In this document: positions 1 to 33,731 of the stretch, in pieces | Position numbering within the stretch: the stretch's first letter is position 1 | Layout: every line of letters begins with the position of its first letter | NCBI GenBank assembly: GCA_018333535.1 | Contig: JAGXTA010000124.1 | Span: 1 to 33,731, forward strand | DNA length: 33,731 bases | DNA from: Deltaproteobacteria bacterium | GTDB taxonomy: Bacteria > Desulfobacterota > BSN033 > UBA1163 | Direction of reading: 5' to 3' | Made by a program: the position numbers and the translations under genes | Notes under the pieces: generated by a model | The model's database searches: none | The model's input: only the letters and a program-made list of their open reading frames with translations | What the model was told of the DNA's origin: nothing

Positions 1-158
1 CCCACTTTACTGCTTCTGTTCAACTCCACAATGTCCGGGGCTATTATCTCATAAAGCCTCGGATTCTCATTCAAGATCGTATCGATTAATGCCAATTCCG
101 GATCTAATGCCCAGAGCGGTTTCTCTAACTTCAACCTCAGATCATTGAGTATCTTCAT
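1..158 (-). CDS. ISNCY-like transposase, N-terminal fragment (runs off the window)
   Basis: The reverse strand encodes an open frame of 52 codons from an ATG at 158 to the window edge, beginning MKILNDLRLKLEKPLWALDP. A strong ribosome site (AGGAGGGGG type) lies just upstream. From memory the opening, with 'KPLWALDPEL' followed by 'IDTIL', resembles the N-terminus of ISNCY-family transposases; no catalytic residue is inside the window, so this rests on the N-terminus alone. A candidate terminal repeat of the element lies 70-90 bp upstream of the start (227-245), as expected for a transposase close to its IS end. Whether the gene is intact cannot be judged. Confidence 0.6.
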   Translation of the reverse strand, partial: MKILNDLRLKLEKPLWALDPELALIDTILNENPRLYEIIAPDIVELNRSSKV

Positions 159-226
159 CCCCCTCCTCCTGCAACTTGATTTTTGTGATAATCTCGTCTA
201 ACCTATTGTAATACATCATGTTGCAG

Positions 227-245
227 TTTATAAACAGACTCTAAT
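227..245. repeat. Candidate IS terminal inverted repeat
   Basis: TTTATAAACAGACTCTAAT lies upstream of the transposase start. It matches, with one or two changes, both ends of the miniature element at 31325-31463 (TTTATAAACAGATACTAAT and the reverse complement of ATTAGTGTCTGTTTATAAA). The position and the match suggest that this is the end of the insertion sequence and that the miniature element is mobilised by the same type of transposase. Confidence 0.6.
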
Positions 246-312
246 TAATTCAACCAATTACGAGACCCTGAAATAAATTCAGGGTGACAAAATAATAATT
301 ACGACACAGCCG
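246..312. repeat. Truncated copy of the AGAGACTGTGT miniature element
   Basis: The stretch carries CGAGACCCTGAA, TTCAGGGTGACAAAA and ATTACGACACAG in the order found on the reverse strand of the element at 7956-8109. Its outer half is missing and the copy begins where the candidate IS end stops, which suggests that the IS landed in it. Confidence 0.5.
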
Positions 313-339
313 TTTGGGGAGAGGGGGTTAAAATGGTAT

Positions 340-1539
340 TTACAACTCACACTTGTAAAACCGTCCCTCCTTCATAATAGCCATAATTTTTTCTTTATGC
401 TGCAGGACACCGATATTCTCAAGAGGGTCCTCATGGATGATAACGACATCAGCCAGTTTTCCCTTCTCCAGAGTCCCGATCTTATCTCCCAGGCCTAAAG
501 CTTCAGAAGCAGTCTTTGTAGCGGCTATAACGGCTTCCATTGGTGTAAAACCCACTTTGACCAGCAACTCCATCTCTTTCAAATTCTCACCATGGCGGTT
601 GAAAGGGGTCCCGGCATCTGTTCCCATGGCAATGGGAACCCCTGCCTTACGGGCTTTTTTGACACTTTCCCAATGACTCTTCATCACCTTCCTGGACTTT
701 TCGACAGCATAGGCAGGCACTCCTCTTCGAACTCCCGCCTTGATAATGTGATAAGGTGCGCATAAGGTGGGAACAACGAATGCCTTCATATCCAAAAGCA
801 ATCCGATGGCTTCATCATCTAAAAAGAACCCATGCTCAATTGAGTTAATCCCGGCCCAGAGAGCATTTTTAATCCCTTCAGTTCCCTGAGCGTGAGTGGC
901 TGTTCGCCTTCCAGCCTTTCGGGCTTCTTCCACACCGGCGATCAATTCTTCCAGAGTGAACTGTGTGGAGCCAGGTTCCACACCTTTTGTCATGATTCCT
1001 CCGGTCGCCATCAATTTGATCAGGTCCGCTCCAGCCCTGAGTTGTTCCCTCACAGCGGCCCTCACTTCATCCACGCCATTTGCCTCCCGGCCGAACTGCC
1101 ACCCATGTCCGCCTGTCATGCAGACCAGTTTGCCGCTGCAGAGCATTCTTGGCCCTTGAAGAATCCCTGACTCAATGCCATCCCGGATGGCAAGATCGAT
1201 GTAGTCTTTGCCTCCCATATCCCTGACGGTTGTCACTCCGGCCTCCAATGTCCGGCGAGCATGGTCAGCAGCCTTCAAGGTAATCTGGGGGATAGAATCT
1301 TTTAAAAGAGAGGTGATCGGGTCCGGGCTCCCATCCACGCAGATATGGATATGGGCATCGATTAAACCCGGAAGGACGGTCTTTCCTGAAACATCGAATA
1401 CCGTATCTTTTTTCAAAGGTGGGTATTTCTTGGAGGGGCCAACGAACTTCACCAATTTACCATCAACAACAACCATTCCCTTCTCAACCACTCGTCCATT
1501 TCCAATGATGACATTGCCATTTCTAAATAAAATAGCCAC
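340..1539 (-). CDS. Metal-dependent amidohydrolase family protein
   Basis: This is a 399-residue cytosolic hydrolase of the amidohydrolase superfamily, in the group that includes imidazolonepropionase-like and Xaa-Pro dipeptidase-like enzymes. Visible metal ligands are the HxH pair at H63/H65 (GLIDAHIHI), a lysine at K175 that is probably carboxylated (LIKLMATGG), H216 (ATHAQG), H236 (SIEHG) and D308 (MGTDAGTP), so the binuclear site looks complete. The start is GTG with GGAGG just upstream. It lies last in a minus-strand run after a LarA-family gene and a Liv-type importer, so a role in processing the imported compound is possible. The substrate cannot be read from the sequence; a cyclic amide, dipeptide or other C-N bonded compound would fit. 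Confidence 0.85.
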   Translation of the reverse strand: MAILFRNGNVIIGNGRVVEKGMVVVDGKLVKFVGPSKKYPPLKKDTVFDVSGKTVLPGLIDAHIHICVDGSPDPITSLLKDSIPQITLKAADHARRTLEAGVTTVRDMGGKDYIDLAIRDGIESGILQGPRMLCSGKLVCMTGGHGWQFGREANGVDEVRAAVREQLRAGADLIKLMATGGIMTKGVEPGSTQFTLEELIAGVEEARKAGRRTATHAQGTEGIKNALWAGINSIEHGFFLDDEAIGLLLDMKAFVVPTLCAPYHIIKAGVRRGVPAYAVEKSRKVMKSHWESVKKARKAGVPIAMGTDAGTPFNRHGENLKEMELLVKVGFTPMEAVIAATKTASEALGLGDKIGTLEKGKLADVVIIHEDPLENIGVLQHKEKIMAIMKEGRFYKCEL

Positions 1540-1592
1540 TGATTCCTCCGATCAATCGATGGTTATTTTGTTTTTTGTGCATCGTCCATTGT

Positions 1593-2822
1593 TCATCGTG
1601 CATCGTTAAAATACTGCACCGTCCCGTCCGGATAGACAGCCACCTTTGCATTTTCTTTCCACTCTGCCCGCAAAAGCTCCAGAACCTCCTCCCATGTCTT
1701 TGCCCAGAGGATCGAAGGCACTTTGCCGAAGAAACAGGCTCCCACATGATCCTTGAAGGGTGAGAGGACGATAAATCGTTTCACCTTCGTGGGCAGGGGC
1801 TGAGGAAGTTTGAGTCCTCCCTCTCCGCATCTTCCGAACTCACCGAAGAGATAGTGGACGACCTGGCCTGCCGGTTCATTGGCGATGATCACCAGGTCTC
1901 CTCCCTCCTCTTTCAACGAAGGAATTCCAATGAAGGGAGCGATGGCATTCTCGTTCGGCTTGGAATAGGCATTGACAATAACGACATCCATATTTTTTGC
2001 CGGAGCGGTCGCATAGACCTCCTTTGCGAGCTTCATCCCTTCCTGGTGTTCCAGGATGGGATCTCCGACAAAGAGGCTTGTGATTTCTCCCCGGAGGTTG
2101 AGGATCGCATCAATCTTCACGTCGAGTCCGGCCATTCTTGTTGCCTCTTCGATGTCGAGGCGAGGAATGTTGCCATCGATTTTTCCCGGACCCACACAGT
2201 CCGGATGGGTCTTGATCAGGCCGTGATTGTAAGTGATGGAATCGATATGGGCCACGCCTGGAAGGATGATCTTTCCACCCCCTCCATAACCGGAGAAGGA
2301 GTGAGGCACGATGCAGCCGATTCCGATCTTCAGGTCGCAGGCCATCACCTCTCTATTGATCGAGACGGGTGTGCCCTGGTTCGTTTTGCCAAGATAGGTA
2401 CAGAAGTCGAAGGGGTGATGGTTGTAAACCGGAAAACGGTCGAGCACCTCCCCACCAAGTTTCTTTTTGAAGTCAACCGCTGTGTGTGCGCCATGGGCCC
2501 CCAGGGCCGCAATAAAACGGATATGGTCATCCTTGATCCCGGCTTGCCCAAGCTCTTTTAACACAAATGGGACGATTTGGGAAACCGGCGTGGGCCTTGC
2601 CATATCGTCAAAAAGAATGGCAACATCTTTCTTCCCTCTGGCTAATTCTGAGATGGTTTTCGAACCGATAGGATGAGAAAAAGCTCTCTCCATCTCCTTT
2701 AAACCAAGCCTTTTCTTTTCCCCGCCCTTCATCGGACAGAAGAAGATGGACCAGGGGTTCGGAAAATCGAGCTCCATCTCCGTGTTACCATGCCAGAGAA
2801 GCTGAGGAATTTTAACTTTCAT
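1593..2822 (-). CDS. LarA-family protein (nickel-pincer lactate racemase-like)
   Basis: This 409-residue protein belongs to the LarA/DUF2088 family, whose founding member racemises lactate using a nickel-pincer nucleotide bound covalently to a lysine. Visible features are DDMARPTP (72-79, the nucleotide-binding DDxTRPTP-type motif), histidines H110/H113, H174 (CIVPHSFSGYG), K184 in GGGGKIILPG, and H200. K184, H174 and H200 match the numbering I recall for the Lactobacillus enzyme, so the active site appears intact. LarA homologues act on various 2-hydroxy acids, so the substrate need not be lactate. No larB, larC or larE cofactor genes are in the window. It sits between livF and the amidohydrolase, which suggests that the importer brings in a hydroxy acid or a conjugate of one. 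Confidence 0.85.
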   Translation of the reverse strand: MKVKIPQLLWHGNTEMELDFPNPWSIFFCPMKGGEKKRLGLKEMERAFSHPIGSKTISELARGKKDVAILFDDMARPTPVSQIVPFVLKELGQAGIKDDHIRFIAALGAHGAHTAVDFKKKLGGEVLDRFPVYNHHPFDFCTYLGKTNQGTPVSINREVMACDLKIGIGCIVPHSFSGYGGGGKIILPGVAHIDSITYNHGLIKTHPDCVGPGKIDGNIPRLDIEEATRMAGLDVKIDAILNLRGEITSLFVGDPILEHQEGMKLAKEVYATAPAKNMDVVIVNAYSKPNENAIAPFIGIPSLKEEGGDLVIIANEPAGQVVHYLFGEFGRCGEGGLKLPQPLPTKVKRFIVLSPFKDHVGACFFGKVPSILWAKTWEEVLELLRAEWKENAKVAVYPDGTVQYFNDAR

Positions 2823-2879
2823 TGCTTCTTTCGTAACTGTTTACCGCTTTGAAACTAGCCGGAATGAATTGTGAATGGT

Positions 2880-3025
2880 AAAATACGGGTATCAGGTTAC
2901 CAGGATATCAGGGTGCAGGATACCGGGGTATCAGGATCTCAGATAAATAATAAAGGTCTTTTGGTTTGACCTGATATCCCGATATCCTGATGTCCACTTC
3001 CTGATAACCTGATCATCTGATAATC
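2880..3025. repeat. ATCAGG-rich imperfect palindrome between livF and larA
   Basis: The left arm repeats the word ATCAGG in forms such as GGTATCAGGTTACC and GGATATCAGGGTG. The right arm carries the reverse complement (CCTGATATCCCGATATCCTG, then CCTGATAACCTGATCATC). The centre is an AT-rich spacer near 2940-2970. The transcript could fold into a long hairpin between the two genes. There are no spacers of even length, so it is not a CRISPR. Confidence 0.6.
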
Positions 3026-3050
3026 TCTTAAAAAACTCCTAACTCATAAC

Positions 3051-3761
3051 TTAAAGTCCCAGGTAGCTCTGGCGGATATGCTGATTCTTGAGGAGGTCCT
3101 GGCCCGTTCCGCTCATGGCGATGGAGCCATTCTCCAAAACATATCCCCGGTGGGAGAGGCTGAGGGAGTGGAAAACATTCTGTTCCACCAGAAGAATGGT
3201 CGTGCCCTGTCCGTTGATCTCTTTGATGATGTTAAAGATGGTCTTGACCAAAAGGGGTGAAAGACCCAGAGAGGGTTCATCAAGCATCAGAAGGGTGGGA
3301 CAGGCCATCAATCCCCTGCCGATGGCAAGCATCTGCTGTTCGCCGCCGCTTAGGGTTCCCGCCAACTGATGCTTTCTCTCTTCTAAACGGGGAAAGAGTT
3401 TAAAGACCCATCCCATCGTCTCCTTCCTCGCCTTTTTAGCCTTTGGGAATCGGGCCCCCATCTCTAAATTTTCTGTGACGGTGAGAGAAGGAAAGAGCTG
3501 ACGACCTTCCGGCACCTGAACGATCCCCATCTCAACAATCTGCGAGGAGGAACAGAGGTGAATCGGATGGTTTTCAAAAAAAATCTCTCCCCCCTTCAAT
3601 TTTAAAATGCCGGAAACGGTCATCAGAGTGGTGGACTTGCCCGCCCCATTGGAACCCACCATCGAGATGATCTCTCCGGATTGAACCTCGAAGGAGACTC
3701 CCCTCAATGACTGAAGATCCCCGTAAAAGACATCGATCCCGTTAACCCTGAGCACCGGCAA
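3051..3761 (-). CDS. livF: Branched-chain amino acid-type ABC transporter ATPase LivF
   Basis: This 236-residue ATPase energises the LivHM channel at the inner membrane face. Walker A is GSNGAGKSTT (about 36-45), the ABC signature is LSGGEQQ (137-143) and Walker B is LLMLDEP (157-163), followed by the H-loop region with LLVEQN. The length is usual for LivF. The start is a TTG preceded by AGGAGAG and lies 20 nt inside the end of livG, so the two are translationally coupled. The whole livKHMGF set runs in one direction. Confidence 0.92.
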   Translation of the reverse strand: MPVLRVNGIDVFYGDLQSLRGVSFEVQSGEIISMVGSNGAGKSTTLMTVSGILKLKGGEIFFENHPIHLCSSSQIVEMGIVQVPEGRQLFPSLTVTENLEMGARFPKAKKARKETMGWVFKLFPRLEERKHQLAGTLSGGEQQMLAIGRGLMACPTLLMLDEPSLGLSPLLVKTIFNIIKEINGQGTTILLVEQNVFHSLSLSHRGYVLENGSIAMSGTGQDLLKNQHIRQSYLGL

Positions 3762-4473
3762 ACTCCTCTCCTAAATAAGCCTCGATCACCTGTCGATTCT
3801 TTACAACCTCTCCGGGAACCCCTTCTGCTATCTTCTGTCCATAATTTAAAACGACCACCCGCCTTGAAAGAGCCATCAGCCCCCGCATCACATGTTCGAT
3901 CAGGAGGATGGTGACCCCTCGATGATTGACCTCTTTTAACAGCCTGATCAATTCGTCCACTTCGGTCGGCGTCAACCCTGCCATCACCTCGTCCAGGAGG
4001 AGGAGCTTGGGTTCGGTGGCCAATGTCCGCGCCAGCTCAAGCCTTTTCCGGTGGCCAAGGGTGAGGCCCGAAGATAGGGTGTTCGTTTTCTCCTTCAGGC
4101 CTACCAGCTCGATCGTCCGGAGCGCCTTTTCCCGCGCCTCTTTGATCGTTTTTGCCCGGTTCAGGGCAGCTACCACCACATTTTCAAGGACGGTAAGCTC
4201 AATAAACGGCTTGACCAATTGAAAGGTTCGCACCATCCCCTTCTTGCAAACCTGATGGGGTTTTAATCCGACGGTCTTCTCTCCATTGAACCAAACCTCT
4301 CCCGAATCCGGTTTTAAAAAACCTGTGATGACATTAAAGAGGGTGGTCTTGCCAGCCCCGTTTGGCCCGATGATTCCCAGGATCTCTCCCCCGTTCAATT
4401 CAAAAGAGACCTGGGAAACAGCCTTCAGGCCGCCAAAGTTCTTGTTCACTTCTTTCAGCTCTAAGAGAGGCAA
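3742..4473 (-). CDS. livG: Branched-chain amino acid-type ABC transporter ATPase LivG
   Basis: This is the second ATPase of the importer, 243 residues from the start chosen here. Walker A is GPNGAGKTT (about 36-44), and the Walker B region reads LLLLDEVMAGL; the C-terminal GQKIAEGVPGEV segment is typical of LivG. The frame stays open up to 4557, but I place the start at a TTG at 4473 because GGAGG lies 7 nt upstream and the LivG alignment starts there; the extension would be read out of repeat DNA. The signature region reads LTLGHRKRLELAR where LSGG/LSYG-type sequence is usual. A palindromic element separates it from livM. Confidence 0.88.
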   Translation of the reverse strand: MPLLELKEVNKNFGGLKAVSQVSFELNGGEILGIIGPNGAGKTTLFNVITGFLKPDSGEVWFNGEKTVGLKPHQVCKKGMVRTFQLVKPFIELTVLENVVVAALNRAKTIKEAREKALRTIELVGLKEKTNTLSSGLTLGHRKRLELARTLATEPKLLLLDEVMAGLTPTEVDELIRLLKEVNHRGVTILLIEHVMRGLMALSRRVVVLNYGQKIAEGVPGEVVKNRQVIEAYLGEEFAGAQG

Positions 4474-4513
4474 CTTCAAACCTCCAGATGATATGTATGT
4501 TCTAATAATTTCG

Positions 4514-4695
4514 TAACAATTTAGCTGTTTGAAAAAACTTGTAAAATCCCTCCCCACCTCCCTTTGCCAAAGGGAGGAGTAACCCCCCTTTCTCCCCCCT
4601 TAAAATAAGGGGGGGGATGGGGGGGTTATGATGAAGGCCGTTGCGACTCGAAGCCGAGGGGATTAGATATTTTTTTCAAAGCACTAAAGTGATAC
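4514..4695. mobile_element. Miniature inverted-repeat element between livM and livG
   Basis: Its two 25-nt ends (4514-4538 and 4671-4695) match as inverted repeats at 20 of 25 positions and share the core TTTGAAAAAA. The interior holds a very GC-rich palindrome (CCCCCCTTTCTCCCCCCTTA with its G-run counterpart), which would make a strong RNA hairpin. It has no coding capacity. A related half-copy is at 12333-12432. Confidence 0.65.
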
Positions 4696-4726
4696 AGACT
4701 TTCAAACCTCTCACTTATGGAAATCT

Positions 4727-5698
4727 CTACATTTGCTTTGATTCTCTCAGTATGGGCTTCAGAATTTTCTTAATAAATGCAAAAATTCCGCCCGGAAAGA
4801 AAAGAACGGCGGCGATCAGAAGGAGCCCATAGATCACGATATGGATCCCTTCCAGCCCTGCCTTTGTGAAATAGGATCGTGCAATCTCCGAAAGCGGCGT
4901 AAGCAGAAGAGAGCCGATGAGAGGACCAAACGGCGTCCCGAGTCCTCCGATGATGGGTCGCATGATAATTTCAATGGAGACCCACATGGACATGACACTG
5001 GTGGGGTGAAGATAAAAGATGTAATTGGCATAAAAGGTTCCGCCCAGTGCGGTCATAAAAGAACTGATCCCGATAGCAATCATCTTATACTTGAAGACAT
5101 TGACCCCGAGACTTTCAGCCGCATCCTCATCTTCACGAAGGGCGACAAAGTAGCGTCCCCATTTCGAAACCTCCAGAGCCCTCACAACGATCAGAGAAAA
5201 GACCACAAAGCCCAGGGCAATATAGTAGTAAGGAAGATTTCCCCGGAAATGGAAGTTTGCCAATCCCGGTTTGAAATCGACGAAGAGTCCCATCATGTGA
5301 CCCAGGGGTTTGAGGTGCAAGACCGTGAGCCTTCCGATTTCCCCGAAAGCGATCGTCAGGAGAACGAAATAGACCCCTTTTAACCCAAACCGAAACCCCA
5401 AGAACCCTATGGCCAATCCAACGAGGGCGGCTCCAAGGCCTCCGATCCACATGCCGATCCATGGCGTTAGCCCGAGGTCCATCGCTAATTTGGTGGAGAT
5501 ATAGGCGCCAATACCCAGATAGAGGGAGTGCCCGAGCGAAATGGGGCCGGCATATCCGGTCAGGACATTCCAGGATTGCCCCATATAGGCATAGAAGAAA
5601 ATCAGGACGAATATCCCGAGGATGTAATCGCTCACAAAATTGGGAAGAAGGAGAAGGATGAGTAATAGGATAGACAGGAAGGAATAAATGATCTTCAC
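4727..5698 (-). CDS. livM: Branched-chain amino acid-type ABC transporter permease LivM
   Basis: This 323-residue inner-membrane permease has about eight to ten hydrophobic segments, starting with an N-terminal run of Leu/Ile. The motif SWNVLTGYAGPISLGHSLYL (about 42-61) is the LivM hallmark, and GGLGTPFGPLIGSLLL near the C-terminus is the cytoplasmic coupling region. The start is a GTG that overlaps the livH stop by one base (TAGTG), so translation is coupled. It pairs with LivH to form the channel for the compound delivered by the binding protein at 6577-7833. Confidence 0.92.
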   Translation of the reverse strand: MKIIYSFLSILLLILLLLPNFVSDYILGIFVLIFFYAYMGQSWNVLTGYAGPISLGHSLYLGIGAYISTKLAMDLGLTPWIGMWIGGLGAALVGLAIGFLGFRFGLKGVYFVLLTIAFGEIGRLTVLHLKPLGHMMGLFVDFKPGLANFHFRGNLPYYYIALGFVVFSLIVVRALEVSKWGRYFVALREDEDAAESLGVNVFKYKMIAIGISSFMTALGGTFYANYIFYLHPTSVMSMWVSIEIIMRPIIGGLGTPFGPLIGSLLLTPLSEIARSYFTKAGLEGIHIVIYGLLLIAAVLFFPGGIFAFIKKILKPILRESKQM

Positions 5699-6567
5699 TA
5701 ACCCTTACCTCCGAAGAGACCCTTAGGGCGCAGGAGAAGGATCAACACCATAATGCCGAAGCTGATCACCTGCTTGAGCGAACTCGGAATAAAGACCGTG
5801 CCCAATGATTCTGCGACCCCTATCATGAGACCTCCGACCATGGCTCCGGGCAGGCTCCCCATCCCCCCGAGGATAACAATCGCAAAGGAGGTTAATTTGA
5901 AAGGAAAGCCGGTATGGGGTGAAACAGGCATGAGCGGAACAAGTAAAGAGCCTGCCGCACCGACACAGGCCGCCCCTACGCCAAAACAGACCGCATAGAC
6001 CCTGTTGACATTGGTTCCTACGATCAGGGCTCCGGTGCGGTTATCCGCAGAGGCCCGGATCGACTTTCCGATATCCGTATATTTCAAAAAGACAAAGACC
6101 GCGGCTGCAATCAGGAAGGCTAGCAAAAATGCAAGCAGTCTTGGGGTGTCGATCATGATGCTGCCCAGCCATATCGTGCTCAGCGAATATTTCGTATGGG
6201 GACTGTGAGGATCAGGCCCCCAGATGAGCTGGGCCATATTTTCGAGAACCATCATCACCCCGACCATGGCGATGACCTGCATCGACTCATGAAAGGTCAT
6301 GATGCGGTTGACCACGGTTCGCTGGACAATATACCCTAAGACAAACAGGCACGCCGCACTCACCGCAAAGGAGAAGAAGGGATCGATGCCTGTCCAGTTC
6401 ATCAGGGTGAAGGCAATATACATCCCCCAGACGAGCATGGCCCCGTGCGCGAAGTTAATGATCTTCATCACGCCAAAAATGAGGGAGAGGCCTAAAGCGA
6501 TCAGGCTATAGACCCCTCCCAGAAGAAATCCACTGGTGGTTAATTGCAGGATGAGGTTGAGATCCAT
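5698..6567 (-). CDS. livH: Branched-chain amino acid-type ABC transporter permease LivH
   Basis: This is a 289-residue inner-membrane permease of the LivH type. It opens with GFLLGGVYSLIALGLSLIFG and continues with KIINFAHGAMLVWGMY, both diagnostic of the family; the coupling motif GGMGSLPGAMVGGLMIG lies near residue 245. GGGAGGAA-type ribosome-binding sequence precedes the ATG. It follows the binding-protein gene by 9 bp and overlaps livM by one base, in a tight operon. Confidence 0.92.
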   Translation of the reverse strand: MDLNLILQLTTSGFLLGGVYSLIALGLSLIFGVMKIINFAHGAMLVWGMYIAFTLMNWTGIDPFFSFAVSAACLFVLGYIVQRTVVNRIMTFHESMQVIAMVGVMMVLENMAQLIWGPDPHSPHTKYSLSTIWLGSIMIDTPRLLAFLLAFLIAAAVFVFLKYTDIGKSIRASADNRTGALIVGTNVNRVYAVCFGVGAACVGAAGSLLVPLMPVSPHTGFPFKLTSFAIVILGGMGSLPGAMVGGLMIGVAESLGTVFIPSSLKQVISFGIMVLILLLRPKGLFGGKG

Positions 6568-6576
6568 TTCCTCCCT

Positions 6577-7833
6577 TTAAACTCCCCTGTCCCAGATCTG
6601 TTTTGGCATCGGATAGATATATTTCGCCTCAGCCGCTTTATCAGGAAGCACGACCTTGATCGATTGTCCGATGATCTGAATCATGGCGGTGTCGGCATTG
6701 ATATTATCGCCTCTTTCGTCGAAAGCCACGGCCAGCCCGACCATCAGATCCTGTTTGAGATAAGTCTTCTTTAATGCAGCAACGATGTCGTCAGGCTTTG
6801 TTGATTTTGCCCTTTCCAGAGCATCGGCAATCACGAGCACGCCTAAATAGGCGTATCCGGAATTGGTGTCGATATATTTCCCGGGGAATTTTTTCGAGAA
6901 AGCTGAATTGACTTCCTTATACATCTTCCCGACGGGATTATACCAGGGCACATTGTCCATGACAAAGTCGGCAAGGGCTTTCATATCCCGGATAAATTCC
7001 GGTTCATACCATCCCGGGCTTCCCGGACTGATGATCCCCTGGAGTTCAACTCTCTGCTTGTAGAGCTCTCGAATCATCAACTTGGCATCACCGGGTCTTG
7101 CCACAGGAAAGAGGACATCCGGCTTCAGCGCTTTGATCTTTGAAATCTCTGCGGATAAATCCTGAATGCCGAGAGGATATTCGACATGGCCCAGGACCTC
7201 GATGGGAAACTTCTTATCCTTTAAGGCTTTGATGAACGTGGCTCCCTGAACGCGGCCGAAGAGGTCTCCGGTATTGGTCACCACTCCCCTGATCTTGCTG
7301 ATGTTCTTCTCCTTCATGATCTTGTCCATATAGAAGAGCATCGAGTCCGCAAACTTGCTCGTGGTGGGAAAGACCCTGAAGGTGTATTTAAAACCTTTTT
7401 TCGTGATTTCGTCTGCGGCTGCCACATCCATCACAAAGGGAACTCCCCTCTGTTCACACAGCGTGGCAATGGCCATCGCATTTCCGCTTAGGAATGGTCC
7501 TACCAGGGTGACAGCTCCATCCTTAATCACTCTTTCGGCCTCGGAACGGGCCACATCCTCTTTGGCTTCGGAATCGCCAAGGAGAAGCCTCAGTTTTGCT
7601 CCGCCCATTGACTTGATGCCTCCCCTGGCATTGATGTCATCCACCGCCATCTGGTTTCCCCGCCTCATGGAAATTCCGATATCGGAGATGACTCCTGTGA
7701 CGGGTTGGATCGAGGCGATCTTAATCTCCGGGGCCTGAGCGCGCAATAAGGTTGGCACTCCGGCGATTGCAGTGGTGGCTCCAACGGCTGCCGAATACTT
7801 CAGAAATGTCCGACGATTCATCTTCTTCTTCAT
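6577..7833 (-). CDS. Periplasmic substrate-binding protein of the Liv-type importer, Tat signal
   Basis: This 418-residue protein captures the ligand and delivers it to LivHM. I choose the ATG at 7833 because AGGAGG lies 7 nt upstream; the upstream open frame is ignored. The N-terminus NRRTFLKYSAAVGATTAIAG is a good twin-arginine signal, so the protein is probably exported folded. The mature part begins IKIASIQPVTGVISDIGI, typical of the Peripla_BP_6 (LivK-like) family, with VTLVGPFLSGNAMA further on. The family binds amino acids, amides, aromatic acids or other carboxylates, so the ligand is not certain. It is the first gene of the operon livKHMGF. Confidence 0.9.
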   Translation of the reverse strand: MKKKMNRRTFLKYSAAVGATTAIAGVPTLLRAQAPEIKIASIQPVTGVISDIGISMRRGNQMAVDDINARGGIKSMGGAKLRLLLGDSEAKEDVARSEAERVIKDGAVTLVGPFLSGNAMAIATLCEQRGVPFVMDVAAADEITKKGFKYTFRVFPTTSKFADSMLFYMDKIMKEKNISKIRGVVTNTGDLFGRVQGATFIKALKDKKFPIEVLGHVEYPLGIQDLSAEISKIKALKPDVLFPVARPGDAKLMIRELYKQRVELQGIISPGSPGWYEPEFIRDMKALADFVMDNVPWYNPVGKMYKEVNSAFSKKFPGKYIDTNSGYAYLGVLVIADALERAKSTKPDDIVAALKKTYLKQDLMVGLAVAFDERGDNINADTAMIQIIGQSIKVVLPDKAAEAKYIYPMPKQIWDRGV

Positions 7834-7955
7834 AAAAACTCCTCCTTTCAATATGTTTAAAATTTTTCCCCCTAATGAAAGATGCTTAATATATCCCAAA
7901 GCCCCTGCAACTTGTCAAGCCCTGTTTAAATCTCTCCCCTCTCCCCCCTTTCTTA

Positions 7956-8109
7956 AGAGACTGTGTTGTAATCGCTTTTTTGTCACCCTGAACTCGGTTG
8001 CGAGTCGTACCGACTTGGTTCAGGGTCTCGTAACTCATTGAATTTAATAGATGCTGAAACAAGTTCAGCATGACATTTTTACTATTTTCCCCATTACGAC
8101 ACAGTCTCT
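7956..8109. mobile_element. Miniature inverted-repeat element with AGAGACTGTGT ends
   Basis: The ends AGAGACTGTGTTGTAAT (7956-7972) and the reverse complement of ATTACGACACAGTCTCT (8093-8109) differ at one position in 17. The interior contains two further palindromes, ACCCTGAA with TTCAGGGT and GCTGAA with TTCAGC. It has no coding capacity. A truncated copy is at 246-312. Confidence 0.7.
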
Positions 8110-8123
8110 AAAGGGGGGATGGT

Positions 8124-10295
8124 TTAGACTCGGATGGGGAGTTCGATGAGGAAGGTGGTGCCCCTGGGCTGATTGTCCCGGACACGGATATATCCGTTGT
8201 GGTCGGCAACGATGGCATTGACGATGGTCAATCCCAGTCCTGTTCCGCTCTTTTTTGTGGAATAGTAGGGTTCGAAGAGTTTTCCCTTTTCTTCTTCGGA
8301 AATCCCGCACCCGTCGTCGCTCACATCAAGGCGAACCATCTGGAGTTTTTCGTCATAACTTGTCCGGATTTTGATCTCTCCTTCCTTATCGATGGCGGCA
8401 AGGCTATTCTTGATGAGATTGATCATCACCCGCTTCATCTGATCCCGGTCGAGGTTAAGGATGGGAAGGTCGTTTGGGATAAAATTGAACCGGACATCCT
8501 TGTGGGCCTCCTTAAAGAGGACAAGGGTCTCCTGAACGATTTCGTTGAGACGATTCGGGGTGGGATTCGAAGCCGGCATTCGGGCAAAGTTGGAGAATTC
8601 GTTCACCATCCCCTTCAACTCTTCAACCTGCTTCACAATCGTCCGCGTGCATTCATCGAAGACGGTCCCATCCTGTTCGAGCTTCTCCAGGTATCGTTTA
8701 CGCAACCGCTGCGCAGAGAGCTGAATCGGGGTTAATGGATTTTTGATCTCATGCGCAATCCTCCGGGCCACTTCCCGCCACGCCGCTACCCTCTGGGCTT
8801 TCATCAGTTGAGTGAGATCATCGAAGACCGCCACAAAACCGAGCGGCCTTCCCTCTTCATCCTTCAGGGTCGCCAGATTAATCAGCAAGGAGAGCGATTT
8901 GCCCCCAACATGAACCGTCAGCTGCTTTTCAATCGAATCTCTCTGGGACAATTTCAGTTCGTTTGACAACTCTTCGATTCTCTCCACATACTCCTTTTCG
9001 AGCACCTCCGAGAACCCTCTTCCCAGAACAGACTCTCCTTTCACCTTCAGCATCTGCTCCGCAGAAGTGTTGATCGTGGTGATCATCCCCTGATCATCAA
9101 TGGAGATAACCCCCGCGGCCACATTCTTCAGGACGATCTCCATATATTTTTTCCGCTGTTCCAACTCGACACGGCTCACCTGAAGGTCCCCGGTCATCTG
9201 GTTGAAGGACTGCACGAGCCTCCCGATCTCATCGCCGGCCTTCATCTCGATTTTGAAGTTGAGGTCTCCTTCGGCGATCCGGTGGGTCGCCTCTGCCAGC
9301 TCCTTAATCGGAACAGTGATATCCCTGGCCATACGAATGCCGAACCAGATGGCCGAAAAGACGATGAGCAGGGTAACCATCAGAAGGGCCATCATATAAC
9401 TGAACTTGATCGGCTTTTTCAGAGCCTTCAACTGCTTGTAATCGACAGAGGCCTGGGAGATCTCGCGCATCTTTCCCGAAAGGCTCTTCGGCATGAAGTG
9501 AGAAGCCGCCACCACGCCGACCACTTCTCCTCGATTTGATGGATGGAAGACCGGAGCAACTCCTGTAATCATTTCTCCCTCTCCGACCGGCAGGGTCCTC
9601 GATATCTCCTTGCCTGAAAATCCCACCTCCAATAAGTCTTTCGGCGGAGAGAGGGAAATGGCTTTTAGCCCGGGTTCTTCCGCCCTGACGAAGCCTTCCC
9701 CTTCCTTAAAGAATAATCCAACGGCGCTCAAGTGATACTCCTGCCGCTTCGACTCAAGAGCTTCCTTCAGGGATGCCAGCCCGGGCTCTTTCTTTAAAAT
9801 ACCCTGCCTCGAGAGATGGAGGCCAATCTGCTTGGCTGAAGAGACGGTGTTGTTTGAGAAATCACGGTAATAGGTCTGCGCCACCTCCAGAGACCCCTGC
9901 AGAGACTGTTCGACCTGAGCCTTGAACCAGTGCTCAACACTGTTGGTGATAAATCCGACTGCCACGAAGAAGAGGAGAAAGGTGGGGACAAGGGTGAGGG
10001 TGATAAAGGCCACCACCAGTTTGGTCCTCAGTTTTGCTCCGAGGACTTCCCGTCTTCGTTCAAAGACCAGTTTGACCAGGTTTCGAATCACCAGAAAGAT
10101 CAGAAGGAGGATCAGGATGATGTTGATGTTGATGAGACTGAAGACGATGATATTGTTGGCGATCGGAATCTGCTCGGCCACCCGGGGAATCTTCATCTCA
10201 AGGGTGGTGAGGGCCACAATCACGATGGAGATGACGCCGATGATGATCAACTCGTTTCGTCGTCTTCTCTGGTCTGGAGAAAGTTCCTTTTTCAT
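8124..10295 (-). CDS. NtrY-like membrane sensor histidine kinase
   Basis: This 723-residue kinase has hydrophobic segments at about 16-32, 46-71, 93-118 and 299-321, a sensor region between the third and fourth, a HAMP domain at 318-375, a PAS domain at about 383-500, and a HisKA domain with the phosphoacceptor H515 in RRIAHEIKNPLTP. The ATPase domain has the N-box NLIKNSLAA (626-634) and G-boxes DDGCGIS and SGTGLGL. The arrangement matches NtrY, which normally phosphorylates NtrX to control nitrogen metabolism. No response regulator lies next to it: the downstream side is a miniature element and then the livK gene. It may signal to a distant regulator. Confidence 0.88.
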   Translation of the reverse strand: MKKELSPDQRRRRNELIIIGVISIVIVALTTLEMKIPRVAEQIPIANNIIVFSLININIILILLLIFLVIRNLVKLVFERRREVLGAKLRTKLVVAFITLTLVPTFLLFFVAVGFITNSVEHWFKAQVEQSLQGSLEVAQTYYRDFSNNTVSSAKQIGLHLSRQGILKKEPGLASLKEALESKRQEYHLSAVGLFFKEGEGFVRAEEPGLKAISLSPPKDLLEVGFSGKEISRTLPVGEGEMITGVAPVFHPSNRGEVVGVVAASHFMPKSLSGKMREISQASVDYKQLKALKKPIKFSYMMALLMVTLLIVFSAIWFGIRMARDITVPIKELAEATHRIAEGDLNFKIEMKAGDEIGRLVQSFNQMTGDLQVSRVELEQRKKYMEIVLKNVAAGVISIDDQGMITTINTSAEQMLKVKGESVLGRGFSEVLEKEYVERIEELSNELKLSQRDSIEKQLTVHVGGKSLSLLINLATLKDEEGRPLGFVAVFDDLTQLMKAQRVAAWREVARRIAHEIKNPLTPIQLSAQRLRKRYLEKLEQDGTVFDECTRTIVKQVEELKGMVNEFSNFARMPASNPTPNRLNEIVQETLVLFKEAHKDVRFNFIPNDLPILNLDRDQMKRVMINLIKNSLAAIDKEGEIKIRTSYDEKLQMVRLDVSDDGCGISEEEKGKLFEPYYSTKKSGTGLGLTIVNAIVADHNGYIRVRDNQPRGTTFLIELPIRV

Positions 10296-10352
10296 AATGT
10301 CTGAGGTGCGGGTTAAGGTTACGGCTACGAAGCCCGTTTGGATTGATAGTCA

Positions 10353-10533
10353 AACGGTTATAGGTGACGACGCTCGTATCGAAGCAAGAGACTTGAAATT
10401 AGAAGCTCGAGCATCCAGATTCTATTCACGAGTCTCGATACGAGCTTCGACAACGGCAAACGTCATTTTCAATTTAACGATACGGGCCCTGAACCTAATA
10501 TGGTACAGGGCGGGCCTCGTCACCCTTACCGTT
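10353..10533. repeat. Nested imperfect palindrome upstream of the NtrY-like gene
   Basis: Outer arms are AACGGTTATAGGTGACG (10353-10369) and CGTCACCCTTACCGTT (10518-10533). An inner pair, GCTCGTATCGA (10372-10382) and TCGATACGAGC (10435-10445), is a perfect 11-bp inverted repeat, and GCCCTG/CAGGGC forms another hairpin near 10487-10512. It may be a remnant of a miniature element. It lies between the 3' end of rnpB and the start of the kinase gene. Confidence 0.5.
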
Positions 10534-10563
10534 AAAATTTTATTGCTCTTACCTACAAAAAAG

Positions 10564-11039
10564 AGGGGGAAATTGAAGGGGACCGTAAGCCGAGTTCTGT
10601 ATTTCGATCCCGCCTGTCGGCGGGGCCGAAATGATGGCCATTTATCTGGGATCCTGATTGCTCAGGACCTCAAGCGACCTTACCCGTCCCGCCTTTACTC
10701 CGTTGAAGGAATAAATTTGAATGGGCTCTTCTTATCTCCCCGTATACGGGGAGAAACGGGACCTATTGGGTCTTGCTCCGGGTGGGGTTTACCAAGCCGC
10801 TCTGATCACTCAATGCGCTGGTGAGCTCTTACCTCGCCTTTTCACCCTTATCCCGTGAAATAATATTTCACAGGACGGTATCTTTTCTGTGGCACTTTCC
10901 TTACCCCATTTCTTTGGAAATGGGACCGTCCGCGTTACGGACCACCCTGCCCTGCGGAGCTCGGACTTTCCTCCCCCCGATCATCTCCCCTGACGGGCGA
11001 TGACGAGGAGCGGCCATCTCTCCCCCTTCAAATCCCCCC
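10564..11039 (-). ncRNA. rnpB: RNase P RNA, bacterial type A
   Basis: This is the catalytic RNA that trims the 5' leader of tRNAs. On the minus strand the conserved landmarks occur in order: GAGGAAAGTCCGAGCTCC, GGAAAGTGCCACAGAAA, GGTAAGAGCTCACC, GGTAAACCCCACCCGGAGCA, AGATAAATGGCCATC and, near the 3' end, ATACAGAACTCGGCTTACGG. The flanks GGGGGATTTGAAGGGG (5') and CCCCTTCAATTTCCCCC (3') pair as a long P1-like helix, followed by CTCTTTTTTG, which could end transcription. The exact ends are estimated from that pairing. It lies downstream of the RNase HI-family gene. Confidence 0.95.
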
Positions 11040-11116
11040 TTTCCTAAGATTTCTTGAAAACTTAAAAAAATCTCTGCAATCGTTTTTGGGAATCTGTGCA
11101 ATCAAGAGAGCTTATT

Positions 11117-11587
11117 TTATTTTTTTAGCTCTCTTTCTTTTTCCCTGACGATCCTCTTCTCAATGGCCAGATTGGCGAGAAGGTCAGCCTCTCGATTCTC
11201 TTCCCTCGGGATGGATTCGATTTCAAAGGAGTCAAACTCCTTGGTATCCTCCATCACCTTCCTGTGGAGGACTCTCAGGTGAGGCTCTTTCACACGATAG
11301 ACACCCTTGACCTGCCTTTCAACCAATTCCGAGTCCGTATAGATCCGGATCGATTCTCCCCCAAGTTTCCTGGCTTCCCGGATTCCTAAGAGAAGGGCTC
11401 CATATTCTGCTTCGTTATTGGTCTTATGCCCGAGAAACCATCCTTTTCCCGAGATCCTCTTTCCCTCTCGATCGGTGATACAAACGCCGGCGCCTGCCCT
11501 TCCCGGATTTCCCCTCGAGGCACCATCGATAAAGATGAGAAGTTCAAGACCTTTCTGGGTCGAAGACACCCCTTCCTTCTCCCTCAT
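11117..11587 (-). CDS. RNase HI family protein (RNA-DNA hybrid nuclease)
   Basis: This 156-residue protein has the four acidic catalytic residues of RNase H: D21 (FIDGASRGNPG), E61 (NNEAEYGALL), D85 (IYTDSELV) and D135 (NREADLLANLA). It should cut the RNA strand of RNA-DNA hybrids. The compact form without the basic protrusion resembles the RnhA-like proteins of Gram-positive bacteria and archaea more than E. coli RNase HI. The ATG overlaps the zinc-ribbon gene's stop (ATGA), so the two are cotranslated. Confidence 0.88.
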   Translation of the reverse strand: MREKEGVSSTQKGLELLIFIDGASRGNPGRAGAGVCITDREGKRISGKGWFLGHKTNNEAEYGALLLGIREARKLGGESIRIYTDSELVERQVKGVYRVKEPHLRVLHRKVMEDTKEFDSFEIESIPREENREADLLANLAIEKRIVREKERELKK

Positions 11588-12303
11588 TTTTTTTCTCCGT
11601 TTCCGTCCCAGTAGAGGATCCGATTACAATTGGGACACCGGATGAGGGAATTGTTCTTCTGAACTTCGATGAACATCTGGGGAGGAACATTCACAAAACA
11701 GCCCTGACAGGTCTCATTCCTAGCGCTCACCATTCCGATTCCCTGTCGTTTCTCCCTCAGCATATTATAAAGATTGAAGAGCTTCGATTCGACCTGTTTC
11801 GACAGGGTCTCTTTCCGCTCTAATTTCTCCTTCCAGAGGACCTCGCCCTGGCCCATCTTCTCCTGGATCCCCCTCTTCTCCGCTTCGACCTTCTCCAGCG
11901 TGATGGCGATCTCTTTCTCCCGTTTGGAGAGCTGTTTCTTGATCTCTTCGATTTCGTCCATGACGAGCAGGATCTCTTCTTCCACCCGGCCCACGGCCTC
12001 TTTGAAGGTTTCGATCTCAGTGAGAATGGCCTGATATTCCTTGTTGGTCTTCACCTCTGACATTCTTCCCTCTGACCGCTTGATTTTGTCCTGCTCTCCG
12101 ATGAGGTTTTTCTCCTTCTGTCTCCGCTCCTTCTCCAGCGATTCGAGTTTTTCCCTCTCCTTATGAATCCTCTCTTTTTCAAGTTTCTGTTTCTCATCCA
12201 ACTTCTTCATCTCTTTGGGATAACGGTCCCGTTCTTCCTCGATCGCCTTCAGGTCGAGATCAATCTTCTGGAGTTCCCAAAGAAGTTCTAGATGTTCCCT
12301 CAA
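11584..12303 (-). CDS. Coiled-coil C4-type zinc ribbon protein
   Basis: This 239-residue protein has a long charged coiled coil (about residues 8-180, rich in Glu/Lys heptads) and a C-terminal zinc ribbon with CQGC and CPNC pairs (about 198-227). It belongs to the zf-RING_7/DUF164 family, whose members have been linked to nucleic acid or secretion-partner binding without a settled function. The start is TTG, with AGGAGGGAGG upstream. It overlaps the RNase HI-family gene, and rnpB follows, an arrangement I recall from related bacteria. Confidence 0.85.
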   Translation of the reverse strand: MREHLELLWELQKIDLDLKAIEEERDRYPKEMKKLDEKQKLEKERIHKEREKLESLEKERRQKEKNLIGEQDKIKRSEGRMSEVKTNKEYQAILTEIETFKEAVGRVEEEILLVMDEIEEIKKQLSKREKEIAITLEKVEAEKRGIQEKMGQGEVLWKEKLERKETLSKQVESKLFNLYNMLREKRQGIGMVSARNETCQGCFVNVPPQMFIEVQKNNSLIRCPNCNRILYWDGNGEKK

Positions 12304-12332
12304 GGGCGGCCCTCCCTCCTGTCAATAGTTTT

Positions 12333-12432
12333 GTAATACTTAAGCTCTTTGAAAAAAGTTATCTCATTCCCCTTTTCATAACCCCCCTTCCCCCCTTATT
12401 TTAAGGGGGGAGAAAGGGGGGTTACTCTTCCC
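12333..12432. repeat. Partial copy of the livM-livG element family
   Basis: The left end (12333-12357) matches the 4514-4538 end at 21 of 25 positions, including TTTGAAAAAA. The GC-rich core that follows corresponds to the 4560-4630 core but is inverted, and no right end is found. Confidence 0.55.
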
Positions 12433-12439
12433 TTTACGC

Positions 12440-12473
12440 AAACAAAAAGAGCGCACCGGAGTGTGCACTCTTT
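12440..12473 (-). terminator. Rho-independent terminator after the tRNA gene
   Basis: On the minus strand AAAGAGTGCAC pairs with GTGCGCTCTTT (one wobble) around the loop ACTCCG, followed by TTTTTGTTT. It lies about 65 nt past the tRNA 3' end. Confidence 0.85.
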
Positions 12474-12537
12474 CTCTGTCCCTTGTGCCGGATTTTATCT
12501 CCAGGAAGCTGATGGAGATCACCCTCTCTCTTTCCAA

Positions 12538-12610
12538 TGGGCCCACCTGGGTTCGAACCAGGGACCTTCCGGTTATGAGCCGGTGGCTCTACCAACTGAG
12601 CTATGGGCCC
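12538..12610 (-). tRNA. tRNA with anticodon CAT (elongator Met, or Ile2)
   Basis: A 73-nt cloverleaf can be drawn: acceptor GGGCCCA with TGGGCCC, D-arm TAGCTCAGTTGGTAGAGC, anticodon stem CCGG/CCGG with loop CTCATAA (anticodon at 12575-12577), and T-arm CCTGGTTCGAACCCAGG. CCA is not encoded. A CAT anticodon is shared by elongator tRNA-Met and lysidine-modified tRNA-Ile2. The acceptor stem does not start with the mismatch of initiator tRNA, so it is not the initiator. I favour Met but cannot exclude Ile2. Confidence 0.93.
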
Positions 12611-12678
12611 TACGATCATTATATTCCATCCTCTCGGGGTGTCAACCCCTCATTAGTCATTAGTCGCATAGTCCATTA

Positions 12679-12885
12679 GTCTAATACTCCAATCGAGTGA
12701 AAATATTTTGACAAAATCCCCTCTAACTCCCCTTTGCCAAAGGGGAGGACTTATTATTATCCCCCTTTGGAAAAGGGGGAATAAGGGGGATTTTAATATA
12801 GGGTTTAACAAACCTTTAAATAGTCTCGCTATCATGTTTGTAGCTCAATCAAGCAATAATTTTTCACTCAATTGGGGTAATAGTC
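12679..12885. mobile_element. Dispersed miniature element, copy 1 (complete)
   Basis: The 25-nt ends at 12679-12703 and 12861-12885 are inverted repeats matching at about 20 positions, with the shared part GAGTGAAAA. The interior has two hairpins, CCCCTTTGCCAAAGGGG and CCCCCTTTGGAAAAGGGGG. The left 150 bp recur at about 90% identity at 33581-33731. It fills most of the gene-free stretch between the tRNA and rpoD; I see nothing else there. Confidence 0.7.
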
Positions 12886-12940
12886 AAAGACCATGAGACC
12901 ATCTGACAAAGGAACAACGAGACTGCTTTCTCCGAACTCA

Positions 12941-14665
12941 TCAGGCCTCAAGAAAACTCTTCAATTTCTTCGCCCGGCTGGGATGCCGGAGTTTCCGCAA
13001 TGCTTTGGCCTCAATCTGTCTGATTCTTTCCCGTGTCACCTCGAAATCCTGCCCCACCTCCTCGAGCGTGCGGTCGTACTTCTCTCCGATGCCGAATCTC
13101 ATCCTCAGGACCTTCTCCTCTCGGGCTGTAAGGGTTGCAAGAATCTTCCGGGTCTGCTCCGCCAGGTTGGTATTGATCACTGCCTCCATGGGAGAGGCAA
13201 TGGCCTTATCCTCGATGAAATCTCCCAGATGGCTGTCCTCTTCCTCTCCGATGGGGGTTTCCAGGGAGATGGGCTCCTTGGCAACTTTTAGCACCTTCCT
13301 TACTTTATCCAGGGACATCTCCATTTTGGCGGCAATCTCTTCCGGCGTGGGCTCCCGCCCGATCTCCTGAACAAGATACCTCGAGGTCCGGATTAGTTTA
13401 TTGATCGTCTCAATCATATGAACGGGGATGCGGATCGTCCGGGCCTGATCCGCAATGGCACGGGTGATGGCCTGGCGAATCCACCATGTCGCATAGGTGC
13501 TGAACTTATACCCCCGCTGGTATTCGAACTTGTCCACGGCCTTCATCAAACCAATATTCCCCTCCTGGATCAGGTCGAGAAACTGAAGTCCTCGATTCGT
13601 ATATTTCTTTGCGATGGAAACGACCAGCCTCAGATTCGCCTTCACCAGCTCGCCCTTGGCATCCCTGGCCTTTGTCTCTCCGACCACAATCGCCCTCACG
13701 GCGGATTTCAATTTCTGGACGGTTAAACCGCTCTCCGTTTCCACCCGGCTGATCTTCATCTGGCTGTGCTTTGCCAACCGGTCGATCCCCTGCAGATCGG
13801 CCTTGTTGAACCCTTGATCCCTGAGGAAAATTTTCGCTTTGGACTTTCTCGCCCTGATCTTCCTTAAAAGGTCTCGCGCTTCCCGGACAGAGACCCCTGT
13901 GTTGTTTTCGGCTTTTTTGATCTCATTCTCCGCCTTCTCCATCCGGAGGAGCAGCTGTTTCATTTTCTGAACAATCCGGTGGATCTGGGCGTCTCTCAAA
14001 TTGATCTCTTTGAGAAATTTGATAATCTCCTCCTGTTTTTTCTTCGCCTGAGCCTGAATCTTCTTCTTTGAAACCCTCTTCTTCAGCGTCCGCCGGATCG
14101 CCTCCTCATTGCGCCGGATGCGTTCGATCAGGTCCAAAATTCTTTTTTTCTGAAACTGCTCCTCTTCGGCGCTCGTCTCCTCTTCGTCAATCTCATTGGT
14201 CACTGCCCGGATCTCGATCTTTCCGGCTTTGATGGCGTTGCCCAGATTGAGGATCTCTTTGACGGCCATGGGGCAGGTCAACACAACGCTTAACACTTCC
14301 CCTTTGCCGTTCTCGATCCGCTTCGCAATCTCGACCTCGCCCTCACGGGTGAGAAGAGAGACCGATCCCATCTCACGGAGATACATCCGGACAGGATCCG
14401 TTGCCCTGCCGAAACCCTCCAGAACCGACTCCTCCTCATCCTCTTCTTTGTCCGGCATCTTCTCGGCCTCAACCTTCAGGCCCTGGAGGTCCTCTTCCAC
14501 ATCCAGATCCATCTCATCAAACATCATGAGGACATCGTCGATCTGATCGGAAGAGACGATCTCGTTCGTGGGGGTTTCGTTCGCCTCATTAAAATTGACA
14601 AACTCCTTCTCGCCCACCAGGGAAATCATCTCATCCATCTCTTTCGCCTTTGCTTCTATTCCCAT
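12941..14665 (-). CDS. rpoD: Housekeeping RNA polymerase sigma factor RpoD (sigma-70)
   Basis: This 574-residue primary sigma factor directs RNA polymerase to -10/-35 promoters. A diverged region 1.1 (ending near [10 protein letters not shown]) is followed by region 1.2 ([21 protein letters not shown]), a non-conserved Lys/Glu-rich insert, region 2 ([20 protein letters not shown], then [17 protein letters not shown] for -10 recognition), region 3 ([11 protein letters not shown]) and region 4 ([20 protein letters not shown], -35 recognition). It is complete. It follows dnaG after 10 bp, as in the classical macromolecular-synthesis operon. Confidence 0.97.
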
Positions 14666-14675
14666 CCATTGCCCC

Positions 14676-16499
14676 TTAGCTTTTTCGAAAACCGCCCTGC
14701 GAGGGCCCCTTCTTCCTCTTCGCCAATTCCTGCCGCTCCATCAAGAGGGCTTCGAGCCCTCCCCTTCCCGTCTGTCTCTCAGCTTCCTTAATCTTCCTGA
14801 GCAAATCGCTTTCATCCTTCTTCAATTTCCTTCTCCGAATCTTCTCAAGGCAGTCTTTTAAAATCCGTTCCCGTTGTTGCGACCCGACACCGGGTTGATC
14901 TCCTTCTATGCTGCTCTCCTGAAAAACGTATTCGCAGAGTTTTTCCTTCAGGCCCTCATCCATTCCTCCCAGGGCCTCTGTGAGGCTCAATGTCCCCTTC
15001 CTCTGAAACATCCCCATCAGTTCCTGGCCCAATCTCTTCAGGACAGGGCTCTCAAATTCATTTAGGATCCCTTCCTCTGAAATGGCCGGAATCAGGTCGG
15101 GGTGGTGGACCATAAGGCGAACCACCATCTCCTCTGATTTTGGCAAATCCTCTATGGGGGGTCTTTTTTTAAGGCCTTCTATGGGTCTGGTCCGTCCTGC
15201 AGGAGCGGACCGGATCATTTCATATAAGACCGACTCCTTAAGATCCAGCCTTTCAGCCAGAGCCCTCACGTAGAAGTCCTTCCGGATTTTTTCCGGAATT
15301 CTCTGGATCATGGCCATTCCTTCCTTCGCAATGCTCACCTTGCCGTCAATCGATTTCGGGTCATGGGCTTTCATCAACCAATCGAAATAATAATCGATGA
15401 GCGGAACGGCGATGGCCAGCCTCTCTTCAAAGCCTTTTAGATTGCCCTTTTTCAGAAAAGTGTCCGGATCTTCCCCTTTGGGAAGGAGGACGGCCTTGCC
15501 CGCCACCTCCTCTTCCAAAAAGAGAGGAAGGGTGCGAAGGGTGGCTTGAACTCCTGCTGGATCGGGGTCAAAGAGGGTGATTAAATTTTTCGTATATCGT
15601 TTCAGGGCCCTGATATGCTGGGTCGTCAGCGCGGTGCCAAGCGTAGCGATGCTGTGCTTCAATCCATACTGGTGGAGGGTCAGGAGATCGAAATAACCTT
15701 CGACGATGATCACCCCATCCCTCTCCGAGACATGACGCCTCGCCGCCTGGAGGCCATAGAGAACCTCTCCTTTGTGATAGACGCTCGATTCCGAAGAGTT
15801 GATATATTTAGGTTGACCTTCTCCAAGCGCCCGCCCTCCGAACCCCACGACCCGTTGATGGAGATCGAAGATCGGAAAAATGATCCTCTTTCGAAAAGCG
15901 TCATACCAGCCCTCCTTCTTCTTCGGAAGGATCAACCCCAATTCCCATGCCAGCTCCAGAGAAACCTTCTTTTCGGTCAGGTGCTGGACCAGTCCATCCC
16001 ATCGCTCGGGAGCAAAGCCCAACCGGTGTTCCTGAATGATCTGCTCGCTAACGCTCCTCTGAGAGAGATAGTTCCTCCCCGGCTCGCCCTCTCTCTTCCG
16101 GGTCAGGAGGTCATGGAAATAGTCCGATGCCAGCTGATTGATCCGGAAAAGGACCTCCCTCTTGGCCATCTCCTTCTTCTGAAGGGGGGAGGGTTCCAAT
16201 CGGGGAAGCTTTATCCCGTATCGCTTCGCTAATTCCTCGGCCGCCTCCGGAAACGAGAAATGGCCTGTCTTCATTAAAAAAGCGAAGACATCCCCTCCCT
16301 CTCCGCACCCGAAGCAGTGAAAGATCTGCTTCTCCTCGTTCACCATAAAAGAAGGCGTTTTCTCCGAATGGAATGGACATAATCCCTTATGGTTCCTTCC
16401 GGTTTTCTTCAGACTGACATAGTCTGAGACCACCTCCACGATGTTAGCGCGGTCCCTGATCTCTGAAATCTTCTCCTCTGAGAGAAATCCGCTTGCCAA
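14676..16499 (-). CDS. dnaG: DNA primase DnaG
   Basis: This 607-residue enzyme makes RNA primers at the replication fork. The N-terminal CHC2 zinc domain has C41, H44, C62 and C65 ([11 protein letters not shown] ... [11 protein letters not shown]). The catalytic Toprim core has EGYFD (267-271) and DPDPAG (311-316). The C-terminal part, less conserved, should bind the DnaB helicase. The length is normal. It lies between mutS2 and rpoD on the same strand. Confidence 0.96.
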
Positions 16500-16721
16500 A
16501 GACGCTCACCTCAACAGATTAAAAAACCCATATATCGAAACCGGGCGGGGGTGCTGGAGAACCCTTGCGGCGGCACCTTTTAAAGTTGGCTACATGCGTT
16601 TTTAGACAAAACCGGGGCTTCCCTTAAATTGAAACCCTTCGTAACCCTACCTTTTCGAAAAATCCGCAATTGCAAGGGTTTGGAAGTACCCCTGCCCGGG
16701 TTCGATATTGCAACATCAACG

Positions 16722-19079
16722 TTACCTCAACTCAACCACTGTCACGCCGGCGCCGCCCCTCCGAACCTCAGCCGGAGCAACCTGCTTCACCCCCCGGTGT
16801 GCGCTTAAATACTTACCGATCGCCGCCCGCAACCTTCCCGATCCGATGCCATGGATGATCTGAATCTTTTCCAGGCCATATAGGAGGGCTTGATCGATGA
16901 ATTTATCCACCTCCGGGAGGGCTTCATCGACGGTCAGTCCGATCACATTCAACTCTGCTGGAATTTCCTCAACAGGCCCCTCACCTAACCGGCTCGCCGG
17001 TCCAGCTAAAACGTTCCTCCCTGTGCTCTCCTCTCCTTCTACATCGGTCGGCCTGATGATGTCGTTGAGGGGAACAATCACTCTTGCCTTCTCTGTCATC
17101 ACCTCGGCGCGGCTGAGTGCTTCCTCCACCTTCAGGAGAATCCCGTTTTTTTTAAGGCTTTCAATTCTAACACGATCCCCCGCTTTTAATCCACCTGCCA
17201 TCGCACGAGGTCCCCTTCTCCGGAGGTGGGGAAAAACCGTCTCTCTCATCTCCTGAATTTCTTTCCGGCGAACCTGAGAAGGAGCCTTCTCCTTCTGCTC
17301 TTTCAGCCAGGCTTTCAATTCCTCTTCCACCGTCTGGGCCGCTTTTCTCGCTTTTTCCTCCGCTCGGGAAAAGATTTCTTCCCTTACTCTCTTGATCCGC
17401 TCGAGAGTCTCTTTGAGCTTCTGATGATCCTGATCCGTTTCTTCCCTCATCCTGATCCACTGAAGCCTCTGGCTCTCCGCATCCGCCTTCAGCTTTTCCA
17501 GTCCCTTCAGGGCTTGAGCCATTTCCTGTCCGCTCCCATCACGGTGCTGGCGAGCACTCAACAGGACTTTTTCCGAAACGCCTAATTTTTCAGCCACCAG
17601 GAAAGCATTGCTCACTCCCGAAGAGCCGTAGGAGAGGAGATAGAGGGGCTCCAGGGTCTTTTCGTCAAACTTGACGGACACATTTTCCACATCCGGATGA
17701 AGATATCCATAGGCCTTGAGGCCGTCGAAGTGGGTGGTGACCACGACCGAGGACCCTTTCTCCCTGAACAGGTCCAGAAACCCCATGGCCAATGCGGAAC
17801 CCTCTGAGCTGTTGGTTCCCACCCCCAATTCATCGAGAAGGACGAGGGAACGAGGCCCTGCCTTCTCTAAAATTTCGTTCACATGGAGGAGGTGAGCGGA
17901 AAAAGTGCTCAGGTTTTCCTCCATGCTCTGCTCATCGCCGATCACGGCAAAGACCTCATCGAAAATCGCCGCCTCGCTTCCTTCGGCAACAGGAATGGGA
18001 AGGCCGGATTGAACCATCAGTGTCAAAAGCCCAAGGGTCTTCAGGGCGACCGTCTTTCCGCCCGCATTGGCTCCGCTGATGATCAGAGTCCGGATGGCCC
18101 CTTCCATCCGGAGCTCCACAGGGACAACCTGAGCCCCTCTCTGGGGGCTGAGTAGAGGGCTTCTTGCCTCCCTCATCATGATCCTTCCGTCTCCATTCAA
18201 TTCGGGCCGGATCCCCTTTAAAAGAAGGGTCAGTCTGGCCATGGCATAAAGGAGATCCAGTTCCCCGAAGATTTCAAAGTCATTCCAAAGAGACTGGACT
18301 TCTCCTCTCACCTTCTCAGAGAGGTCTGCGAGAATCCGGTATTCTTCCTCTTTCTCCTCTGAAGTGAGGACATTGATCTCATTGTTGAAGGGGACAGCCT
18401 GGAGAGGCTCAAAGAAGAGGCTCATCCGGCTATGGGATTGGTCATGGATGATTCCCTCGAGCCGGTGTTTGAAATCGGATTTGATGAGGAGAACATACCT
18501 CCCGTTTCTCAAGGTGATAAAATCTTCCTGAAAGATTGTCTGGAGGTCTTCCCGGTGAAGGAGGCGTTCAAGCGATTCCTTTGCCTTCTCTCTGGCTCCT
18601 GCCAATCGACCGCGAATATCCGAAAGGTTCGGGCTGGCGCGGTCGAGAATCTCGCCTTTCGTATTAATGGCATGGAGGATCTCTTTTTCGAGAGCCTTGA
18701 GAGAGGAAACCCTTGAAATTTTCTCCTGAAGAGAGGGAGCCTTCACCTCCGGTTTAAGGAAGAACTTTCTGAGCCCCTTCCCTAATGCCATCAATTGGTG
18801 AATATTTAGAATCTCCTGAACCTCGAGGACGGACCCTTCAATCTCTAATCTCTTAAGAAGATCCCCAATATCCTTCAGCCCTCTGAGGGGGAGATCTCCT
18901 GCGGTTTCAAGGATTTCTTTCAGTTCGATGACTTCGGTCAATCTTGATTCGATGAGGAAGCGATCCGGAGTGGGCCTCAGGGCCAGGCACCGCTTCTGCC
19001 CCAGAGGTGAGATGGAAAAATCTTTTAAGAGGTCTAAAAGGGAGTGAAATTCTAAAACCTTAAGGGAACGATGATCCAT
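16722..19079 (-). CDS. mutS2: MutS2 family ATPase/endonuclease with Smr domain
   Basis: This 785-residue protein has a MutS-type ATPase (Walker A GANAGGKT at about 336-343; Walker B region SLVLLDELGVGT), a long coiled coil (about 510-620) and a C-terminal Smr nuclease domain (about 703-785, with VIGLTVDEALPEVDKFIDQA and IIHGIGSGRLRAAI). The N-terminal mismatch-recognition domain of MutS is absent, as expected. Family members suppress homologous recombination, and in Bacillus MutS2 also rescues collided ribosomes. It sits between yqeY and dnaG; a spacer of about 220 bp before dnaG holds no gene I can see. Confidence 0.95.
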   Translation of the reverse strand: MDHRSLKVLEFHSLLDLLKDFSISPLGQKRCLALRPTPDRFLIESRLTEVIELKEILETAGDLPLRGLKDIGDLLKRLEIEGSVLEVQEILNIHQLMALGKGLRKFFLKPEVKAPSLQEKISRVSSLKALEKEILHAINTKGEILDRASPNLSDIRGRLAGAREKAKESLERLLHREDLQTIFQEDFITLRNGRYVLLIKSDFKHRLEGIIHDQSHSRMSLFFEPLQAVPFNNEINVLTSEEKEEEYRILADLSEKVRGEVQSLWNDFEIFGELDLLYAMARLTLLLKGIRPELNGDGRIMMREARSPLLSPQRGAQVVPVELRMEGAIRTLIISGANAGGKTVALKTLGLLTLMVQSGLPIPVAEGSEAAIFDEVFAVIGDEQSMEENLSTFSAHLLHVNEILEKAGPRSLVLLDELGVGTNSSEGSALAMGFLDLFREKGSSVVVTTHFDGLKAYGYLHPDVENVSVKFDEKTLEPLYLLSYGSSGVSNAFLVAEKLGVSEKVLLSARQHRDGSGQEMAQALKGLEKLKADAESQRLQWIRMREETDQDHQKLKETLERIKRVREEIFSRAEEKARKAAQTVEEELKAWLKEQKEKAPSQVRRKEIQEMRETVFPHLRRRGPRAMAGGLKAGDRVRIESLKKNGILLKVEEALSRAEVMTEKARVIVPLNDIIRPTDVEGEESTGRNVLAGPASRLGEGPVEEIPAELNVIGLTVDEALPEVDKFIDQALLYGLEKIQIIHGIGSGRLRAAIGKYLSAHRGVKQVAPAEVRRGGAGVTVVELR

Positions 19080-19115
19080 AAAAAAAGGGAAACCGCTTTA
19101 TTGATGGGGGGAAAG

Positions 19116-19562
19116 TTAAGGGGAAAGCCTTTCCTTGACCAGCTGATTGATCACTTTGCCGTCGGCTTTCCCCCCTAATCTGGGCATGACCGCCTTCATC
19201 ACTTTTCCCAAATCTTTCAGGGATGATGACTGGGTCTCTTGAATCGTCTCATCGATGATCTTGATGATCTCTTCCTGGCTGATCGGCTGAGGCAAAAAGG
19301 ATTTTAGAATCTCGATCTCCATCTTCTCTTTCTCCACCAGATCGTTCCGGCCTCCGGCCTGAAACTGCTCGATGGATTCCTCGCCCTTTCGCACCATCCC
19401 CTGGATGACCTTGTAAATATCCTCGTCCTCCAGCTTTTTTCTCAGCTCGATCTCTTTGTTCTTTAAAGACGAACGAATCATCCGGATCGTCGACAGCCGG
19501 ACCTTATCATTCGTCTTCATCGCCTGTTTCATCTCTTCGAGTATTTTTTCTTCCAAACTCAT
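19116..19562 (-). CDS. yqeY: GatB/YqeY domain protein
   Basis: This 148-residue protein matches YqeY: it begins with a helical LEEKILEEMKQAMKTNDKVR, and has KNKEIELRKKLEDE in the middle and the end segment GKVMKAVMPRLGGKADGKVI. The domain resembles the tRNA-binding tail of the amidotransferase subunit GatB, but stand-alone YqeY has no proven function. It starts right after rpsU (2 bp), as in many bacteria. Confidence 0.92.
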   Translation of the reverse strand: MSLEEKILEEMKQAMKTNDKVRLSTIRMIRSSLKNKEIELRKKLEDEDIYKVIQGMVRKGEESIEQFQAGGRNDLVEKEKMEIEILKSFLPQPISQEEIIKIIDETIQETQSSSLKDLGKVMKAVMPRLGGKADGKVINQLVKERLSP

Positions 19563-19564
19563 CT

Positions 19565-19768
19565 TTATCCTCTATCGGTGAATTTCCGCATCCTTTTTAT
19601 TGCCCTCTTCTGGGCGGCTAGCGCTTTTTTCTTTCGTTTGATGCTGGGTTTTTCATAATGTTCTCTTTTCCGGACTTCTGACAGGATCCCGGTTTTTTCA
19701 ACCTGTTTCTTAAATCGCCGGAGCGCATTTTCGAAGGACTCATTCTCTCTAATCCGAACGTCTGGCAT
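19565..19768 (-). CDS. rpsU: Small ribosomal subunit protein bS21
   Basis: This is a 67-residue basic protein of the 30S subunit. It starts [20 protein letters not shown] and continues with the [15 protein letters not shown] segment typical of bS21. I use the ATG at 19768 because GGAGGGGG lies just upstream, within an upstream open frame. A sigma-70 promoter is visible at 19809-19836, so this is the first gene of the rpsU-yqeY-mutS2-dnaG-rpoD cluster. Confidence 0.95.
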
Positions 19769-19808
19769 CCATCTTCCCCCTCCTTTCATCCTTTATTTTA
19801 AACATTAA

Positions 19809-19836
19809 ATTATAGGATTTTTTACAATAAAGTCAA
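19809..19836 (-). promoter_or_regulatory. Sigma-70 promoter for rpsU
   Basis: On the minus strand TTGACT (19831-19836) and TATAAT (19809-19814) are spaced 16 bp apart, 41 bp before the rpsU start. Both boxes are close to consensus. The rest of 19837-20138 holds no other gene that I can see. Confidence 0.8.
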
Positions 19837-20138
19837 ATTTTTTGTCGATGCCGAATTGCTCTCAAACCGTTTGATTTTTTAAAGTGGGCTTGATAAGTTA
19901 GGATAAATCCTAAAACCGGGTTAAAGACGTTTAGAGGTGCAAAAACTCAACCGTTTCCCTAAATTATACGGGATGGTGGAAGGGTTAAGTCGAATAAAAT
20001 GATCCTTTTTATTTACATTCCGCATTCTCTCTGAGCCGAAGGCGGCATTGAACATTCGAAATCATGGGATTGAGTTTTCACACGTCCCTGAAGTCGTTTC
20101 TCATCGGGAACCAAACAAGAATAGGGGAGGAAGTAGAA

Positions 20139-20363
20139 ATGAAGTCGTCTGTTCTTAAAACATTTTTGGCGGGCGTTGCTTTCGGGATAGGCATAACTGT
20201 TTTATCCCTGTATGCTCAAAAACCGGGTTGCTTCGTTACTTCGTTAGAAACAATATCAGAAATGGGGCGAGCCCGAAGGGCCAAAGAAGAAAAAAACAAA
20301 TTCCTAAGAAAAAGGCTTAAGGCAATGGGCTTTTCGGACAAGGAAATTAATGAAAACCTCTGA
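20139..20363 (+). CDS. Small membrane-anchored protein, unknown function
   Basis: This is a 74-residue protein that I do not recognise. The ATG at 20139 has GGGGAGGAAG upstream. Residues 5-25 (VLKTFLAGVAFGIGITVLSL) form one membrane segment or an uncleaved signal. The rest is charged and basic (RRAKEEKNKFLRKRLKAMGF) and should lie in the periplasm or cytoplasm as a short helical tail. It is transcribed away from rpsU and lies upstream of comEC. Confidence 0.6.
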   Translation: MKSSVLKTFLAGVAFGIGITVLSLYAQKPGCFVTSLETISEMGRARRAKEEKNKFLRKRLKAMGFSDKEINENL

Positions 20364-20507
20364 GAGGCGTGAGAGGCGGGACATTGTTTGCTAAGTTGAA
20401 TTATTCTGAAATCGAGTTTAGGTGCCATCCGTTAAAAAAGAATGCGATGGGGTCACCCATTAAAAGGCACCGGTCAAGAGAAAAAGTGGAGTTCTTCCAT
20501 TTTCTGC

Positions 20508-20537
20508 TTGACAAAGCTCTTTGATTTTCATTATGGT
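20508..20537 (+). promoter_or_regulatory. Candidate sigma-70 promoter for comEC
   Basis: TTGACA (20508-20513) and TATGGT (20532-20537) are separated by 18 bp and end 56 bp before the comEC start. The -35 box is perfect and the -10 box is weak. Confidence 0.55.
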
Positions 20538-20593
20538 GGGGCCTTCTGGTGATAACACAACCCTTTTAAAAAACTGATCCCATTGGGGCGGAG

Positions 20594-23056
20594 ATGAACG
20601 AAATACTTCGCCTGCCTCTTATTCCCATCCTGATCGCTTATGCGATCGGGCTCTATGGCGGCCAATTTAATCTCCCCCTGCCTCCTCAAGGACCGCTTCT
20701 TCTCTTCATCCTCCTCGGCTTGTGGATCCTCCTGATCCTTCTGAAAAGAATCCGATGGGCCTCCTGGATCGCCCTCTCTTTCTTCCTCTTTCTCGGACTC
20801 TTTTCAGTACAAAGCTATTTCCATCCGAAGCATCCTCCTTCTCATATCTCCCGTTTCATCGGTTCTGAACGAATCCTGCTGGAGGGAACGATCGATCGCT
20901 CCCCGCAACGGACCCGGACCGGAACCCAACTTTTGATCAAATCTCACAAGATCATCTTGGGAGACCGCCAGATATACGTTGAAGGCCATCTCCTCCTTTT
21001 TCTGAAAGAGAAAACCCCCTCTCTCCATTTAGGAGACCGGCTCAGGCTCCTCTGCACGCTTCACCGGCCTCACGGGTTTCGTAACCCGGGTGTTTTCTCC
21101 TACGAACGCCACCTCGCCCTTGAAAGGATTCATGTCATCGGGTTCTTGGCCGATGATCAGATGTGGGTCAAAGTGGGCAAGGGTTTTAAAAACCCCATCC
21201 TCTTGAAAATCGAATCCTGGAGGGATCACATCCGCGATTTTTTAGAAAAAGAAGCAACCCTGCCCTCTTCTTCCATTTTTCAGGCCCTGGTTCTCGGAGA
21301 ACAGGGAAACATCCCCGAAGATATCAGAGAATCTTTCATTACCACAGGGATCGCCCATCTTCTGGCCATCTCAGGAGATCATCTCGGGATTGTGGCCCTT
21401 CTCTCCTTCTCGCTGTTCCTCTGGGTCATGAAGCGCTCTGAATTTCTTCTTCTTTCCCTCTCCGTCAAAAAATGGGCGGCTGGCCTGACCATCCCTTGCC
21501 TCCTCCTCTACACGTTCATCGCCGGCGGAGGAATCTCCGTGATACGGGCAACGATCATGGTCATCACCTTCTTTTTCTCCATCGTCTTCGACCGGGAAAG
21601 GCATCTCCTCCACACCCTCGCCCTGGCCGCCCTTCTCATCCTCCTTTGCTCGCCTCCTTCCCTTTTCGATGTCTCCTTTCAGCTCTCCTTTTTGGCTGTG
21701 CTCTCGATTCTTTATCTGGTGCCGCGCATCTACCGGGACCTGAGACGTGAAGAGATTTACATCCCTTCGGAAATCTCATGGAAAGAAAAGATAGGGAAAT
21801 ACATCAAACTCTCTTTCATTGTCACCGTTGTCGCCATCCTGGGAACCGCGCCCTTTGTTGCGCTTCATTTCAACCGGGTCTCTCTCATCGGATTTCTTGC
21901 CAACCTATTGATTATCCCCTGGGTGGGTTTTCTCATCGTTCCCATCACCCTCACCGCCTCCATCTTCTCCTTCTTCTTCTATCCTTTTGCCAGCCTTCTG
22001 ATCATGGTAACCCAATTTCTTGCAACCATCCTTCTCAAAGTTGTGGCCTTCTTCGCTTCCATTCCTTTCGCGTCCATCTATCTCCCCACTCCCACAGCCC
22101 TTGAAATGATTCTTTTCTATCTTCTCCTCTTCTTGGGAGTACATCTCCGGAAAGGAAAAAAGATCAAATACCTTTTTGTAGGAATCTGCATTCTTTTCGC
22201 CGCCGATTTGGCCTACTGGAACTTCAAGGACGACTTCCGTAAAGACCTTCACATCACTTTCATCGATGTGGGCCATGGAGATTCGATTCTGGTCGAATTC
22301 CCAAAGGGGAAGAGGATGCTGATAGACGGAGGGGGCCTCCATGACGAACGTTTCGATATTGGAAAAAACGTGATCGCCCCTTTTCTCTGGAAGAAGAAGA
22401 TTCAAAGAATTGACACTCTCGTCCTGACCCATCCTGACCCGGATCATCTGAAAGGCTTAAACTTCATCCCCTCCCGGTTTAAAATTGGCCGGTTCTGGGA
22501 CAACGGGCTTCGCGGAGATTCGGAATTCTACCTCGATTTAGAAAAAACGCTTGATCGGAAAAAAATAGACCGCATATCATTCGATGAGAATTCTGATTTC
22601 CAAGTGATCAATGGGGTTGAGATCTCCTTCCTCAATCCACCGGCCGGAAGCGCTGGCCCTGTTCGTCACCGAAACCCCGCCTGGGTCAATAACCAGTCCC
22701 TGGTGATGAGGCTGAGGTTTAAGAATGTCATTCTACTTCTCACAGGAGATGTGGAAAGAGAGGCGGAAGAATGGATGGTGAGAAAAGGGTATCCACTCAG
22801 GGCTCATCTTCTGAAAGTCCCCCATCACGGGAGCTCCTCGTCAAGCAGTCTCATTTTTCTTGAAAAGGTGAAACCTGACCTTGCGATCATAAGCGTGGGA
22901 GAACGGACCATGGGCCAGCTTCCCCACCCGGAGGTCATAGAGAGATATAAAAGATTGGGTTCAAAGATCTTCAGGACGGATAAACACGGAGCTGTCACTG
23001 TCGTGACAGACGGCGAGAAGGTTGAGATTAAGACTTTTCTGAAAGGCGATGATTGA
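20594..23056 (+). CDS. comEC: DNA uptake channel protein ComEC/Rec2
   Basis: This 820-residue inner-membrane protein is thought to form the channel for single-stranded DNA in natural transformation. It has an N-terminal DUF4131 region with several membrane segments, a competence domain (ALVLGEQGNIPEDIRESFIT, then GIAHLLAISGDHLGI), and a C-terminal metallo-beta-lactamase-like domain from about 545 (FIDVGHGDSILVEFPKGKRM, then the metal motif THPDPDH and later VPHHGSSSS). The fusion is the full-length form. No other competence gene is close by. Confidence 0.95.
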   Translation: MNEILRLPLIPILIAYAIGLYGGQFNLPLPPQGPLLLFILLGLWILLILLKRIRWASWIALSFFLFLGLFSVQSYFHPKHPPSHISRFIGSERILLEGTIDRSPQRTRTGTQLLIKSHKIILGDRQIYVEGHLLLFLKEKTPSLHLGDRLRLLCTLHRPHGFRNPGVFSYERHLALERIHVIGFLADDQMWVKVGKGFKNPILLKIESWRDHIRDFLEKEATLPSSSIFQALVLGEQGNIPEDIRESFITTGIAHLLAISGDHLGIVALLSFSLFLWVMKRSEFLLLSLSVKKWAAGLTIPCLLLYTFIAGGGISVIRATIMVITFFFSIVFDRERHLLHTLALAALLILLCSPPSLFDVSFQLSFLAVLSILYLVPRIYRDLRREEIYIPSEISWKEKIGKYIKLSFIVTVVAILGTAPFVALHFNRVSLIGFLANLLIIPWVGFLIVPITLTASIFSFFFYPFASLLIMVTQFLATILLKVVAFFASIPFASIYLPTPTALEMILFYLLLFLGVHLRKGKKIKYLFVGICILFAADLAYWNFKDDFRKDLHITFIDVGHGDSILVEFPKGKRMLIDGGGLHDERFDIGKNVIAPFLWKKKIQRIDTLVLTHPDPDHLKGLNFIPSRFKIGRFWDNGLRGDSEFYLDLEKTLDRKKIDRISFDENSDFQVINGVEISFLNPPAGSAGPVRHRNPAWVNNQSLVMRLRFKNVILLLTGDVEREAEEWMVRKGYPLRAHLLKVPHHGSSSSSSLIFLEKVKPDLAIISVGERTMGQLPHPEVIERYKRLGSKIFRTDKHGAVTVVTDGEKVEIKTFLKGDD

Positions 23057-23092
23057 ATTTAGAATCTTTTCTACCTTCTCAGGGAAAATCTT

Positions 23093-23533
23093 CTATAAAC
23101 TCTTTGAGTACTCTATATATCGGCCATGCTCGAATCCGAGGCGTTTGAAGAAGCCCTGTAAATCGCCATCCCGCTCAGCGAGCATCACGCGAATCAGTTT
23201 TATCTTTTTGGCGCGACACTTCTCCATGAGCGCCTGAATGAGCTTGGAGGCTGTCCCCCGTTTCTGGTATGCCGGGTCAACCCCGAAGATCTGGATGACA
23301 CAGGCCTCAGAAAGCTCCTCGCGGACATAGGTGAGGTAGGCCAGGAGAAACCCGACCAATTGATTGTCGACCTCAGCCACAAAGCTCACATCGACCTCGC
23401 CTCCCAATCCCTTCCGGACCAGGTCCTGGTAAGTAACGGCTCGATCCATGCCGCTGATTTTCCGATCCACCTCCAGAATACCATTGATATCTTCCGGCTC
23501 CATGGGTCTGATCTTCATTTCTATACCCGCCAT
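23093..23533 (-). CDS. GNAT-family N-acetyltransferase
   Basis: This 146-residue enzyme probably moves an acetyl group from acetyl-CoA to an amine. The start MAGIEMKIRPMEPEDINGIL is typical of the family, and the acetyl-CoA loop lies in FGVDPAYQKRGTASKLIQAL (about 90-109). AGGAGG lies 8 nt before the ATG. It converges with comEC and is divergent from the MerB-like gene. The substrate is unknown; RimI-like proteins are similar in size. Confidence 0.85.
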   Translation of the reverse strand: MAGIEMKIRPMEPEDINGILEVDRKISGMDRAVTYQDLVRKGLGGEVDVSFVAEVDNQLVGFLLAYLTYVREELSEACVIQIFGVDPAYQKRGTASKLIQALMEKCRAKKIKLIRVMLAERDGDLQGFFKRLGFEHGRYIEYSKSL

Positions 23534-23688
23534 CCCGCTTTCCTCCTTTCTTTTCTAATTTCAAAGTTTGATAAGTTACATCATCCTCAAACTTCATTAA
23601 AAAGTCAACGAAAATTAAGAGGTTGTTCGATGATTCACAGAAGGTCACTTGCTCTGTTAGTCAGCAAAAGGATCAGCAAGAGGATAAA

Positions 23689-23717
23689 TTGACAATTCAT
23701 AAAAAGAACGATATGTT
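23689..23717 (+). promoter_or_regulatory. Candidate sigma-70 promoter for the MerB-like operon
   Basis: TTGACA (23689-23694) and TATGTT (23712-23717) are spaced 17 bp apart and end about 60 bp before the start codon. No palindrome typical of a MerR operator was seen between the boxes. Confidence 0.55.
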
Positions 23718-23777
23718 TAAAATTAAATAGTTATAAATTGAGGAAGGATTGATAACGCTTTTTTACAGGAGGTGGGC

Positions 23778-24488
23778 ATGATGACCAATCCAACTGATTT
23801 AGATCGGACATTTCATTTTATTATGAAAAGAATGGTGGAATCTGGGCAGGCACCGCATTATACGGAGATCGCTTCCGGGTTGGAAATTCCTGTGGAAGAA
23901 GGCCGAAAAGCTCTTCACGACCTTATGGCAGCGGGGATTCCCGGATGGCTATTTCCAAATACGGACTACATCACCTCTTTTGCCCCATTCAACAATCTTC
24001 CGACTCAGTATCGGATAACCATCGAGGGGCAGCAGAAATGGTTTGGCCAGTGAGCGTTCGAATCGCTGGCAGTCTGCTGGCTCTTTCCAAGGAAAATAGT
24101 CCAGATCGATGCTCCCTGTCTCGATTGCGGTTTCCCGATTCGTGTGGAAATCCGCGACGGGCAAATCCTTCGAGCCGAGCCTGAAGGTCTGATGGGGTAT
24201 GTGGCTGTGCCCATTTGGAAATGGTTTGAAAACGCTCCCTATGCCTGAAGTACGATGAACCTCTTCCGGTCGGAAGAGCACATCCGGAATTGGGCCCGTT
24301 TCGATCCAGCCACTGCCGAGGGTATCCTTTCACTTCCGGACTTGGTCAAGCTCTTTTCAGGCAGTTATTTTCGCAGACGCCTAGACCCTGATTGGGTCTC
24401 ACATAGTCGAGAGTATGTGCGGGAAATGGTCACAACACTTGTGGAGCTCGGAAAGACCGGCCCCTTCTGGAAGCGACCCAAGCCTTGA
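23778..24488 (+). CDS. MerB-family organomercurial lyase-like protein with two in-frame UGA codons (predicted selenocysteines)
   Basis: A single reading frame of 236 codons runs from ATG 23778 (AGGAGG 5 nt upstream; ATG 23781 is an equal choice) to TGA 24486-24488, interrupted only by TGA at 24051 and 24246. The protein aligns with MerB along its length: an N-terminal helix-turn-helix region, AEPEGLMGYVAV against VEPAGMAVSL, PCLDCGFPIRVEI against HCAATGAPVSLTV, and MNLFRSEEHIRNW against VHFFASVPTAEDW. In this alignment the TGAs fall at residue 92, where MerB has catalytic C96, and at 157, where MerB has the C158/C159 pair. MerB uses C96, D99 and C159 to break the carbon-mercury bond. Here D99 is replaced by E95, and an extra CxxC is at 114-117. 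Each TGA is followed by a SECIS-like hairpin. I therefore call one intact selenoprotein; a pseudogene with two stops is the alternative. The natural substrate may be a different organometal. Confidence 0.82.
24054..24081 (+). promoter_or_regulatory. SECIS-like hairpin after the first in-frame UGA
   Basis: GCTGGC (24065-24070) pairs with GCTGGC (24076-24081) with four Watson-Crick and two G-U pairs, around the loop AGUCU with G at the second position. The loop begins 17 nt after the UGA. Bacterial SECIS elements have the apical loop about 16-37 nt after the UGA and a G in the first two loop positions. The stem is weaker than that of the second element. Confidence 0.65.
24249..24278 (+). promoter_or_regulatory. 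SECIS-like hairpin after the second in-frame UGA
   Basis: CTCTTCC (24261-24267) pairs perfectly with GGAAGAG (24272-24278) around the tetraloop GGUC, which begins 19 nt after the UGA at 24246-24248. The loop sequence is the one that I recall from the SECIS of E. coli fdhF, where it binds SelB. It fits the bacterial SECIS rules on stem, loop and distance. Confidence 0.8.
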
Positions 24489-24512
24489 AACTTTTCCGGT
24501 GGTGGTGTCAAT

Positions 24513-24992
24513 ATGTCGAACACGTTAAGTCCGAGTGCGCAGATGGTTCAGGATGCTTTAAAAGCGCTTGGCTTTATCAACGAGGTGATGGAACTACAAA
24601 CCACCACCCGCACCTCTGCGGATGCGGCCCAGGCCGTGGGATGCCGGGTCGAACAGATCGCCAAATCGATTCTCTTTCGAGGCGGGCAGACCAATCAGCC
24701 CATTCTTGTCATTGCCAGTGGTGCCAATCGTGTCAATGAGAAGAAGATTGAGACATTGATTAGTGAGCCCATTGGCAAAGCCGATGCCGATTTTGTGCGC
24801 CAGAGGACCGGTTTTGTCATCGGCGGAGTCCCCCCGGTCGGCCATCTCGAGAAAATCCAAATTTTTATCGATGAGGATTTGTTAAACTACAAAGAGATAT
24901 GGGCGGCTGCCGGCACACCCAATGCAGTTTTTAAACTCACCCCTTCGGACCTTGTTAAAATGACAGGCGGCCCTGTGATTTCCATTAAATAA
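24513..24992 (+). CDS. YbaK/EbsC-family aminoacyl-tRNA deacylase
   Basis: This 159-residue protein belongs to the YbaK/EbsC (prolyl-tRNA editing) family. Visible landmarks are a Thr/Ala-rich segment TTRTSADAAQAVGC, the lysine in the core AKSILFRG, a GANRVNEKKIE stretch and the GGVPPVGH loop near residue 105. Relatives hydrolyse mischarged tRNAs such as Cys-tRNA(Pro) or Ala-tRNA(Pro). It starts 24 nt after the MerB-like gene and is probably cotranscribed. Whether the link with a putative selenoprotein is functional is unknown. The ribosome-binding site is poor (GGTGGTG). Confidence 0.85.
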   Translation: MSNTLSPSAQMVQDALKALGFINEVMELQTTTRTSADAAQAVGCRVEQIAKSILFRGGQTNQPILVIASGANRVNEKKIETLISEPIGKADADFVRQRTGFVIGGVPPVGHLEKIQIFIDEDLLNYKEIWAAAGTPNAVFKLTPSDLVKMTGGPVISIK

Positions 24993-25064
24993 GTTGGGAT
25001 AAAAAGGGTTCAAGGATTCAAGGGTTCGAGAAGTCAAGGGCAATCTTTTAAAAGGAGGAGAGAG

Positions 25065-25547
25065 ATGGAGCTTAAGACGGAACGTATAGAGATCCCAGAA
25101 GGCTGTAATGTCATCTTTGGGCAGACCCACTTTGTTAAGACCGTGGAGGATCTCTTTGAGATCCTCATCGGAGCTGTTCCCGGCATTAAATTCGGGATCG
25201 GGTTCTGCGAGGCATCAGGGCATTGCCTTGTCCGGGGTGAGGGAAATGATGAAGCGCTCAAAGAGGCGGCCATGAAGAATGCCTTCAGAATTGGCGCCGG
25301 CCATAGTTTCATCATCCTTCTGAAAGATGCCTTCCCCATCAACATCCTCAATGCGGTGAAAATGTGTCAGGAGGTTTGCACCATCTACTGTGCCACGGCC
25401 AATCCTGTAGAGGTCATCTTGGCCCAGTCAGAACAGGGCAAAGGCGTGCTCGGCGTCATTGATGGCTCGTCTCCGAAAGGAATCGAAAAAGAGGACGGTG
25501 TGGCCTGGAGGAAGGAACTTCTGAGAAAATTTAAATACAAGTTGTGA
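25065..25547 (+). CDS. Adenosine-specific kinase family protein (DUF355)
   Basis: This 160-residue protein matches the DUF355/adenosine-specific kinase family, first known from hyperthermophilic archaea and also found in anaerobic bacteria. It contains the family's VIFGQTHFVKTVEDL and KFGIGFCEASGHCLVR segments, the AAMKNAFRIGAGHSF helix and the end VIDGSSPKGIEKEDGVAWRK. The family name comes from structural genomics and the physiological reaction is unsettled. AAAGGAGGAGAG lies before the ATG. It is the third gene of the run begun by the MerB-like gene, 72 bp after the YbaK gene. Confidence 0.85.
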   Translation: MELKTERIEIPEGCNVIFGQTHFVKTVEDLFEILIGAVPGIKFGIGFCEASGHCLVRGEGNDEALKEAAMKNAFRIGAGHSFIILLKDAFPINILNAVKMCQEVCTIYCATANPVEVILAQSEQGKGVLGVIDGSSPKGIEKEDGVAWRKELLRKFKYKL

Positions 25548-25659
25548 AGATAATACCGTATTTCCGATGCCTGGCACCAGACTCCTTAAGGGAAGAAAAT
25601 GCGAACCTGCCTTTTAGAGAATTCAATATTCCACCACTGAACGGCACATAGGAGACATG

Positions 25660-26607
25660 ATGGAGATTAAGTTTGAACCAAGGCCCATTTACCAAGCCCC
25701 AATAGCTGTCTTAAGACATCTCTATTATTACACAACCCAATATGGGTTATCAGTAAAGCAATTTACGGGAGCTCACTGGCGGTATTGGGAGGAGCTTCCC
25801 GAACGCCTTATCAAAGCAAGGGGAGACACTAAAACGCTCAATTCGATAATTTCGGAACTCAAAAAACTTGCCTCCGGATCAGAAGAAAGGCTCAAAAGAA
25901 GAAGAGCACAAATAAAAGAAGGGAAATGGGCTGAGAAGGAAATCGTGTTGGACGCACAATTGCTTTCTGTTCTCGGAGCACTCCCGGGCGAATTGCTTTC
26001 TTTGGGACTTAGGCATCTAACGGGGAATCCTAACATTCCCAGATCACTCCAGATCGTCGACCTTATTATGAAAAGCAACCAAGGTGAAGACACTGATTTT
26101 GTTGAACCAGATCTTTTGCTATTAGGAGGCAACCATCTTCTAATGGTAGAAGTAAAAACGCGGGGTGGAGCAGACAGCTCCCGCAGTTATCCACCCCATC
26201 AACTTCTAAATTATCTTCGCCTGGTATTAGAGTGTAAAAATTCTTGTGATGCCTCATCGCCAAGTGACTTCACACACTTGATGCTCATGCCGTCAACTGA
26301 CCCTAAGTGGTTGGAGAATCATTCGGAATGGGTTCTACAGAGCTGTGACGATGAAGGCAAGCTCAAAGTGAATCTATCAGCTCTAATAAACTCTGCAAGG
26401 AAAAAGCCCGGATACAACTGCCAACAACTCAAGCTTTTGGCGGTTGAGGTTCCTATCTATTATCGCTCCTGGGACCAACTGTATGAGGCATTCCGAATAG
26501 CTGCTGAGCAATTTGGTGACGAGCGAAACAATACGCATTGGGACAAAATAGTCCAAGAGATCGGAGTATTAAGCCAAAAAGCCGGGAAATACGCTCAAAA
26601 TAGATGA
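25660..26607 (+). CDS. Putative PD-(D/E)XK nuclease, accessory island
   Basis: This 315-residue protein has no family that I can name. The second ATG (25660) is chosen because GGAG ends 5 nt upstream. The middle carries a nuclease-like signature: PD at 150-151 (FVEPDLLLL), then E164-V-K166 (LLMVEVKTRG), the expected spacing of the PD-(D/E)XK fold. The N-terminal 130 residues are mostly helical. Its stop overlaps the next gene's start (ATGA), so they form one unit with the VRR-NUC-like gene, suggesting a two-part nuclease. Codon use is less GC-biased than in the core genes. Confidence 0.6.
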   Translation: MEIKFEPRPIYQAPIAVLRHLYYYTTQYGLSVKQFTGAHWRYWEELPERLIKARGDTKTLNSIISELKKLASGSEERLKRRRAQIKEGKWAEKEIVLDAQLLSVLGALPGELLSLGLRHLTGNPNIPRSLQIVDLIMKSNQGEDTDFVEPDLLLLGGNHLLMVEVKTRGGADSSRSYPPHQLLNYLRLVLECKNSCDASSPSDFTHLMLMPSTDPKWLENHSEWVLQSCDDEGKLKVNLSALINSARKKPGYNCQQLKLLAVEVPIYYRSWDQLYEAFRIAAEQFGDERNNTHWDKIVQEIGVLSQKAGKYAQNR

Positions 26608-27182
26608 AACACTTCGATTGGATGGCGGGGGTAGGCCTAACAATGGGCCAGTTGAAGGAAATAATATTCTATTATCCAAGTCAATGGGAAGAGTGTTTTC
26701 GGAGGAAAAAGCTGCTTGATCAATGGGTCGAGGAATTCCCCGAAGAATTCGACCTAACATCAGGCATGAGAGGTCATCGCTCTACAGACAGAGGCTTGTC
26801 CCTCCTTCCTCAGTATGCCCTTATGTATATTCTTCTGAAGGACCATGGTGTCCGATCTATTACTTGGTACAAAATTGCAAAGATAAAACCTGGTCGCGTG
26901 GACGCGCCAAAAATAGCAGCCCGCTGGGAGATAATGCGTAGGTGGATGGGAAGTGACCGATTCAACGCACTTCAGTCATCACTCGTTGCCAAGGGTTTTC
27001 GAGACATGAGAGGTGAACCTGACCTTTTCTGCTGGTACCCTACAACGGGTTGCTGGTTTTTCGCAGAAGCAAAAGGCAAGGGAGACTCAATCAAGCCAAT
27101 TCAGAGGAAGTGGTTCGACATCTGCTGGCAGACATTGGGGTACCATGTAGACATTAGGATCTATAGCTTGCTGCGGCGATAG
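26604..27182 (+). CDS. VRR-NUC-like nuclease domain protein, accessory island
   Basis: This 192-residue protein ends with a VRR-NUC-like signature: GEPDLF at 137-142, AEAKGKGD at 154-161, then Q167 and W170 (IQRKWFDICWQTLG). The family is a PD-(D/E)XK branch that includes phage and restriction nucleases and FAN1. The first 110 residues match nothing I know. It is translationally coupled to the preceding gene. An attC-like site starts 22 bp after its stop, so both could lie in one gene cassette. Confidence 0.7.
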   Translation: MKHFDWMAGVGLTMGQLKEIIFYYPSQWEECFRRKKLLDQWVEEFPEEFDLTSGMRGHRSTDRGLSLLPQYALMYILLKDHGVRSITWYKIAKIKPGRVDAPKIAARWEIMRRWMGSDRFNALQSSLVAKGFRDMRGEPDLFCWYPTTGCWFFAEAKGKGDSIKPIQRKWFDICWQTLGYHVDIRIYSLLRR

Positions 27183-27203
27183 AACTAAAAAGGCTAAGGG
27201 GCT

Positions 27204-27262
27204 GCGCAACCAAGCGGCCAGAGCGGACGGCGTATAGGCGCCGCTGACTTTGAACGTTTCGC
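27204..27262 (+). other. attC-like recombination site 1
   Basis: The 59-bp site has ends GCGCAAC (27204-27210) and GTTTCGC (27256-27262) that pair at 6 of 7 positions, as R'' and R' boxes do. It has an inner pair AGCGG/CCGCT with CTGAC after it, and AACGTT at the right. A 37-bp part (27222-27258) aligns without gaps to attC-like site 2 with 26 identities; differences cluster in the loop and spacer. The R' box departs from the GTTRRRY consensus. Confidence 0.55.
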
Positions 27263-27270
27263 CATAGAAT

Positions 27271-28233
27271 ATGAATCTATTCACTTCAACCCAGCGCATG
27301 GCCGAAGGGTCGGTAGAGGACCACCTAACCGAGTTTATTGCCGCATCTCTGACCCTAAGTCATTCTTTTCGGGATGGATTCGCAGAAATTCTGCTCGCCA
27401 ATTGTCCATTTGCTCCAATTACGGCAGTTGAAACACAGGTCAATTATCCACATGGATGTTGCCCTGATATGCGCCTAACCCTTTCGGATGGCAGGGTAAT
27501 ACTGTGCGAGAACAAAATTGAAGCAGTCGAAACTCCAGGAAAAGACCCTACCAGGGGTCAACTTGAACGATATTTGGAGCTACCAGTTGATGGCGTGGCC
27601 TATATTCGAGGTTCGTGGAAACCGCCCGCGCCGAAAGTCCTTGATCATCTGAAATATATCAAGCCAGTCAACAGAGAACATTTCCTATGGAGAGATTTCT
27701 ATACTCTACTGCAGGGTGATGTGTTTCTTGAATGGCTCAGACAAGGTTTCGAGGGCATGGGATACACTCCACCATTATCCTCAATCGGTGACCTTAGCGA
27801 CCCCAACAGGGACAAAAAGCTGGCCAATCAGAAGGAGTTTGCAAAGCTATGGTTGTTGACTCGCTCCAATCTAAAACAGATGGGGTGGCGCACGCAGACA
27901 GGATCAAGAATTGAGCTCTATCTTTACAACGATTCCAGCAATATGTCGCAACAAATTTTCATATCCCCTTATCTGGCAGAGAGATTTCTCGTCCGTGTTA
28001 CTCCACGCCCAGGTCGCCTACGGGATGTCTTCGATGCATTAAAGCCCGTATCAACGTCAATGTCTGTCCAACCAACAGTGGAGGTCCATAGAATCATGAG
28101 GAAAAACGGCCTCACTGAAGTTGTGGACATCCAGACATCGCTTTTCAATGTCCTTCGTAGTGCAAGCACAGCGGAGGAGATGGAACAAGCTTTGTGGAGT
28201 TTCGTAAGTGCATTTTTGAAGAAAATAGAATAG
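27271..28233 (+). CDS. Putative PD-(D/E)XK nuclease between two attC-like sites
   Basis: This 320-residue protein has a nuclease motif near its N-terminus: E17 (SVEDHLTEF), PD at 65-66 (CCPDMRLTL), E80-N-K82 (VILCENKIEA) and QLERYL at 97-102, the pattern of PD-(D/E)XK family members. The C-terminal 180 residues include a region rich in aromatic residues and could recognise a substrate; I do not recognise it. An ATG at 27298 is an alternative start, as no clear ribosome site precedes 27271. It begins 8 bp after attC-like site 1, and its stop lies inside site 2, the layout of an integron cassette. Confidence 0.65.
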   Translation: MNLFTSTQRMAEGSVEDHLTEFIAASLTLSHSFRDGFAEILLANCPFAPITAVETQVNYPHGCCPDMRLTLSDGRVILCENKIEAVETPGKDPTRGQLERYLELPVDGVAYIRGSWKPPAPKVLDHLKYIKPVNREHFLWRDFYTLLQGDVFLEWLRQGFEGMGYTPPLSSIGDLSDPNRDKKLANQKEFAKLWLLTRSNLKQMGWRTQTGSRIELYLYNDSSNMSQQIFISPYLAERFLVRVTPRPGRLRDVFDALKPVSTSMSVQPTVEVHRIMRKNGLTEVVDIQTSLFNVLRSASTAEEMEQALWSFVSAFLKKIE

Positions 28234-28293
28234 TGGCGGGCAAATCACTCCAGCGGATGTCTAATAGCCACCGCTGACCCAAATCGTTATTCT
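28227..28293 (+). other. attC-like recombination site 2
   Basis: The outer ends AGAATA (28227-28232) and TATTCT (28288-28293) pair. The inner CAGCGG and CCGCTG form a perfect 6-bp stem. The core 28252-28288 has the same length as in site 1 and keeps AGCGGA, ATAG, CCGCTGAC and CGTT. No integrase gene is in the window. Confidence 0.5.
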
Positions 28294-28413
28294 CGTTTTC
28301 ACCCGTAATCATCTAAACAGCCGTTTGCGGAACCGTCAAAGTTGTAAGAACCCAACTGTACAAGGTGCACCCCTTTTTATTCTCGTTAACAACATTTTAA
28401 TTACCATAGGACC

Positions 28414-28449
28414 AGTCCAGAACCGAGGTGAAGAGGAGATTTCTGGACT
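28414..28449. repeat. Perfect 9-bp inverted repeat upstream of the HTH gene
   Basis: AGTCCAGAA (28414-28422) and TTCTGGACT (28441-28449) flank 18 bp. It could be an operator or a hairpin; there is no T-run to mark a terminator. The rest of 28294-28500 holds nothing that I recognise. Confidence 0.4.
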
Positions 28450-28500
28450 ATCTCATTCTCGAAGGTTGACTTCCCTCAGCACAATTAGTAGACTTCACAT

Positions 28501-28742
28501 ATGGCAAGCAAGAAAACATACAGCCAAGCCGCCAGAGTCCAAGGAATCCTGAGAACCCTTGGAGCAAGGCAAGGAATCACCCCATCGGCGAATTAACTGA
28601 AGAATTTGGTGTCACAAGGAGAACCCTTTATCGGGATCTTAAGGCATTAGAGGAGGCAGGCTACCCCATCCTGTCGGAGGTAATTGATGGAACAACCTAC
28701 TGGAAACTTGAGGCAATACCCGCCCATCAAGTAAGAACATAA
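28501..28742 (+). pseudogene. Frameshifted HTH transcriptional regulator
   Basis: The frame from ATG 28501 (MASKKTYSQAARVQGILRTL) stops at TAA after GITPSAN. In the -1 frame the sequence continues as GELTEEFGVTRRTLYRDLKA, then LEEAGYPIL, to TAA 28740-28742. Joined, this is an about 80-residue DeoR/WYL-type winged helix-turn-helix protein without an effector domain. The break lies in a CCCC run near 28585, so a single C has probably been lost. It may be a natural mutation, a phase-variable run or an assembly error. The stop is directly before the ATG at 28743. Confidence 0.6.
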
Positions 28743-28745
28743 ATG

Positions 28746-28777
28746 TTGTTGACAAATCTGTCAACAAATAATAACAT
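28746..28777 (+). promoter_or_regulatory. Palindromic operator overlapping a promoter for the methyltransferase
   Basis: TTGTTGACA (28746-28754) and TGTCAACAA (28759-28767) form a perfect 9-bp inverted repeat with a 4-bp centre. A -35 box TTGACA (28749-28754) is inside it, and TAACAT (28772-28777) follows after 17 bp. The start of transcription would be near 28784, next to the ATG at 28785. This resembles the autoregulated promoters of restriction-modification controller (C) proteins. Confidence 0.65.
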
Positions 28778-28784
28778 TGGAAAC

Positions 28785-31274
28785 ATGAAGTTCGGCAATT
28801 ATATTCGTCGTTATAGACAAGACGCTGGTATATCGCTTCGAGAATTGGCGGAGATTGGTCAAATCAATCCGGCCTATCTTTCTCGTGTGGAACGTGGAAT
28901 CGTCCCACCCTCGGATGCATTCATACGTTCGGTTGCCGATGCTTTGAAGATAGATCCTGAGAGCCTATTTCTCCTGGCCGGGCGTGTGCCTGCAAATTGG
29001 CAAAAGGCTATATCTGACTCACCCTCCCGAATTGCCGAGACTTTCCGCAGCGTTCTCGATAGCTATGTTGCCGAACCGAAGAGTCCCTACGGCAGAACCC
29101 TACTTTCCTTTGGAGGGGTTCGGGCTATCGAAGATCCTGCTTTTCCATTTGAATACTTTAGTGACATCGCAGAACTTGAAAGCTGGCGGAAGGAGGTCTA
29201 CCGTCCCATTTATCACATCCACAAGTGGTGGGCCCAAAGGCTCGGCTCGGTCTTCCGGGCCATCATCATAGGCGCGTTCGCTCCCAAAGGGTCAAATGTC
29301 TTTGAAATGTTCTATCAGCCCGTGAGATTAACTGGAGCTGTTATCTTCGACCCCTTCATGGGAAGCGGCACCACCATCGGCGAAGCCCTCAAGCTTGGCG
29401 CTCGCTCTATTGGTCGTGACATCAACCCCGTATCCCATTTTATTGTGAAGAACGCCCTGGGTATCCATCCCCGCGAAAAAGTCATTGAGACCTTTCGAGC
29501 CATTGAACGAGACGTCGCCCCTGCTATTCGCCGCCTTTACCAGGCCCGTCTCCCCGAGGGAGGGATGGCAGATGTTCTCTATTATTTTTGGGTAAAGGTT
29601 GTTCCCTGCCCAAAGTGCGAGCGGATGGTGGACCTTTTCTCATCCTATGTATTTTCACAGCATGCCTACCCTGCCCGTAATCCAGAAGCGCATGCATTTT
29701 GTTTCAATTGTGGGGCTATCAATAAGATTCGTTACGACACTGAACTTTATAAATGTTCGGCTTGTGGCCTAGCCCAGAATCCACAGGTTGGACCTGCAAA
29801 GGGTGTGAACGCAGTTTGTCCGGGTTGTGGGCACAGCTTCCCAATTGCAAAAACTGTTCAGAAACACAAAGAGCCACCTGCACACCGCCTGTATGCAAAA
29901 ATGGTCATACGACCGAATGGCTCAAAGGAGTATCTGCCAATCGATGATTTTGATCTGCACCTATATCAAGAGGCTTCTCACACTCTCAGAAAACGGAAGA
30001 AGGCTTATCCTGTTGTCTCGATCGAAGAAGGCTATAACACCAATCAAGTCCTCAATTATTGCTATCAATACTGGCATCAAATGTTCAATGACCGTCAACT
30101 ACTTTGCTTAAGCCTTCTTGTAGACCGCATTCGGAAAATACCCGACCGGAGGTTGCGGGATCTTTTCACTTGCCTCTTCTCCGGTACTCTTGAATTCAAT
30201 AATATGTTCACTTCGTTCAAAGGAGAAGGCACTGGCGCCGTCCGCCACATGTTTTCTCACCACATCCTCAAGCCAGAGCGAACGCCTTTGGAGGCAAATC
30301 TTTGGGGGACGCCTAAGAGTTCTGGCGCTTTTTCCACACTCTTTGAAAGCCGTCTCCTCAGGGCTCTTGATTACTGTGAAAACCCCTTTGAAATCAGTTT
30401 AACAAACAACAATGGAAAGACCGCCGGGAAGAAGGTATATAGTCTCTCTTGTCCGTTGGGTACGGACATGGCAGAAACTTTTGATGAGTTCCAAGGAGGT
30501 AAGGAGTTCTACCTCTCTTGCGGTGATTCGGCAAAAACTGACTTTGCAACAGAAAGTGTAGACGCAGTTGTTACAGACCCTCCTTTTTTTGACAACGTGC
30601 ATTATTCACAGCTTGCCGATTTCTTTTATGTCTGGCAGCGCCATGTCCTCGGAGGGAATGGCAACCATAATGCCAAAAGCACTCGTTCTGAGGAAGAGGT
30701 TCAACAAAGTGATCCAACGATCTTCACCGAACGCCTTTATGGTGTATGGAAGGAATGCAATCGAGTTCTCCGGCGTGAGGGGCTTCTCATATTCACCTAC
30801 CATCATTCTCGAAATGAAGGGTGGCGTTCAGTGTTAGAAGCAATTGTCAGGGCCGGTTTTACAATCGCTGCGACTCATCCGATCAAGGCAGAGATGTCAG
30901 TGGCCAAGCCAAAGTTTCAAGCCAAGGAACCTATTGACCTGGACATAATTATTGTTTGCCGAAAACGAGAGGCCGCTTCAACTGAGGCGTCAGATTTCAA
31001 AAGTATCATTAGAAAAGCAACCCAGGAAGCTACCGAGCAGATCGCTCGCTTCAATGCATCAGGCAGGTCCTTAAGTCGGAACGATGTTTATGTAGTTTTA
31101 ATGTCCCAGGTCATCAAGTGGTTGTCCTTGCAACCGTCTCTCCATGAAAGCCTGAGCTTTCTCGACTCAAGCCATGCATCGATTGAAAGAGCTATTAGCG
31201 ATCTACATGGGAGGCAACGAATAGCCGAGCGGCCTCTCAGCAAGCAATCAAAACAACTCACCCTCTGGTGAACA
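28785..31274 (+). CDS. DNA methyltransferase fused to an N-terminal XRE-type regulator domain
   Basis: I choose ATG 28785 (828 residues): the frame is open from 28743, but a promoter lies in between. An XRE/Cro helix-turn-helix domain at about 2-67 (YIRRYRQDAGISLRELAEIG) precedes a large methyltransferase of the COG1743/DUF1156-like sort. Motifs are a KWWAQR element, the S-adenosylmethionine motif DPFMGSGTT (about 189-197) and the catalytic DPPFFDN (598-604), 400 residues later. Four CxxC pairs (about 275-348) form zinc ribbons. It probably methylates adenine or cytosine amino groups in a specific site, with the HTH domain controlling its own synthesis. The nearest partner is the convergent nuclease-like gene at 31459-32388. 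It ends TGGTGA; the stop is at 31269-31271. Confidence 0.85.
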
Positions 31275-31324
31275 CCGGACACCGTTTTTCATCTGTTAAA
31301 ATTTGCTTTTAAATAGTGTGATTA

Positions 31325-31463
31325 ATTAGTGTCTGTTTATAAATTGCCCCCTCAATCAGAATCGTCATTCCGGCGAAAGCCGGAATCCAGTCCTTTCAAG
31401 GCCTTCTGGATGCCGGATCAAGTCCGGCATGACGGAAGAAGACATTTATAAACAGATACTAAT
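31325..31463. mobile_element. 139-bp miniature element with IS-related terminal repeats
   Basis: The ends ATTAGTGTCTGTTTATAAA (31325-31343) and TTTATAAACAGATACTAAT (31445-31463) are 19-bp inverted repeats with one mismatch and match the IS end at 227-245. The interior is a large palindrome, GTCATTCCGGCGAAAGCCGG followed by its counterpart ending CCGGCATGACG, of a kind widespread in bacterial intergenic DNA. It has no coding capacity. Confidence 0.75.
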
Positions 31464-32388
31464 GAGGAGGTTGAAAATTCAATCGAAATCGACCACGGGG
31501 CTGTGTTTTTTCTGTTCTGGCAGGCAAAGGAAAAGGGTCCAAGAGTTCAAATTGTCTATGATCTTTAGGAATATCATCGGCAAGGCGATAACAATAAAAT
31601 GTGTTTGTACCCCCTTGCTGTATTGTTCTCTTTATTAATCCCACCTGTCGAAGTTGTGAAACGTTTTTCTCCAGATCATCTCTGGAATGAATCAAGGTAA
31701 CACTATGATCGAGCTGTAGGGTACTCAGTGGGTTTGAAAAAATCAGCATGGGGCGAGTACGATTAGCCCCGTTACCATAGGTTCCAAGACCAATCTCTTT
31801 AGCTCTTTCTCCAACAATCGATAAGTAGTAATTGAAGTCCTCGTTCAGAAGGTTGCCGTCACACAAAACCAAAGACGATAGCTGATATTTACCTGATTGA
31901 TTGCGAACTGCCTCTTGGCACACAAAAAGATAGAACCCACGAATGTCTAACACGGCCCCGCTTGAATCGTAAACGCGAACCGTGCCACAAGGTGGGGTAG
32001 TATTGTAATCCATACCTGATGGTCTGGCTATTGCGCCACTTTGGGTCCTCTCGAGCTTCTTTACCTCTATTGCCACAATATGTGTCAGGTTTGAAGACAA
32101 AGTTACTCTTGCAGCCCTCTTACAGACTTCCGGTCGTAGGACAACCAAGTCAGGGGTTATAAGAGGTCCAGGTGCTTTCACACAATCAACATCGGTGGGG
32201 AATTGATCTGAAAGCAGTCTGTGAATATATTCATCCAAGGGATCATCTTGAGTATTTCGCTTATCACGAAGGCGAAAGGGTCTTGGCTTTCCATTTTTTC
32301 CAAAGAAAGAACTTCGAAGGATCAGGAATGATTCCATTGTCAAATCAGTCATTTTCGACCTTTTGAGAATACGTAACATTTCAGACAT
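31459..32388 (-). CDS. Putative type II-like restriction endonuclease, PD-(D/E)XK
   Basis: This 309-residue protein has a nuclease signature: PD at 79-80 (LITPDLVVL) and E108-V-K110 (HIVAIEVKKLE), followed by the unusual segment SGMDYNTTPPCGTVRVYDS (about 124-142). The rest is not recognised. It is convergent with the methyltransferase gene, with only a miniature element between them, which suggests a restriction-modification pair; specificity cannot be read. The stop TAG is supplied by the miniature element's end (31459-31461), so the original C-terminus may be altered. The start is ATG 32388, with AAGG upstream. Confidence 0.65.
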   Translation of the reverse strand: MSEMLRILKRSKMTDLTMESFLILRSSFFGKNGKPRPFRLRDKRNTQDDPLDEYIHRLLSDQFPTDVDCVKAPGPLITPDLVVLRPEVCKRAARVTLSSNLTHIVAIEVKKLERTQSGAIARPSGMDYNTTPPCGTVRVYDSSGAVLDIRGFYLFVCQEAVRNQSGKYQLSSLVLCDGNLLNEDFNYYLSIVGERAKEIGLGTYGNGANRTRPMLIFSNPLSTLQLDHSVTLIHSRDDLEKNVSQLRQVGLIKRTIQQGGTNTFYCYRLADDIPKDHRQFELLDPFPLPARTEKTQPRGRFRLNFQPPH

Positions 32389-32442
32389 CAATAACCTTTT
32401 TCAACAATTAGAACAAATAATTGCTGGAATCACCGATGGAGA

Positions 32443-33435
32443 TTAGCTTCCGTTTTTCACCAGACATTCCAGGGCCGTGATATATTCCTCGGTCATGCAG
32501 GTGGGGATTCGATGTTTCTGTAAGCATTCAAAGCATTTGCTGGGTTCGTAGAGAGGCGTGCTCACATATTTCTCTCCGCCATCCGGAAAGACGGTGACCA
32601 TTACGCCACGATCCAACTCCATTGCCTTCTGCAAGGTCCCCCACATGGCCGCACCGGAGCTGATTCCGCAGAAGATTCCCTCGCGGATGGTGAGGGCCCT
32701 TGCCATCTCGAAGGCATCTTCATCCGTCACATTGATCTTCTCGTCCAGTCGATTGGGATCATAAATCTCGGGGACATACTGGGAATCGAGGTTCTTTAAT
32801 CCTTGAATCTTCGAATTGGGATAGGGTTCCACGCCGACGATCTTGATGCCGGGATTATATTCCTTGAGCCTTTTGGAAACACCCATCAGAGTTCCGGTTG
32901 TCCCCAGGCCTGCGACAAACATCTTGACCTTCCCTTTTGTCGCTTTCCAGATCTCTTCGCCCGTTGTCTCATAATGGGCGAGCACATTATACTTATTCTC
33001 GAACTGATGGGGCATATAATATTTTGGGCCCTGCGCCATCTCTTCGGCCAAATCAATCGCCCCATCCATCCCCTTCGGGCCTGGACTTAAGATGATCTTT
33101 GCCCCAAAAGCAGTGATGATCTTTCGTCTTTCGATGCTCATTGTCTCCGGCATCACCAATTCCAATCGATATCTCTTCACAGCGCAGACCATTGCCAGAG
33201 CAATGCCCGTATTCCCACTGGTAGGTTCGATAACGATCTTATCTTTTGTAAGGAGACCTTCCCTCTCTCCATATTCGATCATATACTTTGCGATCCGGTC
33301 TTTGACAGAACCCGCCGGGTTATACCGTTCCAGCTTCGCATAGACCTTCACTTTTTTGTTGGGAACGATATGGTTGATCTTCACCAAAGGAGTGTACCCA
33401 ACCAAATCGACCATATCTTTGGCTACCCGATACAT
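32443..33435 (-). CDS. Cysteine synthase family protein (PLP-dependent)
   Basis: This 330-residue enzyme of the CysK/CBS fold makes cysteine from O-acetylserine or a related substrate and sulfide. K45 in NPAGSVKDR holds pyridoxal phosphate, TSGNTG is at 72-77, and GLGTTGT is the phosphate-binding glycine loop. I choose the ATG at 33435 (AAGGAGG upstream) over the longer frame. The C-terminal tail is unusual: CxxC at 301-304 plus C313 and C324, with CFECLQKHRIPTC. Such a tail could bind a metal or sense redox state. It lies just outside the accessory island. Confidence 0.88.
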   Translation of the reverse strand: MYRVAKDMVDLVGYTPLVKINHIVPNKKVKVYAKLERYNPAGSVKDRIAKYMIEYGEREGLLTKDKIVIEPTSGNTGIALAMVCAVKRYRLELVMPETMSIERRKIITAFGAKIILSPGPKGMDGAIDLAEEMAQGPKYYMPHQFENKYNVLAHYETTGEEIWKATKGKVKMFVAGLGTTGTLMGVSKRLKEYNPGIKIVGVEPYPNSKIQGLKNLDSQYVPEIYDPNRLDEKINVTDEDAFEMARALTIREGIFCGISSGAAMWGTLQKAMELDRGVMVTVFPDGGEKYVSTPLYEPSKCFECLQKHRIPTCMTEEYITALECLVKNGS

Positions 33436-33578
33436 TGTTATTTCCGCCTCCTTAAAATAAAAGTCTACGGTCAAATGGTCAGGGTAAAGATGCCGGTTTG
33501 GTTAAGGGGTTATGTTGTTGGTCTTTAAATCATAACCCATTGACCTAACCTAAACGGGCCTCCTTACCTTAACCCAAA

Positions 33579-33731
33579 GACTAATACCCCAATTGAGTCA
33601 AAAATTTTGACAAAATCCCCTCTAACTCCCCTTTGCCAAAGGGGAGAACTCATTATTATCCCCCTTTGGAAAAGGGGGAATAAGGGGGATTTTAATATGA
33701 GATTTAACAAACCCTTAAATAGCCTTACTGT
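33579..33731. repeat. Dispersed miniature element, copy 2 (cut by the window end)
   Basis: It matches the left 150 bp of the element at 12679-12885 at about 90%, with one indel, including both hairpins. The right end is beyond the window. Confidence 0.7.

Follow-up and report, generated by a model that had tools for sequence, protein, structure and literature searches.

Gene content of the locus

The window, meaning the whole stretch of 33,731 nucleotides that was analyzed, is an entire contig (C124) of a 4.39-Mb genome that is assembled in 192 contigs and is 97.2% complete. Between an adenosine-specific kinase gene on the left and a cysteine synthase-like gene on the right, it carries a VRR-NUC domain gene and a gene for a probable PD-(D/E)XK nuclease, each followed by an attC-like repeat, and a module consisting of a DNA methyltransferase gene and a convergent ORF (Table 1). 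The gene on the right flank is presumably cysteine synthase-like, a name based on sequence similarity rather than on a family search. A short interrupted frame at 28502–28741, just before the methyltransferase gene, resembles a helix-turn-helix regulator (RRTLYRDLKALEEAG) and, read by eye, looks like a remnant.

Table 1. Features of the cassette locus and its flanks, with positions in the window.
Feature	Position	Strand	Basis and remarks
Adenosine-specific kinase gene, left flank	25065..25547	+	Pfam PF04008, 251 bits
Candidate left boundary of preceding cassette	25541..25548	+	GTTGTGAA; over kinase stop codon; uncertain
ORF, 316 aa	25657..26607	+	Overlaps start of VRR-NUC gene; weak PADLOC match to PDC-M15A (candidate defence family), E 1.1e-4
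VRR-NUC domain gene, 192 aa	26604..27182	+	Pfam PF08774, 23.9 bits (cut-off 23.8); ends 21 bases ahead of site 1
attC site 1	27203..27263	+	R'' TGCGCAAC, L'' AGCGG with extra A, L' CCGCT, R' GTTTCGCC
Complete gene cassette, 1,030 bp	27257..28286	+	Crossover to crossover, GTT-box spacing; single same-strand ORF
Cassette gene, 320 aa, probable PD-(D/E)XK nuclease (CCPDM...CENK) with second, C-terminal domain	27271..28233	+	Motif, model (pLDDT 80), homologues
attC site 2	28239..28293	+	Inner stem CAGCGG(A)/CCGCTG, R' GTTATTCT
HTH and DNA methyltransferase gene, 842 aa	28743..31271	+	Pfam N6_N4_Mtase and HTH; right neighbour, no attC after it
ORF, 310 aa, convergent with methyltransferase gene	31459..32391	-	Conserved partner of methyltransferase module
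Cysteine synthase-like gene, right flank	32443..33474	-	Orthologues in order

Sequence and pairing of the two repeats

The two repeats share a gapless core of 37 bp (27222–27258 and 28252–28288) with 26 identities, exactly as the first-pass annotation of this DNA had described it. This number was reached in none of 200 dinucleotide shuffles of both flanking stretches (maximum 22, mean 17.7), and the same pair was the top family in a repeat search of the window. The conserved stem arms and divergent loops of that description were also found, with inner arms that are alike in both sites (AGCGGA and CCGCTGA) and loops that differ. In both sites, the extrahelical L'' base of AGCGG-A falls on the column that is unpaired in the covariance model described below. 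A CGTT crossover box is likewise present in both, and places the crossover point (G|TT) at 27256/27257 in site 1 and at 28286/28287 in site 2. The repeats lie right after two stop codons, as had been noted before; the gaps from the stop codons of the VRR-NUC and cassette genes are 21 and 6 bases for sites 1 and 2 respectively, the latter turning into an overlap if the alternative outer arm of site 2 (AGAATAGT) is counted.

The outer stem is weak in both sites and non-canonical in site 2. Six of the eight positions of the outer arms of site 1 (TGCGCAAC and GTTTCGCC) are paired, with two mismatches, and this site has AAC in R'' and GTT in R'. The outer arms AGAATAGT and GTTATTCT of site 2 pair at all eight positions only when two G-T pairs are counted and the register is moved by about 8 bases, which puts AGAATAGT at about 28225–28233; in the canonical register, GTT is present but the R'' box is degenerate, with GGC instead of AAC. 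The pairing of the outer ends claimed earlier is therefore upheld for site 1, and for site 2 only out of register. The R'' of site 2 could also pair with the 5' end of the cassette itself (GTTTCGCC), given one unpaired base. Because its outer arms pair only out of register and its R'' box is degenerate, site 2 may be decayed, and the mobility of the cassette is accordingly doubtful.

Covariance model of attC sites

A covariance model (R1) was built from 10 aligned attC sites located beside intI genes of relatives, with the genome under study and the window excluded. The model contains the R''/R' stem and the L''/L' stem with its extra base; it is specific to this clade and is not the attC model of IntegronFinder. 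With filters off, R1 matched site 2 (28239–28293) with 31.1 bits (E 7.1e-6) and site 1 (27203–27263) with 28.4 bits (E 3.4e-5). The third-best match in the window scored 11.5 bits, and sites 1 and 2 are the sole significant ones in 33.7 kb. Their scores fall in the lower half of those of the sites in their own genome. Among 36 such own-genome sites, 14 of the 18 stem pairs vary on both sides, and the covariation is 0.471, compared to 0.156 for shuffled and 0.06–0.11 for slid alignments, the alignment being fitted to the model and thus leaning towards it. When 99 genomes of the phylum were sampled (E <= 0.01), R1 matches were obtained in 56 and none in the other 43, indicating that the model is not triggered by generic hairpins. 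Site 2 is additionally 86–90% identical over 49 bp to attC sites of G106, G014 (adjoining full-length intI) and G009.

The independent covariance matches, the near-identity of site 2 to attC sites that adjoin full-length intI, and the finding of a cassette-gene homologue that follows an attC-like site near an integron-integrase fragment (see below) agree with the attC-like identity proposed at first, and support the assignment of both repeats as genuine attC sites. It is highly improbable that they are instead plain palindromes 3' of genes, for example terminators or members of a REP-type family: the repeats are hairpin-capable, lie just 3' of stop codons and have similar sites at many loci, but an Rfam search of the window returned RNase P and one tRNA and nothing else, the repeats are built like attC, down to the extrahelical base and the CGTT box, and resemble intI-adjacent sites, so that this reading was rejected on the specificity of the model and the linkage to intI. 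Repeats of the same kind do occur at many unrelated loci, an outcome that the first-pass annotation had named as evidence against attC sites; yet the further copies belong to cassette arrays as attC sites or follow same-strand genes directly, which is the normal behaviour of attC.

The bracketed cassette and its gene

The interval from crossover to crossover holds one same-strand ORF with short non-coding edges, which begins 14 bases past the crossover point and ends 6 bases ahead of site 2. The order of ORF and trailing site is the one recognized earlier as the layout of gene cassettes, and the cassette spans 1,030 bp.

Searches of Pfam, PADLOC and NCBIfam gave no match to the 320-aa protein, and no homologue was found in plasmids, viral contigs or solved-structure sequences. 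Homologues with 36–45% identity are present in metagenome-assembled genomes (MAGs) of Mizugakiibacter, Methanosarcinales and Geobacter, and in one further bacterium. The CCPDM...CENK motif corresponds to PDM...CE(N/H)K in three full-length homologues. In an AlphaFold model (pLDDT 80), an N-terminal domain (residues ~13–162) aligns with SfsA (Z 7.0), PaqCI (Z 6.2), MspJI (Z 5.6) and HindIII (Z 5.4); these Z-scores are middling, and the structural neighbours are consistent with the PD...ENK motif. The cassette protein is probably a PD-(D/E)XK nuclease, as judged from the motif, with which the predicted N-terminal fold is compatible. The C-terminal domain gave its best match to Atg10 (Z 10.4), followed by MotA-like, YbjN-like and secretion-chaperone folds (Z 5–8); these matches were set aside for function.

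The homologue in the Mizugakiibacter MAG begins right after an attC-like site (L131 5942–5992; 13.9 bits, E 0.06 with the model of the present clade, filters off). Ahead of this site are a small ORF and a fragment of an integron integrase (TIGR02249, 175.7 bits over 150 aa). This arrangement in an unrelated bacterium is evidence that the gene family travels in cassettes. No attC match was found near the homologues at L132–L134.

The stretch before site 1

The VRR-NUC gene is probably the gene of a preceding cassette that ends at site 1, and the 316-aa ORF that overlaps its start possibly belongs to the same cassette. This ORF has no homologue among 395 genomes of the phylum or in viral contigs, and none of the VRR-NUC protein was found in plasmids. 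The GTT at 25541 is the best one in 25501–26620 for pairing with the R'' of site 1. The 24 bp just past it are common to G015, and 25541 is therefore only a candidate for the left boundary of the preceding cassette. In G265 (C55, L138 1486–2136), a VRR-NUC gene homologue stands alone between murG-like and murC-like ORFs, with no attC match.

Integrase genes and attC sites in the genome

No intI was detected on the contig with TIGR02249, and a genome-wide search also gave no IntI match above the cut-off of this model. A truncated, frameshifted 3' fragment of intI is located on C161 (L009 4848–7083), adjoining two weak attC matches, and the two together are a dead integron. The locus does not qualify as a complete integron, with intI and attI beside the array: the truncated fragment on C161 is all that was found of intI in the genome. 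This agrees with the first description of the cassette as lacking an integrase. Draft genomes are known to inflate counts of clusters of attC sites lacking an integron-integrase (CALINs; PMC9024848), and an intact copy of intI could conceivably be unassembled here; this caveat is smaller for the present locus, since 25 kb to its left and 5 kb to its right are assembled without intI. Full-length IntI above the TIGR02249 cut-off is encoded in 9 of 17 genomes of the same family, several of them of the same genus, and most full-length intI genes of the family have attC-like sites near them.

The genome-wide check suggested by the first-pass annotation, for more attC sites and an intI gene, produced 34 attC matches with R1 (E <= 1) on 17 contigs, with arrays on C136, C167 and C192, besides the broken intI on C161. 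A pattern search of the genome for further copies found six. In a single-contig genome of the phylum (G053 C1), 25 attC matches were observed, some clustered near 2.23–2.25 Mb and others scattered along the chromosome.

The locus in related genomes

Relatives of the kinase and cysteine synthase-like genes are present in all 17 genomes of the order. The two genes are adjacent in five of them, with gaps of 36–65 bp, and are separated in others by 0.7–7.3 kb of varying content. The methyltransferase module, which comprises the 842-aa gene and the 310-aa ORF (no family match in Pfam, PADLOC or NCBIfam), is common to this interval in the window genome, G009 and G015. Among the intervals examined, attC sites occur solely in the window genome and in G009, a sister species. 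The interval of G009 contains four attC sites on the opposite strand, with different genes (C50, L111 1102–4253). One cassette of G009 matches a broken cassette of the window genome, in the C192 array (L043 9705–10705), at 92.5–92.8% identity, showing that the same cassette gene is found at different loci in the two species.

Origin of the cassettes

The reading that we hold with high confidence is that the repeats are attC sites, that the segment between them is a complete cassette with a nuclease gene of PD-(D/E)XK type, and that, together with the probable preceding cassette, they form a two-site CALIN next to the methyltransferase module. A CALIN consists of at least two clustered attC sites with no intI nearby; here, two sites are about 1 kb apart and the contig has no IntI match. 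The cassettes were most likely placed by an integron integrase that acted in trans and was of a type still intact in sister species. On an excised, circular cassette, the integrase would bind attC as a folded bottom strand, and would then join the cassette to a G|TT target between the kinase and cysteine synthase-like genes. The recombination events behind the locus are proposed from sequence comparison, and the entry point may have been either an attG-like site or an integron platform that was later lost.

These two entry points correspond to two different histories. In the first, which has about an even chance of being correct, the cassettes entered singly through IntI at an attG-like target next to either the kinase gene or the methyltransferase module, and the locus was never an integron. 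The contig has no detectable remnant of intI, solitary attC sites are scattered across the genome, and the array in G009 differs in both orientation and content; insertion at attG sites is moreover an established route, according to Loot et al. 2024 as cited in PMC12901181. Against this stands the fact that no exact junction was recovered by comparison with an empty site that already bears the methyltransferase module. In the second, which is possible but would be the less expected outcome, the locus is a decayed leftover, either of a once-intact integron or of an array that arrived together with the methyltransferase module, after deletion of the integrase end. A decayed intI does exist elsewhere in the genome (C161), and both attC-bearing loci of the order carry the methyltransferase module, but no fragment of intI was matched on the contig itself, G015 has the same module without attC, and the array of G009 is in the opposite orientation.

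Possible defence genes beside attC sites

Three solitary attC sites of the genome lie directly 3' of same-strand type II restriction-modification genes (L155 3986–4044 on C49, L159 4077–4136 on C45 and L042 9483–9541 on C91). The genes ahead of them, a methyltransferase-Bpu10I fusion, a BglII-like pair and a ThaI-like pair, are all complete. Another solitary attC site is directly behind a same-strand CopG antitoxin gene (C148, L160), and one more is between an ORF and a TIR-domain gene. Within the arrays of the genome are, in addition, an HNH gene, a HEPN gene and an HSDR_N-like gene that falls slightly below the Pfam cut-off. The surroundings of the CopG-type gene and its attC site (L160 3400–5000) contain dense multicopy repeats that are shared across the genus and that confound comparison with an empty site there.

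These genes beside attC sites and in arrays, a selection made by eye rather than against a background rate, are only suggestive of the mobile defence store that had been envisaged for cassettes of this type, and the cassette nucleases may have a role in defence. Integrons as libraries of defence genes have been reported in Vibrio and in mobile integrons (Darracq 2025, Getz 2025 and Kieffer 2025, as cited in PMC12444791). A broader proposal, which we offer tentatively, is that this lineage spreads defence genes over its chromosome as single cassettes outside integrons, in a dispersed library that would be written by the integrase at attG-like sites and left behind after the decay of intI, with the interval between the kinase and cysteine synthase-like genes as a recurrent landing place.

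Relation to known systems and significance

The locus shares with CALINs (PMC9024848) the two attC sites about 1 kb apart, the order of gene then attC, and the lack of intI nearby. Nothing essential differs, except that there are only two sites here, that one of them has a decayed R'' box, and that the orthologous interval is nearly empty in sister genomes. In Xanthomonas, CALINs are known to recur at particular loci outside the integron platform (PMC12444791), and there, as here, several species have clusters of cassettes at one shared chromosomal position away from intI; in contrast, the present locus has different cassettes in opposite orientation in the two species, beside a methyltransferase module. 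Insertion at attG sites (Loot et al. 2024, as cited in PMC12901181 and PMC12444791) is likewise an IntI route that puts cassettes outside integrons, experimental in the cited work and proposed here from a locus whose exact junction was not recovered. The nuclease and restriction-modification genes are of the type carried in the anti-phage libraries of integrons (Darracq 2025, Getz 2025 and Kieffer 2025, as cited in PMC12444791), whereas here a role in defence is putative and the cassettes are outside an integron. CALINs are an already known type of structure, and the present one carries nuclease-type genes in a poorly studied bacterial lineage.

The locus adds a documented cluster of cassettes from a lineage on whose integrons the literature searched contains little, and it is a natural example of cassettes that lack an integrase at a recurrent locus. 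The single-contig genome G053 C1 would be a good complete genome in which to pursue the question of dispersed cassettes. The 320-aa gene family, a member of which also follows an integron-integrase fragment in an unrelated bacterium, is a candidate for testing in a defence assay. Together, the loci described here, the near-empty sites in sister genomes and the arrays of the sister species offer material for studying how cassettes come to lie outside integrons in nature.
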